The notes under the pieces are model-generated. The model had not been told where the DNA came from, did not search any database, and worked only from the letters and a program-made list of their open reading frames with translations. A DNA stretch of 64,000 nucleotides, taken from assembly GCA_017612555.1 (NCBI GenBank), contig JAGAFR010000034.1, positions 1-64,000 on the forward strand, given 5' to 3'. The DNA comes from Lachnospiraceae bacterium. Lineage in GTDB: Bacteria > Bacillota > Clostridia > Lachnospirales > Lachnospiraceae. Below, piece by piece: positions 1-64,000 of the stretch. A program made the position numbers and the translations under genes. Position 1 is the first letter of the stretch, and every line of letters starts with the position of its first letter.

Positions 1-73
1 GCCCAGTGGCTCAGTTGGTTAGAGCGCCGCCCTGTCACGGCGGAGGTCACGGGTTCGAGTCCCGTCTGGGTCG
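1..73 (+). tRNA. tRNA-Asp (anticodon GTC), 5' base missing
   Basis: The cloverleaf can be drawn by eye. The anticodon loop CTGTCAC at 32-38 carries GTC at 34-36 between GC-rich arms, and the T arm GGGTTCGAGTCCC is intact. The acceptor strand CTGGGTC followed by discriminator G ends at 73. Pairing it fully needs one more G before base 1, so the gene starts one base outside the window. No CCA is encoded. Confidence 0.95.
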
Positions 74-76
74 TAA

Positions 77-177
77 ATGACTTGATTCTTATCTAGCATC
101 TTCGATGCAAGATATAGCACCAACATTCGTCTGACGACGAATGTCGCCTTGACTCGATCGCTGCGCGATCAAGTCAT
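77..177 (+). other. Highly structured spacer between two tRNA genes
   Basis: Three hairpins lie in a row: TATCT-A-GCATC / GATGC-A-AGATA (90-114), a perfect 9-bp stem ACATTCGTC / GACGAATGT with a 4-base loop (124-145 region), and GATCGC / GCGATC with a 3-base loop (156-170). An outer perfect 10-bp pair, ATGACTTGAT (77-86) with ATCAAGTCAT (168-177), can close over all of them but competes with the third hairpin for bases 168-170. There is no U tract, so this is not an ordinary terminator. It may be a tRNA precursor processing element or a small mobile repeat; the function is unknown. Confidence 0.6.
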
Positions 178-179
178 AT

Positions 180-265
180 GCCGCAGTGGCGGAATTGGCA
201 GACGCCCGGGACTTAAAATCCCGTGGGTAGTAATACCCGTGCCGGTTCGACCCCGGCCTGCGGCA
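180..265 (+). tRNA. tRNA-Leu (anticodon TAA)
   Basis: The acceptor stem GCCGCAG (180-186) pairs with CTGCGGC (258-264), and the discriminator A is at 265. The anticodon stem CGGGA/TCCCG encloses the loop CTTAAAA, giving anticodon TAA at 214-216. A long variable arm (GGGTAGTAATACCC) marks a class II tRNA, as expected for leucine. No CCA is encoded. It lies in the same direction as the tRNA-Asp and could be co-transcribed with it. Confidence 0.97.
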
Positions 266-370
266 CTAGATCTTTTATCATATTTATTAACTGTTCTTGA
301 CCATATCAAATATCGGTATAGATAGACTCAAACAGGCATAATTACATAATCATAGTTAAGGAAGACTGAT

Positions 371-1063
371 ATGAAAACAGAAGGCATGATATATGGAATA
401 GGCGTTGGAATAGGCGATCCTGAGGATATTACGCTTAAAGCCGTAAAGTGTATCAAGGAATCCGATATCCTGATCCTGCCTTCAAATGATCCGGAGAAAT
501 GCCGCGCATACCGGATTGCAAAGAAATCCGTTCCCGAGATAGAGGACATTGAAACGCTGGCTCTTGAATTTGAGATGGTCAGGGATGAAAACGTTCGTGC
601 CAAGAATCACCGGATCATATATGAGACGGCAAAAAAGCTTGTATCGGAAAAGAAAACCGTATCTTTTCTTACGATAGGGGATCCGGCGCTTTATTCGACA
701 TATTCGTATATTGCCGATCTGGCACAAAAAGACGGGATCAAGACTGAGGCTGTAAGCGGGGTTTCTTCAATAACAGCATGTGCCAACAGGCTTGGAGTAA
801 CTCTTTGTGATGCGGGAACGCAGCTTCATGTCATTCCTGATACAGAGGACATCGAAGGGATGTTGGAACTTCCGGGAACTAAGGTTCTTATGAAATGTGG
901 CAGAAGTATATCCGTCATAAAAGAAAAGCTAAAGGGTAAAAGAGTATCGGTATATGCGGTTGAAAACTGCGGAATGCCGGAAGAGAAGTGCTACAGAAGC
1001 GTTGATGAGATTCCGGATAGCGGAAGTTACATGTTAACTGTCATTGTTAAGGAATTAGGTTAG
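371..1063 (+). CDS. cbiL: Precorrin-2 / cobalt-factor II C20-methyltransferase
   Basis: The 230-residue product fits the tetrapyrrole (SAM-dependent) methylase family and the usual CbiL/CobI length. The N-terminal glycine-rich motif GIGVGIGDPE (residues 9-18), a second TIGDPALYSTY motif near residue 100 and the GVSSITACANRLG stretch near 132 are the family's SAM-binding signatures. The CbiL reaction adds a methyl group at C20 of the corrin precursor in cobalamin synthesis. The start ATG follows the weak ribosome site AAGGAAG. No other cobalamin gene is nearby, so the rest of the pathway must lie elsewhere or the gene is a remnant. Choice of CbiL over other Cbi methylases rests on overall resemblance. 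Confidence 0.8.
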   Translation: MKTEGMIYGIGVGIGDPEDITLKAVKCIKESDILILPSNDPEKCRAYRIAKKSVPEIEDIETLALEFEMVRDENVRAKNHRIIYETAKKLVSEKKTVSFLTIGDPALYSTYSYIADLAQKDGIKTEAVSGVSSITACANRLGVTLCDAGTQLHVIPDTEDIEGMLELPGTKVLMKCGRSISVIKEKLKGKRVSVYAVENCGMPEEKCYRSVDEIPDSGSYMLTVIVKELG

Positions 1064-1090
1064 AAATAGTAAATCTTTTGTTTTTTTCTA

Positions 1091-1120
1091 TTGTTATGCT
1101 TCACATGTTAATGTTATAAT
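1091..1120 (+). promoter_or_regulatory. Promoter of the RiPP precursor gene
   Basis: The -35 TTGTTA (1091-1096) and a perfect -10 TATAAT (1115-1120) are separated by 18 bases. A TG at 1112-1113 makes an extended -10. It is followed 20 bases later by AGGAGG (1140-1145), spaced 6 bases before the precursor ATG. This is a strong expression signal for a short peptide. Confidence 0.75.
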
Positions 1121-1151
1121 TGAAAAAAATATATTTCACAGGAGGTAGAAA

Positions 1152-1406
1152 ATGGATTACAACGAATTCCGTAAGAAAATTGTTACTGATGACGATTTCG
1201 CAAAGAAATTCACCGATGCGAAGGATCCGGCTACTTTGATCAAGCTTGCAGCTGCCGAAGGCTACAACTTTACTGAGGATGACATCAAAAATAATACGGA
1301 AATACTTCCGGAAGAGCTGGAGAAGATTGCTGGAGGTAGTGCTAACAGCACCATTGCATACGCGGATTGGTTTGTTACGCCATCAACGATTGTTACACCA
1401 AACTAA
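1152..1406 (+). CDS. Nif11-type RiPP precursor peptide
   Basis: The product is 84 residues. Residues 1-62 resemble the Nif11 (nitrile-hydratase-like) leader: an acidic helical segment beginning MDYNEFRKKIVTDDDFAKKF, the 'AAAEGYNFTEDDI' stretch, then ILPEELEKIAGG with the double-glycine cleavage site at 61-62. The predicted core is residues 63-84 and is quite different in composition: no Cys, no Lys or Arg, rich in Ser, Thr, Pro and aromatics (AYADWF), with STI and VTP each occurring twice. Two radical SAM enzymes follow at once, which makes this a ribosomally made, post-translationally modified peptide. No exporter or protease is in the window; a C39-type ABC transporter elsewhere would be expected. 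The mature product is not predictable. Confidence 0.87.
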   Translation: MDYNEFRKKIVTDDDFAKKFTDAKDPATLIKLAAAEGYNFTEDDIKNNTEILPEELEKIAGGSANSTIAYADWFVTPSTIVTPN

Positions 1407-1443
1407 ATTCCGTTACCTTTAAACTGATGTTTTTGAGAAACGA

Positions 1444-1474
1444 GGGAGAAGAAGATTGCTTCTTCTCCCTTTTT
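1444..1474 (+). terminator. Intrinsic terminator between precursor and radical SAM genes
   Basis: A perfect 11-bp stem GGGAGAAGAAG / CTTCTTCTCCC (1444-1454 with 1459-1469) and a 4-base loop are followed by five Ts. Partial read-through would give much more precursor mRNA than enzyme mRNA, a common arrangement in RiPP operons. I see no clear separate promoter between it and the enzyme gene. Confidence 0.85.
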
Positions 1475-1529
1475 AAATTAATTCTTTTGTTGGAAATTGT
1501 TACAAAAATGACATTGGGAACTAATCATT

Positions 1530-2492
1530 ATGAAATTTGAAAGGCTCAGTCTCGTCTTAACGGACAGGTGCAATGCTGCTTGTGACTTTTGCGGTTTTTC
1601 ATGTACCCCTAAAAACAATCATGTAATGGACGTGCAGATGATGGAACGTATCATACGTGAGGCTAAGACAATGGGAATCAGAGCTGTTGGCTTTAGCGGA
1701 GGGGAACCTTTTTTGTATCCGGAACTTTTGGAAAAAGGTTCTAAAATTGCGAAAGAAGAGGGCATGGAGGTTAATATTGCGACCAACGGCTTCTGGGGTG
1801 CGTGGGAGGATGATAAAATCGATGAAATACTAAAAAGGATTCGACCGAATTTTATCGGCATAAGTTATGATGACTTTCATCGAAAGTTCATTCCTGAAGA
1901 TGTATTTTTTAAAGCATTATCCCATTGTTATGCTCTGAATATAAAAACTAGGGTCTTTGTCGCCGACTTAAAGGATGAACATGCGGCCGGTCGCTTTCTG
2001 ATGAGCCTTGACAACCGAAGGTTTCGGGTTCCCATGTTCATCTATCCCGTCTACCGCTGCGGACGCGCTCGTCATATGCCGTCCGAGTGGTTTCTTACGT
2101 ACAAATACGAGGATGTACATATCACTTGTCTCTCCGAACATGCTATATCAGTTCTTTATAACGGCGATATATATCCCTGTTGTCGCCACCAGGTCTACGA
2201 ATCAGCAATGAAACTTGGAAATGTCAGCAATATGTCCCTGCAAGAGGGTATAAACAAAAGTGATGTTCCCAAAATATGCGACGTTCTGATGCATAATGAT
2301 CGTTTTAAATATCTGGTGGATAAGGCGAAGGACATTGGTATCATCGTACCGGAAGAAGCAGGCTGCTCCTGCGACTATTGTCGAGCATTGTTTGGAACAG
2401 AAGAAAACATGCAGAGGATGCTTCCCTTTGTAGAGGAACTCTATGGAAAAATGTTAGTCAGATCCATACTGAATGGGGTAGGAGAATCATGA
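1530..2492 (+). CDS. Radical SAM peptide-modifying enzyme 1 (SPASM-like)
   Basis: The 320-residue product begins with the radical SAM cluster-binding motif C14-x3-C18-x2-C21, has the SAM-contacting GGEP at 57-60 and the ATNGFWG strand near residue 85. The C-terminal third has further cysteines of the SPASM/twitch type: YPCCRH (around residue 217) and CSCDYC (around 279), which likely hold one or two auxiliary iron-sulfur clusters. Enzymes of this layout modify RiPP precursors by hydrogen abstraction. It follows the Nif11-type precursor after a terminator and overlaps the second enzyme by 4 bases (ATGA). The ribosome site before the ATG is weak. The chemistry (epimerisation, C-C or ether cross-link) cannot be told from sequence. 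Confidence 0.85.
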   Translation: MKFERLSLVLTDRCNAACDFCGFSCTPKNNHVMDVQMMERIIREAKTMGIRAVGFSGGEPFLYPELLEKGSKIAKEEGMEVNIATNGFWGAWEDDKIDEILKRIRPNFIGISYDDFHRKFIPEDVFFKALSHCYALNIKTRVFVADLKDEHAAGRFLMSLDNRRFRVPMFIYPVYRCGRARHMPSEWFLTYKYEDVHITCLSEHAISVLYNGDIYPCCRHQVYESAMKLGNVSNMSLQEGINKSDVPKICDVLMHNDRFKYLVDKAKDIGIIVPEEAGCSCDYCRALFGTEENMQRMLPFVEELYGKMLVRSILNGVGES

Positions 2493-3472
2493 GAAAGGCA
2501 TTAAGCACAAAATCTGTCATTTCAAAGATAGCTATCGCTATGACAGATAAGTGCAGCGCATCCTGCGAAATGTGCTGCTTTAAATGTTCACCCGAGGGCA
2601 AGAATACCTTAAGCACGGATTTCATGAAAGATGTTATTTTGCAGGCAAGCAAAATTAATGGAATCCAAAGCATCGGATTTACCGGTGGCGATCCTTTCAT
2701 GGTCTTTGACCAATTGCTGGAATGCAGCGCTTACGCTCATTCGCTGGGACTTCGTGTTTCCGTCAATACTAATGGATTCTGGGGGAAAAATGAAAAAAGA
2801 GCCTTTGAACTGGTTGGAAAACTGAAGGAAGCAGGAGTGGAGTCAATGTCCTTTTCGGCTGACCACATACATCAGGAATATGTTCCCATTGCAGATCTAA
2901 AGATGGCCATGCGGGCAGTTACAGCCCACAACATGTTACTTGATGTCACTATCATGGAAACTTCCACTTCCGAAAATATAGTCCGCATGACCGAGGCGCT
3001 TCGCCCTGAGATCTACCAATCCAGTATAGCTAACCACCCAATGTTGCCGGCCGGGAATGCACTTGAGAAGGTTAAAGAAGGCGAATTTATCCGCTATTTT
3101 GCATCAAAGGCGGCGTATTGTCCTTTTTTTGGGATGGCCAGCCTGAACTTTGACGGCAATTATTATATGTGCTGTTCCCAATTTTGCAGGGAAATCCCAC
3201 CCCTGAACCTTGGCAGTGCGCATGAGGTAAAGCTTGCGGATTTGGACAGAAGGATTTCTTCTAACGATTACTTGTACGTTATGCTTCGTAGAGGGCTTTC
3301 CTGGTATGTGGATCTTGCCGGTCAATTGGGATATGAGATTCCACAGTATCTGTGCTCCCCTTGTCACTGCTGTTACTACGTGTTCCGCAACGAAAAACTT
3401 CTCGATGAGATTAAAGAAACTGTAAAAAATGAGGCGGGGCGTCTCCGCGTCAGTCACCTTTTAGGGAATTGA
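2489..3472 (+). CDS. Radical SAM peptide-modifying enzyme 2 (SPASM-like)
   Basis: Starting at the ATG in the ATGA overlap with enzyme 1, preceded by GGGTAGGAG, gives 327 residues. A longer in-frame reading from 2378 would run inside enzyme 1 and is unlikely. The core motif is C22-x3-C26-x2-C29, followed by TGGDP (in place of GGEP) and a TNGFWG strand very like that of enzyme 1, so the two look like diverged duplicates. The C-terminal part is cysteine-rich (MCCSQFC; CSPCHCC), as in SPASM proteins with two auxiliary clusters. Translational coupling suggests equal amounts and perhaps a heteromeric enzyme or two sequential steps on the same precursor. Confidence 0.85.
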   Translation: MRKALSTKSVISKIAIAMTDKCSASCEMCCFKCSPEGKNTLSTDFMKDVILQASKINGIQSIGFTGGDPFMVFDQLLECSAYAHSLGLRVSVNTNGFWGKNEKRAFELVGKLKEAGVESMSFSADHIHQEYVPIADLKMAMRAVTAHNMLLDVTIMETSTSENIVRMTEALRPEIYQSSIANHPMLPAGNALEKVKEGEFIRYFASKAAYCPFFGMASLNFDGNYYMCCSQFCREIPPLNLGSAHEVKLADLDRRISSNDYLYVMLRRGLSWYVDLAGQLGYEIPQYLCSPCHCCYYVFRNEKLLDEIKETVKNEAGRLRVSHLLGN

Positions 3473-3500
3473 TGTTGCTGTCAAAAAAGAACCCATATCT

Positions 3501-4127
3501 TTAAGGCGTTCCAAGTATCCACGAAAATGCCCTGGCACATCTGATATCAACATCTTTAAAATGATTACCCTCATTCCATTCAAGTGAGCATCTGATTCCT
3601 TGATCTTTTATCGATTCATATGTCTGTCTGATACAGTCCCCGACAGTGCGCATCACGGGATTCTTAGTTTTTTCTTCACGATCCCCGAGACTAAGGTATA
3701 CTGCGCCGGTACGGATCCTATGGTCTTTGATGTAGTCGGTAAACCCGGGAAACCAGACGGAAGGGGATGCCGCGGCTACGCCGGAAAACAGATCGGTCTG
3801 ATATGCAGCCCACAGCGAGAAAAGTCCCGCAAGGGAGTATCCGCCAAGGTAATATGTCTTTGATGGATCAGTACATATGCCGGTGATTTCTTCAAGCGTA
3901 TCGGTTGCCCCGTTACCGAAATCTTCTTTTCCGAACACGGCGGGACTGCACCAGGGAGACAGGTCAGCGTTCCAGTTTCCAATCTTTATTGCAACAAGGT
4001 GAAAATCATCCCCGGCCAGTTCCTGAATGATCTTTACTTCACTTTCTATCAACTTCAGATCATGCTCGTCCACAGGCTGAATAAGCACATTTGATGATTT
4101 TTCATTCCCGAAATCAAAACAGTTCAT
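3501..4127 (-). CDS. Putative esterase, alpha/beta-hydrolase fold
   Basis: The 208-residue product has a nucleophile elbow GGYSLAGLFSLW near residue 95 (G-x-S-x-A-G), an AASPSVWFPGF segment typical of the Fes/esterase D type putative esterases (PF00756), and a closing EGNHFKD with a candidate catalytic His. No signal peptide is seen, so it is probably cytoplasmic. It converges on the second radical SAM gene with only 28 bases between them. Being on the other strand it is probably not part of that operon, though a role there is not excluded. The substrate is unknown. Confidence 0.7.
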   Translation of the reverse strand: MNCFDFGNEKSSNVLIQPVDEHDLKLIESEVKIIQELAGDDFHLVAIKIGNWNADLSPWCSPAVFGKEDFGNGATDTLEEITGICTDPSKTYYLGGYSLAGLFSLWAAYQTDLFSGVAAASPSVWFPGFTDYIKDHRIRTGAVYLSLGDREEKTKNPVMRTVGDCIRQTYESIKDQGIRCSLEWNEGNHFKDVDIRCARAFSWILGTP

Positions 4128-4214
4128 AAAAGGATTGTATCATTTATCAAGATCATCTGCACATAAAACGCCGGATTTGCCATTTGCCCCTTTTGAGAGT
4201 ATCATAGAGGACAG

Positions 4215-4242
4215 TTGATGACATGATGTCATCTGATATAAA
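4215..4242 (+). promoter_or_regulatory. Promoter with a dyad operator in its spacer
   Basis: TTGATG (4215-4220) and TATAAA (4237-4242) are 16 bases apart. Between and over them lies a perfect 17-base dyad, GATGACAT-G-ATGTCATC (4217-4233). The placement suggests a repressor site that would block RNA polymerase at the large secreted-protein gene. The 8744 paralogue has no such dyad upstream. Confidence 0.55.
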
Positions 4243-4274
4243 CAGAGTCATTTTTATAGGAGGAAGACACGATT

Positions 4275-6983
4275 ATGGTAAAAATCAAATGGAAAAAAGC
4301 GATGGCTGCTGCCGTTGCGGCTGCCATGACAATGATGGCTGTACCGTCAATGGTATTTGCGGATGAGATTACAGAACCCGAGGAGATCGTGGTATACGAG
4401 TCTGAAGACGCAGAACAGGCTGATGGCATAGTTTTTGAATCTGAGGATGAAACTGAAGTTGAGACGGAAGAAGCTGACGTTTTTGCATCGGATAACTGGG
4501 AAGATCCCACAGCGTATACTCTGGGTCAGACTGTTAGCGGAAAAGCGGGCGTGGATGTAAGAGCCTACTATAAGATTTCCAATCTTGCAAAGACCGGAAG
4601 GTACCGTGTTACGGCATCATCCCGAGACGGTGATTTTTACGTAAAGATCGTTGATACCGCAAAAGCCTTTACGGAGACGTCATTTAAGGGCTTGAATTGG
4701 GAACGTCCCACTTACAAGAATACGGATTCAGGTGATTATGAACTGAAGGATGAAACTGTGGACCTTCTTGCAGGCAAGGACTATTGGATAGTTATATACA
4801 AAGGAGTTACATTTAAAGAAGAAGTGGATTTCGACTTCAAAATGGAACTTGAGAATGAGGTAACAGGATGTAAAAAAGACGATCCGTGGACTCTTACGTT
4901 CAAGAGTAATAAGTGCAGCGGGAGAGGAACGCTCTTTGCCACTTTCAGGAATAACGGATATGGCTATAGGGATATCGAAGAAGATCCATACGAATACGGT
5001 CATCATTATTACAAATTCCATCTTGAAGAGCCCGGAAGGTTATGGATCGACTCTGACTCATCGGAAAAGGGTGTAACTTGGGTATACAGTAATGATATGA
5101 ATTTTGATTCACTTGCAAAACTTTATTGGAAACCGGCCGGATCAGGTGAATATACAGAAAAGAAAAAAGATTATGTGGATCTTATAGGCGGCGATTATTA
5201 CCTGAAGGTATATAACACAGAAGATGATAATGTCGATTATTCTTTCGCAATGGATTTTAAGCCCATAAAGGTTGCAAAGGGTGAACTTCCTGCTTTTGAC
5301 ACTGTAGTTGGAGGTTCGAATAATACACAGGATGATGCTTTTGATATTGAGGTCGATCAGTTATATGTAGCACAGTCAACGCAGGATAACTGTAACAAGT
5401 TTGACTGGTTCCACTTTGTCCTTCCAAAGGCGTCACCTATATATGTGGAACTGGCTACTACAGAGGTAGGGTATGTCGGGTATTCGAATTTAAATAAGGG
5501 TAAAAATTATACCGACGGTGTCAGCGTATTCGGATCACCGCTTCCGCATGTTTACGCACCTGATGGAGTAAATGATAAGAATAATGAGTATTTTGGGGAA
5601 TCAAGTACTCCGTTCTATAGCAGTGATACAGATTTCAGGGCGAAGAAAGCTTCCGTATTTCCGGCGGGGGAATACTGGATCCAATTCTCCAAAGGTAACG
5701 GTATGCCGATCGATGGTGAGGGCCATTCGATACCCGGTACCGGTTGCTATAAACTAAAAATCTCTACCGGCCCGAAGGCACCTGTAACAGCTGTCAAGAT
5801 AATCGATCCGGCAACCAAGAAGGCAATATCAGCTTATGAAATGACCAAGAACTCTACCAAGACCCTGACATATCAGATTTCTCCGGATACGACAGAACAG
5901 GGTGCATCGTGGAGTATTGATAATACCGATACCGCGACGATCGATTCTGAAACGGGTGAGATCAAAGCAAAATCAGCAGGTACAGCAACAATTACGGTTA
6001 CCACGTTAGCCAAGAAAAAAGATGGCAAGAATGCTACCGCAACATGCAAGTTGACAGTACTTGATCAGGAGATAAGTGACACTACGAAGGATCTTCCTGA
6101 AACAGCCAATGTTGTTTCGAATGAGAAGATCGGTCTGATCAATGACAATTATTTTGGAAAAGACTTTGTAACAGCATCTACGGATAAATGGGTGGTTAAG
6201 GATGCCGAAACCGATACGATCAACAAAAAGCTCGGTTCTGTTAAGAAGGATAAGGAATTGGGCTGGGTATTTGCTGCCGGCAGTAAGATAAACGGTAAAG
6301 CAAAGATCAAGGTCACAAGACAAACGAAAGTCGGCAAGAGTTATTTTGATAACGGTAGCGTCACATTTACAGTCGAAGCTCCGAAGTATTTCAAGGATTC
6401 AAAGAAAAAGGATATAAAGACGATAGATGTGTTAAAGGCCGGAGTCGAAGTTAAACCTGAAGAAATGATCGATTTTGGAGAGGCTACCGTTAAACCAAAT
6501 CATTATGAATGTAATGATAAGAAGGGACTGGTTGAGTTTGATAAAGATACAGGAGTTCTCAAGGTTCTTAAATCAGGAACCTTCAAAGTTACAGCATACT
6601 ACGGATATGACGCTTCTGCAGGAAAGAATGCAGCTAAGAATGCGGGCAAGATCGAATACACAGTTAAGGCTAAGCTTCCTACCGTTAAGGATGCAAAGGT
6701 TAAGCCTAACGCAGCGGGCGGAAAGGATAAGATCGTAACTGTTGCGGTTTCAAACGTTCCCAAGGGCATTAATCTTGCGGATACTGACTGGAAGGCTGTA
6801 ACGGTTGATGAAAGCGGTAATCCGACAACTACGCCGGCGGCGTTTGTAATTACGCCCGTGAAGGTTAAGGAAAGTTATACGAAGTGTACGGTTGCGATCC
6901 CTGCAGCTACACCTGCTCAGAAATTCGCTGTAGTTGTAACTGTAGATGATGTAGATTATCCGGCCATTGTAACCGTTAACTAA
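4275..6983 (+). CDS. Large secreted protein with bacterial Ig-like domain, paralogue A
   Basis: The 902-residue product starts with a clear signal peptide (basic KIKWKK, hydrophobic Ala/Met core, cleavage near VFA-DE at about residue 30), then an acidic Glu/Asp/Val-rich stretch. Residues about 75-490 contain repeated beta-rich units that each end with phrases like 'DYWIVIYKG' or 'EYWIQF', resembling pre-peptidase-type carbohydrate-binding or adhesive modules. Residues about 500-600 look like a BIG_2 Ig-like domain (SWSIDNTDTATID, SAGTATITVT). Residues about 703-902 form a C-terminal region shared almost word for word with the protein at 8744. There is no LPxTG or membrane anchor. AGGAGGAAG precedes the ATG. 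The role is probably cell-surface or extracellular; the exact function is unknown. Confidence 0.8.
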   Translation: MVKIKWKKAMAAAVAAAMTMMAVPSMVFADEITEPEEIVVYESEDAEQADGIVFESEDETEVETEEADVFASDNWEDPTAYTLGQTVSGKAGVDVRAYYKISNLAKTGRYRVTASSRDGDFYVKIVDTAKAFTETSFKGLNWERPTYKNTDSGDYELKDETVDLLAGKDYWIVIYKGVTFKEEVDFDFKMELENEVTGCKKDDPWTLTFKSNKCSGRGTLFATFRNNGYGYRDIEEDPYEYGHHYYKFHLEEPGRLWIDSDSSEKGVTWVYSNDMNFDSLAKLYWKPAGSGEYTEKKKDYVDLIGGDYYLKVYNTEDDNVDYSFAMDFKPIKVAKGELPAFDTVVGGSNNTQDDAFDIEVDQLYVAQSTQDNCNKFDWFHFVLPKASPIYVELATTEVGYVGYSNLNKGKNYTDGVSVFGSPLPHVYAPDGVNDKNNEYFGESSTPFYSSDTDFRAKKASVFPAGEYWIQFSKGNGMPIDGEGHSIPGTGCYKLKISTGPKAPVTAVKIIDPATKKAISAYEMTKNSTKTLTYQISPDTTEQGASWSIDNTDTATIDSETGEIKAKSAGTATITVTTLAKKKDGKNATATCKLTVLDQEISDTTKDLPETANVVSNEKIGLINDNYFGKDFVTASTDKWVVKDAETDTINKKLGSVKKDKELGWVFAAGSKINGKAKIKVTRQTKVGKSYFDNGSVTFTVEAPKYFKDSKKKDIKTIDVLKAGVEVKPEEMIDFGEATVKPNHYECNDKKGLVEFDKDTGVLKVLKSGTFKVTAYYGYDASAGKNAAKNAGKIEYTVKAKLPTVKDAKVKPNAAGGKDKIVTVAVSNVPKGINLADTDWKAVTVDESGNPTTTPAAFVITPVKVKESYTKCTVAIPAATPAQKFAVVVTVDDVDYPAIVTVN

Positions 6984-6995
6984 ATCTGACACATA

Positions 6996-7045
6996 TCAAT
7001 ACATAAGTTCAATCCATACCACGGGGCGCTTAGCGCCCCGTGGTC
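6996..7045 (-). pseudogene. Remnant of the 3' end of a DUF6273-type gene
   Basis: Read on the minus strand this stretch encodes P-R-G-A-K-R-P-V-V-W-I-E-L-M-Y and a stop. The intact gene at 11504-13405 ends A-R-G-A-V-R-P-V-V-W-V-E-I-M-N and a stop, and stands in the same place relative to paralogue B. So the junction here appears to be what is left of a convergent gene after duplication and loss. The stretch is short, and its hairpin doubles as a terminator, which could itself have preserved some of the match. Confidence 0.5.
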
Positions 7046-7049
7046 TTTT
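7018..7049 (+). terminator. Intrinsic terminator of secreted protein A
   Basis: A 12-bp perfect stem ACCACGGGGCGC / GCGCCCCGTGGT with a TTA loop (7018-7044) is followed by CTTTT. It has the same stem core as the terminator after paralogue B at 11528-11550. Confidence 0.85.
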
Positions 7050-7056
7050 GCATAGC

Positions 7057-7086
7057 TTGACTTCGCCGTAAGACTTATTATACAAT
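7057..7086 (+). promoter_or_regulatory. hipBA promoter
   Basis: TTGACT (7057-7062) and TACAAT (7081-7086, within TATACAAT) are 18 bases apart, between the upstream terminator and the two dyads that precede hipB. Confidence 0.6.
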
Positions 7087-7100
7087 CATGATTAGAGAAT

Positions 7101-7152
7101 TAAGCCGAACGGCTTATTAAATAATTCCGAAGGTAAGATTTCGCCGAACGGC
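7101..7152 (+). promoter_or_regulatory. Two dyad operator candidates before hipB
   Basis: TAAGCCG-AA-CGGCTTA (7101-7116) and GCCG-AA-CGGC (7143-7152) share the core GCCGAACGGC. Their centres are 39 bases apart, just downstream of the promoter and before the ribosome site. HipB-family antitoxins bind paired palindromes to repress their own operon, so these are the natural operator candidates. Confidence 0.6.
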
Positions 7153-7170
7153 TCACAAGAGGACGAGACT

Positions 7171-7389
7171 ATGATAATAAACAGTTCAAAAGACTTTGGT
7201 GCTACTATCAGAAAGCGCAGAAAAGAACTGGGATATACACAGCGATACATTTCTGAATTCACCGGCTTCAGTATAAGTTTTATATCGGATCTGGAGAACG
7301 GTAAGAGTACGGCTGAGCTGGGGAAAGCCATCTATCTTGCCAATATGCTTGGACTAGATGTTGCAGTTGATGCGAGGGGAAGGCAATGA
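7171..7389 (+). CDS. hipB: HipB-like antitoxin, XRE-family DNA-binding protein
   Basis: The 72-residue product is almost entirely one helix-turn-helix domain: FGATIRKRRKELGYTQRYISEFTGFSISFIS..LENGKSTAELGKAIYLANMLGLDV, the usual XRE/HipB pattern. Its stop codon overlaps the hipA start (ATGA at 7386-7389), the standard order of antitoxin before toxin. By family it should neutralise the HipA kinase and repress the operon at the dyads just upstream. The ribosome site is AAGAGGACGA. Confidence 0.85.
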   Translation: MIINSSKDFGATIRKRRKELGYTQRYISEFTGFSISFISDLENGKSTAELGKAIYLANMLGLDVAVDARGRQ

Positions 7390-8660
7390 GAAGATTCGAT
7401 GTATTTATTGAAGTTTCAGGAAAACAGATAAAGATTGGAAAAATCGAGGGGAACACTTCCGAGGATGCCCGGTTTTCATACGATAAAGAATACATATCCG
7501 GGATCGGTTCCAAGGCAATTTCGATATCGTTACCTATAGAGGAAGAGCCTTTTTCGCCTGAGCAAACAAGAACCTTTTTTGACGGACTTCTTCCCGAAGG
7601 CTTTATGAGAACGTCTATTGCAGGCAGTATGCACTTTGATGAGAATGATTACCTTTCGATCCTTTATAACCTTGGTAAGGAATGTATCGGTGCCATAAGG
7701 ATTGATGAAACGGACGAGGAGCCCGAATCCGGTTATGAGGTTATTGATTCAAAACAGGTAGAGGAACTTGCAGCAAATGGAGCTGCCAAGTCCGCGGAGA
7801 TGTTGATCAGAACACATTTGTCACTTACCGGTGCATCAGGAAAAGTCGGCCTGTACTATAATGAAAAAGAAAGATGCTGGTATTTGCCGCATGGGCTAGC
7901 GCCCAGTACTCATATTGTTAAACAAAGCCATATCAGGCTTGACGGAATAGTTACCAATGAGCAGCTGTCAATGTTGACAGCACGTAAATGCGGGATAGAT
8001 ACTCCTGAGAGCTTTATTATCAATGTCGGAAATGGTGAGGATTCAGAAGTGCTATTCGCGACAAAAAGATATGACAGGATCATTGACGGAACATCCGAAA
8101 TAATAGACGGGCTGAAGCGTCCGTTTCGGATACATCAGGAAGATTTTGCGCAGGCTATGGGAATACCTTCATCCCGGAAATATGAGAGCGATAGTAAAGA
8201 CTATGCAGTAAAAATGTTCGATATCATCCGCAATAATGCTGTGAACCCATTAGAGGATCAACTGAGCCTTTGGAACAGGATCGTATTTAATTATGCGCTT
8301 GGGAATACGGATGCCCATATTAAGAATTTCTCGCTTCTTTATGATCCTCATATGGAAGGGATACGCCTTGCACCTGCTTATGATATGATCAGCACGGTGA
8401 TCTATGACAGCTCAACACGTGATATGTCCTTTAATATCGGGGGGATGAGAAATATTGACAGCGTTAATGAAGATAGCTTCAGATCACTGGCATCAAAGGT
8501 TGGTATAGGCGAAAAGCCGGCTATGAGCAACTATCAAATGGTGCTTGACTGTTTTGAAAAATCAATAAAAGAAGCGGCAGACGAATTGCAGGAGAACGGA
8601 TTGTATAATGCCGGTGACATTGCCGAAAGGATTCTTATGGCACGAAAAGCATTATTGTAG
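7386..8660 (+). CDS. hipA: HipA-family Ser/Thr kinase toxin
   Basis: The 424-residue product has the three expected parts: an N-subdomain 1 with FFDGLLPEGF near residue 60, a HipA_N segment with LTGASGKVGLYYN near 145, and the HipA_C kinase core with GNTDAHIKNFSLLYD near 306-320 and APAYDMIST, the catalytic and metal-binding loops. These residues look intact, so it is probably active. Known HipA kinases phosphorylate glutamyl-tRNA synthetase and slow growth. It is coupled to hipB by a 4-base overlap. The pair sits between two paralogous secreted-protein genes, as if inserted between them or as a stabiliser of the region. Confidence 0.88.
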   Translation: MRRFDVFIEVSGKQIKIGKIEGNTSEDARFSYDKEYISGIGSKAISISLPIEEEPFSPEQTRTFFDGLLPEGFMRTSIAGSMHFDENDYLSILYNLGKECIGAIRIDETDEEPESGYEVIDSKQVEELAANGAAKSAEMLIRTHLSLTGASGKVGLYYNEKERCWYLPHGLAPSTHIVKQSHIRLDGIVTNEQLSMLTARKCGIDTPESFIINVGNGEDSEVLFATKRYDRIIDGTSEIIDGLKRPFRIHQEDFAQAMGIPSSRKYESDSKDYAVKMFDIIRNNAVNPLEDQLSLWNRIVFNYALGNTDAHIKNFSLLYDPHMEGIRLAPAYDMISTVIYDSSTRDMSFNIGGMRNIDSVNEDSFRSLASKVGIGEKPAMSNYQMVLDCFEKSIKEAADELQENGLYNAGDIAERILMARKALL

Positions 8661-8743
8661 TAAACTTATTTTATTGTCTTCTGTATGAACATTGCTCCGG
8701 TATTTGAGTATATGCAGAATAGAGTGTTTTAGGAGGAAAAGAA

Positions 8744-11491
8744 ATGCGAAAGAATGAAAAGTTGTTGAGAAAGGTTTTCGCAGGACTTGTTGCTGCAGCG
8801 TGTGTTGCAACAGCTGTTCCCGCAAGTGTATTTGCGTCGGAAACTGTTGACGTCTACGAAGATGAGGCAGTGATATCAGAGTCCGAGGCAGAGGTTACGG
8901 AAAACGCATCAGCAGAAGATGAATTTGCTGATGAAGTTATCGTAGAAGAAGAGGTTTCTGAGCCGGATAAGGAAGAAAATCCCGATCTTACGAAAGCAAA
9001 AGAGATAAAACTTAACAAGGAAGTAACAGGCATTACATCAATGGAGAGTTTTGCCATCTACAAGTTTAAGCCTGATACGACCGGAAGGTACGCGATCAAC
9101 GGATCATATACGGTGCAGGGATACCCGGAATTGAAGGGGGAATTTCTGCTCAGGCTGTTTGACGGAGATAAGTATGTAACCAGCAGAACGGATGGATGTT
9201 ATTATCACGACAATAGAAGTTCATACAATTTGGAGAATGAACCTTATGATCTGATAAAGGATACATGGTATTATCTTGTCGCTGAGCCCCGCAGAGAAGG
9301 ACCTCCCATAGATTTCAACTTCACGGTCTCATTAATGTATGAGGTTACATTATCTACGAAGGAAGATCCGGTAGATGTTGCCTTTAATAAGGAATACGTA
9401 GGTCATTGCTGCCCTGATGGATTCATGAACACGGATCATGGCAAATTAGGATATATTCAGCATTATTACAAGTTTTCACTTAAAGAGCCGGGAACTTTCA
9501 CCTTCCATATTGAAGATGATTCCACAAGGCCTACATACCCTTATAAGACCAATACGGTATATACGATATGCAATAATATTGATGACATCCTTTCCAGTAC
9601 CGGAACGAATATGTCATGGCAATACCATACTCATGACAAAGAGAGTTATGCAACAACAACTCACAATACATGGCTGAATACGGGAGATGATTCGGATGAG
9701 GCCCGGATCAGTCTTCTTGCAGGCGAGTATTACCTCGTGATATGGGGAAATATCGGAACCGGATATGACAAGGCGCTTAATTACAAATTCAAGCTTAAAG
9801 ATTATAAGGCGTTGCAGAAGAAGGGTTCGGAGACGCTCCTGATCGATACCCGTGTAAACGGAAGCAACGATAACGTTAACTTTAAGGCAACAGGCTACGG
9901 AGAGTACTACGAAAAAGAAGCCATGCCCGTAGTAGAGACCAATAAGTATTATCGAGGGATCCTTACGGAAGACAGTAGGATTGATTATTATCATTTTACA
10001 CTTCCCAAAAAAGGACCGTTATATATGACACTTGAATCCGATGATTGCATCGGAAAATGCTTTGTTACACTGAGATACTGGAGTAATAATCCCAGATTCT
10101 ATTCCGAATCCGGCACTGACGTAATAATGCAAAGTGATGAGTACTGTGCTACACCCGACAAGCCACTTAATTCTACTCAGTTATTGAACTCTTATTATGA
10201 AGATCCTAGTATCGTCTATAAAAAGCTTAAACCAGAATTTATGGCCGGAGAATATGTTATAGGTATTCTGACACAAAAAGTTACTGACGAAAGCAACAAG
10301 ATTAATTTAGGTGAGTCCGGACAATACAGATTTATGATCTCCACGGGTAAAAACACGGATAAGCCCGTAAAGTCCCTTAAACTCGATCCGACAGTAATAC
10401 CTATGTCTGTGAGTGAAAAGGCAACGTTAAAAGCTTACGTTAATTCAGAAGCTACAGATCCGACTGTAGATTTCAAGGTGGAACCCGAAGGAATCGCTAA
10501 GGTCACAAAGATCACCGATACACCGGTAAAAGGTGTTACAGAATTTGAAGTGGAGGCACTTACAAAGGGACAGGCTAAAATAACAGTCACAACAAATGGC
10601 GTCAATTCAAAACAGAAGGCGCTTACAGCTGAGTGCGTAGTTTCTGTAATAGACAGCAAAGCATGTGGCTATCTGGCAGAGAAACAGAAAGTGGATCTGA
10701 AGACAGCGGATTACTTCAATGATTCTACCATTGGAAAAAATGATAAGTTTGAAGTTACACCTAAGGGTGTAGGATCAGTGTCAAACGGATTCTTTACTGC
10801 CAAGAAGGAATGTGAAAATGTTACTGTCACATGGTATAGAAAAGATGAAAAGGTTTATGTGCCCCAGGGCAAGATAACACTTATCATCGAGAAACCGAAG
10901 TATTTCAAAGACGGCAAGAAGGATATAAAGAACAAGGATGTAGTCAGAAAGGGAGATGAGGTAACACCTTCTCAGATGATCAACTCCGAAGGGCTTCATA
11001 TCATTCCAAATTATTATGACTGCAATGCAAAAGAAGGTTTCGTAGAATTCGATCATACAACAGGACTTCTTAAGGTTCTTAAATCAGGAAACTTCAAGGT
11101 GACCGCTTACTACGGATATGATGCTTCTGCCGGAAAGAATGCAGCTAAGAATGCAGGCAAGATCGAATACACTGTAAAGGCTAAGCTTCCTACCGTAAAG
11201 GACGCAAAGATTAAGCCCAATGCGAGTGGAAAGGATAAGATCGTAACTATTACGGTTTCAAATGTTCCTAAGGATATCAAGCTTACTGCCGATGCATGGA
11301 AGGCAGTCAAAGTTGGGGAGGACGGAAAACCCACATCAGAAAAGGCTGATTTTGAACCCTCTCCTGTGGCAGTAAAGGAGAGCTATACAAAATGTACGGT
11401 TGCAATCCCTGCAGGTACCCCTGCACAGAAGTTTGCGGTAGTAGTTACCGTAGACGGTGCAGACTATCCGGCCATAGTAACTGTTAACTAA
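8744..11491 (+). CDS. Large secreted protein with bacterial Ig-like domain, paralogue B
   Basis: The 915-residue product has a signal peptide (RKNEKLLRKVF, then a hydrophobic stretch ending ASVFA-SE near residue 31), an acidic linker, beta-rich modules in the middle, a BIG_2-like segment at about 538-640, and the same C-terminal region (about 720-915) as the protein at 4275, ending DYPAIVTVN. Identity between the two is modest in the first two thirds and very high at the end, even in DNA. No sortase signal or membrane anchor is visible. AGGAGGAAAAGAA precedes the ATG. Both are likely exported and held at the surface by the shared C-terminal part or released; this is inference. Confidence 0.8.
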   Translation: MRKNEKLLRKVFAGLVAAACVATAVPASVFASETVDVYEDEAVISESEAEVTENASAEDEFADEVIVEEEVSEPDKEENPDLTKAKEIKLNKEVTGITSMESFAIYKFKPDTTGRYAINGSYTVQGYPELKGEFLLRLFDGDKYVTSRTDGCYYHDNRSSYNLENEPYDLIKDTWYYLVAEPRREGPPIDFNFTVSLMYEVTLSTKEDPVDVAFNKEYVGHCCPDGFMNTDHGKLGYIQHYYKFSLKEPGTFTFHIEDDSTRPTYPYKTNTVYTICNNIDDILSSTGTNMSWQYHTHDKESYATTTHNTWLNTGDDSDEARISLLAGEYYLVIWGNIGTGYDKALNYKFKLKDYKALQKKGSETLLIDTRVNGSNDNVNFKATGYGEYYEKEAMPVVETNKYYRGILTEDSRIDYYHFTLPKKGPLYMTLESDDCIGKCFVTLRYWSNNPRFYSESGTDVIMQSDEYCATPDKPLNSTQLLNSYYEDPSIVYKKLKPEFMAGEYVIGILTQKVTDESNKINLGESGQYRFMISTGKNTDKPVKSLKLDPTVIPMSVSEKATLKAYVNSEATDPTVDFKVEPEGIAKVTKITDTPVKGVTEFEVEALTKGQAKITVTTNGVNSKQKALTAECVVSVIDSKACGYLAEKQKVDLKTADYFNDSTIGKNDKFEVTPKGVGSVSNGFFTAKKECENVTVTWYRKDEKVYVPQGKITLIIEKPKYFKDGKKDIKNKDVVRKGDEVTPSQMINSEGLHIIPNYYDCNAKEGFVEFDHTTGLLKVLKSGNFKVTAYYGYDASAGKNAAKNAGKIEYTVKAKLPTVKDAKIKPNASGKDKIVTITVSNVPKDIKLTADAWKAVKVGEDGKPTSEKADFEPSPVAVKESYTKCTVAIPAGTPAQKFAVVVTVDGADYPAIVTVN

Positions 11492-11503
11492 AACTGAAAC
11501 AGA

Positions 11504-13405
11504 TCAATTCATTATTTCAACCCACACCACGGGGCGCACGGCGCCCCGTGCTTTATTTACTTCCATTTTATCGGGTTTGATTGAACCGTCGGAATCGACG
11601 ATCGGAGCGGTTATGGAACCTGATGTGTTGGTGCCGCGGAGCCACCACCAGCTGTAGTTATCTTCGCGCTCCACCCATCCGTTAAGACGCGTGATCTCGT
11701 TGATGTTGGTGTTGCCTGTCTGCGCGGCTTCAGTTATATGAACTCTTCTGGCATCGTCGCTGTCAAAGTATTTTTCCGCTTCTTCCGCTGTAAGAAGAGT
11801 TAACGCATCGTCACCTACGGGAATGATCATGAAAAGCTCCTGCTCACTGAACATATCCAGGTACTCCTCGGAATTGAGCATCTCGCACATATCGGATTCT
11901 TCCCATGTGATTTTCCTGTGGGCGCGGTTGTAAGGTCCGCCGGCTATCGCGTATTTTGTGATAAGGCAGGCCTTTTCGCTGTCTTTGTCAAGAACGATCC
12001 ATTCAAGGCGTTCCTGTCCGAGCTTTTTATCATTTGTATCGAAGTGACCGTACAAAACCGTGTCGCCGACCTGTGCTTCGCTTATCATGGCGGATTCCTC
12101 ACGAAACTCCGCGCCGGCAAACAGATATCTCCTTGTTGTGAGATAGAAGACGGTCACCACGAGGACTATGGCACCTGTAAGGATGCATATGAACGCTATC
12201 TTCCGCATCTTTTCCCGCTTTCTGGCGATGATGGCACCTTCAAGCGTGTCGTTCAGCTGTTTCTTGCGATTCAGAACCTTTATTACAACAGAAACCGCTT
12301 TGCTGCAGACCGGCTTGATAAGCGCTGCGGCAACGACCGAACACGATATGACAACGGCAAAGCGTACCGGATCTTTCATTACCCGGTATTCGAAAATGTT
12401 GTGAAGAAAGAGTCCGTGTATCAGGAACAGCTCCATGCTGATGCCGCTAACGAACGTAAGTGCGCGATTTTTCACAAGGATCTTCATGCTTATCAGAAGG
12501 ACTAGCATAGTAAAAAGCAGACACGCGACCGACTGCGTGATGAGAGTGATAAGGGCGTCTCTTGCCGCATTTGTAAGGCTGTTATAGTAGCCGTAGCGGT
12601 TGACGGTATGGATCGAGACAAGGAAAGCTATAACAAACAGTATCGAAACGGTGATAAGAGCTGCTTTGTAGTGTTTCTTACAGAAGGCTTCTATCCTGCT
12701 GCGCCACCTTGCGTAAACAAGCCCGAAAACGAACACTATAGTGGAGTTATACCACCATTCACCCCGAAACCAGTGGTAGTCCTCGCCGATGTCATGCCCT
12801 CTCATGAAAGCATATATGATGATCAGGATCGCGCCGACAGACAGAAGCGCGATCGCGATATCTTCGTTCTTTATAAGCATGAATATGAAATAGAAAATGA
12901 CATACAGCACCGCGATCTCGATGATGAACCACCCGTTGCCGTTTATGAGGATGATTCCGAATATGCGCGAAAGCATTGGCATAAGGTCATACGCACCGTA
13001 CACTGCAGTCCGGTACAGTACATATATCGCGTTTATGATCCAGAAGGGGATCAGGATCGTCGGGAATCTTTTTGTTACGAAAGTATTCAGGTAACCCGGC
13101 TTGTTTCGTATGCTTGTGACAAGACCGAAGCCCGAATAGAAGAAGAAAAGCGAAGTGAACAGTATTCCTGCATAGTTGAATATTGTGACCAGACCTTTGG
13201 GAACAACCCCGTAGCCCGTGATCTGCTGGGTCAGATGATGGAGTATCACGCCAAGGCAGGCAACAGCCTGGATCTTCTTGGACTCTGTCAGTTCAAGAAA
13301 ATCATCGTTAAAATCATTCCTATGGACCTTTGCGCCCCAAAATGTCAGCACAAGGAGCCCTATCGGAAATATCTGCAGTAAAATGATCATCAGCGTGTAC
13401 ATCAT
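11504..13405 (-). CDS. Membrane acyltransferase (family 3) fused to DUF6273 domain
   Basis: The 633-residue product starts with a membrane acyltransferase-3 (OafA/NodX type) region of about ten membrane spans. The conserved start KKIQAVACLGVILHHL (residues about 43-58) carries the HH pair thought to be catalytic in this family. A further membrane span near residues 398-420 leads into an extracellular domain (about 445-633) like DUF6273: VGDTVLYGHFD, WIVLD, YNRAH..ITWEESDMCEMLNSEEYL, WWLRG and a closing GAVRPVVWVEIMN. It probably O-acylates a cell-wall or exported glycan, with the tail binding or presenting something outside. It ends 12 bases from convergent paralogue B, and the terminator of that gene lies inside its last codons. 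Confidence 0.8.
   Translation of the reverse strand: MMYTLMIILLQIFPIGLLVLTFWGAKVHRNDFNDDFLELTESKKIQAVACLGVILHHLTQQITGYGVVPKGLVTIFNYAGILFTSLFFFYSGFGLVTSIRNKPGYLNTFVTKRFPTILIPFWIINAIYVLYRTAVYGAYDLMPMLSRIFGIILINGNGWFIIEIAVLYVIFYFIFMLIKNEDIAIALLSVGAILIIIYAFMRGHDIGEDYHWFRGEWWYNSTIVFVFGLVYARWRSRIEAFCKKHYKAALITVSILFVIAFLVSIHTVNRYGYYNSLTNAARDALITLITQSVACLLFTMLVLLISMKILVKNRALTFVSGISMELFLIHGLFLHNIFEYRVMKDPVRFAVVISCSVVAAALIKPVCSKAVSVVIKVLNRKKQLNDTLEGAIIARKREKMRKIAFICILTGAIVLVVTVFYLTTRRYLFAGAEFREESAMISEAQVGDTVLYGHFDTNDKKLGQERLEWIVLDKDSEKACLITKYAIAGGPYNRAHRKITWEESDMCEMLNSEEYLDMFSEQELFMIIPVGDDALTLLTAEEAEKYFDSDDARRVHITEAAQTGNTNINEITRLNGWVEREDNYSWWWLRGTNTSGSITAPIVDSDGSIKPDKMEVNKARGAVRPVVWVEIMN
11528..11556 (+). 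terminator. Terminator of secreted protein B, inside the convergent CDS
   Basis: Stem CACGGGGCGC / GCGCCCCGTG with an ACG loop (11528-11550) is followed by CTTTATTT. The same bases encode the ARGAVRP part of the acyltransferase C-terminus on the other strand. Confidence 0.7.
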
Positions 13406-13433
13406 TTCTATATAATAACATCACTCATGCGCA

Positions 13434-13463
13434 TTGCAAAGGCCTGCGCGTATCTGATATAAT
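13434..13463 (+). promoter_or_regulatory. Promoter of the peptidyl-prolyl isomerase gene
   Basis: TTGCAA (13434-13439) and a perfect TATAAT (13458-13463) are 18 bases apart, with an extended TG at 13455-13456. Confidence 0.7.
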
Positions 13464-13515
13464 GAAGCGGATTTACCGAAAATCATACTATTTCTGTTTC
13501 AAGGAGAAGAACGAT

Positions 13516-14037
13516 ATGGCACAGAATCCGATAGTTACATTTGTTATGGAAAACGGTGACACATTCAAGGCGGAGCTTTATCCGGATGTTGCTCCCCAGT
13601 CTGTTTACAACTTTGTATCACTTATAAACAAGGGCTTTTACAACGGACTTACGTTTCACAGGATAATCCCGGGATTCATGATCCAGGGCGGAGATCCCGA
13701 AGGTACCGGAATGGGCGGTCCCGGTTATTCGATAAAGGGTGAATTTGCAAGCAACGGCTTTAAGAATGATCTGAAGCACACAAAAGGAGTGCTCTCGATG
13801 GCTCGTTCCATGGTTCCTGATTCCGCCGGATCGCAGTTCTTCATCATGCATGAGACAAGCCCTCATCTTGACGGTGAATACTCTGCTTTCGGAAAGATCA
13901 CGGAAGGCCAGGATGTAATAGATGCCATTGCGGTTGTTGATACGGACTATTCCGACAGGCCGAGAACGCCTCAGGTGATGAAAACCGTCACGGTTGAGAC
14001 TTTCGGGGTGGATTATCCCGAACCTGATAAAATGTAA
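13516..14037 (+). CDS. Cyclophilin-type peptidyl-prolyl cis-trans isomerase
   Basis: Starting at the ATG that follows AAGGAGAAG gives 173 residues, a usual single-domain cyclophilin length; an upstream in-frame ATG at 13462 overlaps the -10 box and is rejected. The hallmark FHRIIPGFMIQGGDPEGTG, the AGSQFFI strand and the final HLDGEYSAFG motif are all present, covering the active-site Arg, Phe and His. No signal peptide is seen, so it works in the cytoplasm, speeding proline isomerisation in folding proteins. The gene at 14063 follows by 25 bases and may be co-transcribed. Confidence 0.95.
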   Translation: MAQNPIVTFVMENGDTFKAELYPDVAPQSVYNFVSLINKGFYNGLTFHRIIPGFMIQGGDPEGTGMGGPGYSIKGEFASNGFKNDLKHTKGVLSMARSMVPDSAGSQFFIMHETSPHLDGEYSAFGKITEGQDVIDAIAVVDTDYSDRPRTPQVMKTVTVETFGVDYPEPDKM

Positions 14038-14062
14038 TATATGATAAGGAGATTACGGATCG

Positions 14063-14377
14063 ATGGATACGATAGAATTCAGATATGATACACAGTTGCT
14101 GCTTGATAAGTATGTTACTGATGGCGAAGACCCCGATGATGTTGCGGATGACCTCGTTGATGAGATAAGGGACCATATACTTGAGACTTTCAAGGGGGAT
14201 TCAATGGTTGTAGCCGGTGACTCCGGTGAGGATGAAGTGGGCGAAAAGGCCATAGTAAAGCTCCATTACCATACGAACGAGCCGTGGCTCGTGCTTGAGT
14301 ACTGCAGGACCTTCGGAGAGATCTATGACATAGTCGTAGAGGATATGGACAGACAGTCCCGCGGACTTAAGGGATGA
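14063..14377 (+). CDS. Conserved-looking hypothetical protein, acidic
   Basis: The 104-residue product is very acidic, with no signal peptide or membrane span. It has an N-terminal helical half (DGEDPDDVADDLVDEIRDHILETF) and a C-terminal half with beta-like segments (AIVKLHYHTNEPWLVLEYCRTFGEIYDIVVED). I do not recognise the family. ATAAGGAGATTACGGATCG supplies a good ribosome site, and it sits in the same direction 25 bases after the cyclophilin gene, so the reading frame is likely real. Confidence 0.7.
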   Translation: MDTIEFRYDTQLLLDKYVTDGEDPDDVADDLVDEIRDHILETFKGDSMVVAGDSGEDEVGEKAIVKLHYHTNEPWLVLEYCRTFGEIYDIVVEDMDRQSRGLKG

Positions 14378-14393
14378 TTCCTGCAAAATATTG

Positions 14394-14423
14394 TTGACAT
14401 AACACGGAAAACGTGCATAAAAT
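14394..14423 (+). promoter_or_regulatory. Promoter of the secreted His/Cys-rich protein gene
   Basis: A perfect -35 TTGACA (14394-14399) and TAAAAT (14418-14423) are 18 bases apart. A short dyad CACG-GAAAA-CGTG (14403-14415) lies in the spacer. Confidence 0.65.
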
Positions 14424-14447
14424 AGTATCGGAAAGGCGGGTTTTTCA

Positions 14448-15116
14448 ATGAAGAGGAGAATAATAAGGATAATCGCGGGTATAGCTTTGGCAGGTATTCT
14501 TACATCTGCTTTTGCTGTTCCGGCAAAATGCGGCAGTTATGTTAACTTTGTTCCGGTAGCTAATATAAACAGCGGATCGATACTTGCCATCGACATAGGT
14601 AACGAACTTCCCAAGAAGGTAAACATCGGCGGCGGAGTTGTAAGTATCCAAGGCATTCATTACTGCGAACATTATGAGCATTGCCATAACCAGTACTATT
14701 ACGGATGTAATCAGTATCTGGCAACAGGTACCAATGCCGGCGGTCCGGCGCTTCCTTATACACAGATAAAGACAGCGACTCCTGCAGCCAAGATGATACT
14801 TGCAAATGCTGCAAAATCAATGGGATGCGTACCCGGAGACGCATTCGGACTGGAGATAGGTCAGTTCTTCAATAATGTATATACTCCGAACGCAAGCCTT
14901 ATAAGACCCATGAATTTCGAGTTCTACGGACGTACGCCTGTGGGATATGCTCCCGCGATGATAGCGCTGTTATCAAGCGGCGCCATAGTGGTATTAAGTC
15001 CGCTCGAGTTCGATCAGAGTCTGTCGAGCCAGTGGTATACGGACGGTTCCAGATATTATCAGCTCCACACGATGTATCCGAATGCCGTATATATGATGGT
15101 TTATATGAAACAGTGA
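14448..15116 (+). CDS. Secreted protein of unknown function with His/Cys/Tyr cluster
   Basis: The 222-residue product begins with a signal peptide (MKRRIIRIIAG plus hydrophobic core, cleavage near AFA-VPA). A striking cluster at residues 71-87 contains four His and three Cys among Tyr and Glu (HYCEHYEHCH ... YYYGC), which could bind a metal or form disulfides. The rest (LANAAKSMGCVPGDAFGLEIGQFFNN, SLIRPMNFEFYGRTPVGYAPAMIALLSSGAIVVLSP) resembles no family I can name; the periodic LSSGAIVVLSP stretch is beta-like. It has its own promoter and a following terminator, so it is a single-gene unit. Function unknown. Confidence 0.75.
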   Translation: MKRRIIRIIAGIALAGILTSAFAVPAKCGSYVNFVPVANINSGSILAIDIGNELPKKVNIGGGVVSIQGIHYCEHYEHCHNQYYYGCNQYLATGTNAGGPALPYTQIKTATPAAKMILANAAKSMGCVPGDAFGLEIGQFFNNVYTPNASLIRPMNFEFYGRTPVGYAPAMIALLSSGAIVVLSPLEFDQSLSSQWYTDGSRYYQLHTMYPNAVYMMVYMKQ

Positions 15117-15166
15117 CATAGCGGATCCCGCATGGGATCGGCATTATACGGTGTAAAAGTGCCAGA

Positions 15167-15199
15167 AACAGCGTGTTAACCGTGAGTTAACACGCTGTT
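15167..15199 (+). terminator. Strong hairpin, probable terminator
   Basis: A 14-bp perfect stem AACAGCGTGTTAAC / GTTAACACGCTGTT with a CGTGA loop is followed by CATATTTTG, a weak T tract. It closes the gene that ends at 15116. Confidence 0.65.
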
Positions 15200-15210
15200 C
15201 ATATTTTGTT

Positions 15211-15384
15211 CACGAAAACCTTTAAGGAAATTAAGTTATTTACTTGAGCAAAGTTGACAAATCAGATATAAAATTCTTGAATGTTTTATCCAAAATGTAA
15301 ATGTTGCCCAAAAAATAATTCAAAAAGGGGTTGCATTATTATAATTATTGCAATATACTTACATCACGAAAACGATTAAGGAAA
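15211..15384 (+). repeat. Direct repeat pair flanking the sugar-transporter promoter
   Basis: CACGAAAACCTTTAAGGAAA (15211-15230) and CACGAAAACGATTAAGGAAA (15365-15384) match at 18 of 20 bases and lie 154 bases apart. The second begins six bases after the -10 box, where a repressor would block initiation. The 319-base gene-free stretch 15117-15435 holds these repeats, the terminator before them and the promoter at 15331; nothing else was seen in it. Confidence 0.6.
15331..15359 (+). promoter_or_regulatory. Promoter of the sugar-binding protein gene
   Basis: TTGCAT (15331-15336) and TATACT (15354-15359) are 17 bases apart. The leader of about 70 bases carries the second direct repeat and ends with GGGAGGAATTC before the ATG. 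Confidence 0.65.
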
Positions 15385-15435
15385 CTTTTTCGGAATCAAA
15401 CAACTTATTTTCAACAAAAGGGAGGAATTCAAGTA

Positions 15436-16857
15436 ATGAAGAAGAAAGTACTTAGCACTTTACTTGCAACAGCAATGGTTGCTTCTATCCTTGCAGGTTG
15501 TGGCGGATCAGCAGAAGCTCCTGCTCCTGCAGCAGAGGCACCCGCAGCAACAGAAGAGGCTGCTCCTGCAGCTGAAGAGGAAGCTCCTGCAGCTGAAGAG
15601 ACAGCTGAAGCTCCTGCAGCAGATGAAGGTAAAGTTCTTAACATCTATGCATGGAACGAGGAGTTCAAGAGCCGTGTAACAGATCACTACGGAAACTACG
15701 AAGAAGTTGATGCTACACACGGTAAGATCGGTGATGTAGATGTTGTTTGGAACATCACACCTTCAGATGACAACGCTTACCAGAACAACCTTGATGCTAC
15801 ACTTCTTAAGCAGGCTGACGCAGCAGCAGACGACAAGATCGACCTTTTCCTTGTTGAGGCTGACTACGCTCTTAAGTATGTTGACACAGATTACACAATG
15901 GCTATGACAGATCTTGGTATCACAGATGCTGACCTTGCTGATCAGTACAAGTATACACAGGATATCGTTACAGATTCAAACGGAGCTCTTAAGGGTTCTT
16001 CATGGCAGGCTTGCTCAGCTGGTCTTATCTACAACCGTGAAGTAGCTAAGGAAGTTCTTGGCGCTGATGATCCTGATTCAGTTCAGGCTGCAGTTTCAGA
16101 TTGGGCTAAGTATAAAGAGACAGCTAAGAAGATGGCTGATGCAGGTTATGTAATGTGCTCAGTTAACGATACATACCGTGTATATTCAAACAACGTATCC
16201 GGTAAGTGGGTACAGGACAACAAGATCGTTGTTGACAAGAACCTTGAGAACTGGGTAAATGACTCTAAGGAACTCGTTGATGCTAAGGCAGAGAACACAT
16301 ATGACCTTTGGGGCGATGACTGGGCAAAGGGTAAGAAGCCTGAAGGAAAGATCTTCTGCTACTTTGGACCGGCTTGGTTCTTCAACTTCTGTCTTGATGC
16401 AGATCAGGAAGGCACAGTTGCTAACAACGGCGGTTGGGGCTATGTAGTAGGACCTCAGTCATTCTTCTGGGGCGGCACATGGATCTGCGCAGCTACAGGT
16501 ACAGACAATGCAAGCCTTGTTAAGGACATCATCCTTACAATGACAACAGATAAGGCTGTTCTTAAGGACATCGCTCAGAAGGACGCTGACTGTGTAAACA
16601 GCAAGACTGTTCTTGCAGAGCTTTCATCAGATGATTCAGGTAACCTTGCACTTCTTGGCGGACAGAACCCTTACAAGATGCTTGCAGACGGTGCTGAGAA
16701 GATCGACCTTTCAAACCTTTCAGCTTATGACCAGGGATGTAACGAAGAACTTCAGGCAGCTATGAAGAACTACTTCGAAGGAAACGCTACATACGAAGAT
16801 GCTCTTGATCTCTTCTACAAGGCTGTTATCGAGAAGTATCCTGAGCTTACAAAATAA
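15436..16857 (+). CDS. Sugar ABC transporter substrate-binding lipoprotein
   Basis: From the ATG after GGGAGGAATTCAAGTA the product is 473 residues. It has a lipoprotein signal with lipobox LAGC (Cys22), then a low-complexity Ala/Glu/Pro linker (about 27-60) that holds the domain away from the membrane, then a family 1 extracellular solute-binding domain. Two permease genes follow, so it delivers a carbohydrate to that importer. Codon choice is strongly biased (CTT, GCT, AAG, TCA) compared with the neighbours, and a terminator follows at once, both signs of very high expression relative to the permeases. An alternative start at 15331 would overlap the promoter and is rejected. The sugar is not identifiable. 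Confidence 0.9.
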   Translation: MKKKVLSTLLATAMVASILAGCGGSAEAPAPAAEAPAATEEAAPAAEEEAPAAEETAEAPAADEGKVLNIYAWNEEFKSRVTDHYGNYEEVDATHGKIGDVDVVWNITPSDDNAYQNNLDATLLKQADAAADDKIDLFLVEADYALKYVDTDYTMAMTDLGITDADLADQYKYTQDIVTDSNGALKGSSWQACSAGLIYNREVAKEVLGADDPDSVQAAVSDWAKYKETAKKMADAGYVMCSVNDTYRVYSNNVSGKWVQDNKIVVDKNLENWVNDSKELVDAKAENTYDLWGDDWAKGKKPEGKIFCYFGPAWFFNFCLDADQEGTVANNGGWGYVVGPQSFFWGGTWICAATGTDNASLVKDIILTMTTDKAVLKDIAQKDADCVNSKTVLAELSSDDSGNLALLGGQNPYKMLADGAEKIDLSNLSAYDQGCNEELQAAMKNYFEGNATYEDALDLFYKAVIEKYPELTK

Positions 16858-16894
16858 TAAGCATTTAAAGATCTCATGATCAGATGATTAAATG

Positions 16895-16925
16895 GCGCCT
16901 GCCTCTGTGGGCAGGCGCTATTTTT
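16895..16925 (+). terminator. Intrinsic terminator after the binding-protein gene
   Basis: Stem GCGCCTGCC / GGCAGGCGC (16895-16903 with 16910-16918), a 6-base loop, then TATTTTTA. It probably attenuates transcription into the permease genes. A weak -10 TACAAT at 16962-16967 may add a second start before the permeases. Confidence 0.85.
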
Positions 16926-17020
16926 ATCGAAAAAACGCGTGATATCAGCATCGAAATGTGATACAATATCTCTTAATAGAGGTCTTTTAGACTCTTAATA
17001 GGAGAAGGAGGTAAGGCTTT

Positions 17021-17974
17021 ATGGCAAATACGCCGAAAAAGGGGAAGAGTCAGGTCGTACGCTATAACAAGTGGGGTTATATTTTCCTGATTCCTTTCAT
17101 CGTGGTATATCTCATATTCCAGATGATCCCGCTCATCACTACTATCTACAACAGTTTATTTGAAAACTATCTGTCAGGTATCAAACAGATAGGTCCGAAT
17201 TTCGTCGGTTTTCACAATTACAAGGAAATAATCGCAAATGGTGATCTTATCACATACGCGAAGAACACTCTTATCATGTGGGTACTTGGTTTTGTTCCCC
17301 AGATATTCTTTTCACTTCTTCTGGGTGCGTGGTTTGCCGATTCCAGACTGCGTATAAGGTGTGCAGCTTTCTTCAAAACCGTTATTTACCTGCCCAACCT
17401 TATAATGGCGGCCGCATTTGCGATGTTGTTCTTCACACTGTTTGCAGAGACGGGCCCCGTAAACGCCATCCTCATGAACATGGGAATGATCTCCGAGCCG
17501 TACAGCTTCTTAAGTCATGCTGCAGGAAGCCGCGGGCTTGTAGCGTTCATGAATTTCCTTATGTGGTTCGGTAATACGACGATCCTTCTGATGGCAGGTA
17601 TGATGGGAATAGACGGATCTCTCTTTGAAGCAGCGCAGGTTGACGGTGCTACGTCGACACAGGTGTTCTTCAGGATCACGCTTCCGCTTCTGCGTCCTAT
17701 ACTGCTGTACGTTATGATCACTTCGCTCATCGGTGGTCTGCAGATGTTCGATGTTCCTCAGGTCCTGACCAACGGCGAAGGAACTCCGATGCGTCAGTCC
17801 ATGACTCTTATCATGTACCTGAACAAGCATCTGTACTCCAAGAACTACGGAATGGCCGGTGCTCTGTCGGTATTCCTGTTCATAATCACCGGTATACTGA
17901 GCTTTATAGTATATAAGTTCTCGGTAGAAGATAATGTTGACGAAGTTAAGAAGAGAGACAAGAACAAGAAATAA
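17021..17974 (+). CDS. Sugar ABC transporter permease, MalF-like
   Basis: The 317-residue membrane protein has about six spans, and the family's cytoplasmic EAA loop appears as FEAAQVDGATSTQVFFRITLPLLRPILL near residues 205-230, where the ATPase docks. It starts at an ATG after AGGAGAAGGAGGT and ends 14 bases before the second permease. With the binding protein at 15436 it forms a CUT1-type sugar importer. No ATPase gene is in the cluster; such systems commonly share one MsmK-like ATPase encoded elsewhere. Confidence 0.92.
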   Translation: MANTPKKGKSQVVRYNKWGYIFLIPFIVVYLIFQMIPLITTIYNSLFENYLSGIKQIGPNFVGFHNYKEIIANGDLITYAKNTLIMWVLGFVPQIFFSLLLGAWFADSRLRIRCAAFFKTVIYLPNLIMAAAFAMLFFTLFAETGPVNAILMNMGMISEPYSFLSHAAGSRGLVAFMNFLMWFGNTTILLMAGMMGIDGSLFEAAQVDGATSTQVFFRITLPLLRPILLYVMITSLIGGLQMFDVPQVLTNGEGTPMRQSMTLIMYLNKHLYSKNYGMAGALSVFLFIITGILSFIVYKFSVEDNVDEVKKRDKNKK

Positions 17975-17988
17975 GGAGGTGAACCTAA

Positions 17989-18855
17989 ATGAGACAAGAC
18001 AAAGAATATGATGTTGAGGGCGGTTTAGGTTTAACCGTCAGACGTGTGATAGCGTATGTAGTACTGATACTGCTCACATTCCTGTGCCTGTTCTGGTTCT
18101 ATATTCTGTTTGTTAATTCATCCAGAACGCACTCACAGCTGTCCTCGGGATTTACCATGGTTCCCGGTTCAGCACTTATCAAGAACTTTAACGCTGTTAT
18201 GCATGGCACGCAGCCTATAGCAAGAGGTATGCTCAATTCATTCATAATAGCAGCTTGCGCGTCGATACTTAGCGTATACTTCTCGACCATGACGGCATAC
18301 GCCATCCATGTATACGATTTCAAGTTCAAGACGGCGATATTTACATTTATCCTTGCGGTAATGATGATCCCTACCCAGGTAACGGCTCTCGGTTTCGTAA
18401 AGCTGGTACAGGGTATCAAGCTCGAGGACAGCTTTATCCCGCTTATCGTTCCCGCAATAGCCGCTCCCGCGACATTCTACTACATGAAGCAGTATATGGA
18501 GAGTGCACTGCCTCATGCGATAGTAGAGGCAGCCAGGATAGACGGAGCCAATGAAGTACGTACGTTCAACACGATATCGCTTCCTATGATGAAGCCGGCC
18601 ATCGCAGTACAGATGATCTTCACATTCGTGTTCAACTGGAACAATTACTTCACTCCCGCACTTATCCTGCACGATGAGAAGAAGAAGACGCTTCCTATCC
18701 TCATTGCACAGCTTCGTTCGGCGGATTTCCTGAAGTTTGATATGGGTCAGGTTTATGTAACGATCGCATTCTCGATCTTCCCGGTAATCATAGTTTATCT
18801 CTGCCTGTCAAGATTTATCGTAGGTGGAGTTGCACTGGGATCTGTGAAAGGATAA
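17989..18855 (+). CDS. Sugar ABC transporter permease, MalG-like
   Basis: The 288-residue product has an N-terminal span after a short basic tail, about six spans in all, and the EAA loop VEAARIDGANEVRTFNTISLPMMKPAI near residues 180-205. It follows the MalF-like gene with an AGGAGGTGAACCTAA ribosome site inside the spacing. The two permeases would form the channel of the importer whose binding protein is encoded at 15436. A terminator follows at 18871. Confidence 0.92.
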   Translation: MRQDKEYDVEGGLGLTVRRVIAYVVLILLTFLCLFWFYILFVNSSRTHSQLSSGFTMVPGSALIKNFNAVMHGTQPIARGMLNSFIIAACASILSVYFSTMTAYAIHVYDFKFKTAIFTFILAVMMIPTQVTALGFVKLVQGIKLEDSFIPLIVPAIAAPATFYYMKQYMESALPHAIVEAARIDGANEVRTFNTISLPMMKPAIAVQMIFTFVFNWNNYFTPALILHDEKKKTLPILIAQLRSADFLKFDMGQVYVTIAFSIFPVIIVYLCLSRFIVGGVALGSVKG

Positions 18856-18870
18856 TTGGAATTGATATTG

Positions 18871-18897
18871 AAAAGCCCGCCTTACGGCGGGCTTTTT
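18871..18897. terminator. Bidirectional terminator
   Basis: AAAAGCCCGCC-TTAC-GGCGGGCTTTTT is self-complementary with A and T tracts on each side. It can stop both the permease operon and the convergent glycosyltransferase gene that ends at 18899. Confidence 0.9.
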
Positions 18898-18898
18898 A

Positions 18899-20392
18899 TT
18901 ATTCTTGAAGAAGATACAGGTGTCCGGACGAGTTCTCGTAGATACAGTCGTACTTCTCGATCACGCTGTCGTAGATCTCCGGCAGGCTTCCGTCAAAATC
19001 ATCCCCTATGATCAACCACTTGGGCGGATCGTTCTCAAGCATATCAAGGATATCGGTAAGAGCATCGGGATACAGTTCGATAAAGTACGGAAGGTTGACA
19101 ACATATCTGCAGCATGGCGTAATGTCATTTATCTCAAACATCTGCATATCGATCATAAATGAAAAAACGCTGTCCCTGTCGCACTCGGGAATAAGAGCCC
19201 CTATATCTTTGGCATTAAAGTAGTACGGATCTTCAAGTGAATCTCCCCTGCTGTACAGGACGGTCCTTACCGTATCAAGGCCCGTTGGAATGTAATAACA
19301 CAGGAATATAAAGAAAAACGCTATGCTCACGGCCTGTTTCCAGTTTTCAAAGACTATGAGAGGATCATATATCTTCAGGAACAGTATCAGAGCCAGGCAA
19401 AGGGCGGGATATACCGTTGTGAAGTAGTAGTAGAACGGAGTTCCCAGATGGAGCAGGAGCCACGTTGCAGCCGACATTGCCATAAGTATGATCGAGACTT
19501 CCCTTTGGATCCTGTTTCGCTGTAATATGGCGAATATGAATGCAAAAGCGCAGCCGCCAAGCTTAAGTTCCCACGTAAGGTTAAATGCCTCATAGTAGTC
19601 GGTGGAGCGGGAAAAACCAAGCTGGAATACGCAGTAGATCATATCCGAAAGGGCTCCGTTCACACCGAAGTAAATGATCACGGGGAGGGCGGAAAGAGCC
19701 AGTCCCAGGAGCAGATATATGAGATTTAGGAAAAAGCGCTTTATGTTTTTCGAAACGAGATCATCAAACAGTATTGCGGCTATTATCCCGAGTATCGGCG
19801 CAGAGACGCTTATCTTGGAGAAGATGTCGATCCCAAGGCACAGTCCCAATACCATGACGGTCCAAACGGAAAGGTCGCAAAGTGATTTTTTATCCTTTAC
19901 AACTGCTCTTAGAACGACATACAGGCAGGCAAGCGAGATCGGAAGAGCGAACTCTTCAAGCGTATTACCGCCCCACAATGTTGTGATGTTGCCCCACAGA
20001 TAGACGATCATCACGAAAATCGCTTTTTTGCGGGATATGAACAGAAGAGATATCTCGTATATCAGAACGAGAGATGCAAACGCAAAAGGTATCTGTATAA
20101 GAAATGCCCCTAGCCTGTCGTGGGCCATAAGCTGTCCGAGAGCTTCTATAAAGAAGAAATAAGGTCCTTTAAGGTCAAAAAAATCACGATAGGGGACTTT
20201 GCCTTCGATTATGCCCCGTCCCACGAGTGAGAAGAAACTCGCATCACAGCCGTACCAGTACCGGTAAAACGGACTTGTCCACAGGGAGAACAGAAGAAGA
20301 TGGGTTACAGAGACGATAAAGAGTCCGATGTACTCTGCGATCTTCTGTTTTACGGGAAGGTCCGCTATGGACGGATCTATGTAAGCACGCAT
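18899..20392 (-). CDS. Multi-span membrane glycosyltransferase, GT-C type
   Basis: From the ATG at 20392 the product is 497 residues with about ten or more hydrophobic spans. The first luminal loop has the acidic pair region DASFFSLVGRGIIEGKVPYRDFFDLKGPYFFF, the pattern of GT39/GT83-like lipid-linked sugar transferases; the last 120 residues are a soluble domain (ENDPPKWLIIGDDFDG). It would move a sugar from a polyprenyl phosphate donor outside the membrane. TTG starts further upstream at 20398 or 20437 are possible, and the GAGGA ribosome site is better placed for 20398. The gene is alone on this strand, with a promoter at 20445-20473. Confidence 0.75.
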   Translation of the reverse strand: MRAYIDPSIADLPVKQKIAEYIGLFIVSVTHLLLFSLWTSPFYRYWYGCDASFFSLVGRGIIEGKVPYRDFFDLKGPYFFFIEALGQLMAHDRLGAFLIQIPFAFASLVLIYEISLLFISRKKAIFVMIVYLWGNITTLWGGNTLEEFALPISLACLYVVLRAVVKDKKSLCDLSVWTVMVLGLCLGIDIFSKISVSAPILGIIAAILFDDLVSKNIKRFFLNLIYLLLGLALSALPVIIYFGVNGALSDMIYCVFQLGFSRSTDYYEAFNLTWELKLGGCAFAFIFAILQRNRIQREVSIILMAMSAATWLLLHLGTPFYYYFTTVYPALCLALILFLKIYDPLIVFENWKQAVSIAFFFIFLCYYIPTGLDTVRTVLYSRGDSLEDPYYFNAKDIGALIPECDRDSVFSFMIDMQMFEINDITPCCRYVVNLPYFIELYPDALTDILDMLENDPPKWLIIGDDFDGSLPEIYDSVIEKYDCIYENSSGHLYLLQE

Positions 20393-20423
20393 TTTCAAGG
20401 GCAAATCCTCGCAAATCACTTCT

Positions 20424-20473
20424 TTGACAATTATCAACTATATAATTATAATTAGAATTGTTGTTATTTGCAA
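20424..20473. promoter_or_regulatory. Two overlapping divergent consensus promoters
   Basis: Plus strand: perfect TTGACA (20424-20429), 17 bases, perfect TATAAT (20447-20452), reading to the gene at 20525. Minus strand: TTGCAA (20468-20473), 17 bases, TATAAT (20445-20450), reading to the glycosyltransferase gene. The two -10 boxes share four bases, so polymerase can sit on only one promoter at a time. Confidence 0.8.
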
Positions 20474-20524
20474 TGAATTCAAGGCTCCATGAACGCCTTG
20501 GCACTCAAAAAATGAGGAACTTGT

Positions 20525-20989
20525 ATGTACGGAAAGGAAGCAAACCTTAAGGAACAGATCATTGAAGAATACAAGGATGATCTGGTAAGACTCCTGAAAT
20601 ATCTGCCGTTTTTAGAACAGAAGGGCGGAAAAGACGTTCAGGATTATTATGAAGGCGACGGGGAGAACAAGGTCATTCCCGTGCCGGTCTATGATTCGAC
20701 GCTTCTTGGCTTTGTGAAGGAGGCAAGGAGTACCAAGTTCATGTACAGAAACTATCCGTACGTATATCGTAAATGGAAGATGCCCGATGCCAAAGCGGAG
20801 CGTATCGCCATGGAATCGGCAACCCTTAGGGATATAGACCTGTTTCGCGGAATAATAAGCAAGTATGTGCTCGGAGGTCAGACAAGAGCGAAGCTTTGGA
20901 CCGAGGCGGTTGAAGAAAGGATATTCGTTACGGCTCTTGCCAGGATGAAGTCACTCATGTTTGACCATGGCAGAACTCCGGTACAGTAA
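20525..20989 (+). CDS. Conserved hypothetical protein of Clostridia type
   Basis: The 154-residue product has no signal peptide or membrane span. It has an N-terminal helical half (LKEQIIEEYKDDLVRLLKYLPFLEQ), a central VPVYDSTLLGFVKEA..YPYVYRKW segment and a C-terminal SKYVLGGQTRAKLWTEAVEERIFVTALARMKSL. I recall similar short proteins of unknown function from Lachnospiraceae, but cannot name a domain. It is driven by a full-consensus promoter, so it is probably well expressed. It starts 4 bases after GGAAC, a poor ribosome site. Confidence 0.7.
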   Translation: MYGKEANLKEQIIEEYKDDLVRLLKYLPFLEQKGGKDVQDYYEGDGENKVIPVPVYDSTLLGFVKEARSTKFMYRNYPYVYRKWKMPDAKAERIAMESATLRDIDLFRGIISKYVLGGQTRAKLWTEAVEERIFVTALARMKSLMFDHGRTPVQ

Positions 20990-21048
20990 AGTTTTCTGTG
21001 AAGTGGATTCTAAATGGCTGGGCTCTCAAGACCCAAGGAGGATAGACC

Positions 21049-22239
21049 ATGATATCGAAGAAAATGGAAAAGCTGGTCGCAGGCAGCTCGGTGATCCGTG
21101 CGATGTTTGAAGAAGGAAAACAGATGGCGGCCAAGTACGGGGCAGAGAACGTATATGATTTTTCTCTCGGAAATCCCAATGTTCCGGCACCTTCAGAGGT
21201 GAACGAAGCATTACTTGATATAGTAAAGAATACAGACAGCTTAAAGCTTCACGGATATATGAGCAATGCCGGACATGAAGAGGTCAGGGAAGCTATAGCA
21301 AAGTCTCTCAATAAAAGGTTCGGGACGGGGTACGGCGCATCAAACGTGATCATGACCGTTGGTGCCGCAGGGGGACTCAATGTAGCTCTTAAGGCGATAC
21401 TGAATCCCGGAGATGAGGTGATAGCTTTCGCTCCGTATTTTGGCGAGTACAATAATTACGTAGCTAATTTTGACGGAGAGATGGTTATAATAACACCTGA
21501 CACAAAATCGTTTCAGCCCAATCTTATTGAGTTTGAACAAAAGATCACGAATAAAACTGCATGTGTTATTGTAAATTCTCCCAATAACCCGACGGGCGTT
21601 ATTTATTCACGCGAAACACTCACTAAGATGGGAGAGATACTCGAGAAGAAGCAGAAGGAACTCGGAAAGACCATATACCTCATAACCGATGAACCATACA
21701 GGGAGCTCGCATACGATGGGATCGAGGTACCGTGGGTTCCGCAATTTTATAAGAACACGATAGTAGGTTATTCATACAGCAAGTCATTGTCGCTTCCAGG
21801 TGAGAGGATAGGATATCTTCTGATCCCGTCCGAGGCGGATGATTTTGACGATCTGGTCGCAGCTGCAACCGTTGCAACGAGGATACTCGGGTTCGTAAAT
21901 GCTCCGTCCATCATGCAGCTGGCAATAGCAAAGTGTATAGATTCCACCACGGATGTTTCATATTATGACAGAAACCGCAATACGCTCTACGAGGGACTTA
22001 CCAAATGCGGATTTACATGTCAGAAGCCGGAAGGAGCATTCTATCTGTTCATGAAGTCTCCCATGGAGGATGATAAGGAGTTTGCCAATATTGCCAAGAA
22101 ATACAATCTTCTTATAGTCCCGGGATCTACTTTCATGTGCAAAGGTTATGTTAGGATCGCGTATTGCGTATCATACGAGACGGTGGTGAACTCATTGCCG
22201 AAATTCGAGATGCTGGCTAAGGAGCTGGGGCTTAAATGA
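21049..22239 (+). CDS. PLP-dependent aminotransferase, class I/II
   Basis: The 396-residue product is a fold-type I aminotransferase. It has SLGNPN near residue 42, the NSPNNPTG motif near 180, DEP near 217 and the PLP-binding lysine in SYSKSLSLPGERIGY near 245. It resembles the aspartate-aminotransferase-like enzymes of Clostridia; the donor and acceptor cannot be told. It begins after CCAAGGAGGATAGACC. The next gene, also an aminotransferase, begins one base after its stop, so the two are co-translated. The dapF gene further along the run raises the possibility of a role in lysine or cell-wall amino acid supply, but this is only context. Confidence 0.85.
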   Translation: MISKKMEKLVAGSSVIRAMFEEGKQMAAKYGAENVYDFSLGNPNVPAPSEVNEALLDIVKNTDSLKLHGYMSNAGHEEVREAIAKSLNKRFGTGYGASNVIMTVGAAGGLNVALKAILNPGDEVIAFAPYFGEYNNYVANFDGEMVIITPDTKSFQPNLIEFEQKITNKTACVIVNSPNNPTGVIYSRETLTKMGEILEKKQKELGKTIYLITDEPYRELAYDGIEVPWVPQFYKNTIVGYSYSKSLSLPGERIGYLLIPSEADDFDDLVAAATVATRILGFVNAPSIMQLAIAKCIDSTTDVSYYDRNRNTLYEGLTKCGFTCQKPEGAFYLFMKSPMEDDKEFANIAKKYNLLIVPGSTFMCKGYVRIAYCVSYETVVNSLPKFEMLAKELGLK

Positions 22240-22240
22240 T

Positions 22241-23311
22241 ATGAGTTGGGAAGATAAAGTCAGAAAGGTTGTTCCCTATACTCCGGGCGAGCAGCCAAGT
22301 GATGATCACAAAGTAATAAAGCTTAACACAAATGAGATGCCTTATCCGCCTTCACCGAAAGTTGCCGAGGCGCTGGCAGCATTTGATGTCGACAGTCTGA
22401 GATTATATCCGGCTCCCGATGTGGGGCCGCTTCGTGATGCCCTGGCGGCAAGATATGGCGTAGAAGCTGACGAGATGTTTGTGGGTGTAGGATCCGATGA
22501 TGTTCTGGCAACGGCTTTTCTTACGTTCTTCAATTCTGACAGACCGGTGATCTTCCCGGATATAACATATTCGTTTTATGATGTTTGGTGCGATGTATAC
22601 CGGATCACATATGAGATAAAGAAACTTGATGAAGAATTTCACATTGTAAAGAGCGATTATCTGACCGAAAACGGCGGTATCGTCATAGCAAATCCCAATG
22701 CGCCTACAGGTGTATCCGAGGATAAGGATGTCGACTTCATCGAGGATATCGTAAAAGCAAATCCCGACAGCGTTGTGATAGTTGACGAAGCGTACGTGGA
22801 TTTTGGCGGAGTATCCGCACTTCCGCTCATAGATAAGTATGATAATATCCTGATAGTGCGGACTTTTTCAAAATCAAGGGCATTTGCGGGCATGAGGATC
22901 GGCTTTGCCATGGGAAACAGCCGCCTCATCAAATATATGAACGATGTTAAGTACTCGATCAATTCTTATACGATGAACCGTCCGGCCATTGAACTCGGTA
23001 TCGCGGCTCTTTCGGATGAGGAGTACTATGCCGATGCGGTTGCAAAAGTTGTTAAGACGAGAGAATGGACTGCCAGGGAGCTTAGAGACAGAGGATTTAC
23101 GGTCACGGACTCAAGGACAAACTTTGTATTCGCGGCGCCTCCCGCAGACAGGATAAGCGCCCGGGAATTGTTTTCGGGTCTTAAAAAGAGGAACATCTAT
23201 GTCAGATGGTGGGATAAGGACAGGCTTCGCGACAGACTCCGTATATCGATCGGAACCGATGAGGAGATGCAGGCTCTCATCAAGGCAGTGGATGAGATCA
23301 TGAAAGGATAA
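22241..23311 (+). CDS. hisC: Histidinol-phosphate aminotransferase-like enzyme
   Basis: The 356-residue product has the usual HisC length and layout: KLNTNEMPYPPSP at residues about 27-39, NPNAPTG near 150, DEAYVDFGG near 180, the PLP lysine in RTFSKSRAFAGMRIGFA near 207-223, and RISIGT near the end. HisC converts imidazole-acetol phosphate to histidinol phosphate; relatives act on aromatic amino acids or cobalamin precursors. No histidine gene is nearby, so it may be a broad-range HisC paralogue. It starts one base after the previous stop without its own strong ribosome site, indicating coupling. Confidence 0.8.
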   Translation: MSWEDKVRKVVPYTPGEQPSDDHKVIKLNTNEMPYPPSPKVAEALAAFDVDSLRLYPAPDVGPLRDALAARYGVEADEMFVGVGSDDVLATAFLTFFNSDRPVIFPDITYSFYDVWCDVYRITYEIKKLDEEFHIVKSDYLTENGGIVIANPNAPTGVSEDKDVDFIEDIVKANPDSVVIVDEAYVDFGGVSALPLIDKYDNILIVRTFSKSRAFAGMRIGFAMGNSRLIKYMNDVKYSINSYTMNRPAIELGIAALSDEEYYADAVAKVVKTREWTARELRDRGFTVTDSRTNFVFAAPPADRISARELFSGLKKRNIYVRWWDKDRLRDRLRISIGTDEEMQALIKAVDEIMKG

Positions 23312-23328
23312 AACAGGGGAAGACAGAA

Positions 23329-23823
23329 ATGACTGAATTTACACATTACATAATGGTATTCTTGATATCGATGGTGCCGCTGATCGAACTAAGAGGTGCC
23401 ATTCCGTATGCGGTAGGGTTTATCAATGCGGGAGTGCCGCTGTCACTGCCGCTTTGTTACGTTGTGGCGATCGTAGGAAATATGCTCCCGGTGCCGATCA
23501 TCTTCTTTTTTGCGAGGAAGGTGCTGGAATGGGGAGCGGACAAACCGGTCATAGGCAGATTTTTCACATTCTGCCTTGAAAAGGGACATAAGGGCGGAGA
23601 AAAGCTTCAGGCAAAGGCCGGTAGGGGACTGTTCGTCGCACTCCTTCTGTTCGTGGGGATACCGCTTCCGGGAACGGGTGCGTGGACGGGAACGCTTGCG
23701 GCAAGCCTTCTGGATATGGATTTTAAATCGAGCGTAATAGCGGTTATGCTCGGGGTCGTGCTGGCAGGGGTGATCATGGGGATCGTCAGCATGGGTCTTT
23801 TCGGAGCGATTTTTGCACTATGA
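23329..23823 (+). CDS. Small membrane protein, 'small multi-drug export' family
   Basis: The 164-residue product has four to five hydrophobic spans and the family pattern FLISMVPLIELRGAIPYAV at the N-terminus, a central basic loop (KGGEKLQAKAGRG) and GIPLPGTGAWTG. This matches PF06695-type proteins (COG2426), whose drug-export role is only a name; the true substrate is unknown. It is preceded by GGGGAAGACAGAA and overlaps the hslO start by 4 bases, so it belongs to the operon running from 21049 to 27704. Confidence 0.8.
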   Translation: MTEFTHYIMVFLISMVPLIELRGAIPYAVGFINAGVPLSLPLCYVVAIVGNMLPVPIIFFFARKVLEWGADKPVIGRFFTFCLEKGHKGGEKLQAKAGRGLFVALLLFVGIPLPGTGAWTGTLAASLLDMDFKSSVIAVMLGVVLAGVIMGIVSMGLFGAIFAL

Positions 23824-24695
23824 GTGATCATATTATAAGAGCAACAGCAGCAAACGGAAGTATCAGGGCATTCTGTGCGACAACAAGGGAACTTGTGGAG
23901 TATGCCAGGAGCTGCCATAATACTTCTCCCGTTGTGACTGCCGCGCTCGGCAGGCTTCTTACAGCCGGTGCGATGATGGGCAGCATGCAAAAGGGTGAAG
24001 ACGACATATTAACGCTCCAGCTTCGAGGGTCGGGGCCTATGAAGGGGATTACTGTCACGGCAGATTCGAAGGCTGATGTAAAGGGTTACCCCCTGGTGGG
24101 TGACGTGATAATACCGGCCAACAGTAAGGGAAAACTGGATGTGTCCGGCGCGATAGGAGTTGGGATACTGTCCGTCATAAAGGACATGGGGTTGAAAGAT
24201 CCCTATGTCGGGCAGGTGGAGCTCATCTCCGGGGAGATAGCCGAAGATCTGGCATATTACTTTACATCAAGCGAGCAGGTACCATCGGCGGTATCGCTTG
24301 GTGTGCTCATGGAGAGAGACAATACGGTAAAGCAGGCTGGAGGATTGATAATACAGGCACTTCCGGGGGCAAGCGATGAGCAGATCGCATCTCTTGAAGA
24401 GAAATTGTCCGGGATACCGTCGATGACACAGATGCTCGATGACGGAAACGAGCCTGAAGATATACTGGAGAGGATACTTGGGGATGCGGATCTTCAGATC
24501 CTTGACAGGATCCCGACGAGATTTTGGTGCGGCTGCGACAGAAACCGGGTTGAAAAAGTCATTATCAGCCTCGGAAGAGCTGAACTGAAGAAGATGGTCG
24601 ATGACGGCGAGCCGGTTGAGTTGAAGTGCCATTTTTGCAATAAGGCCTATACTTTTTCGCCCGAAGAGATCAAAAAGATATATGATGCATTGTGA
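23820..24695 (+). CDS. hslO: Redox-regulated chaperone Hsp33
   Basis: The 291-residue product has the Hsp33 N-terminal domain (IRATAANGSIRAFCATTRELVEYAR; LLTAGAMMG) and the C-terminal zinc-binding redox switch with C-x-C (FWCGCDRNR, near residue 239) and C-x2-C (LKCHFCNKAY, near 272). All four cysteines are present. The cytoplasmic protein is activated by oxidation, when zinc is lost and it holds unfolding proteins. It starts in the ATGA overlap with the upstream membrane protein gene. Confidence 0.95.
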   Translation: MSDHIIRATAANGSIRAFCATTRELVEYARSCHNTSPVVTAALGRLLTAGAMMGSMQKGEDDILTLQLRGSGPMKGITVTADSKADVKGYPLVGDVIIPANSKGKLDVSGAIGVGILSVIKDMGLKDPYVGQVELISGEIAEDLAYYFTSSEQVPSAVSLGVLMERDNTVKQAGGLIIQALPGASDEQIASLEEKLSGIPSMTQMLDDGNEPEDILERILGDADLQILDRIPTRFWCGCDRNRVEKVIISLGRAELKKMVDDGEPVELKCHFCNKAYTFSPEEIKKIYDAL

Positions 24696-24711
24696 TGAGA
24701 GGGGGAAGACC

Positions 24712-25596
24712 ATGAAATTCACAAAGATGCACGGCTGTTCAAACGATTATGTCTATGTTGACTGTTTTTCCGAAACGGTACAGGACATGGGAGTGTTTGC
24801 AGAGCAGGTCAGCGACCGGCACAAAGGCATAGGATCCGACGGGGCGATATTCATATGTCCCGCTGAGGGGGCGGACTGCGAGATGAAGATGTTCAATTCG
24901 GACGGCTCGTATTCGGAAATGTGCGGAAACGGCATCAGGTGTGTGGCAAAATACGTATACGACAACGGGATCGTTGACAGCAAGGATATCTCGATACTCT
25001 CCGGAGGCCAGATCAAGAAGGTTCATGTAGAGACCGGTCCGGAAGAGGTGAATGACCTGACGGGCAAGACGTACTCCAGGCGTGAAGACGGCATGGCTGT
25101 CAATAAAGTACGTGTTGACATGGGTGAGCCTATCCTCGAGCCGGATAAGATACCGGTGATGCTTTCTGACGGGTGCGACAGAGTCATCGATCACGATCTG
25201 TTCGTTGATGATTCCAATTATAAGATGACATGCGTATCGATGGGCAATCCTCATTGTGTAGTATTCGTGGACCATGTGGGAACAGTGCCGATCGAGGAAC
25301 TTGGTCCGAAGTTCGAAAATCATGTATGTTTTCCGAACCGCATAAATACGGAGTTTGTTCATGTACTGGACAGACAGAACGTGTGGATGAGGGTATGGGA
25401 ACGTGGAGCAGGTGAGACCCTGGCCTGCGGGACCGGAGCCTGTGCGACGGCAGTGGCTTGTATATTAAACGGTCTGACGGATGATCATGTGATAGTCCAC
25501 TTAAAAGGCGGAGATCTCGATATAGTTTGGGATAAAAGCGACAATCACGTATACATGACGGGAGGAGCCGTCACAGTATTTGAAGGAGAGATATAG
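24712..25596 (+). CDS. dapF: Diaminopimelate epimerase
   Basis: I place the start at the ATG after GAGGGGGAAGACC, giving 294 residues; an upstream in-frame ATG at 24682 lies inside hslO. The two catalytic cysteines are in MCGNGIRC (Cys71) and ACGTGACAT (near residue 237). The N-terminus [17 protein letters not shown] is classic DapF. It converts LL- to meso-diaminopimelate for lysine and peptidoglycan. It is 2 bases from glnN and 16 from hslO, so it is part of one operon that links amino-nitrogen and cell-wall supply. Confidence 0.96.
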
Positions 25597-25598
25597 TT

Positions 25599-27704
25599 AT
25601 GACGAACGTACCTGAGATCTTCGGAAGCATGGTATTCAATGATGCGGTGATGCATGAGCGCCTCCCGGAGGATACTTACAGATCGCTCCATAAGACGATA
25701 GAGGACGGAAAAGAGCTTGATATCACCGTTGCGAATGCGGTTGCCGGGGCAATGAAGGATTGGGCCATAGAAAAAGGGGCAACGCACTTTACCCACTGGT
25801 TCCAGCCCATGACGGGAAGAACGGCGGAAAAGCATGATTCCTTCATATCTCCGCAGTCAGACGGCCGCGTGATCATGGAGTTTTCAGGCAAGGAGCTCAT
25901 CAAGGGTGAACCTGATGCTTCAAGCTTCCCGTCCGGCGGGCTTCGCGCAACATTTGAGGCAAGAGGCTATACGGCATGGGATCCGACAAGCTATGCCTTC
26001 GTAAAGGACGGAGTGTTGTGCATCCCTACTGCCTTCTGCTCATACGGAGGAGAGGCACTTGATAAGAAGACCCCGCTCCTTCGCTCAATGGAGGAGATCA
26101 ATACCCAGGCACTTAGGATACTTCGCCTGTTCGGAAACAAAGAGGTAAAGCATGTGTGGACGACAGTCGGAGCCGAGCAGGAGTATTTTCTTGTGGACCG
26201 CAAGCTCTATAATCGCAGAAAAGACCTGATCTTCTGCGGGAGGACGCTGTTTGGGGCTCCTGCACCCAAGGGGCAGGAGATGGATGATCATTATTTCGGT
26301 GCCATCAAACCGAGGATCTCCGCGTTTATGAAGGAACTTAACGAGGAACTCTGGAAGCTTGGCGTATATGCAAGAACGGAGCATAATGAGGCTGCTCCCG
26401 CCCAGCATGAGCTCGCACCGATATATCTTACGACAAATCAGGCCACCGATCAGAATCAAGTGACCATGGAGATAATGAAAAACGTTGCAAGAAAGCACGG
26501 AATGGTATGTCTTCTTCATGAGAAGCCTTTTGCCGGGGTTAACGGCAGCGGCAAGCATAATAACTGGTCGATCGCAACGGATACGGGAGTGAACCTCCTT
26601 GAACCCGGAAAGTCGCCTTATGAAAATGCGCAGTTTCTGCTGTTCCTTGCTGCAATGATCAAAGGAATAGACGAATACCAGGAGATGATGCGTGTGTGCG
26701 TGGCATCTGCCGGGAATGACCATCGTCTCGGGGCGGCCGAAGCTCCTCCGGCTATCGTATCGATATTCATAGGTGATGATCTGGCGGAGGTTCTTGACTG
26801 TATAGAGACCGGAAAATCATATGCCGGAGCCGAATCCGGACGGATGGAGATCGGAGTGTCCGTTCTTCCTTCGATCCCCAAGGATTCAACTGACAGAAAC
26901 CGTACATCTCCGTTCGCATTTACCGGAAACAAGTTCGAATACAGGTCAGTCGGCAGCTCGCAGTCGATAGCAGGAGCCAATACGGTCATCAATACAATCA
27001 TGGCTGAGGAACTGAAAGAATTTGCCGATGAGCTTGAAAAGGCCGGAAAGGATGACTTTACGGCAACACTCAATGAGATCATCAGGAAAACGATAAAAGA
27101 GCATAAGCGGATAATCTTCAACGGAGACGGCTATTCGGAAGTTTGGGAGGAGGAAGCAAAACGAAGGGGACTTGCAAACCTTCGTACGACCGTGGATGCT
27201 CTCCCGGCATTCCTTCTTGAGAAGAACATAAAGCTCTTTACGAGCCATAACATCTACACGGAAAAGGAAATGAGAAGCCGCTATGCGATACTTCTCGATA
27301 CGTATAACAAGATCATCAACATCGAAGCTCACACGATGATAGATATGGCAAGAAAAGAGATACTCCCCGCAGTCAGCCGCTACGTGGGACAGCTGTCCTC
27401 GGTACTTACCGCAAAGCTCGATCTTCAGAATAAGATGAACGAAAAGATAATGCACAACATGGAAGAGGAGACAGTGTTAGCCCTGTCGCAGCTGTGTGAC
27501 AAGGCTTTTACCAAGCTTGTTCTTCTTGAGACGCTAATTGCCAAGACGGACTATAAGGACGATCTGGCCCGCGGGCAGTATTACAGGGATTCGGTGATCC
27601 CTGCAATGGAGAGCCTTCGCAAGACATGCGATCAGATGGAGCAGATGGTCGCGAAGAATTATTGGCCGTTCCCGCAGTATGGGGATATGTTGTTTAACAT
27701 ATAA
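25599..27704 (+). CDS. glnN: Glutamine synthetase type III
   Basis: The 701-residue product is far longer than type I GS and has the GSIII features: an N-terminal [40 protein letters not shown] near 88-112, the metal and ATP motifs [16 protein letters not shown] (near 260-275) and [16 protein letters not shown] (near 308-323), and the long helical C-terminal tail. It makes glutamine from glutamate and ammonia. Its start follows dapF by two bases with GGAGAGATATAGTT as ribosome site, and a strong terminator ends the operon at 27719. Confidence 0.96.
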
Positions 27705-27718
27705 TTAGTGAATAATAC

Positions 27719-27749
27719 GTGGATCGGAATATACCGATCCACTTTTTTT
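27719..27749 (+). terminator. Intrinsic terminator of the glnN operon
   Basis: Stem GTGGATCGG / CCGATCCAC with a 6-base loop, then seven Ts. Confidence 0.92.
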
Positions 27750-27759
27750 ACGTATATTG

Positions 27760-28296
27760 TTAAATAACTGAATTCTTTACTCTGTCAACTGCCTTTCTTA
27801 CCGCAGGTATCGCGAGAAGTATCAGCGTTATGATCCCTTCTATATAGATGTAGGAGCCGTTGTAGGCGGCGCTGTATATGACGGGATTCCACCCTTCGGG
27901 AGCATATTCTCCGAAGAATACGAAGCCGGACAGTGTTGCAAACAGGAATCTTCCGGTTATTCCTGCGAGGTATCCGAGCCATAGGCCGTATTTCCTGTTT
28001 TGAAAGAATCCGGATAAGCCCAGTGCCGTGAAAGCACATCCGTAATCGATGATAACCTGCACGGGCGTGTATATTTCAGGCTTCTGAACAAACTGAAGTA
28101 TACCGTATGCCAGGGCAGCGGTAAGGGAATATTTCCAACCGAAGAAATATCCGATGATACATATAAAGAACATACTGCAAAGGGTTACGCTCCCGCCAAG
28201 CGGAGCAGAGAAGAGTTTGACAAAGGACAGGACAAATGCGAGCGCGATACATACGCCGCAAGCTGCCAATCCTTTTACTGAAAAGGATCGTTTCAT
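27760..28296 (-). CDS. thiT: Thiamine ECF transporter substrate-binding subunit
   Basis: The 178-residue membrane protein has about six spans and the ThiT signature ATLSGFVFFGEYAPEGWNPVIYSAAYNGSYI (residues about 122-152), which contains the Trp, Glu, Tyr and Asn known to line the thiamine site in ThiT structures. The N-terminal ALAFVLSFVKL stretch binds the shared ECF module. A TPP riboswitch lies in its leader, which fits the assignment. The ATPase and EcfT partners are not in the window. Confidence 0.95.
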   Translation of the reverse strand: MKRSFSVKGLAACGVCIALAFVLSFVKLFSAPLGGSVTLCSMFFICIIGYFFGWKYSLTAALAYGILQFVQKPEIYTPVQVIIDYGCAFTALGLSGFFQNRKYGLWLGYLAGITGRFLFATLSGFVFFGEYAPEGWNPVIYSAAYNGSYIYIEGIITLILLAIPAVRKAVDRVKNSVI

Positions 28297-28301
28297 GTTT
28301 T

Positions 28302-28385
28302 ACCTCGCTTCCTTACGTCGGTATCAACCGAATCAAGTTATAGGGGTATGATCTCAGACCGCTTGCGGTCACCCCCAGCTTCCAT
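28302..28385 (-). promoter_or_regulatory. TPP riboswitch controlling thiT
   Basis: Read on the minus strand the leader has, in order, GCTGGGGGTGACCGC (P2/P3), CTGAGAT, ATACCCC closing P2, ACTTGAT, the hairpin TCGGTTGATACCGA and CGTAAGGAAGC: the THI-box pattern. P3 is GACCGC / GCGGTC. The 3' end of the aptamer runs into GAGGT, the thiT ribosome site, 5 bases before the ATG. That favours control of translation: thiamine pyrophosphate binding would hide the site. Confidence 0.93.
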
Positions 28386-28397
28386 ACAACATATCGT

Positions 28398-28447
28398 AGT
28401 ATAGCACCACGTGACTCGATTGACAATACGGACATATCAAGTATAAA
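28398..28447. promoter_or_regulatory. Divergent thiT and addB promoters sharing one -35 region
   Basis: Minus strand: TTGTCA (28421-28426), 17 bases, TATACT (28398-28403) with extended TG, giving a start about 90 bases before thiT, just the length of the riboswitch. Plus strand: TTGACA (28420-28425), 16 bases, TATAAA (28442-28447), giving a start only a few bases before the addB ATG. The two -35 boxes overlap by five bases. Confidence 0.75.
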
Positions 28448-28458
28448 ATAAACCCACA

Positions 28459-31400
28459 ATGGCACTTAAATTCTGGCTTGGTGGCGTCGCAAGCGATAAA
28501 TCCCGCCGTTTAACCGAATACATTCTGGAAGAAGCGGACAAGCATCCGCAACGTCAGTATCTTGTCATCGTTCCGGAACAATTTGGGCTCGCAACACAGC
28601 GCGAGCTTGTTCTTCGTTCAAAAAATCACGGGATACTGAATATCGACGTTCTGTCATTTACCAGATTTGCCCACAGGATCAGTGATGAGGTCGGATCTTA
28701 CAGTACAGACATAACAATGCTTGATGAGATGGGTAAAAGCCTGATCATCGGTATGCTTGCAGAGAGGATGCGCTCCGAGCTGGCCGTATTTGGGGATCAG
28801 TTGGACAAACCGGGGTATGTGGACAAGATCAAATCCCTTATATGTGAGTTCATGCAGTACGGGATCAGCACGGATAAGGCATTTGCATTGGCGGGATCGG
28901 CTGATGCGGCAGGAAGGGATCTTCTTGCGGGAAAGCTTCACGACGTTGCCCTTTTGTACCGGGCATTTAAGGACTACATAAAGGACAGGTATACGACGGT
29001 CGAGGAGATGCTTGACGTGGTGAGCACTCTTATTCCGTCATCCCGGACGGTCGCAAGCAGCGAGATCATATTCGACGGGTTTACCGGGTTTACTCCGGTG
29101 CAGAACAAGCTCATAGGAGTTCTTCTTGAAAACGCGTTATCGGTTCATGTTGCGCTGCTTATGGAAGATTGTATACAAGAAAACGGCGAGTACGGCCACG
29201 TTAGAGAACATGAGTTATTTTATCTGTCAAAGAGGACAATAAATCAGCTTGGACGAATGGCGGACGAAAGGCACGTTATAATAGATGACCCCTATGAAGC
29301 TGATAAAATCAATAAAAATAACACACGTAATGCAAAAGATGATATTGTATACACGCCAAATGACGGCGTACTGAAATTAAATAACACATCCGTACAGATT
29401 ATCTGTTCAAACAATCCTGCCGAAGAGATACGGATGATCTTTTCCGAGATCAAAACCCTTATTCGCGAAAAGGGATATCACTACAGAGATATCGCGGTCC
29501 TTACCGGGGATATGAACGCTTATCGTCACACTATAGAGAGGGAATTTATCAAACACGATATCCCGTTCTTTATAGATTGCAGTGAGCCGATACTGCTCAA
29601 TCCTTTTATAGAGTATATCAGGTCGTTCATTGATATAATCTCGGACAATTACAGCATATCATCCGTTTTTCGTTTTCTGAAGTCACAGCTTACGGGATTT
29701 GATGATGAGGATATATATGCTCTTGAGAACTATTGTCTTGCGGCCGGTATCAAAGGGGCGAAGAAGTGGCATGAGAGATTTGATACGCACACTCAGACTG
29801 TCGGAGCGGATGAGCTTGAGAACTTAAATGCCTTAAGAACGACTTTTGTTGAAAAACTTGACCTGTTTTCGGAGATTCTTGACGAAAAAGGCATGATAAA
29901 TGCCGGATCCCGGTTTAGTATAAGGCAGTTCTGTATGGCCCTTTACCGGATAATAGAAGCTGATGGTATAGAGGAAAAGCTTAAAAGTGCTGCAAAGGAT
30001 TTCGAAGAGGCAGGAAACAGGGATCTTGCCAACCAATATGGCAGGATATACGTGAAGATAATGAACACTCTTGATGAACTGTGCGATCTGATCCCTGATG
30101 AGATAACCGATATCAGAGGGTTTGGAAGCCTTCTTGATGCCGGTTTTGACAATATCATGATCGGAATGATACCTATGGGTATCGATTATATTCAGGTAGG
30201 GGATCTGACAAGGAGCCGCGTGGGAGATATAAAAGCACTGTTCATTGTCGGTGCAAATGACGGGATAATACCAAAGGCACCTGCTGCAGGAGGAGTTATA
30301 AACGAAAATGACAGGGAATTCCTGCTGACACATAACGATGACCTGTGTCTGGCTCCTTCTTCAAAGGAGGATATATATACTCAGCAGCTTTATATCTACA
30401 TGGCTGTTAATAAACCGACGGAATCTCTTTTCGTCTCTTATTCACTTGTGTCCGGATCCGGGAAATCGCTTATGCCGTCTTATCTGATCGGCAAGATAAA
30501 GGAGGGGTATCCCGATGCCGAAACAAAGACCGCCCCGGCCGGAAGAGATTTCTATGCAGATGAAGAGGAAGCGTTTGAAGATCTGACTTCAATGATCCAT
30601 CCTGCAACGTCCGGAACCCTTCCTGCGAAAGACGTAAAAAGGGTGGAGGGATTACTGGAGTATTTCATGGACAGAAAAGATTACAAAGGACGTCTTGAAT
30701 GCATCTGCGAGAAGGATCTTCTTCGGACTGACTATGGCCGGGATAGCATAGGCAGTGCCCTTGCACATGCAATATACGGAAAACAGATACTTGCCGGGAT
30801 CACGCGGCTTGAGAGTTACGCAAAATGCGCGTACAGGTATTTTCTGGAATACGGGATAGGCCTTCGTGAGCGGGAGATCTTCTCTTTTGAAGCAAGAGAT
30901 ATCGGAAACATCTTTCATGAGTCCATGAGGATCTTTTCCCAGCTTATGGAAGAGGCCGGAAATGACTGGGCTGATACGGACTCCCAAAAGCAGCAGGAGC
31001 TTATGGACACGGCAGTTGACCGGGCGATAGCCGGTTGCGGTCACAACAAGCTGTCTTCGGGTGCCAGGTATGCATATATGAAAGAGCGCATACGGAGAAC
31101 CATGCACAGGAGTGCAGATATTATATGCGATCAGATCAAAAAGGGTAAATTTACGCCCAGGTATTTCGAGGCGGAATTCAGTAAGAATGAAAGTGAAGAT
31201 ATCAGCCTTTACGGCCGGATCGACAGGATCGATACATATGAGGCCGGCGAAGGGGTATACATCAGGATCGTGGATTACAAGTCATCACGGTATGAAATGG
31301 ATCCGGGCGCCGTATATGAAGGCAGACAGCTCCAGCTCCTTATTTATCTGGACGCGGCAATGGGGATGGTAAGAAACGATGTCGCAAAAGCTGAAGGGGT

Positions 31401-31911
31401 AAATGAACCTGTCATTATCCCTGCAGGAGTGCTGTACTATCATATAGATGATCCCGTTATTGAAGAAAAAAGCGGGATAAGCCCTGAGCAGATACACTCT
31501 GAGTTGATGAAGAAGCTGTGTTTTTCCGGATTTGTAAATACCGACGGGGATATTCCGGTCCTTATGGATGAGGATATAGCTACCGCGCCGACCGTGACGG
31601 AGTTGTCATTAACCGGTAAAGGTGAAATTAAGCAGAACAAGCAGGCCGTTACAGGTGAAGATATAAGGGTCATGGCGGAATATGCCGGGAAGTGCGTAAA
31701 AAAAGCCGGGTCAAAGATGCTTGACGGGAATATCGCGATACCTGAGCCTGACGGAAAGCAGCGCTTTACAGGGCCCGACTGCAGGTTCTGTCCTTATACA
31801 TCGATATGCGCCAATACGAAAAAGCCGGTTTCGGACAAAGATATATCAGGACTTAAGAAAGATGACTGGATCGCTCTTATGAGAAATGCCGTAAAGGAAG
31901 ATGAGGAATGA
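28459..31911 (+). CDS. addB: ATP-dependent helicase/nuclease subunit B (AddB)
   Basis: The 1150-residue product has AddB length and layout. The N-terminal ALKFWLGGVASDKSRRL is the place of the family Walker A, but the loop reads GGVASDKS, without the expected GK(S/T). The RecB-type nuclease motif is VRIVDYKSSRYEMD-like (IRIVDYKSSRY) near residue 935. The [4Fe-4S] cysteines are in SYAKCAYRYFLEYG (near 791) and CRFCPYTSIC near 1113-1122. With AddA it processes double-strand ends for recombination. There is no ribosome site before the ATG, and the promoter places the mRNA start within about five bases of it, so the message looks leaderless. Confidence 0.93.
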   Translation: MALKFWLGGVASDKSRRLTEYILEEADKHPQRQYLVIVPEQFGLATQRELVLRSKNHGILNIDVLSFTRFAHRISDEVGSYSTDITMLDEMGKSLIIGMLAERMRSELAVFGDQLDKPGYVDKIKSLICEFMQYGISTDKAFALAGSADAAGRDLLAGKLHDVALLYRAFKDYIKDRYTTVEEMLDVVSTLIPSSRTVASSEIIFDGFTGFTPVQNKLIGVLLENALSVHVALLMEDCIQENGEYGHVREHELFYLSKRTINQLGRMADERHVIIDDPYEADKINKNNTRNAKDDIVYTPNDGVLKLNNTSVQIICSNNPAEEIRMIFSEIKTLIREKGYHYRDIAVLTGDMNAYRHTIEREFIKHDIPFFIDCSEPILLNPFIEYIRSFIDIISDNYSISSVFRFLKSQLTGFDDEDIYALENYCLAAGIKGAKKWHERFDTHTQTVGADELENLNALRTTFVEKLDLFSEILDEKGMINAGSRFSIRQFCMALYRIIEADGIEEKLKSAAKDFEEAGNRDLANQYGRIYVKIMNTLDELCDLIPDEITDIRGFGSLLDAGFDNIMIGMIPMGIDYIQVGDLTRSRVGDIKALFIVGANDGIIPKAPAAGGVINENDREFLLTHNDDLCLAPSSKEDIYTQQLYIYMAVNKPTESLFVSYSLVSGSGKSLMPSYLIGKIKEGYPDAETKTAPAGRDFYADEEEAFEDLTSMIHPATSGTLPAKDVKRVEGLLEYFMDRKDYKGRLECICEKDLLRTDYGRDSIGSALAHAIYGKQILAGITRLESYAKCAYRYFLEYGIGLREREIFSFEARDIGNIFHESMRIFSQLMEEAGNDWADTDSQKQQELMDTAVDRAIAGCGHNKLSSGARYAYMKERIRRTMHRSADIICDQIKKGKFTPRYFEAEFSKNESEDISLYGRIDRIDTYEAGEGVYIRIVDYKSSRYEMDPGAVYEGRQLQLLIYLDAAMGMVRNDVAKAEGVNEPVIIPAGVLYYHIDDPVIEEKSGISPEQIHSELMKKLCFSGFVNTDGDIPVLMDEDIATAPTVTELSLTGKGEIKQNKQAVTGEDIRVMAEYAGKCVKKAGSKMLDGNIAIPEPDGKQRFTGPDCRFCPYTSICANTKKPVSDKDISGLKKDDWIALMRNAVKEDEE

Positions 31912-31915
31912 GCGG

Positions 31916-34900
31916 ATGGAACTGACGCGTGAACAACAACTGGCTGTTGATATACGTGATTGTAACGTGCTCGTGTCCGCGGCTGCAGGCAGCGGGAAGA
32001 CGAGTGTGCTCGTTAAGCGCATAGTCAGCCGGATCACATCGGGTGATCCGGTAAATATTGACCGTCTGCTCATCATGACTTTTACCAATGCAGCCGCCGC
32101 TGAGATGAAAAGCCGCATAAGAGACGCAATCGAGAGTGAGATCTCAAGGCTTTGCAAAGAAGCAGAGCCGGACGCGGAGAAGATCGCCCACCTCAGAAAA
32201 CAGAGCATGATCGCTCATAATGCCATGATCACAACGATACACGGATTTTGTAAAAGCGTTGTCACCGATCATTTTGAGGAAGTATCTCTTGATCCGAATT
32301 TCCGCATAGCTGATGAGAATGAGTGTAAACTGATGATGCAGGATGCCCTGGAAGAATGCCTCGAAGCGGCATACGAGAAGGCGTCCCCGGCTTTTCTTGA
32401 GGCTGTTGAGTGCTTCTCAAAGGCCAAGAACGATTCCGGACTTGCCGATCTGATAATACCGATGTACAGGTTCGTGGTATCAAGTCCCGATCCCGAGGAA
32501 TTCATTAAACAGTGCAGAAACTGTTATGATCTTGACTCATACGAGGAGTTTGAAAGATCGGAGCTATTTGAAAGTTATGTAAACCGAATTGCGGGCGGCT
32601 TAAACAGATTGAGTTCCGTAGCCCAAAAGGCTCTTTCGCTGATCGACGATAACGAGGGTATCGAGCCGTACAGGGCATGCATTAACGCTTATAAGGAAGG
32701 CTTTGACGCCATCATCCGGGATATTGAAAATGCCGGGGCTTCTTCGGAGGACAAAAAGCGCAGCTTTTGGATCTACGGTATTATACGAAAAGGCCTGGGA
32801 CTCATCGATCCACCGTCTCTTAAGCCGATCCGTGAAGCAGGACTTGAAGCGTCGGAAATAGAAGCCAAGAAGGCAGTGGCGTCGCTTCGCGGCGATATGA
32901 AAAAGGAGCTTGAAAAGCTGAGGGAGCTGGTCGTCTTTGATACCGAGGATATCTACAGGCATATCATGATCGCGAAAGGGCCGCTGTTTGCCATTACCGA
33001 TGTGGTGTCTGATTTTGCAGCTGTCTATAAGGAGAAGAAGAGGCAGCAGAATGTGATCGATTTTAATGACATGGAACACATGGCTGTATCAATCCTCAGA
33101 AATCCCGATATCGCGGCGATCTACAGGGAGCAGTTCGTTGAGATATATGTCGATGAGTATCAGGACAGCAACATGACGCAGGAAGTGCTCGTATCTCTTA
33201 TCTGCAGGCCTGATGCCGGAAATGTGTTCCAGGTAGGTGACGTCAAGCAGAGCATCTACAGATTCCGACATGCACGCCCCGATCTGTTCCTCTCAAAATA
33301 CAGTTCATACTCTGATGAGAAGGGAGAAAACAGGAGGATCCTGCTCAATGACAATTTCCGCTCAAGGGATGAGGTGGTAGATGCCGTAAATGAGGTGTTT
33401 ACCGCGATAATGAAGTCGGATACGGGCGGGATAGAATATGACGATGATGCGATGCTCAAACGTGCGGCGGATTATTATGAGCAGCCACCTTCGGGAAAAG
33501 ATCCATACAGGGCGGAGATCCTCATAGGGGTTCCCGGGGATCTGTCTGATGAAGAATTCAGCGCCAATACTGTGGCAAACAGGATCATGTCGATGATAAG
33601 GGACGGATACCGTGTATATGATAAATCCCGCAAGATCACGAGGCCCGCAACATTTCGTGATTTTACGATACTTGTGCGATCGATGAAGAAGTACGATAAG
33701 GCTTTTAGGGATGTATTTGCAAGTGCGGGGATCCCGCTGTTTGTTAACGGACGCGAGGGTTATTTCGGGACGGTTGAGGTTCAGACGGTGCTTTCTTTCC
33801 TGTCAGCCGTTGACAATCCGCTTTGCGACATAGAACTGGCCGCTCTTGCAAGATGTCCGGTGGGAGGATTTACCGATAAGGACATGGCAGAGATCACGGC
33901 AGCAGCCGGTAATGATAAGAGCCTGTATCACAGGATAAAGGCAGTAGCCGCTGATCGCGAAGACGATGAGCTGAAGGCCAAATGCGTACGGCTCCTTGAG
34001 CTGCTTGCAAGATACAGGGATATGTCGGGTTATACCCCTGTAAGCGGCATAATATCTGATTTTATCGATAAAGAGTACGCTGATCATGTCAGATGTATGG
34101 GAAAACAGGAGCAGAGGATGGCAAATCTGGCTCTGTTGCTTGCCAAGGCCGAGGATTACGGCAGGACAAGCTTTAAAGGACTGTACCGTTTTGTCAGATA
34201 TATGGACCAGATACGTAAATATGAGATAGATGACGGGGAAGCCGGAACGGTTGGCGAGAACGATGATGTGGTAAGGCTTATGACGATGCATTCAAGCAAA
34301 GGTCTTGAATTTCCTGTATGCTTCGTTGTAGGGCTTGAAAAGCGCCGCAATATTCTTGACGAAACGGGGAAGGTCATATGGAATAACAGGTTCGGATTCG
34401 GTGTCGATTATGTTGATATAAACAGGCGGATAACCGGAACAACACTTCCGAAGATGCTTGTACGTGAAGAAAACAAGACAGACAGCATAGCCGAGGAGAT
34501 GAGAGTACTTTACGTAGCAATGACAAGGGCACGGGAGAAGCTTGTTATGGTCGGTATCGGAAAGGAAGACATTTTTGACGGACCCGCTAAACCCATTGAA
34601 AACAGCCTCACATATTTTGACATGCTAAAGCATGCCCATGGGACGGAAGGTTTTGAGCACATCGATGTCTCGATCGTGACGGAGGCAGATCTTGTCCTGG
34701 GACGGTTTGAGGAGGAAATAGAAAAAGAGGATGCATCAGAGAGGATTATGGCGATCATAAAGGACGAAAGATGTGCAAAAGATACGGATAAGACGGGAAA
34801 TATCACGCTTCCGGAATATCTGGCCCATGTAAGAGACGGGTATCCTTATCCGATAGATAAAGATCTTCGCATGAAACTGTCGGTATCTGACCTTAAGCAC

Positions 34901-35530
34901 AAGGCCATAGAAGAAAAGAAGGCAGCAGGCGAGCTGCTTACGGGGGATGAACCTCTTTTCGGAGAGACCGAGCCGGAAAAGTATATTCCGAGGTTTGCCA
35001 GATCCGAAGGCGAAACAGCGACCGGAGGGACATTTTACGGCACTGCGTTCCACAGGATAATGGAACTGTGGGAGTACCCTGCCGGGAAAGAGTCGGATAC
35101 CGTCACTAAAGAGGATATCACCGCATTTGCCGAGAAAATGCACGGTCTTCACCGAATGGAGAGGCAGCAGGCAGATGCCATAAGGCCCGATGACGTTGCA
35201 TTTTTTATCAATTCAGAACTGGGACGCAGGATGAGAAAAGCAAAAGAAGAGGGTAAGCTGTTCAGGGAGCAGCCTTTTGTGATCGGAGTCGACAGATCCG
35301 GGGAGATGATACTGGTCCAGGGTATCATTGATGCGTATTTTGTTGAAGAAGACGGTATAACCATAGTCGATTACAAGACAGACCGGGTAGACAACGAAGA
35401 AATGCTCATCGGAAGATACAAGGCTCAGCTTGAGTACTATGGTATTGCTCTGTCACAGATCACCGGACGGCCTGTAAAGGATCTTCTGATATATTCCACG
35501 AGGCTCAGAAAAGCCATATCCGTTGCATAA
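31916..35530 (+). CDS. addA: ATP-dependent helicase/nuclease subunit A (AddA)
   Basis: I choose the ATG at 31916 (MELTREQQLAVD), with GAGG ten bases before it, giving 1204 residues; an in-frame ATG at 31901 overlaps addB and has a badly spaced ribosome site. It is a UvrD/RecB-type helicase: Walker A AAGSGKT (residues 23-29), Walker B VDEYQDSN near 417, the motif LMTMHSSKGLEFPV near 785, and the C-terminal nuclease motif ITIVDYKTDRVDN near 1154. It pairs with AddB to resect broken DNA ends up to a Chi-type site. The two genes are adjacent and co-directional. Confidence 0.95.
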   Translation: MELTREQQLAVDIRDCNVLVSAAAGSGKTSVLVKRIVSRITSGDPVNIDRLLIMTFTNAAAAEMKSRIRDAIESEISRLCKEAEPDAEKIAHLRKQSMIAHNAMITTIHGFCKSVVTDHFEEVSLDPNFRIADENECKLMMQDALEECLEAAYEKASPAFLEAVECFSKAKNDSGLADLIIPMYRFVVSSPDPEEFIKQCRNCYDLDSYEEFERSELFESYVNRIAGGLNRLSSVAQKALSLIDDNEGIEPYRACINAYKEGFDAIIRDIENAGASSEDKKRSFWIYGIIRKGLGLIDPPSLKPIREAGLEASEIEAKKAVASLRGDMKKELEKLRELVVFDTEDIYRHIMIAKGPLFAITDVVSDFAAVYKEKKRQQNVIDFNDMEHMAVSILRNPDIAAIYREQFVEIYVDEYQDSNMTQEVLVSLICRPDAGNVFQVGDVKQSIYRFRHARPDLFLSKYSSYSDEKGENRRILLNDNFRSRDEVVDAVNEVFTAIMKSDTGGIEYDDDAMLKRAADYYEQPPSGKDPYRAEILIGVPGDLSDEEFSANTVANRIMSMIRDGYRVYDKSRKITRPATFRDFTILVRSMKKYDKAFRDVFASAGIPLFVNGREGYFGTVEVQTVLSFLSAVDNPLCDIELAALARCPVGGFTDKDMAEITAAAGNDKSLYHRIKAVAADREDDELKAKCVRLLELLARYRDMSGYTPVSGIISDFIDKEYADHVRCMGKQEQRMANLALLLAKAEDYGRTSFKGLYRFVRYMDQIRKYEIDDGEAGTVGENDDVVRLMTMHSSKGLEFPVCFVVGLEKRRNILDETGKVIWNNRFGFGVDYVDINRRITGTTLPKMLVREENKTDSIAEEMRVLYVAMTRAREKLVMVGIGKEDIFDGPAKPIENSLTYFDMLKHAHGTEGFEHIDVSIVTEADLVLGRFEEEIEKEDASERIMAIIKDERCAKDTDKTGNITLPEYLAHVRDGYPYPIDKDLRMKLSVSDLKHKAIEEKKAAGELLTGDEPLFGETEPEKYIPRFARSEGETATGGTFYGTAFHRIMELWEYPAGKESDTVTKEDITAFAEKMHGLHRMERQQADAIRPDDVAFFINSELGRRMRKAKEEGKLFREQPFVIGVDRSGEMILVQGIIDAYFVEEDGITIVDYKTDRVDNEEMLIGRYKAQLEYYGIALSQITGRPVKDLLIYSTRLRKAISVA

Positions 35531-35551
35531 AGTGCGTGTTTATGGTATTAT
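35523..35551 (+). promoter_or_regulatory. Promoter at the end of addA
   Basis: TTGCAT (35523-35528), 17 bases, TATTAT (35546-35551) with TGG before it. The -35 box lies over the last codons of addA. It would drive the run of genes beginning at 35590. Confidence 0.55.
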
Positions 35552-35589
35552 TTCAGCCTAGAGTTTATTGATATTGCGAGATCCCGTGA

Positions 35590-36165
35590 ATGAATAAAAC
35601 GAAGTTCGGAACAAAAGAGATAATAGCGACCGTTGTTACCGTTACGCTTGTGTGCGGTGAGCGCGCGCTTGAAGAGTATATGGTATCACAGGGTATATCC
35701 GGTATGATCGTTTTTGACTGGGTAAACCTTCAGGTGCTTACCATTATGATCGCCGCGGTATTCTTCGGACCGATCAGCGGGGCTGTGTGTGCGATCGGAG
35801 GTGATCTTCTTGTCAATATCCTCTTTGAAGAGAGCATCAATTATCCGGAGATATTGGTACTGGGCCTGTACGGATTCTTCATGGGAATGTACATCGGACA
35901 GTTTCATTATGATCGCCTGCACTTTTCGTTTAAGGATTTTATCGATTTTAATGCAGTTCAGATCATGGGAAGTATCATCCTGGCGATGTTTCTGATGCCA
36001 ATGCTTGAGTTCCTGATAAATGATGCCAACCTGTACGAAAGCGTGATAGAAGGAACAAAGCAGACAATAGGAACCTCAGTAGTCGTGGGACTCATATGTC
36101 CCTTTATCATGATGATCGTGGCTATGGTCGCGGTCCCGCACAGAAAAGGAATAAGGGGGACGTGA
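35590..36165 (+). CDS. ECF-type transporter substrate-binding (S) membrane protein
   Basis: The 191-residue product has five to six hydrophobic spans and the small-protein layout of ECF S components, with VFFGPISGAVCAIGGDLLVNILF in the middle (the G-P-x-x-G-x-x-x-x-x-x-x-D pattern seen in vitamin S subunits) and a short basic tail. The ligand is not evident. It ends one base before the next start. It could also be another small integral membrane protein; the S-component call rests on layout. Confidence 0.65.
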   Translation: MNKTKFGTKEIIATVVTVTLVCGERALEEYMVSQGISGMIVFDWVNLQVLTIMIAAVFFGPISGAVCAIGGDLLVNILFEESINYPEILVLGLYGFFMGMYIGQFHYDRLHFSFKDFIDFNAVQIMGSIILAMFLMPMLEFLINDANLYESVIEGTKQTIGTSVVVGLICPFIMMIVAMVAVPHRKGIRGT

Positions 36166-36166
36166 T

Positions 36167-37108
36167 TTGGATTCCATTGCGGTATTGATACCTTGTTATA
36201 ACGAAAGTAGGACCATTGCCAAGGTTGTGGCGGACTTTAAAGCGGCGCTTCCCGAGGCAGTGATCTATGTGTATGATAATAACTCCACTGATGATACGGC
36301 AAAGATCGCCCGGGATGCCGGCGCGATAGTACGCCATGAATATAAACAGGGCAAAGGTAACGTGATCCGGCGTATGTTCATGGAAATAGATGCCGACTGT
36401 TATCTTATGGTAGACGGAGATGATACGTATCCGGCCGACAGTGCAAGAGAAATGGTCAATGCGGTTCTTGAAAGACAGGCGGACATGGTCATTGGTGACA
36501 GGTTGTCCTCAACGTATTTTACCGAGAACAAAAGACCGTTTCACAACTCCGGGAACACCATAGTCAAAAAGTCGATCAATGCGTTGTTTAACAGTAATAT
36601 CACGGATATCATGACGGGTTACAGAGCCTTTGGTTACAGGTTCGTCAAGACATTCCCGGTACTTTCCGAGGGATTTGAGATTGAAACAGAGATGACCATA
36701 CATGCCATCGACAAGAATATGCAGGTGGAAAATGTTGTCGTTCAGTACAGGGACCGTCCGGAAGGAAGCCAGTCCAAGCTCAATACAGTCGGAGACGGCA
36801 TTAAGGTTTTATTTACGATAATCAAGTTCTTCAGGATATACAAGCCATTCCGTTTTTTTGCCGGACTGGCGCTGATACTCACGGTTATTTCGCTTCTGTT
36901 CTTCATTCCGGTTTTTGTGGATTTTCTGCAGACCCGGTATGTTGAAAAGGTTCCTACGGTTGTCGTTTGCTGCTTTGTATTTATGGCAGCGATACAGTCG
37001 TTCTTTGCGGGGCTGATACTTGATTCCGTAAAGCAGAAGGAGCGGCAGGATTTTGAAATCAAACTACATGGAGTTACAGGACGTGCTGCCGGTAAGGCGG
37101 ACAGATAA
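36167..37108 (+). CDS. Family 2 glycosyltransferase with C-terminal membrane anchor
   Basis: The start is a TTG just after AAGGGGGACGTGAT, giving 313 residues. The GT-A fold begins DSIAVLIPCYNESRTI, followed by YDNNSTDDT near residue 39 and the catalytic DGDDTYPAD near 86. TGYRAFGYRF and EIETEM further along are typical of dolichol/polyprenyl-phosphate mannose synthase relatives. Two hydrophobic spans (about 225-247 and 262-285) anchor it. It likely loads a sugar on polyprenyl phosphate for the GT-C enzymes encoded in this region. It is tightly packed with its neighbours (1 and 8 bases). Confidence 0.85.
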   Translation: MDSIAVLIPCYNESRTIAKVVADFKAALPEAVIYVYDNNSTDDTAKIARDAGAIVRHEYKQGKGNVIRRMFMEIDADCYLMVDGDDTYPADSAREMVNAVLERQADMVIGDRLSSTYFTENKRPFHNSGNTIVKKSINALFNSNITDIMTGYRAFGYRFVKTFPVLSEGFEIETEMTIHAIDKNMQVENVVVQYRDRPEGSQSKLNTVGDGIKVLFTIIKFFRIYKPFRFFAGLALILTVISLLFFIPVFVDFLQTRYVEKVPTVVVCCFVFMAAIQSFFAGLILDSVKQKERQDFEIKLHGVTGRAAGKADR

Positions 37109-37116
37109 GAGATATT

Positions 37117-38187
37117 ATGGCAGATAAGAATAAGCGAACGGTTTATAACGTTCAGGATGTGCTTGGCGGAAACAGTGCAGCCTCGCGTCCAAAATTTAAA
37201 AGCGGGTATTCAGGCCCGAAGAAAGCTCCCAGCGCGGCCATGAGCCAGAAGATAGCCGAAAAAACCGAAGGCATCAGACCTTCTGCGTCCAAAAGCCCTA
37301 TAGTCATGCAAAAGACCGGAGGGATACTGGATTATGCCTGGATAGCATACAGCCTTGTTCTTGCGATAGCTCTGTTTACCGCCGTATTGGCATATGAGTT
37401 GGGAGGCAGTTCAGGAAGGATATACTATCCTCATAATGTGTTTACCATTTCCGGCGTTGTCAAAGATATATTTGCCGACTACAGAAGCGGAGGACTCGGT
37501 TCCGGGCAGGCTGCCTCAAGTGCAAAAAATGCAGCGGCGAATCCGGATACAGCGAGTGCGTCTGCGACATCTGACAGCAGTACCGATGAGTCTCAACCTG
37601 ATGAAAACAATGCTCTTTTGGGCGAAAGTGCTGCAAATACCATACCAAATTCGACCACCGGCGCGACAATGGCACTAGATACGGGAGAACCTTACGGAGA
37701 TTATTCAACAGCCGTGTCCCATGAAGAGTTGCTTACACAGCTCGACAAAGCGCTCTCATCAAATGATGCCGGTTTCGTCGGGACAAAGCTTGCATACGAG
37801 GATTCGGAATCCCATAATCTTATAGGATATCCGCAGTCGGTGGTTGAGCATTTTACACAGTACATGTCGGAAAATCCCGATAAAAGAGCTTCATTTCTTG
37901 AGGAGATAAAGGATCCGACGCAGTTTTCGGCCAAGAACGGATCTGCGTATATCGCAAAGCTCCCATTATTACAGTTTACGATCAATATGGGTTATGATGG
38001 GACTACCATTTCCATTTCGGGATTTTCGGATCAGCAGATGGACAGTGGACAGAGCGCGATCGTAAGTCCCCTTCTTCCGTGTATGTATACCATTCATGCC
38101 GAGACTGCAAAGGGATCACAGACTTCCGAGGTCGAATGCAATATGAATGAGGGAAATCTTAAGATCAATATCGGCGTGACCAATTAA
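37117..38187 (+). CDS. Membrane-anchored protein of unknown function
   Basis: The 356-residue product has a basic, Ser/Pro-rich cytoplasmic N-terminus, one membrane span at about residues 73-94 (YAWIAYSLVLAIALFTAVLAY), a low-complexity Ser/Ala/Asp linker (about 130-170) and an extracellular C-terminal half with beta-like segments (PLLQFTINMGYDGTTISISGF; TIHAETAKGSQTSEVECNMNEGNLKINIGV). I recognise no domain. It lies between a glycosyltransferase and dgt, 8 and 9 bases away, so it is co-transcribed with them. Confidence 0.75.
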   Translation: MADKNKRTVYNVQDVLGGNSAASRPKFKSGYSGPKKAPSAAMSQKIAEKTEGIRPSASKSPIVMQKTGGILDYAWIAYSLVLAIALFTAVLAYELGGSSGRIYYPHNVFTISGVVKDIFADYRSGGLGSGQAASSAKNAAANPDTASASATSDSSTDESQPDENNALLGESAANTIPNSTTGATMALDTGEPYGDYSTAVSHEELLTQLDKALSSNDAGFVGTKLAYEDSESHNLIGYPQSVVEHFTQYMSENPDKRASFLEEIKDPTQFSAKNGSAYIAKLPLLQFTINMGYDGTTISISGFSDQQMDSGQSAIVSPLLPCMYTIHAETAKGSQTSEVECNMNEGNLKINIGVTN

Positions 38188-38196
38188 CTGATATTT

Positions 38197-39651
38197 ATGG
38201 AATGGAAAACACTTATGTGTCCGGAGAGGATACGCCCGGTATCACGGAGTTCCTCAGGGGATGCAAGAACTGAATTCGAAAAAGACTACCAACGCATCAT
38301 ATCAAGCGCATCTTTCAGGCGTCTGCAGGATAAGACGCAGGTTTTTCCGCTGGATAAAAGCGATTTTATAAGGACAAGGCTGACTCATTCTCTTGAGGTG
38401 GCCAATTTTGCGCGCTCCATAGGAAAAATGATAGGTGACAGGATAATAAGTGAAGAAAAAGATGGGGATTTTACCGAATACACAAAAGAGGATATCTGCT
38501 CCGTGCTTGAATGCGCGGGACTTCTTCACGATATCGGTAATCCGCCGTTCGGACACTTCGGTGAGGATGCGATACGTGACTGGTTTAAGCGAAATCTCTC
38601 CGACATAGATTATCGGAACGGTAAACTGATAGATGCCCTTACGGACCAGCAGATCGGAGATTTCTACCATTTTGAAGGAAATACTCAGGCACTCAGGGTT
38701 GTGAGCAAACTGCATTTTATCGTGGATGAGCATGGTATGAATCTGACGAAGGCTCTGCTTGCAACGATAATGAAGTATCCGTGTTCGTCGCTTGAGATCT
38801 GTTATGATAAGAAGGATCCTGACGCGGATATATCAAGAAAGAAAATGGGCTATTTTGCGGCTGATGCCGATGTATTTGACAGTGTTCAGGAAGGGTGCGG
38901 TACCCGAGGGCGCAGGCATCCCCTTGCGTTTGCGCTTGAAGCGGCCGATGATATAGCATATCGGACTGCCGATATCGAGGATGCGGTAAAGAAGGGCCTG
39001 ATTGATACGGGTATCCTGATGAAGGAGATAAAAGCTGCTTCGAAAAAGGCAAAGGATGGCACAAACCGGTCACCGGAGCAGATACAGACCGCGGAAAAGC
39101 TTCTTAAGAAACTGGAGTACTATCTGGAAAAAGCCATGGCCCAGCAATATGAAGAACCACAACTGTATGCCGTGCAAAACTGGGTGGTAAGAGTACAGGG
39201 CGTTCTTCTCACAGATGCAGTAAATAGTTTTATGATGCATTATGATGACATTATGTCAGGAACATACAAAAAAGAGCTGCTGGCCGATATGCCGGGCTCG
39301 CTCCTGCTTGAAGTTCTGGGCGATGTTGCGTACAGATATGCTTTCCTGTCGGAACCGATCCTTAAATTGGAAGTGGCGGCAGATGCCATATTTGATTTTC
39401 TGCTGGAACGACTGGTCAGAGCACTTCGTTACTACGATACCTCAGAATGGAAAGTGCACGCATGCGCAGTAGACGAAAAAATGGTCGGTCTTCTCTCACC
39501 TTCTTTCAAGCAGATATACAAGATCCATTCGGAAGGTAAAAGTGAAAATGATAAGCTGTATCTAAGGCTCCTGCTTGCGACGGATTATGTGTCAGGGATG
39601 ACAGACAGTTATGCAAGAAGACTGTACAGGGAACTTAAGGGGATAGAATGA
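38197..39651 (+). CDS. dgt: Deoxyguanosinetriphosphate triphosphohydrolase (HD family)
   Basis: The 484-residue product has the dGTPase layout: [13 protein letters not shown] near residue 45-57, the HD metal site in [16 protein letters not shown] (near 63-78), [18 protein letters not shown] (near 107-124) and [22 protein letters not shown] near 245. The enzyme splits dGTP into deoxyguanosine and tripolyphosphate, keeping nucleotide pools in balance. Its stop overlaps the next ATG by 4 bases. Confidence 0.93.
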
Positions 39652-40370
39652 TGGTTAAGATGGAATCGACAGGTAAATACATCAAACGTAAGTTATCTGA
39701 TGCGGGATCTGTCTTATACCGACACATAGGCTTCTCATTTGTGAAGATGAGACTTGAGAGAAAATATAACAGTATTATCGGCAAGGGCGCATATCTTTCA
39801 AAAGGCACGAAACTTGAAGGAAAAGACTTCATAGGAAATGATGTGCTGCTTAAAAATGTAAACATTGGATACAGCACCTATATCGGCAATGGATCGAATA
39901 TAAGTAATGCACGAGTGGGAAGGTTCTGCTGCATCGCCGGTTTAGAGACCGTTATTGGAAGACATCCCGTTAAGGGGGAGAATCTTTCGATCCATCCGGC
40001 TTTTTATTCGTCGGCGAAACAGTATGGTTATTCATATGTTGACAAGACATCTTTTGAAGAGGTCAGATATGCCGATAAGCAGAACGGATACAACATAGTC
40101 ATAGGGAACGATGTTTGGATAGGCCGTGGCGTTATGATCACCGACGGAGTTACGATCGGGGACGGAGCCGTAATAGGCGCCGGAAGTCTTGTGACGGATG
40201 ATGTTGAACCGTATGCGATCTATGCAGGCACTCCTGCTCATAAGATAGGATCGAGATTTGATGATGAGACGGCAGGCAAGCTTATGGAATTTCGCTGGTG
40301 GGATAAGGGCGAAGACTGGATAAGAGAGCATGCTGATGAGTTCAAAAATCCGGATTCATTTGTCAATTAA
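39648..40370 (+). CDS. CatB-related hexapeptide-repeat O-acetyltransferase
   Basis: The 240-residue product has left-handed beta-helix hexapeptide repeats (residues about 50-110 and 150-190: [34 protein letters not shown]), the family loop between them with HPAFYSS, and a [13 protein letters not shown] end. This is the CatB/VatD/Maa acetyltransferase pattern. The partner at 40441 makes a role in sugar nucleotide or glycan acetylation likely. The start overlaps dgt (ATGA). Confidence 0.85.
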
Positions 40371-40381
40371 ACATACCTACA

Positions 40382-40397
40382 CATATGTGCACATATG
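40382..40397. promoter_or_regulatory. 16-base perfect palindrome before the ketoisomerase gene
   Basis: CATATGTG|CACATATG is fully self-complementary and lies 43 bases before the ATG at 40441. It has no loop, so it is more likely a protein site in DNA than an RNA hairpin. No promoter was recognised next to it. Confidence 0.4.
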
Positions 40398-40440
40398 ATG
40401 ATGCACGAAAAACCGCGAAAATACAAGGGAGACAGACATT

Positions 40441-40851
40441 ATGACTCGAGAATTATACCGTAAACTTCAATTTGCAGATCTGGGTGATGACAGGGGAAAA
40501 CTTGTGGTCGCCGAGGGTGAGATAGATATACCGTTTTCAATTCAGCGTGTGTTTTATATATATGGTTCCGATGACTCGGTCGTAAGAGGACAGCACGCCA
40601 ACAGGGATTCGGAATTTGTTCTTATTAATGTAGCGGGATCTTCAAAAGTTATGATCACTGACGGAACAAATAAGGAAGTGGTAGAGCTTAACCGTCCCAT
40701 GGAAGGAGTATATATTCCCAAGATGATCTGGAAGGAGATGTATGATTTTTCTCAGGATTCGGTTCTTCTTGTACTTGCGAGCACTCATTACGACGGAAAC
40801 GAATACGTAAGAGATTACGGGGAATACCTCAAATTGATCAAAGATATCTGA
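40441..40851 (+). CDS. Cupin-type sugar 3,4-ketoisomerase (FdtA/WxcM-like)
   Basis: The 136-residue product is a small cupin: LGDDRGKLVVAEGEIDIPFSIQRVFYIYG, VRGQHANRDSEFVLINVAGSSKVMI, then RPMEGVYIPKMIWKEMYDFSQDSVLLVLAS. The RG-x-H pattern and the Trp/Tyr near residue 100 match FdtA-type isomerases that move the keto group of nucleotide-linked 4-keto-6-deoxyglucose from C4 to C3. The nucleotide carrier is unknown. It fits the hexapeptide acetyltransferase next door and the 4,6-dehydratase and aminotransferase encoded at 52927 and 57391. Confidence 0.8.
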   Translation: MTRELYRKLQFADLGDDRGKLVVAEGEIDIPFSIQRVFYIYGSDDSVVRGQHANRDSEFVLINVAGSSKVMITDGTNKEVVELNRPMEGVYIPKMIWKEMYDFSQDSVLLVLASTHYDGNEYVRDYGEYLKLIKDI

Positions 40852-40889
40852 TCAGGCAGCGAACACTTTTTTTTTTCATATAATTATGT

Positions 40890-40928
40890 AAGATAGCACT
40901 TGACATATGTATGGTCCGGTGCTATCTT
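40890..40928 (+). promoter_or_regulatory. groESL promoter inside an inverted repeat
   Basis: Perfect TTGACA (40900-40905), 17 bases, TATCTT (40923-40928). The promoter is framed by a 10-bp inverted repeat, AAGATAGCAC (40890-40899) and GTGCTATCTT (40919-40928). The inner TAGCAC / GTGCTA is the same core as the CIRCE half-sites just downstream, but the arms are further apart. Confidence 0.75.
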
Positions 40929-40940
40929 ATCATTTGTGGA

Positions 40941-40967
40941 TTAGCACTCGACAATAAGGAGTGCTAA
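40941..40967 (+). promoter_or_regulatory. CIRCE element (HrcA operator)
   Basis: TTAGCACTC, nine bases, GAGTGCTAA: an exact match to the consensus. It lies just after the promoter, 51 bases before the groES ATG. HrcA binding here represses the operon until heat or misfolded protein calls GroEL away. Confidence 0.98.
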
Positions 40968-41018
40968 CAACGTGATAAAGGATATTACATGATTTAAATA
41001 AAAAGGAGGCAATATATT

Positions 41019-41303
41019 ATGAAGTTATCACCACTTGGCGACAGAGTCGTTCTTAAACAGCTTGAAGCTGAAGAAACAACCAAGTCCGGAATAGTTCTTC
41101 CCGGACAGAGTAAAGAAAAACCCCAGCAGGCAGAGGTAATAGCAGTAGGTCCCGGCGGAGTGATCGACGGTAAGGAAGTCAAGATGCAGGTCAAAGTCGG
41201 CCAGAAGGTCATATATTCCAAGTATGCGGGAACCGAAGTGAAGCTTGATGATGAGGAGTTCATCATTGTTAAACAGAATGATGTTCTCGCTGTGATCGAG
41301 TAA
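41019..41303 (+). CDS. groES: Co-chaperonin GroES
   Basis: The 94-residue product is full length: MKLSPLGDRVVLKQLEAEETTKSGIVLPGQSKEKPQ with the mobile loop (about 16-32), YSKYAGTEVKLDDEEFIIVKQNDVLAVIE at the end. It forms the heptameric lid of the GroEL cage. AAAAGGAGGCAATATATT gives a strong ribosome site. It is directly before groEL in one CIRCE-controlled operon. Confidence 0.99.
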   Translation: MKLSPLGDRVVLKQLEAEETTKSGIVLPGQSKEKPQQAEVIAVGPGGVIDGKEVKMQVKVGQKVIYSKYAGTEVKLDDEEFIIVKQNDVLAVIE

Positions 41304-41333
41304 TGATTTTGACTGAACATCATTAGAGTATAG

Positions 41334-42977
<1,644 letters not shown>

Positions 42978-42997
42978 TCCCGCTACGAGAAATGCGC

Positions 42998-43063
42998 GGA
43001 TAGAATGAAGAAACCCCTCAGGTGAATGCTAGTATTCATCTGAGGGGTTTCTTCGTTCTATCC
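42998..43063. terminator. Very long hairpin after groEL
   Basis: Bases 42998-43027 pair with 43034-43063 over 30 positions, with only two G-T pairs and a GCTAGT loop. No T tract follows on either strand, so it may act as an mRNA-stabilising or processing structure as well as, or in place of, a terminator. Confidence 0.6.
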
Positions 43064-43086
43064 ATGTATGGCGACAGCCATACATG
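43063..43086. other. Second perfect hairpin after groEL
   Basis: CATGTATGGC (43063-43072) pairs perfectly with GCCATACATG (43077-43086) around a GACA loop, sharing its first base with the end of the 30-bp hairpin. Its style (10-bp perfect stem, 4-base loop) recalls the hairpins in the tRNA spacer at 77-177. Confidence 0.55.
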
Positions 43087-43134
43087 AGCGAAGCAACGCG
43101 TAGCGAATAAGCGCATTAAAAAACAGGCCCGGGC

Positions 43135-43163
43135 TTGACGAAAAAGTTATAGTAAGTTATAGT
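43135..43163 (+). promoter_or_regulatory. Promoter of the AAA ATPase gene
   Basis: TTGACG (43135-43140), 17 bases, TATAGT (43158-43163). The -10 box is itself part of the second AAGTTATAGT repeat. Confidence 0.55.
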
Positions 43164-43222
43164 TGGGATAGCGAAGTTATAGCAAGTTATAGTTCGGAAT
43201 TAAAAGTTATAGTAAGTTATAG
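43144..43222 (+). repeat. Six AAGTTATAG repeats in a 30-bp phased array
   Basis: AAGTTATAG starts at 43144, 43154, 43174, 43184, 43204 and 43214: three pairs, 10 bases apart within a pair and 30 bases from pair to pair, so every copy faces the same side of the helix. The spacers between pairs differ in sequence. The array overlaps the promoter and ends 19 bases before the ATG of the ATPase gene. A single further copy is at 43605-43613 inside the gene. It looks like a multi-site operator or an iteron-type binding array, probably for the product of the gene it precedes. Confidence 0.85.
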
Positions 43223-43240
43223 TAACGCAAGAGGTAGTGC

Positions 43241-44293
43241 ATGAATAATCCGTTTACTCTTTCATTTGGTACTCTTCCCGAACAGTTCATTTCAAGACCC
43301 AGGCAGACTGATACCATATTGAGTGATTTTCTGGCTGATAAGCCGGGGACAAATACATATATGATTACAGGAGTAAGGGGGTCCGGCAAGACGGTCATGC
43401 TGACTGAGATCGCTATGAGGCTTTCTGAGCGCGACGACTGGGTGGCCGTGGAGCTTAATCCCGAGTATGAGATGATGGATGCCTTGGCTTCAAAACTGTA
43501 TAATCTCGAAAACGTCAAGCCGTTCTTTGCGAAGGCCAGAATCAACCTGTCGGTTGCAGGATCCGGAGCTTCGGTAGAGAAGACGGGTCCGTCTATGACG
43601 AGCGAAGTTATAGTTGAAAAGATGCTAAAGGTCTTGGCAAAACATGGAAAGAGACTGATCATTACGGTAGATGAGGTTTCGAACAGTGAATATGTTAAGA
43701 AGTTCGCTCATTCATACCAGATAATGCTAAGAAACGGATATCCTGTTTATCTGATAATGACCGGACTCTATGAGAATATATATGATCTTCAGAATGAGAA
43801 GACGCTTACTTTTTTGTACCGGGTTCCGAGGTTGGTATTAGAGCCGTTGAATCTGCCGACGGTAGCCGGTACTTACGCAACCGTTTTTGATATATCAGCT
43901 GAGGAGGCAGCCGCGATGGCCGCGCTGACAAAGGGTTATCCGTTTGCGTTTCAGGTATTGGGTTATATAAAGTGGATACAAAAGGGACGTGCGCTTAACC
44001 AGATCATACCCGAATATGACCACTATCTTGCTGAGTACATATATGACAAGATATGGCATGAGCTTAGTGATACGGACAGGCGAGTTGTACTTGCCATGTC
44101 GGGTTCGGAGGATTACATGAAGATCCAGACCCTCAGGGAGGCTCTTGAAATGAGCTCGAGTCTGTTTTCTACGTATCGTGAAAAACTGATCAGAAAAGGT
44201 CTGGTTGATGTGTCAAAATACGGGTATATTGGATTGATCCTGCCCAGATTCAGGGAATTTGCTGTTGCAAGGAATGAATATGATAGTATGTAG
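43241..44293 (+). CDS. AAA ATPase (AAA_16/STAND-like) with C-terminal winged helix
   Basis: The 350-residue product has Walker A GVRGSGKT (residues about 45-52), a Walker B-like LIITVDEV near 145, a sensor-like LIMTGLYEN near 175, a helical lid with KGYPFAFQVLGYI near 235, and a C-terminal part (about 268-340) with LSDTDRRVVLAMSG and SSSLFSTYREKLIRKGLVDVSKYGYIGLILPRF, the pattern of a winged helix-turn-helix. This layout is shared by 'archaeal-type' ATPases and Orc/Cdc6-like proteins. It is a lone gene after an array of phased repeats, to which it may bind. The biological role is unknown. Confidence 0.75.
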   Translation: MNNPFTLSFGTLPEQFISRPRQTDTILSDFLADKPGTNTYMITGVRGSGKTVMLTEIAMRLSERDDWVAVELNPEYEMMDALASKLYNLENVKPFFAKARINLSVAGSGASVEKTGPSMTSEVIVEKMLKVLAKHGKRLIITVDEVSNSEYVKKFAHSYQIMLRNGYPVYLIMTGLYENIYDLQNEKTLTFLYRVPRLVLEPLNLPTVAGTYATVFDISAEEAAAMAALTKGYPFAFQVLGYIKWIQKGRALNQIIPEYDHYLAEYIYDKIWHELSDTDRRVVLAMSGSEDYMKIQTLREALEMSSSLFSTYREKLIRKGLVDVSKYGYIGLILPRFREFAVARNEYDSM

Positions 44294-44328
44294 CCTATGC
44301 TTTCGCGAAACGGGTTCGAAAACAATCC

Positions 44329-44356
44329 TTGAATTATGCTCAAAATAGGATATTAT
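44329..44356 (+). promoter_or_regulatory. Promoter of the VTC-DUF4956-CotH cluster
   Basis: TTGAAT (44329-44334), 16 bases, TATTAT (44351-44356). The leader of about 60 bases has no strong ribosome site close to the ATG at 44424. Confidence 0.5.
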
Positions 44357-44423
44357 ATTGAAATGTAGCATGATCACTTATTTAATGCGATTCATGAGGA
44401 GACTTGCACAGGCAGAATAGAGT

Positions 44424-45161
44424 ATGTTTGAAGAGATCGACCGATACAGACATGAGCATAAGTATATAGAGCCTGAGATCAATCTGATAGGCATCGAGAC
44501 ACGGCTGGGTGCACTTTTGAAGAGAGACAGTCATGTGCACGATAACGGGTGCTATAGCATAAGAAGCCTTTATTTCGATGATCTTCACAATACATTTCTG
44601 AATGAGAATATCGATGGAGTCGATGAACGAACTAAATGGCGGATCAGGATATATGATCGAAATAGAGATCATATAAGCCTTGAGCGCAAGATGCGCAAGT
44701 CCGATCTGATCGCAAAGCAGTCATGTACCGTAAGTGAGGCGGAATTTGAAGCGATATTGAATAAGAGCCTGGATATAAGCCCTGACAACCCGCCGCTCCT
44801 TAATGTCTTCATAAAAGAGATCAAGCTAAGGGGACTTCGTCCCGTTATCGTAGTTGAATACGAAAGAACGCCGTTTGTATGTGCTGAAGGAAATACACGT
44901 GTTACTATAGACAGAAATATTCGATCATCTTCGGAGATCGGAGCGTTTCTTGAGGACAGAGCACTTGCATGCCGTCCGGTCCTTATGTCCGGACAGAACC
45001 TGATCGAAGTGAAATATGATGCATACCTTCCGGATCATATTGCTCATGCGATCGAACACGGCAGGATGCGCCGTGAAACATTTTCAAAGTACTATCTTGC
45101 GCGTCGATTACCATACAGCGCTAAGGGACGATATGTGTCATTGATAAATCATGGAGGTTGA
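44424..45161 (+). CDS. VTC-domain protein (polyphosphate polymerase-like)
   Basis: The 245-residue product matches the bacterial stand-alone VTC domain (PF09359): RHEHKYIEPEINLIGIETRLGALLKRDSH, YSIRSLYFDDLHNTFL, RTKWRIRIYDRN, ISLERKMRKSDLIAKQSCTVS, VVEYERTPFV and LIEVKYDAYLPDHI. The basic and acidic residues that line the tunnel of the yeast polyphosphate polymerase (R-x-R, K, E-x-K) are present. Whether it makes polyphosphate or another polymer is open; in bacteria this gene sits next to DUF4956 and CotH genes, as here. It overlaps the frame of the next gene by a few bases. Confidence 0.88.
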   Translation: MFEEIDRYRHEHKYIEPEINLIGIETRLGALLKRDSHVHDNGCYSIRSLYFDDLHNTFLNENIDGVDERTKWRIRIYDRNRDHISLERKMRKSDLIAKQSCTVSEAEFEAILNKSLDISPDNPPLLNVFIKEIKLRGLRPVIVVEYERTPFVCAEGNTRVTIDRNIRSSSEIGAFLEDRALACRPVLMSGQNLIEVKYDAYLPDHIAHAIEHGRMRRETFSKYYLARRLPYSAKGRYVSLINHGG

Positions 45162-45162
45162 T

Positions 45163-45837
45163 ATGACGACTTTTTCGGATATTTTCAAGAAATCATTTCT
45201 GGAAGGATATGCCAACATAGAACTGTCAGCAAAACAGATAGTCGTAGTCATATTCTTCGCGGTGCTTCTCGGATTATATATATATGCTGTGTACAGGTTT
45301 TTGACCAAAAAGACGTTTTATTCCAAGAGCTTTAACATTTCGCTCGTACTGATGTCGGTCATTACGGCTTCGATAATACTTACCGTACAGTCGAGTGTTG
45401 TGATATCGCTTGGTATGGTCGGTGCTCTCTCGATCGTAAGATTCAGAACGGCGGTAAAGGATCCGATGGATCTGGCATTTTTGTTCTGGGCCATATCGGT
45501 CGGTATCATTTGCGGAGCCGGTCTTGTTGAGATAGCGATAATTCTTTCGCTTGTAGCAACCGCTGTGATATTCATACTTGATCGTATGCCGGTCCTTAAA
45601 GCACCCATGATACTTGTGGTTAACTCAAGCGAAGACTCTGATCCGGATATATTGGCCCAGATCAGGAACAATACAAATTGTTATGAGGAAAAGTCCAGGG
45701 TTCTTATAAACGGAAACCTTGAACTTGTTTATGAACTGCGGACAAAGGATGTGCCTTCACTTTCCAGAGCATTATCCTCGATTAACGGTGTTACATCTGT
45801 ATCGATCATGTCTCACGACGGAGAAGTGAGTTTTTAA
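45163..45837 (+). CDS. DUF4956 membrane protein
   Basis: I choose the ATG at 45163 because GGAGG lies 5 bases before it; the in-frame ATG at 45151 contains that ribosome site. The 224-residue product has three to four membrane spans in the first 140 residues and the family motif SLGMVGALSIVRFRTAVKDPMDLAFLFWAISVGIICGAG, then a soluble domain of about 80 residues (LVVNSSEDSDPDILAQI..YELRTKDVPSLSRALSSINGVTSVSI) like a small ferredoxin-fold. DUF4956 proteins go with VTC and CotH genes; the job is unknown. Confidence 0.9.
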   Translation: MTTFSDIFKKSFLEGYANIELSAKQIVVVIFFAVLLGLYIYAVYRFLTKKTFYSKSFNISLVLMSVITASIILTVQSSVVISLGMVGALSIVRFRTAVKDPMDLAFLFWAISVGIICGAGLVEIAIILSLVATAVIFILDRMPVLKAPMILVVNSSEDSDPDILAQIRNNTNCYEEKSRVLINGNLELVYELRTKDVPSLSRALSSINGVTSVSIMSHDGEVSF

Positions 45838-45846
45838 TATTTTCTT

Positions 45847-47739
45847 ATGAAGACAAGAAAGCGTCTGGTCATCTGTTCCATATTGGGGATCATGACAGGG
45901 CTCCTGGCTGTCATTCTGTATTTTGCTCCGCATGCAAAAGCCTTGCCGGAGCTTATTATATTTGATGTACATCCGGAAGGTCCCAGGATAGTAAAGGAAG
46001 ACGGGGAAATTGAATTCTCAGACTATGTCAGGATCAAGAATCTTACCGATCATCCGTATGATCTGACAGGGCTGTTTTTATCGGATTCAAGGGGTGACCT
46101 CAAAAAGCTTCCGCTCGATGGTGTAGTGATCGAGATCGGGTCTTCTTCCATGATAAAGCTTGACCCAAGTTGGAGTTTTGCACTGAACCATTCGGAAAAT
46201 GAAAGTGTGTATCTTTCGGATTCAAAGGGAAATATCCTGTTTACATACAGCCCTTCGATGAAACCGGCTAAACCGGTATTGTCTGCCGAAAGCGGATTCT
46301 ATAATGAGGAGTTCTATGTTTCGATCACTTCCGCGGGCGACAGCGTTATTCATTATACGCTCGATGGGAGCGAACCGGGAGAAGATTCGCCCGTGTATAC
46401 TGAACCGATACGTGTTTACGACAGGTCCGGTGAACCGAACAGAGTGGTAAATGTTCCCAATATTATAGAGAATTATCTTGAAGAAGAGGTTGACGGGAAG
46501 CAGATCGAGCAGCCCATAGAAGAACCGGTTGATAAGGCTTTCATCATAAGAGCCGCTTCTATGGATAACTATGGAAATATGAGTGATGTCGTCACGAAAG
46601 AGTATTTCTTTTGTGGAAACAAATACAGGAATGTCATGTCGGTGATTGCGGACCCGGAAGATCTTTTTGGCGATTACGGAATACTGTCCGTGGGAAAAGA
46701 ATACGATGAATGGTATCTTGGCGGAGGAACAGAAGATAAGCCGGATTGTAATTATAAAAAAAAGGGGCGCGATTGGGAGATACCGGCAGATATGGCCTAC
46801 TTCAGGAGTAACAGAGAAGTTGTTGACCAAAAATGCGGTCTGAAACTTCACGGAAGGATGACAAGAGAGCGAAGGATCAAGAATTTCCAGCTTCGCGCAA
46901 GGGACAACTACAGCGGGTCGGATATTCTGGAATATGACTTCTTCGATAACGAGAAATACAGGTCGGATGCAGTAATACTTGATGATTCGTTCAGAGAGTC
47001 TCTGTTTTATTCTCTGGTTGACGGAGAAACTATAACCAAACAGAAGACAACAGATAGGGTTGCACTCTTCTTAAACGGAGAGTTCTGGAATAACGTATAC
47101 ATTAGACAGAAGCTTGATGAGCGGTATTTTTACGATCATTATGGAGTGGAAAGTGATAATCTGATACTTTATAACGAGTCTTTCCCGGAAATTGGCGGTG
47201 ATAATGATGACCTGATGGAAGCAGACAGGAGTCTTTATCTTGCATTGGACGAATTTGCCAGGAATAATGATCTTACAATAGATTCGAACTATAAAAAGAT
47301 CCAAACCATGATGGATTTTGATACTTACATAGATTATCTTGCAATAAACATTTGGGCCGGATGCGGCGATTGGGGTGAATATGAGAATGATATGTACTGG
47401 AGGGTGCGGGAAACGGATGATTCGCCATACGGAGACGGTCGGTTCAGGTGGGTATTACATGACGGTGATTATGCATTTAGAGTGAATATAAAAGGTATTG
47501 ATGACTGCGTTCCTCTAAAAAAGAGCGATCTTTACAGAGGGCTCATGAGTAACCGGAACTTCAGGAACAGATTGTATGAACGGCTGACAAAGCTCGGAGA
47601 AACAACGTTTTCCGATAGCAGTATCAATAAAGAACTGACAAGCGGCAAATGGGATGAAGCGGAAATGAAGGAGATAGAAGCATTTCTTGCATCGCGAAAA
47701 GAAACTATAGATAAGATAATAAGTGATGAAACTCTTTAG
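45847..47739 (+). CDS. CotH-like kinase, secreted or membrane-tethered
   Basis: The 630-residue product has an N-terminal hydrophobic segment (about residues 8-30) that exports or tethers it, a lamin-tail-like domain (about 35-135), a chitobiase/Fn3-like module (about 140-260, with IHYTLDGSEPGEDSPVYTEPI) and a CotH kinase domain (about 260-600: CGLKLHGRMTRERRIKNFQLRAR, DRVALFLNGEFWNNVYIRQKLDERYF, GRFRWVLHDGDYAF). CotH of Bacillus is an atypical protein kinase of spore-coat proteins. Here the enzyme would act outside the cell. It overlaps the next gene by 14 bases. Confidence 0.88.
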   Translation: MKTRKRLVICSILGIMTGLLAVILYFAPHAKALPELIIFDVHPEGPRIVKEDGEIEFSDYVRIKNLTDHPYDLTGLFLSDSRGDLKKLPLDGVVIEIGSSSMIKLDPSWSFALNHSENESVYLSDSKGNILFTYSPSMKPAKPVLSAESGFYNEEFYVSITSAGDSVIHYTLDGSEPGEDSPVYTEPIRVYDRSGEPNRVVNVPNIIENYLEEEVDGKQIEQPIEEPVDKAFIIRAASMDNYGNMSDVVTKEYFFCGNKYRNVMSVIADPEDLFGDYGILSVGKEYDEWYLGGGTEDKPDCNYKKKGRDWEIPADMAYFRSNREVVDQKCGLKLHGRMTRERRIKNFQLRARDNYSGSDILEYDFFDNEKYRSDAVILDDSFRESLFYSLVDGETITKQKTTDRVALFLNGEFWNNVYIRQKLDERYFYDHYGVESDNLILYNESFPEIGGDNDDLMEADRSLYLALDEFARNNDLTIDSNYKKIQTMMDFDTYIDYLAINIWAGCGDWGEYENDMYWRVRETDDSPYGDGRFRWVLHDGDYAFRVNIKGIDDCVPLKKSDLYRGLMSNRNFRNRLYERLTKLGETTFSDSSINKELTSGKWDEAEMKEIEAFLASRKETIDKIISDETL

Positions 47740-49309
47740 ACAGGAAAAGCCTGCTTATAGACTGTTAACATTGGCAGTTCTTGGTGCTGCCGTGTTTTTT
47801 GTACTGAAAATCATATATGCGGGGATCATTGCACTTCCCTATCCCAAGGAACTGCTCGAGCCTTCCAACATTATGTTAACCGATCAGCTGCTTTCGGGAA
47901 GCAGTCCTTATTCTCTGACGATCTTATCTCAGAACGTTCCCGGGGTTAATTATGATTATGCATTTCTGGGTAGTATTCTGGCAGCGGGGATAGCGAAGGT
48001 GTCGGGTTGCGGTGCTGTAACTGCCCATTTTTTCATTTCTGTATTCAGTATTCTTGCTTCAGCTGTTATAGGATTTATGATCGTTAGGGATCAGTCAAGT
48101 ACTACGGTCGCGCCGTGCCTTGCGGCGATCCTTTTTATGTTCTGTCATTGGAGATTCGGATATATCTCTGCGGCGCCGGATGATCTTGGCCTGCTGTTTT
48201 TTGTTCTTACGCTATATATGACAACGTGCCCGAAGATCAGGAATAAGGCCTTGTTTTGTGCTGTGGGGATCACCCTTTGTTTTTATACCAAGCAATATTA
48301 TGTGCTTGTTGCGGCACCTGTATTTATATATATGCTGCTGTACTCGCGAAAAGAGGCATTTAAGCTTGCTGGATGGACGGTTGGTATCAATGCCGTTGTT
48401 GCCTTTGCTATTACGCGCTTCTGGCCGCTGTATTGGACCAAGGCCTTTTTATTCACCTACCTGGGAACTGTGGTGGGCGGAGGTAAATCGATATCAACCA
48501 TTATGGATCAGTTGGAATACCTGGCTGTATTGTTTGCCGCACTGTTTGCGATACTGATAGTAATTGCGGTTATGTCGATAGTCAGACTATTTCGCAGTAA
48601 TGAGAGGCTTCGGAATATAAAGATCAGAGAGAATGATCCGTTTTCACTGCATGTTGTAGCAACGCTCATTATGATCATCCCGCTTTTTATACTGGGAAGA
48701 AATGACGGAGCGTTTCTTTCCTATTTCCTTCAATTGTGGATGCCGTCTGTTTCCGTGATAACGCTCATCGGCATTGAAAGGATCGATATTCCGAAGTACG
48801 AGACCTTGTTCGTGTTATTGTACACGGGATTTGCCATATCGACGATCTATATGGGATTTCACAAGCTGCCGCTCCATATCCTTACCGAAGAAGAAAAATC
48901 AAGTTGGGAGAAGGCCTATGAATATGTGGAAAAATACAGTGAATCCGGGGATATATTTTATTCCAGAAGCCTTGCATATGATGGGTTTGCAAAGGGTAAC
49001 GGGGAATGGATATGTGATCATGACGGTGAGGTTTCACAATACACGGTGGATGATCTGATAAGAGCAGGCGTTCCGAGGGAGTACATAGACCATGCACAGG
49101 AACTTGTAGCCCAGAATCTGAGGTATCGGGAGTCGATAAGCAGAAAGGCAAGGGACCATGGCTACGCCCTTATTACTTTTGAGACTAATCCGACGCAAAG
49201 AATGTTTAATGAAGAGTATTGTGAAGAAATAGGATATAATTGTATTGACAGGATCAATCTTCAGATGGGAAACATGGCATATGAAGTCGTGTTTTATGCA
49301 GATCGGTGA
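47726..49309 (+). CDS. Multi-span membrane protein, GT-C glycosyltransferase-like
   Basis: The ATG at 47726 is used; a GTG three bases earlier is also possible. The 527-residue product has about ten membrane spans and a soluble C-terminal domain of about 130 residues. An early loop after the first span (LLEPSNIMLTDQLLSGSSPYSLTILSQNVPGVNYDYAF) and KQYYVLVAAP near residue 193 resemble polyprenyl-linked GT-C enzymes. It overlaps the CotH gene and is followed by two similar membrane genes, so the three likely build or export one glycan. The substrate is unknown. Confidence 0.7.
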   Translation: MKLFRQEKPAYRLLTLAVLGAAVFFVLKIIYAGIIALPYPKELLEPSNIMLTDQLLSGSSPYSLTILSQNVPGVNYDYAFLGSILAAGIAKVSGCGAVTAHFFISVFSILASAVIGFMIVRDQSSTTVAPCLAAILFMFCHWRFGYISAAPDDLGLLFFVLTLYMTTCPKIRNKALFCAVGITLCFYTKQYYVLVAAPVFIYMLLYSRKEAFKLAGWTVGINAVVAFAITRFWPLYWTKAFLFTYLGTVVGGGKSISTIMDQLEYLAVLFAALFAILIVIAVMSIVRLFRSNERLRNIKIRENDPFSLHVVATLIMIIPLFILGRNDGAFLSYFLQLWMPSVSVITLIGIERIDIPKYETLFVLLYTGFAISTIYMGFHKLPLHILTEEEKSSWEKAYEYVEKYSESGDIFYSRSLAYDGFAKGNGEWICDHDGEVSQYTVDDLIRAGVPREYIDHAQELVAQNLRYRESISRKARDHGYALITFETNPTQRMFNEEYCEEIGYNCIDRINLQMGNMAYEVVFYADR

Positions 49310-49320
49310 TGGAGGATCTA

Positions 49321-51288
49321 ATGCGTCGGATTACTAACAGAGTTGTTCTTTCTCTTATGGGAATATCCTCGGTTGCACTGTTCATTATTGGATGGTTTAT
49401 TCAGGATGCGTCAGGGTCGCTGGCGATCCTGAAGATGGCAGCCTTTTCCGCGTCTGCTTTGATGTATGTTTTGTGCTCTGTTAATAATAAAGACGAAAAC
49501 ATTGGAAGACAACTGATCGTTGTCAATATGCTCCTTTTGATCTTTCAGGTTCTTTTATGTGTTGTTACGCTTCGGATGGTGATCGCGATCCGGTATTATT
49601 CGGAAATATGCTATCTGATTGTATGGACATTTGTTCCGATATTCCTGCTGGTAAGGGGTATCATCAAGGACCGGAAACAGTATCTGAGTATAGTTCGTTT
49701 CATTGCTGATAATAAATACCTGATCATCGCTACACTGATTGTTGCTGCAGCAGCAATAATCTGCTCGTATGATACAGACGGGCCTCATTTTGTCTGGGAT
49801 TCCAACCTGGCATACAACCAGGTGTTCAGGGAGATCGATATTTTCTCTTTGTTTAAACCCAAAGACATGAAGATGAGCTATCACTTGTCGGTATCGTATT
49901 TTTATCCGATAAGCCTGTTTTCGTTTTTATTTAACAGCATTGAAGCGGGTTTTTTTGCGTATAATGCATGTTGCTTAACTCTTTCGGCTTTTGGATTTGC
50001 CTTTCTGTTTAAAAGCATTTTCCCTTCCGAAAAGACATCTACCCATGTCATTTTGCTGGTGTTATGTATGATCTCTCCATACATAACCGGTATTTCCACA
50101 CTCTACTTTTTTGATTATGCTGCGATCACTATCACACCTCTTATTGTGCTGACGGCATACAGGAGAAAATGGGTCTGGTTTGTCTGTTGCGGGATATTTG
50201 CGGTTTTTATAAAAGAACCGGAAGTGATCTATTATGCCGCTGTATGCCTTGCCGTACTAATATGTGATATTTCCGTGGAAAAGAAAAGAATAAAGGATAT
50301 TATAACGGATATCAGATACTGGTTTATGACATTGCCGGGTTTTGTCTTTCTTGCGTGCTTTTTGGGATTCGGGTTTTTCGGGTCGGAACCTCATAATGAA
50401 AGCATCGGGTTTGATGGTGAACACATATTAAGACTGCTCAAAGTTTTTTGCGTACTTAATTATACGTGGGTGTTGACAGTACTTGCTGTTGCTTTTGCGG
50501 TCTATATGGTATTAGTCTCTCAAAAAGATGCGGATAAATACAGAGCCTTTATAATACTCTCTATATCCGGTTTATGTTTTCTGTGTTTTAATCTGGTTGT
50601 AATCTCCCCGTCTACCAATCCAAGATACACGGATCCGTTTTATCCGAGTATTCTTATTATGGCACTTATGTTTATGACAATGGTATTAAAGGACAATCGA
50701 TTTCGAATTACAGTATTTGCATTGTTGGGCGGATTACTTGTTTTATCTGATCTTACCTCTGCAGATCCGATTTCAAAATCGTTGTTTAACAATGTGGATA
50801 TAGGTGAAACATCGCTTTATTCAACAGGAAGAAGGCTTTGTGACAGTACAATTTATAACAGACAGTATTACGGATTTGATATCGCGATAAGCGAAGTGAT
50901 GGCAAAGGCTGTTAATGAGCCGGACACTGCAATTGTAATATCTACAGGAAAGTCGGACAGCAATTGGACTATGTCGGGTAAGTGGACATTTGATGTTGAC
51001 AGTGGGATTTATGAGTTTGATGAGTTGTGGGACAAAGAAAAAAACATGAGGGCACCGGGCTTTGGAGCAAGTTATGATGAGGACAGGTATGATCCGATCA
51101 ATGTAAAATACATATTTGCGTCACAGGATACGGTTCGGGAATTGAACGTTGGAAAGCCTTTTATATACATATATATGCCTTCCCAAAATGAAGGAAGAGA
51201 AGACGATGTCAGAGGATCATTCAGGATCACCGAGGAGGGGTCAGTGACCCACAGAGGTTGCACAATTGCATATCTCAAGGGGATGTAA
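49321..51288 (+). CDS. Large multi-span membrane protein, possibly GT-C type
   Basis: The ATG at 49321 lies 5 bases after GGAGG and gives 655 residues; a GTG start at 49306 would include that ribosome site. There are about 13 hydrophobic spans in the first 480 residues, a CSYDTDGPHFVWDSNLAYNQVFREIDIF loop with acidic residues in the place of a GT-C active site, and a C-terminal soluble part of about 170 residues. No named family is recognised with certainty. It sits between two other membrane proteins of the same style. Confidence 0.65.
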   Translation: MRRITNRVVLSLMGISSVALFIIGWFIQDASGSLAILKMAAFSASALMYVLCSVNNKDENIGRQLIVVNMLLLIFQVLLCVVTLRMVIAIRYYSEICYLIVWTFVPIFLLVRGIIKDRKQYLSIVRFIADNKYLIIATLIVAAAAIICSYDTDGPHFVWDSNLAYNQVFREIDIFSLFKPKDMKMSYHLSVSYFYPISLFSFLFNSIEAGFFAYNACCLTLSAFGFAFLFKSIFPSEKTSTHVILLVLCMISPYITGISTLYFFDYAAITITPLIVLTAYRRKWVWFVCCGIFAVFIKEPEVIYYAAVCLAVLICDISVEKKRIKDIITDIRYWFMTLPGFVFLACFLGFGFFGSEPHNESIGFDGEHILRLLKVFCVLNYTWVLTVLAVAFAVYMVLVSQKDADKYRAFIILSISGLCFLCFNLVVISPSTNPRYTDPFYPSILIMALMFMTMVLKDNRFRITVFALLGGLLVLSDLTSADPISKSLFNNVDIGETSLYSTGRRLCDSTIYNRQYYGFDIAISEVMAKAVNEPDTAIVISTGKSDSNWTMSGKWTFDVDSGIYEFDELWDKEKNMRAPGFGASYDEDRYDPINVKYIFASQDTVRELNVGKPFIYIYMPSQNEGREDDVRGSFRITEEGSVTHRGCTIAYLKGM

Positions 51289-51292
51289 AGGT

Positions 51293-52906
51293 ATGGATAA
51301 CAGCAGATTGAACAACCATAAGAGTATTAAATACAGGTTACTGAATATAGTCCTGATGTGCGGGATATTATTGGCAGCCGTTGCTTATGGACAAAAAAAG
51401 CAGGGATATTATATTGATGAATACTATCAATATACGTTGTCGAACGGAACTCAGCTGGGGATTGACATTGTTCCCGGCAAATGGAACGATACATCAAGAT
51501 TTAAAGGACAGCTTGTTTCTGAGGGAGAGGAAAACTTTCATTATGGTCAGATGTATGAAAACACGGCAAATGATGTGCATCCTTTTCTGTCCTATATGCT
51601 CATCCATTTCGTATCTTCTGTCTTTTCGGGTGTGTTCAGCAAATGGATAGGTCTGTCGGTGAATCTGATACTGTTTATTCCGGTGTTGCTGCTGACCGGA
51701 GGAATTGCCGGGAAACTGTCCGGAAACAATGAAACGGTCACATTGCTGACTGTTGCACTGTTTGGGCTTTCGCCCGCTACGATATCGGTTGTTGTGCTGA
51801 TCCGGATGTATCTGCTGCTTGCATTGTGGACACTCTTGTATGTATACATACACATCTCGGACTTGGAAAGAGATTCGTTATCTATAAAAAAATTCCTGAT
51901 ACCGGTATTTGTATGTGGGTTTTTTGGCTTCCTGACACAGTACTTCTTTGTTGTGATCATGTTTTTTGTTTCGTTTTCATACGCCTTTTATCTTCTCGTA
52001 TTTCGGCGCAGGATACGTGATACTTTTATATACGGGGCCACAGCACTTGCTTCGCTGGTCTGTACACTCCTCGTTTGGAGGGTCAGCATTTATCACATTT
52101 TTAAGGGATACCGGGGTAAAGGGGCCTTTTCACAATTGACGGATGCTTCAAAGTGGCCGGACAGATTTGCAACGCATCTTAAATACCTTAATACAATGGT
52201 GTTTGGTGGCACAATGCTGCTGTTCGTTATCGTTTTACTAGTCGGCCTGATCCTGCTTGTAAAAAAGTGCCGGATGATCCATTATAAAAAAGAGATGCCG
52301 GTAATGGATGCTCTTTCTATTCCGACAAAGGGCTTTATAATGGTCTTTATCTCATCGTTGCTGTCTTTTCTCGTTCTGACGCAGATAGCATTGATCGATG
52401 GGATAACATGTATCAGGCAGTATTATATTGCATACGCGTTGTTTCTGATCCTTATACCAATAGGATCATACCGGACGATAAAAGCGGTAACGGGGTCTGA
52501 AAAAACACCAACGATAATGACATTGATCTTTGTGTGCGGAATACTGATCCTGGGGCATTGTCAAAAGAATGTTTTATATCTGTATGAAGAAGAGAAGGCG
52601 GCGAAGGAATATGCCGCTGATAATCCGGATTCAAAAGTAGTAGTATTCCAAAACGATGATGGGATGTATGACACCCTGATCCAACAGATATTACTGTACC
52701 CCAGGGTATATTTTGCTTCGGTAAATGAACTCAACACCGCGAATGATAAGGAGATTGCTTCGGCAGAGGAACTTCTTGTGTATGTCCCCAGGGATCCGGA
52801 CTGCAAAGAAGAGTGTTTTGAAACCATATATAAACAGAATGATAAGATCAGTCAGGCAGAGCATTTGTGGGATACATCTGTTTTTTCTGCTTATCAGCTA
52901 CACTAA
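51293..52906 (+). CDS. Multi-span membrane glycosyltransferase-like protein
   Basis: The ATG at 51293 after AAAGGT gives 537 residues; a TTG start at 51266 would lie inside the previous gene. The protein has one N-terminal span, a loop with YYIDEYYQYTLSN (a DE pair where GT39 enzymes have their catalytic acid), VHPFLSYMLIHFV near residue 96, then about nine further spans and a short C-terminal domain of about 110 residues. The D-x-HPP-like 'NDVHPFLSYML' is typical of GT39/GT83 relatives. It is 4 bases from the previous gene and belongs to the same operon. Confidence 0.75.
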   Translation: MDNSRLNNHKSIKYRLLNIVLMCGILLAAVAYGQKKQGYYIDEYYQYTLSNGTQLGIDIVPGKWNDTSRFKGQLVSEGEENFHYGQMYENTANDVHPFLSYMLIHFVSSVFSGVFSKWIGLSVNLILFIPVLLLTGGIAGKLSGNNETVTLLTVALFGLSPATISVVVLIRMYLLLALWTLLYVYIHISDLERDSLSIKKFLIPVFVCGFFGFLTQYFFVVIMFFVSFSYAFYLLVFRRRIRDTFIYGATALASLVCTLLVWRVSIYHIFKGYRGKGAFSQLTDASKWPDRFATHLKYLNTMVFGGTMLLFVIVLLVGLILLVKKCRMIHYKKEMPVMDALSIPTKGFIMVFISSLLSFLVLTQIALIDGITCIRQYYIAYALFLILIPIGSYRTIKAVTGSEKTPTIMTLIFVCGILILGHCQKNVLYLYEEEKAAKEYAADNPDSKVVVFQNDDGMYDTLIQQILLYPRVYFASVNELNTANDKEIASAEELLVYVPRDPDCKEECFETIYKQNDKISQAEHLWDTSVFSAYQLH

Positions 52907-52926
52907 AGATCATAAGGATGTATAAA

Positions 52927-54039
52927 ATGCAGAGTAATATTTTGAAATTCCTGAAAGGGAAAAGCATATTAGTCACAGGTCATACCGGCTTTAAGGGTTC
53001 TTGGATGACAGCTGTGCTTCTTAAGTGCGGGGCAAATGTTACGGGATATGCTCTTAAGCCGCCTTCAGATCCGAACTTGTTTGAACTGTTGGGATTTGAT
53101 AAGACAAGTAACGGATACTCCGGTGAACTGACAAATGTATTTGGGGACATTAGAGATATCGACAGTCTAAAAAAAGCATTTGACAGGACCAAACCGGATA
53201 TAGTCATCCATATGGCGGCACAGCCGCTTGTCAGGGAATCATATCTGGATCCGGTCGGAACATTCGAGACAAACGTAATGGGAACGGTTAACGTTTTGGA
53301 ATGCTGTCGGATGACTGATTCGGTTAAAAGTGTGGTAAACGTGACAACTGATAAGGTATACCGAAACAAAGAGCGTGCTGAGGGTTATCGGGAAGATGAG
53401 GAATTGTGCGGGTTTGACCCGTATTCCAATTCAAAATCATGTTCTGAACTTGTTACAGACAGCTATAGGAATTCGTTCCTTGGTGATAAAGGCATAGCGG
53501 TCACTACTATGCGTGCGGGAAATGTTATCGGCGGCGGTGATTTTGCAAAGGACAGGATCATTCCCGACTGTGTGAGGTCTGCAATGGCAGGAGAGGACAT
53601 AATCGTCAGGAACCCCGGATCGACTAGACCGTATCAGCATGTACTGGAACCGGTTATGTGCTATCTTATGATCGCGGCAGAGCAGTACTGCAAGGCAGAT
53701 ATTGCCGGATGTTATAATGTCGGACCGGATGATTCCGATGCTGTCACAACGGCATGGATTGCAACTAAGTTCTGTGATTTGTGGAATGCGATGGAAGGAT
53801 CGGGTTCTAAAACGATCAAATGGGTCAACCGGTCGGATGGCGGCCCGCATGAGGCCAATTACCTGAAACTGGACTGTACAAAGATCAAAACGCGACTTGG
53901 ATGGCATCCTGTGTGGAATATAGACAAGGCAATGGAGGAACTTGTCAGATGGTACAAGGTATATGAGTCGGGCGGAGATCTTACAGCAATTACCGGGGAG
54001 CAGATAAGTAACTACATTTTTGACTATAATAACCGATAA
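52927..54039 (+). CDS. rfbG: CDP-glucose 4,6-dehydratase
   Basis: The ATG at 52927, 8 bases after AAGGAT, gives 370 residues; a longer reading from 52867 would overlap the upstream gene. It is an extended short-chain dehydrogenase: GHTGFKGSW (residues 18-26) is the distinctive NAD-binding motif of CDP-glucose dehydratases, TTDKVY near 140 and the catalytic Y-x3-K in DPYSNSKS near 171. It turns CDP-glucose into CDP-4-keto-6-deoxyglucose. The cytidylyltransferase (RfbF) that should feed it is not in the window. It opens the glycan gene cluster that runs to the window end. Confidence 0.9.
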   Translation: MQSNILKFLKGKSILVTGHTGFKGSWMTAVLLKCGANVTGYALKPPSDPNLFELLGFDKTSNGYSGELTNVFGDIRDIDSLKKAFDRTKPDIVIHMAAQPLVRESYLDPVGTFETNVMGTVNVLECCRMTDSVKSVVNVTTDKVYRNKERAEGYREDEELCGFDPYSNSKSCSELVTDSYRNSFLGDKGIAVTTMRAGNVIGGGDFAKDRIIPDCVRSAMAGEDIIVRNPGSTRPYQHVLEPVMCYLMIAAEQYCKADIAGCYNVGPDDSDAVTTAWIATKFCDLWNAMEGSGSKTIKWVNRSDGGPHEANYLKLDCTKIKTRLGWHPVWNIDKAMEELVRWYKVYESGGDLTAITGEQISNYIFDYNNR

Positions 54040-54045
54040 TGGTAA

Positions 54046-54075
54046 AATAATCCGTGTGTTTACACGGATTATTAT
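54046..54075 (+). terminator. Hairpin, probable weak terminator inside the glycan cluster
   Basis: A perfect 12-bp stem AATAATCCGTGT / ACACGGATTATT with a GTTT loop is followed by ATTTTGG. It lies between rfbG and the next glycosyltransferase and may lower transcription of the later genes. Confidence 0.55.
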
Positions 54076-54093
54076 TTTGGTGAGAAGTTTATC

Positions 54094-55041
54094 GTGAAGA
54101 CGATCAGCGTTATGGTTCCGTGCTACAACGAGGTTGAAAATGCGGAACTGATGGCAAATTCAATAATCAACATATTTAATGAAGCACTGCCTCAATATGA
54201 CTATGAGATAGTGTTCATTGACAATTGTTCAAAAGACGGCACACGGGACGTTATTCGTAATCTCTGCGCCCATAATCCCAAGATAAAAGCGATTTTTAAT
54301 GTGACAAATTTCGGACAGTTCAATTCACCGTTTTATGGTATCTGCCAGACAACAGGTGACTGTACGATCTCGATCGCTGCGGATTTTCAGGAACCTGTAA
54401 ACATGATACCCGTGTTTGTGCATGAGTGGGAAAAGGGACACAAGATCGTAAGCGGAATCAAGACATCCAGCAAGGAATCGGGCTTATTGTTCTTCCTTCG
54501 GAGCTGCTACTATAAGATCATCAAGACAATGTCGCCCGTGAAGCTGATAGAGCATTTCACAGGGTTTGGATTATATGATAAAACGTTCGTCAGACTTCTT
54601 AAGGAGCTTGATGATCCGATACCGTTTCTTCGCGGTATAGTAGCTGAATACGGTGAAGGCTTCAATATGACTGAAGTTACGTATGAGCAAGAGGAACGCC
54701 GGGCCGGTAAGACACATAACAATTTCTATAGCTTATATGATGGCGCGATGCTCAGCTTTACAAGCTACACCAAGGTTGGCCTTCGTCTTGCGACTATAAT
54801 AGGATTTATTGCGGGCGTTATCAGTTTTGTTGTGGCCATTGTGTATACGGTTCTCAAACTGACACATTGGAATTCATTCACAGCCGGCTATGCTCCGATG
54901 GTCATAGGAGTTTTCCTTCTTGGATCGCTTCAATTGTTTTTCATTGGTTTTCTGGGAGAATACGTTTTAAATATCAATACGCGTGTGATCCATCGACCTG
55001 TGGTTGTTGAGGAAGAACGCATCAATTTTGATAATACTTAA
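54094..55041 (+). CDS. Polyprenyl-phosphate glycosyltransferase, GtrB-like (GT2)
   Basis: The start is GTG, 10 bases after GTGAGAAG, giving 315 residues. The GT-A fold begins ISVMVPCYNEVENAELM, has IDNCSKDGT near residue 47, NFGQFNSPFYGI near 70 and the metal-binding SIAADFQEP near 92. Two C-terminal spans (about 228-250 and 268-290) are followed by a cytoplasmic tail. This is the GtrB/YfdH type that loads sugar on undecaprenyl phosphate. No GtrA flippase gene is adjacent. Confidence 0.88.
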   Translation: MKTISVMVPCYNEVENAELMANSIINIFNEALPQYDYEIVFIDNCSKDGTRDVIRNLCAHNPKIKAIFNVTNFGQFNSPFYGICQTTGDCTISIAADFQEPVNMIPVFVHEWEKGHKIVSGIKTSSKESGLLFFLRSCYYKIIKTMSPVKLIEHFTGFGLYDKTFVRLLKELDDPIPFLRGIVAEYGEGFNMTEVTYEQEERRAGKTHNNFYSLYDGAMLSFTSYTKVGLRLATIIGFIAGVISFVVAIVYTVLKLTHWNSFTAGYAPMVIGVFLLGSLQLFFIGFLGEYVLNINTRVIHRPVVVEEERINFDNT

Positions 55042-55081
55042 CCCGAATTATTGGGCGAATAATATAAGGAGATGGATCGTT

Positions 55082-55738
55082 ATGAATGACATATATGTAT
55101 ATGGTTGCGGCGGAGTCGGAAGAGAACTTGCCGCAAATCTTATTGTTAGCGAAGAGTTTAATCTGGCAGGGTTTATAGTGGATGATACAGAACTTGATTC
55201 TTGCATGGGGGTTAAGATCACTACTATAGAAGAACTGGTAAAAACCAGAAGAAGTGAAGACTATAGTGTTGTAATCTCGTGCGGAGAGCCTGTTTATAGG
55301 CGGGAATTATCAGAAAGACTAAAGAGAAACGGAATAAATGAAGCTTGCGTTGTATTATCATCGCGCTTTAATCCTTGCTATTCCTCAGTAGGCCCGGGAA
55401 CCATCATACATGAAGATGCATATATATCAGTTGATTCCAAGGTGGGTAAGGGTTGCTTGATAAACAAAGGTGCGTTGGTTGGACATGATTGCACTGTTGG
55501 CGATTATTCGGTTCTTAGTCCAAGGTGTACTCTGGGGGGTTTTGTATCTGTCGGGGAGAATACGTTTATTGGCAGTGGCGCCAATATCCGTGACAGAGTT
55601 TCGATCGGGAGTAATTCGATTATCGGAATTGGATCGGTTGTAGTGGATGATGTAGAAGATAATTCTGTTGTGGCAGGTAATCCGGCAAGATTTATCAGAA
55701 AAAATGATAAAGGATTAGTGTTTGAAAAGAAACACTGA
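55082..55738 (+). CDS. NeuD/PglD-like sugar acyltransferase
   Basis: The ATG at 55082 after AAGGAGATGGATCGTT gives 218 residues. The N-terminal half is a small Rossmann-like PglD_N domain (YVYGCGGVGRELAANLI; GFIVDDTE; VVISCGEP). The C-terminal half is a left-handed beta helix (NKGALVGHDCTVGDYSVLSPRCTLGGFVSVGENTFIGSGANI) with the catalytic His of VGHD near residue 134. Such enzymes acetylate the amino group of UDP- or dTDP-linked 4-amino sugars, or sialic acids. Its neighbours suggest an N-acylated amino-dideoxysugar. Confidence 0.87.
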   Translation: MNDIYVYGCGGVGRELAANLIVSEEFNLAGFIVDDTELDSCMGVKITTIEELVKTRRSEDYSVVISCGEPVYRRELSERLKRNGINEACVVLSSRFNPCYSSVGPGTIIHEDAYISVDSKVGKGCLINKGALVGHDCTVGDYSVLSPRCTLGGFVSVGENTFIGSGANIRDRVSIGSNSIIGIGSVVVDDVEDNSVVAGNPARFIRKNDKGLVFEKKH

Positions 55739-55767
55739 TCTTTGAGGTATGTTGAACGGGTGACGAT

Positions 55768-57330
55768 ATGGAAAATCATGATGGTATTTGGGACAAACGC
55801 TATGTTTCCGAATTAGAAGAAAGGCGAAATCTTGCAAAGCAGGGTGGTGGCACCAAAAGGATCAGTGACCAGCATAAAAAAGGGAAGCTTACCGCGTGGG
55901 AAAGAATCGATTATCTGTTTGACAAAGGCTCTTTTCAGGAGGTTGGTGCATTTGTTGAGTCCCGCTTTATGGATTTTGGCATGAGCGAAAAGAAACTGCC
56001 GGGTGATGGTGTTATCACCGGCTTTGGCACAATAAATGGCGAGTCAGTATATGCTGCAATAGAAGACTTTACGGTAATGGGTGGTACTTATGGGGAATAC
56101 CACAGCAAGAAGATCGTTCGGGTCATGGATATGGCCTTTCAAAGTAAAACTCCCTTTATTACGATCAATGACAGCGGCGGTGCCAGAATAGAAGAAGGAA
56201 TAGCGGGACTTGATGCTTACGGGGATATGTTCCTAAGACATACGAGAGCATCAGGTATAATTCCGCAGATTGCGGTGGTTATGGGCCCTTGCGCCGGTGG
56301 TGCATGTTATGGTCCGGCATTATGCGATTTTGTTTTTATGGTAGATAATATAAGCCAAATGTTTTTGACGGGACCACAGGTTGTTAAGTCTGCCATTGGC
56401 GAAGAGATAACCACAGAGGCTCTTGGAGGAGCCAAAGTCCATAGCAGTTTAAGCGGAGTTGCGCATTTTGTATATGATGATGAATACTCGTGCTTGGATG
56501 GGGTGAAACTGCTCCTGAATTATCTGCCCAAGAACTATAAGGAGAAGCCTAAGACCGTTACCGGAAAGATCATTGACAAGTCCGATGAATTGGAAAGGAT
56601 CGTTTCAGACAATCAGAAGAAACCATATGATGTACATGGGGTTATAGAATCGTTTATTGATGATGGTTCTTTCTTTGAGATAAACAAAGAATTTGGCAAG
56701 AGTATCGTGATCGGATTCGCAAGACTGGATTCAAAGGTTATAGGGATAATAGCAAGTAATCCGATACATATGGGTGGGGCATTGGATGTTGACGCAAGTG
56801 AAAAAACTGCCCGTTTTGTCCGGTGTTGTGATTGCTATGGAATTCCACTGTTAACGATGATCGATGTCCCCGGATTTATGCCCGGGTCAAAGATGGAACA
56901 CTCCGGAATCATCCGTCGAGGGGCAAAGTTGCTCTACGCATACTGCGAGGCTTCTGTTCCAAAGGTAAGCCTTATTTTGCGAAAGGCATATGGGGGAGCA
57001 TATATCGCAATGAACAGTAAAGGTATGGGAGCAGATATTGTTTATGCGTGGCCGATCGCTCAGATTGCCGTTATGGGTGCGGAAAGTGCTGTAGACATTG
57101 TGTTTAAACATGAATTGGAAAACAGTAAGGATAAGGAAAAGACAAGAGATGAAAGAATAAAAGAGTACAATGAAAACATGATGTCTCCGTATATAGCAGC
57201 GAAAATGGGATTCATCGATGAAGTTATAACACCGGGTGAGACCAGAAAGAAAATCGTGCTTGCTTTTGAAAGCCTTTGCAGTAAAGAAAGAAGTGATTTA
57301 TCATTCGTGCATGGCAATGTCCCGTTTTGA
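55768..57330 (+). CDS. Acyl-CoA carboxylase carboxyltransferase (beta) subunit
   Basis: The 520-residue product is a full two-domain carboxyltransferase of the propionyl-CoA carboxylase / methylmalonyl-CoA decarboxylase type. It has the N-terminal LAKQGGGTKRISDQHKKGKLTAWERIDYLFD, two oxyanion-hole stretches (NDSGGARIEEGI near residue 132; GPCAGGACYGPALCDF near 174) and the second domain with DVPGFMPGSKMEHSGIIRRGAKLLYAYCEA near 368-397. These enzymes need a biotin carrier and a carboxylase or decarboxylase partner, none of which is in the window. Its position between a sugar acyltransferase and a sugar aminotransferase is unusual. Not truncated. Confidence 0.92.
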   Translation: MENHDGIWDKRYVSELEERRNLAKQGGGTKRISDQHKKGKLTAWERIDYLFDKGSFQEVGAFVESRFMDFGMSEKKLPGDGVITGFGTINGESVYAAIEDFTVMGGTYGEYHSKKIVRVMDMAFQSKTPFITINDSGGARIEEGIAGLDAYGDMFLRHTRASGIIPQIAVVMGPCAGGACYGPALCDFVFMVDNISQMFLTGPQVVKSAIGEEITTEALGGAKVHSSLSGVAHFVYDDEYSCLDGVKLLLNYLPKNYKEKPKTVTGKIIDKSDELERIVSDNQKKPYDVHGVIESFIDDGSFFEINKEFGKSIVIGFARLDSKVIGIIASNPIHMGGALDVDASEKTARFVRCCDCYGIPLLTMIDVPGFMPGSKMEHSGIIRRGAKLLYAYCEASVPKVSLILRKAYGGAYIAMNSKGMGADIVYAWPIAQIAVMGAESAVDIVFKHELENSKDKEKTRDERIKEYNENMMSPYIAAKMGFIDEVITPGETRKKIVLAFESLCSKERSDLSFVHGNVPF

Positions 57331-57390
57331 TGTTTCAATATTGCGGAAAACAGCAAACTGATGATCGGATTATCGGAGGAGACCGGATAA

Positions 57391-58503
57391 ATGGATCGGG
57401 AAATACTTGTAACAAGATCTTCCATGCCTGATTTGGATGAATATGTGAATGAGATCAGAACGCTGTGGGATACACACCGGTTAACAAACATGGGTCCCAA
57501 ACACAGGGAATTTCAAGATAAACTGCGTGATTATTTGGAAGTTGAGAATATTGAACTCTTCACCAATGGTCATATGGCTATAGAACTCACACTTCAGGCT
57601 CTGAACCTTCAGGGTGAAGTGATCACAACACCGTTTACTTTTGCTTCAACAACTCACGCCATAATCAGGAATTGCCTCCGACCGGTATTCTGTGATATTG
57701 ACCCGTTTAACTATACGTTGGATGTTGAACAATTGGAAAGCCTTGTAACTGACAAAACCTGTGCAATCCTCCCTGTTCATGTTTATGGTAATGTCTGCAA
57801 CATCGAAGAGATTGAAAGAATAGCAAAAAAGCATGAATTAAAAGTTATATATGATGCATGCCATGCCTTTGGCGAAACATATAATAACAGAGGCATCGGA
57901 CAGTATGGAGATGTTTCCTGTTTTAGTTTTCACGCCACCAAAGTTTTTAATTCCATTGAGGGTGGAGCAGCGACCTATAGGGATAAGCATATAGGAGAAA
58001 TACTGTATGATCTGAAAAACTTTGGGATACATGGTAAGGAAGAAGTCAGTGCTGTAGGTGCAAATGCTAAGATGAATGAGTTCTGTGCTGCGATGGGTTT
58101 ATGCAATTTACGGCATATAGATGAAGAGATAGCAAAGCGTAAGAAAGTTGCTGACAGATACAGGGAACATCTTGAAGGCGTGGATGGGTTACAACTAAAT
58201 GTGACACAATCCGGAGTAAAGAGCAACTACGCGTATTATCCGGTGGTTTTCGAAGAAAAAGAATTCGGAGCAACGCGGGAAGAAGTATTTGACAGGCTGG
58301 CTGAAGAGGGAATTCTGGCAAGAAAGTATTTTTACCCTTTGACAAATGCATTTTCTGCTTTTCATGGTGAGTTTGATGTGACTAAGACGCCGGTTGCGCT
58401 TCATATCAGCAAAAGGGTTTTGACATTGCCACTGTATTCGGACCTTGCCCTTGAAGACGTAGACAGGATCTGTGAGTTGATTTTGGAATGCGGAACCCGT
58501 TAA
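57391..58503 (+). CDS. DegT/VioA-like sugar aminotransferase
   Basis: The 370-residue product is a PLP sugar aminotransferase of the DegT/DnrJ/EryC1/StrS family: LTNMGPKHREFQDKL at the start, NGHMAIELTLQAL near 57-69, TTPFTFASTTHAI near 77-89, the PLP-binding Lys in SFHATKVFNSIEGGA near 180-194 and VGANAKMNEFCAAMGL near 220. It resembles VioA, which makes dTDP-4-amino-4,6-dideoxyglucose from the 4-keto sugar. The 4,6-dehydratase at 52927 can supply such a keto sugar, and the acyltransferase at 55082 could acylate the product. GGAGGAGACCGGATAA precedes the ATG. Confidence 0.9.
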   Translation: MDREILVTRSSMPDLDEYVNEIRTLWDTHRLTNMGPKHREFQDKLRDYLEVENIELFTNGHMAIELTLQALNLQGEVITTPFTFASTTHAIIRNCLRPVFCDIDPFNYTLDVEQLESLVTDKTCAILPVHVYGNVCNIEEIERIAKKHELKVIYDACHAFGETYNNRGIGQYGDVSCFSFHATKVFNSIEGGAATYRDKHIGEILYDLKNFGIHGKEEVSAVGANAKMNEFCAAMGLCNLRHIDEEIAKRKKVADRYREHLEGVDGLQLNVTQSGVKSNYAYYPVVFEEKEFGATREEVFDRLAEEGILARKYFYPLTNAFSAFHGEFDVTKTPVALHISKRVLTLPLYSDLALEDVDRICELILECGTR

Positions 58504-58538
58504 GGCATCCTTAAGAGATTCATGGAGAAGGATTTACA

Positions 58539-59546
58539 GTGAAAAATATTTTCTGTACTTTGTTTAATCAATCATATCTGGTCAGAGGACTGGCACTATA
58601 CAGTTCCATGAAACGATGCATACCCGGTTTTCGTTTGTATGTTCTTGCTATGGATGAAGAGACAAAGACAGCACTGAAAGCTTTGAACGCGGACGAGATA
58701 ACTGTTGTCAGTATAGAATCTGTTTTTGATGAAAAGCTAAAAAAACTGCTCAGCAACAGATTGGGCGCTTCTATGTTTTGGACATGCACTCCTCTCATTA
58801 TAGAACATGTTCTGACATGTTATTATGAGAAATGGTGTACGTATATTGATGCAGATTGCTTTTTTTATGGTGATCCCTGCCGGGTTTTTGATCTGATCGA
58901 AGAAGCCGGTTGTTCCGTGGGGATAGTTGAGCACAGGTTTCGCAAGGATGAATCATATGATGAGCATATCAAATCCGATGGGCGTTTCAACGTGGCGTTT
59001 AATGTCTTCAGAAATGAAGAGAATTCGTTGAAAATTCTTCGTGAATGGAAAGAACAGTGCCTGGAACAGTGCACAAACAGACCTACGGAGGGGCTTTTTG
59101 GAGACCAGTTATATCTGAACGAGTGGCCCGGAAAATACCGGGGTGTATATATAATTGAGGATGATGGGATTGATGTTGCACCGTGGAATGTGAACAATTA
59201 TCGGGTTACAAAGCGGGGTGACGATTATTGGATAAGCAATGATCACATCGATAGACAGATTTTGATGTACCATTTTCATACCCTCAATCATATTTCAAAG
59301 CATATAGTCAGCTTAAACCTGTGGAATACAAAAAGACGCAGTGAAATAAAGGATCTGTTGGGACTGTACAGGGATTATATCGATGAATGCAACAGGCAGC
59401 AGGTTATAGCTTCCAAATATGTGAGTATGACAGAAGATGCGGTAAATACAGGAATAGGAGAAAAGATAAAGGGTTTCTGTTCAAAATATAAGAACCGGAA
59501 AGAAAACAGTCTGGTTCAGATGTTTAGAAATGTGATGTGGATTTGA
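58539..59546 (+). CDS. Glycosyltransferase-like protein (GT8-like, GT-A fold)
   Basis: The start is GTG after GGAGAAGGATTTACA, giving 335 residues. The N-terminus NIFCTLFNQSYLVRGLALYSSMKR, a D-x-D-type metal site in YIDADCFFYGDP (near residues 106-117) and GLFGDQLYLNEW near 185 match the nucleotide-diphospho-sugar transferase type (GT8 and relatives). HFHTLNH near 247 may hold the last metal-binding His. It is soluble and probably works on the inner face of the membrane in the surface-glycan pathway. Confidence 0.75.
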   Translation: MKNIFCTLFNQSYLVRGLALYSSMKRCIPGFRLYVLAMDEETKTALKALNADEITVVSIESVFDEKLKKLLSNRLGASMFWTCTPLIIEHVLTCYYEKWCTYIDADCFFYGDPCRVFDLIEEAGCSVGIVEHRFRKDESYDEHIKSDGRFNVAFNVFRNEENSLKILREWKEQCLEQCTNRPTEGLFGDQLYLNEWPGKYRGVYIIEDDGIDVAPWNVNNYRVTKRGDDYWISNDHIDRQILMYHFHTLNHISKHIVSLNLWNTKRRSEIKDLLGLYRDYIDECNRQQVIASKYVSMTEDAVNTGIGEKIKGFCSKYKNRKENSLVQMFRNVMWI

Positions 59547-59547
59547 T

Positions 59548-60465
59548 ATGAATAAACTGAAGTGGGCAGGCAAGGAATTCGAGTGGCTTGGACGCAGGTG
59601 CGTTCACGCCATAACCGGCAAGTATTATGTTGATAAGAGTAAATATGCCGGAATAGGGTTTTCTTCTGATCTGGAAGCGAATGATTATATTTACAACGGA
59701 TTAATGAGTGACAAGCCGTTTGCAGTCGGTAAAACCGGCTTTAGTGAGATTGGCTATATTTGCTGTGCCCAAAATGAAAAGTACTACAACAGCAAAGTTC
59801 ACTACTATTGGACACCCTCATACATAAGAGGTATTGAACAGTTTAAAAAGAACAAAGACATTCGGCGTTTTTACGATATTACATTGGACGCAATGAACAG
59901 TCTAGATGGAATAGGTACGTATGCTGATGTGTTCATGTGTGATGCGGTATTGCAATTGCTCCCCAATCTGAGTTCAATATGTTTGTTCAACCAGGGGGTG
60001 TTAAACTGTGATGGTGGCTATGATGTGAAGTGGACAAGCGCAATTAAAGGAAAGAAAGTGCTTGTGGTTTCTCCTTTTTTTAAAGAGGTTCAGATACAAT
60101 ATGAAAAGAGGGATCTTATTTGGACTGATGGAAGGATCCCCGAATGCCATCTGGAATTTGATCCGGGTATATGGGTCAGGGAAAAAGGGTTTTTTGAGTC
60201 GATAGAGATACTCTCGGACAGGGTCCTGTCAAGGGATTTTGACGTTGCTCTGTTGGCCTGCGGATCGGTTGGACTGGCCCTTGCTGCAAGGATCAGGAAA
60301 TCCGGGAAAAAGGCTGTTCAAATGGGGAGCGCTCTAAACATTCTGTTTGGATTAAAGGGGAAACGATGGGATAATAGCGGAATATATAATGAATACTGGA
60401 TCCGCCCCGGCGAAGATACAAAACCTTCGTATGCTAATGACATCGATGGTGCAACGTATTGGTGA
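59548..60465 (+). CDS. Hypothetical protein, possibly a GT-D-fold glycosyltransferase
   Basis: The 305-residue product has no signal peptide or span. The segment DKPFAVGKTGFSEIGYICC near the start and FDVALLACGSVGLALAARIRKSGKKAVQMGSALNILFG near residues 230-268 recall the GT-D (DUF1792-like) pattern in which a conserved Glu follows a Gly-rich strand and the end binds UDP-sugar. I hold this only weakly. It starts one base after the previous stop and ends one base before the next ATG, so it is in the same operon. Confidence 0.6.
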   Translation: MNKLKWAGKEFEWLGRRCVHAITGKYYVDKSKYAGIGFSSDLEANDYIYNGLMSDKPFAVGKTGFSEIGYICCAQNEKYYNSKVHYYWTPSYIRGIEQFKKNKDIRRFYDITLDAMNSLDGIGTYADVFMCDAVLQLLPNLSSICLFNQGVLNCDGGYDVKWTSAIKGKKVLVVSPFFKEVQIQYEKRDLIWTDGRIPECHLEFDPGIWVREKGFFESIEILSDRVLSRDFDVALLACGSVGLALAARIRKSGKKAVQMGSALNILFGLKGKRWDNSGIYNEYWIRPGEDTKPSYANDIDGATYW

Positions 60466-60466
60466 C

Positions 60467-61654
60467 ATGAAAAAGAACGAATCAAGACATGATAGGAATA
60501 ATATTATAGTTCATCTATGGACAGCCGGTCCTTTTATGGATGAGAGCACATATCAGGAAACTATGTTGGCAAATTGCAACAGAAAAACCCATGAAAAGGT
60601 TTATATTGTAACGACCAACATCGCTTATAATCTGGATGGATCAATGACACTGTGTGAATGTGGTCGTTATAAGAATAGTCATGACGTTGAGATTATAAGA
60701 CTTGATACTCACAGATCTGATCTGACGAGCAAACGAGATTTTGTTGGAATATATAAGGAACTGCTTGCGCTTTGCCCGGATTTCATCATGAATCACGTGT
60801 TTAATCCGACATCCTGTATGGCTGTTCATCTGTATAAGAAAAAGAATCCAAGATGCAAGGTTGTCGCGGATTCGCATATGACCAAATGTAATTCATACGG
60901 GGACAAACTAACACTTCGCGAAATGGTGATATGCGGATTGATGCGAACTACGGGACTTCTGTGTTATAAAGATGTTGACAGGTTCTATGGGATAACAAGC
61001 CAGACGGTTGATATGATGATCAAACTGTATGGGGTTCCAAGAAAAAAAGCGGAGTATCTGCCGCTGGGATATGATTCGGATTTGATTGATTTTGACAGGA
61101 AATCTGTCCTTAAAGATGAGTTTCATAAATCTAAGGAAATTCCAAATGATAAACTTGTGTTTGTTACAGGAGGAAAACTGTCAGGCGAAAAGAAAACATA
61201 TGAACTTGTTAAAGCCTTCAACCAGATCACAGATTCCGTTTTAGTGGTCTTTGGCAGTTTTTCCGATGACGAATATGAGTGCAGGGTAAGGAAAGAAGCC
61301 GGTAAGGACGTCATTTTCTTAGGACCTTTGAAACAAAAACAGATATATGATCTATATCTCGCAGTGGATATAGCTATATTTCCGGGAAGTCCCAGTTGCC
61401 TTAGACAGGAAGCCGTTGCATGTGGCCTTCCGATCATAATGGCGTGTAATGAGGGAGATGAGGATATTAATATAATCGTTGGCTCCAATGGGATCTATCT
61501 TGATAAGGAGTGGAATTATGAAGAGTTGATCGAATCGATCAACAGGATGAAGAAACAATATTCGCTTTATAGTACAAATGCCAAGAAATTGGCAGAAGGA
61601 GATTATCAAAAGTATTCTTATCAACATCAGTCAGAATATATACTTTTTAACTAG
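60467..61654 (+). CDS. Family 4-type glycosyltransferase (GT-B fold)
   Basis: The ATG at 60467 gives 395 residues; a longer reading from 60389 overlaps the upstream gene. The C-terminal half has the GT4 nucleotide-sugar binding pattern: KLVFVTGGKLSGEKKTYELVKAFN near 224-247, VIFLGPLKQKQIYDLYLAVDIAIFPGSPSCLRQEAVACGLPIIMA near 282-326. The E-x7-E motif is represented by RQEAVACGLP. The N-terminal acceptor half is less conserved. It would add a sugar to the lipid-linked repeat unit made by this cluster. Confidence 0.8.
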   Translation: MKKNESRHDRNNIIVHLWTAGPFMDESTYQETMLANCNRKTHEKVYIVTTNIAYNLDGSMTLCECGRYKNSHDVEIIRLDTHRSDLTSKRDFVGIYKELLALCPDFIMNHVFNPTSCMAVHLYKKKNPRCKVVADSHMTKCNSYGDKLTLREMVICGLMRTTGLLCYKDVDRFYGITSQTVDMMIKLYGVPRKKAEYLPLGYDSDLIDFDRKSVLKDEFHKSKEIPNDKLVFVTGGKLSGEKKTYELVKAFNQITDSVLVVFGSFSDDEYECRVRKEAGKDVIFLGPLKQKQIYDLYLAVDIAIFPGSPSCLRQEAVACGLPIIMACNEGDEDINIIVGSNGIYLDKEWNYEELIESINRMKKQYSLYSTNAKKLAEGDYQKYSYQHQSEYILFN

Positions 61655-61678
61655 CGAGCGTGGAAGAATAATTATCTC

Positions 61679-63457
61679 ATGAAAGATATCAGAACCTTAA
61701 AAACAATGATTTGTCAGTTGATGACAATTCTTAACAGAAGGCAGAGATTTCAGTTTATAGGGATGATGATAGTGATCCTTATTGGTTCTGTGTTTGAACT
61801 TTTGGGAGTATCTGTAATGCTGCCATTTATTCAGGCGCTTTTAGACCCTAATGAGCTGATGAGCAAGCCATATATTTCTTTTTTTAGTAATCTGCTTGGA
61901 TTGTCAGACGGACACTCTCTGGTCATAATGGTCGGGATAGGGATAGTTGTAATCTATCTTATCAAGAACACTTATTTGGCCTTCTCATCATATTTACAGG
62001 TTTCTTACAGTAACAATACAAAAAGACAATTATCCGTTCTCGTGCTGGAGTCCTTTGTGGATCGGCCATATTCTTTTTTTGTGGAAAATGGCAGTGGAGC
62101 AATACTCAGAGGCGTAAATAATGATGTTATGGGAGTTTATCATGTACTCTCAAACTTGTTTAAGATTGCAGCGGAAGGTTTTGTTGTTGTAGCTGTTGCG
62201 ATATATCTTTGTTTGGTTGATCCGATGCTTGCGGTAGGAATTGTCGTTGTGAGTCTTGCGTGTATGCTGGCAATTATCTTTGGTATCAAGAGGATACTTA
62301 CAAAATTGTCTCACCTATACAGGGCAGCGGCGGCAGAACTGAATAAACAGATCGTTCAGATAAGCGGCGGTATTAAGGATATAACTGTATTCAATAAGAA
62401 ACGTTTTTTTATAGATAATTATGATAGGGCATATGAGAGTGCCAATATCGCTGATACAAAGAGTACTTTTTTTGGACTGCTGCCGGAGAGGATTATTGAA
62501 GCCAGTTGTGTATCCGGAATAATTCTGATAGTTTTGATAAGAATACATACTGGAGTGGATGCGGCAGAGTTTGTTCCCAAAATGGCTGTATTTGCTATGG
62601 GTGCATTCAGACTTCTTCCATCTATCTCTAGGCTGACGGGGTACGTCTCTATGCTGATTTATTCGAGACCCATGCTGGAAGCAACGTATGAGAACTATAT
62701 TTCGGCAAGAGATTATATAAGTGACGAGCAGGAGATTGCTAATACAGATTTAGACAAAGATGGGCGGCTGTTTGAGTCGGAACTCTGTATTCGGGGTATA
62801 GAATGGAAATACCCCAAGGGGGATTCCAAAATTCTAGATAACTTGAGTATTGTTATAAAAAAAGGGGAAGCAGTTGGGATTATTGGTGAATCGGGTACAG
62901 GTAAATCGACACTTGCCGATATTCTGCTTAGGCTATACAAGCCTCAGGCGGGCGGGATATATATGGATGGTATAGATATTTCAACAATACCGAATACATG
63001 GTCAAGAGTTGTATCATATGTTCCTCAAAATGTTTTTCTAATGGATGATACTATCAGAGGAAATGTAATGTTTGGAACGGAAGAAGCAGATGATGAGAGA
63101 GTATGGGAAACTCTAAAAAGAGCTTCTTTGGATGAATTTGTCAAAGGACTTCCGGAAGGCCTCGACACTATTGTTGGAGAACGTGGAGTAAAGTTCTCGG
63201 GCGGGCAAAGACAGAGAATCGCCATTGCAAGAGCATTATTTATTAATCCTCAGATTCTCATACTTGATGAAGCAACATCTGCCTTGGACAATGAAACAGA
63301 AGAGGCGGTAATGGAAGCAATCGATTCTCTGGTTGGCTCGGTTACGCTGATAATAATCGCGCATAGAGTTACAACACTTAGAAATTGTGATAAGATTTAT
63401 GAGATCACGAATGGAAGAGCTGTTGAAAGAGATAAAAAAGAAGTCATAAAAGAGTGA
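61679..63457 (+). CDS. ABC exporter with fused membrane and ATPase domains
   Basis: The 592-residue half-transporter has about six membrane spans in residues 20-320 and an ATPase domain from about 360: Walker A GIIGESGTGKST (near 399-410), FSGGQRQRIAIARAL signature (near 502-516), ILILDEATSALD Walker B and IIIAHRVTTL switch. It is the MsbA/PglK type of exporter that flips lipid-linked oligosaccharides or lipids; the surrounding glycosyltransferases favour a lipid-linked glycan flippase of PglK kind. It likely acts as a homodimer. Confidence 0.9.
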   Translation: MKDIRTLKTMICQLMTILNRRQRFQFIGMMIVILIGSVFELLGVSVMLPFIQALLDPNELMSKPYISFFSNLLGLSDGHSLVIMVGIGIVVIYLIKNTYLAFSSYLQVSYSNNTKRQLSVLVLESFVDRPYSFFVENGSGAILRGVNNDVMGVYHVLSNLFKIAAEGFVVVAVAIYLCLVDPMLAVGIVVVSLACMLAIIFGIKRILTKLSHLYRAAAAELNKQIVQISGGIKDITVFNKKRFFIDNYDRAYESANIADTKSTFFGLLPERIIEASCVSGIILIVLIRIHTGVDAAEFVPKMAVFAMGAFRLLPSISRLTGYVSMLIYSRPMLEATYENYISARDYISDEQEIANTDLDKDGRLFESELCIRGIEWKYPKGDSKILDNLSIVIKKGEAVGIIGESGTGKSTLADILLRLYKPQAGGIYMDGIDISTIPNTWSRVVSYVPQNVFLMDDTIRGNVMFGTEEADDERVWETLKRASLDEFVKGLPEGLDTIVGERGVKFSGGQRQRIAIARALFINPQILILDEATSALDNETEEAVMEAIDSLVGSVTLIIIAHRVTTLRNCDKIYEITNGRAVERDKKEVIKE

Positions 63458-63483
63458 ATTAATGGTGTTGTGGAGATAAACTC

Positions 63484-64000
63484 ATGAAATATGCATTGAT
63501 AGGATGTGGCAGAATATCTGCGAATCACGTTGTGGCGGCGAAGAATAATGGATTGGATATCGTAGGGATCTGCGATATAGTCCACGATAATATGATCGAT
63601 AAGGTTAAGAAATTTGGTCTTACAGATGAGACAAGGCTGTATGAAGATTATCGAGCCATGATTGACGAGTTACGACCGGAACTTGTGGCAGTTGCAACAG
63701 AAAGCGGAAAACATGCAGAAATAGCACTTTATTGTATTAATGCAGGGTGCAATGTGATAATCGAGAAACCGATCGCATTATCTATTTCAGATGCTGACAG
63801 GATAATTGAGGCGGCGGAAAAGAATGAGGTCAAAGTCTGCGCGTGTCATCAAAACAGGTTTAATAAATCTATCGCTAAGATTCATGAAGCTGTTGAAATG
63901 GGTAGGTTTGGCAGAATGTTGTATGGTACGGCCAATATAAGATGGGCCAGAGATCATGAGTATTATGACCGAGCAGCATGGCGAGGGACATGGGAGCAGG
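63484..64000 (+). CDS. Gfo/Idh/MocA oxidoreductase, cut by window end
   Basis: The ATG at 63484 begins MKYALIGCGRISANHVVAAKNNG, a Rossmann NAD-binding start with GCGRIS. The family EKP motif (IIEKPIALSISDAD, near residues 95-108), CHQNRFNKSI and the RWARDHEYYDRAAWRGTW stretch resemble WlbA/WbpB-type UDP-N-acetylhexosamine 3-dehydrogenases. The reading frame is open for all 172 codons in the window and continues beyond it. It follows the ABC exporter by 26 bases and is part of the glycan cluster, probably for making a 3-amino or 3-keto sugar. Confidence 0.85.
   Translation, partial: MKYALIGCGRISANHVVAAKNNGLDIVGICDIVHDNMIDKVKKFGLTDETRLYEDYRAMIDELRPELVAVATESGKHAEIALYCINAGCNVIIEKPIALSISDADRIIEAAEKNEVKVCACHQNRFNKSIAKIHEAVEMGRFGRMLYGTANIRWARDHEYYDRAAWRGTWEQ

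Follow-up and report, generated by a model that had tools for sequence, protein, structure and literature searches.

A three-gene cassette near the beginning of the 64,000-nucleotide stretch of Lachnospiraceae DNA that we analyzed (hereafter, the window) encodes a Nif11-leader precursor peptide and two radical SAM proteins. Judged by sequence, both of these proteins are relatives of the characterized epimerase EpeE (YydG) of Bacillus subtilis, the reference enzyme of its family. We consider it likely that the cassette makes a D-amino-acid-containing peptide through EpeE-type epimerization, and thus probably a peptide with mirror-image residues from an unusual gene layout.

Gene layout and the precursor peptide

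Base 1 of the window is the start of a 199-kb contig in a 2.5-Mb assembly, and the first bases appear by eye to hold a cut tRNA that is absent from the ARAGORN list. The cassette is preceded by cobI, encoding precorrin-2 C20-methyltransferase (171.9 bits against a cut-off of 163.25), and its GC content of 42.9% is near the 44.5% of the window. All of the gene parts that the earlier note had read from the letters are present, namely the precursor with its Gly-Gly, the two adjacent radical SAM genes, and the ATGA (2489-2492) in which the enzyme 2 ATG overlaps the enzyme 1 stop. The enzyme 2 ATG sits within a longer TTG-started ORF.

Table 1. Features of the cassette and its surroundings in the window.
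Feature	Position	Strand	Remarks
tRNA-Leu	180-266		upstream of cobI; ARAGORN
Promoter-like site TTGTTA-18-TATAAT	1091..1120	+	TG before second hexamer; 10/12 consensus matches
Nif11-leader precursor gene	1152..1406	+	84 aa
Intrinsic-terminator-like hairpin and T-run	1442..1471	+	between precursor and enzyme genes
Enzyme 1 (rad1)	1530..2492	+	EpeE-like radical SAM protein, 320 aa
Enzyme 2 (rad2)	2489..3472	+	EpeE-like radical SAM protein, 327 aa
Esterase-like ORF	3501-4127	-	downstream of cassette; Pfam Esterase E 0.059, below its cut-off

The start previously assigned to the locus, 1091, is the first hexamer of the promoter-like site; the region holds 7 such sites against 5.8 (sd 2.4) in shuffles, which is not above chance. 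The hairpin has a folding energy of -21.1 kcal/mol (z -5.86) that was equaled by 0 of 200 shuffles, and terminator-like sites in the region number 4 against 2.7 (sd 1.8). This hairpin would be expected to favor precursor transcripts over enzyme transcripts.

Two other features of the window lie outside the cassette. Positions 7171-8660 hold a short ORF that is HTH-like by eye, followed by HipA (HipA_C 164.6 bits, Couple_hipA 79.5 bits), as in a HipBA-type module. Two long secreted-type proteins, at 4275-6983 (bearing a Big_2 domain) and 8744-11491, have closely similar C-terminal parts.

The precursor consists of a leader (residues 1-62, ending ...EKIAGG) and, after the Gly-Gly, a predicted core of residues 63-84, SANSTIAYADWFVTPSTIVTPN. 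It scores 53.8 bits with the Nif11 leader model TIGR03798 (cut-off 32.3) and 38.4 bits with PF07862 (cut-off 23.8), confirming that the leader is of the Nif11 type, as had been proposed. TIGR03798 has one match in the window's genome, the cassette precursor. The 84-residue precursor has no Cys, and without Cys donors a sactipeptide or ranthipeptide (thioether) reading was rejected. The proteusin reading was likewise rejected on the leader, which is Nif11 (TIGR03798) and not NHLP: the NHLP leader model TIGR03793 found no match in the precursor, and besides TIGR03798 only NF038399 appeared, below threshold. The YydF family model TIGR04077 gave no match to the precursor up to E 1; a Macrococcus YydF used as positive control scored 75.8 bits.

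Two EpeE-like enzymes in a conserved gene order

The best family for both enzymes is TIGR04078, the YydG equivalog (152.2 and 152.5 bits), whose cut-off of 300 is passed by neither of them (enzyme 2, 152.5 bits). Enzyme 2 matches chain 8ai6_A of EpeE at 6.2e-29. The fold of enzyme 1, the only one of the two to have been predicted, is EpeE-like along nearly the whole length in a re-examination of the top 1000 Foldseek chains. Alignments of both enzymes reveal the C-x3-C-x2-C motif and extra C-terminal cysteines that had been noticed earlier. CxxxCxxC corresponds to C14/C18/C21 in enzyme 1 and C22/C26/C29 in enzyme 2, the four auxiliary-cluster cysteines to C200/C217/C281/C284 and C211/C228/C292/C295, and EpeE Cys223 to C218 and C229, respectively, so the EpeE-type set is complete in both window enzymes. 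EpeE Asp210, the residue mutated in entry 8ai6, was placed by an ungapped count back from Cys223. Its position is A in enzyme 1 and M in enzyme 2, so acidic in neither; elsewhere it is Asp in enzyme 2 of a relative (L084, below) and Glu in both Macrococcus YydG proteins.

Both enzymes could instead perform non-epimerase radical chemistry on the core, such as aryl or aliphatic cross-linking. The W, Y and F in the core, the failure of either enzyme to reach the YydG cut-off, and the existence of other radical SAM families that by name act on nif11-class peptides (TIGR04103) are consistent with this reading, which we nevertheless hold to be improbable. TIGR04103 itself gives 29.1 bits with window enzyme 2 (cut-off 725), and TIGR04064 gives 23.3 and 36.3 bits with enzyme 1 of two relatives, L084 and L095 (cut-off 518.7).

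Close relatives of the cassette enzymes are rare. At 1e-10, 7 of the 299 family genomes matched enzyme 1 and 8 matched enzyme 2 (own genome included in each count); within the genus (37 genomes), enzyme 2 matched the window's genome alone. Profile searches, again counting the window's genome, hit 16 of the 392 order genomes (at 1e-20), 5 of the 391 class genomes, and 2 of the 398 phylum genomes. Neighborhoods were examined for eight of the 16 order genomes (G000, G465, G401, G591, G390, G615, G541 and G443), the remaining eight being partial matches only and outside this set. Among these eight neighborhoods the cassette occurs once beyond the window's genome, in G465, whose family gave 3 of 38 genomes, none of them new. 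Four further class genomes examined do not have the cassette; G1238, from the phylum search, is outside the neighborhoods examined. A contig search with the enzyme 1 sequence alone yielded no confirmed relatives. Run as a profile with a two-row enzyme 1 alignment, it yielded 91 relatives, 80 of them listed; of these 80, the neighborhoods of L095, L096 and L145 were examined, L094 was counted as L084, and L097-L173 (n=77, including L145) served only as control.

Among the neighborhoods examined, enzyme 1 orthologs stand in four clusters. One is in the window, and a second is L084 (in G465), which appears to be identical with record L094 (JAITPB010000103.1, from a Clostridiales bin). The third, L095, comes from an uncultured Ruminococcus bin, and the fourth, L096, is a single 4,067-base contig of a Coriobacteriaceae metagenome bin. 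A Nif11-type precursor lies just upstream of enzyme 1 in all four, exceeding the TIGR03798 cut-off in the window, L084 and L095 and recognized by tblastn similarity in L096 (best E 4.7e-9). Enzyme 2 lies just downstream in all four, the L096 copy being cut by the contig end. The three-gene order that the earlier note suggested looking for thus recurs in L084, L095 and L096, and its description of the locus as a RiPP system of two radical SAM enzymes and a Nif11-type precursor is supported. Since the order recurs in other genomes, the arrangement is more than chance.

In a 24-row tree, the four enzyme 1 rows cluster together (99/99), as do the four enzyme 2 rows (97/95); L096 enzyme 1 has a long branch and an odd composition, and L096 enzyme 2 fills only half the columns. 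Relative to the window, enzyme 1 is 39 and 36% identical and enzyme 2 is 37 and 38% identical, and the two enzyme types (window and L084) are 22-31% identical to each other. By the shared order, separate clades and low identities, the enzyme pair is old and has been kept with its precursor.

The main result against a two-epimerase picture is enzyme 1 of L096 (about 2785-3582). It keeps CxxxCxxC, lacks equivalents of C200, C217 and C218, has YPTY in place of the YPCC of EpeE, and stops short of the C-terminal CxxC. Given the loss of the auxiliary cysteines and of the Cys223 equivalent, this protein is unlikely to epimerize as EpeE does, and it is either a decaying copy or has a role independent of the lost cysteines. 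The contig end places the later cysteines of L096 enzyme 2 outside the sequence. The scores far below the YydG cut-off, the non-acidic Asp210 position, the L096 core and the relatives beside other peptides (both below) also speak against epimerization.

One alternative is that a single enzyme, most likely enzyme 2, is the epimerase, and that the other has become a partner, a subunit that presents the substrate, or an enzyme that carries out other radical chemistry as a second step (cross-link, bond cleavage). The L096 copy, followed by an enzyme 2 gene in spite of its losses, agrees with this, as do the separation of the two clades and a three-residue deletion that is common to enzyme 1 of the window, L084 and L095 and absent from the enzyme 2 rows. 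The core motif, moreover, puts Trp or Tyr next to Phe, and some radical SAM cross-linked peptides have Trp or Tyr beside Phe. Yet enzyme 1 of the window, L084 and L095 keeps every EpeE cysteine, the predicted fold of the window's copy is EpeE-like, and L096 is a single short contig of a metagenome bin; we therefore regard a lone epimerase as unlikely. It is conceivable, if doubtful, that the cassettes form a RiPP class of their own, in which the Nif11 leader is dedicated and two divergent EpeE-descended enzymes are an obligate pair. One enzyme would set the D-stereochemistry at WF-V, and enzyme 1 would have turned to a different site or a different C-alpha radical reaction, the Coriobacteriaceae copy without auxiliary cluster and H-donor Cys marking a transition from epimerase to something else.

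In an empty-site comparison, cobI is present in 21 of 37 genus genomes, the window's included. The upstream DNA, downstream DNA and esterase-like ORF of the window had no clear match in the loci of 20 relatives (up to about 1.5 kb on each side), so the comparison demonstrates neither a recent gain nor a recent loss. A mobile or phage origin was rejected because enzyme 2 has no match in phages, IMG/VR viral contigs gave no confirmed relative, and the 16 plasmid records matched by enzyme 1 are all under 60% identity. These records include two annotated YydF/YydG loci of Macrococcoides/Macrococcus.

The core, its candidate sites and its export

The window core holds WFV (...DWFV...), like the YFV of YydF peptides. 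The motif [WY]F[VIL] is present in five of six cores, a set that includes three paralogs and from which the motif was picked after the sequences had been seen. The positive cores are those of the window, L084 (ADVLASTYFVSTGTVFAKNYFVQK) and L095 (FAIFAKGWFVVKGGSIMADGYFTA, YTIFASGWFLDGDTIYAGGYFIK and a longer core containing GYFI); the L096 core, ARFIGPNINRVAC, has only F-I. In single-core shuffles the motif arises at 0.0004 to 0.07 for the five positive cores, and the looser F[VIL], at 0.07 to 0.54, is not clearly above shuffles. None of five other double-glycine peptides adjoining these clusters has [WY]F[VIL], a control with little power since the shuffles expect the motif in only 1-3% of them. 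The Macrococcus YydF peptides contain DLWYFVKSDKNRW[IV], in which the V aligns with position 36 and the I/V with position 44 of the YydF profile (49 positions, offset 2). The epimerized sites of EpeX are given as Val36 and Ile44 (PMC8326336). Given that the aligned YydF positions match these two sites, V75 of the window precursor is the first candidate site.

The earlier note had claimed that the core matches no known RiPP class. This holds insofar as the enzymes score under the YydG cut-off, the precursor is not of the YydF family, and an EpeP-type protease was not found in the genome. It fails insofar as both enzymes are EpeE/YydG relatives and the WFV of the core resembles the YFV of YydF. 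Given this kinship and motif, the cassette is a known kind in varied form and not an unknown class.

In the mechanism that we favor, the Nif11 leader would offer the core to both enzymes, acting as sister radical SAM epimerases of the EpeE type. Each would cleave SAM, abstract the C-alpha hydrogen of an aliphatic residue, and have its own cysteine (C218 in enzyme 1 and C229 in enzyme 2) donate a hydrogen to the opposite face. The most probable site would be V75, preceded by Trp-Phe just as EpeX Val36 is preceded by Tyr-Phe, with I80 and V81 as the next candidates. Probably the enzymes either have separate sites or work one after the other. A C39-peptidase protein encoded away from the cassette would then cut after Gly62 and export a 22-residue linear peptide.

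Family models recognized no exporter or protease beside the cassette, and the EpeAB ABC transporter is absent next to the window enzymes, whose neighbors are cobI and the reverse-strand esterase-like ORF. At E 0.001, NF058609 (EpeP/LiaK) matched nothing in the genome of the window, which is 89.74% complete; the B. subtilis control was positive. The genome encodes three C39-peptidase proteins over cut-off on other contigs, in frames of 726-735 aa, a size from which we infer that they are ABC transporters. The L095 cluster adjoins an NHLM exporter pair (TIGR03796 943.6 and TIGR03797 735.0 bits, both over cut-off). Considering the C39 proteins, the L095 exporter pair and the lack of an NF058609 match, Gly-Gly cleavage by a C39 transporter seems the likeliest route for the window. 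The missing linked export and the occurrence of enzyme 2 in one genome of the genus could also signify a decayed or silent locus. However, the three frames and their motifs are intact, a promoter-like site and a terminator-like hairpin are in place, and the C39 proteins are encoded elsewhere in the genome, making such decay very improbable.

Related loci and known systems

Five other genomes of the same bacterial family (L030, L032, L034, L087 and L090) have EpeE-like enzymes adjoining proteins that match NF058609 (YydH/LiaK protease) at 41.8-84.2 bits (cut-off 225), the L087 protein fitting a daptide protease model better (82.3 vs 64.2 bits). L034 and L090 also have YydF-like peptides with WYF[VI] (30.8 and 16.3 bits, cut-off 35). 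At L031, L085 and L188, EpeE-like relatives stand beside quite different peptides. L188 (G845:C8, 8558-10597) has a tandem EpeE-like pair outside both pair clades, accompanied by a peptide of 44 aa with the C-terminus VKVGNVYVDVA and by an ORF of 547 aa that is ABC transporter-like by eye. At L089 (G390:C64, 2053-5739), two EpeE-like enzymes are interleaved with three double-glycine peptides whose Val/Gly-rich cores (e.g. GVKIVVVGGVVVVGAGAVAVAVVGA) are candidates for many-fold D-Val peptides. At L189 (G861:C1, 8575-13941), an EpeE-like enzyme lies in one run with Val-rich short ORFs and LanM, the class II lanthipeptide synthetase (581.4 bits against a cut-off of 304), making an epimerized lanthipeptide possible. 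L084 (1361-2803) and L095 (10031-11509) encode a third, larger radical SAM protein (29% identity) that is not beside the window cassette and perhaps serves adjoining Cys-containing double-glycine peptides.

If the pair works with a Nif11 leader, radical epimerization would no longer be confined to one leader system, and export in the second would probably be of the C39 type. The conserved pair would allow a direct test of how site choice is divided between paralogous epimerases, and the L096 relative without the catalytic Cys is a natural experiment on the roles of that Cys and of the auxiliary cluster. Annotation by the YydG cut-off or the YydF leader would miss naming these loci. A full-text literature search found no paper that brings Nif11 and YydG together; preprints and most subscription journals were outside its scope, so the layout may already be in print. 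The portions of papers that name both epipeptides and Nif11 treat the two apart.

Ruminococcin C, like the cassette, has two radical SAM enzymes (RumMC1/RumMC2) in a RiPP cluster, described from gut Clostridia (PMC8188230); the RumMC enzymes form thioether bonds, whereas the window precursor has no Cys. The ProcM prochlorosins, described as Nif11 peptides (PMC10783134), and the TIGR04064/TIGR04103 maturase peptides share the leader family TIGR03798, but the modifying enzymes differ, window enzyme 2 scoring far under the TIGR04103 cut-off and enzyme 1 of L084 and L095 far under that of TIGR04064. The proteusin epimerases PoyD, OspD and PlpD act in systems that combine a long leader with radical SAM epimerization, as the cassette putatively does, and proteusin epimerization includes Val/Ile (PMC8326336); proteusin precursors, however, have a nitrile-hydratase leader (NHLP) in place of Nif11. 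The B. subtilis epeXEPAB (yydFGHIJ) system, an epipeptide locus for which D-Val / D-allo-Ile in the mature peptide is a defining mark, differs in its YydF leader, where the window has a Nif11 Gly-Gly leader, and in its single enzyme, where the window has two divergent ones at half the equivalog cut-off; the window also has no EpeAB neighbors and no detected EpeP-type metalloprotease. With epeXEPAB, on the other hand, the cassette shares the same eight cysteines in its enzymes, the same predicted fold in enzyme 1, and a short, Cys-free core with an aromatic-Phe-Val motif.
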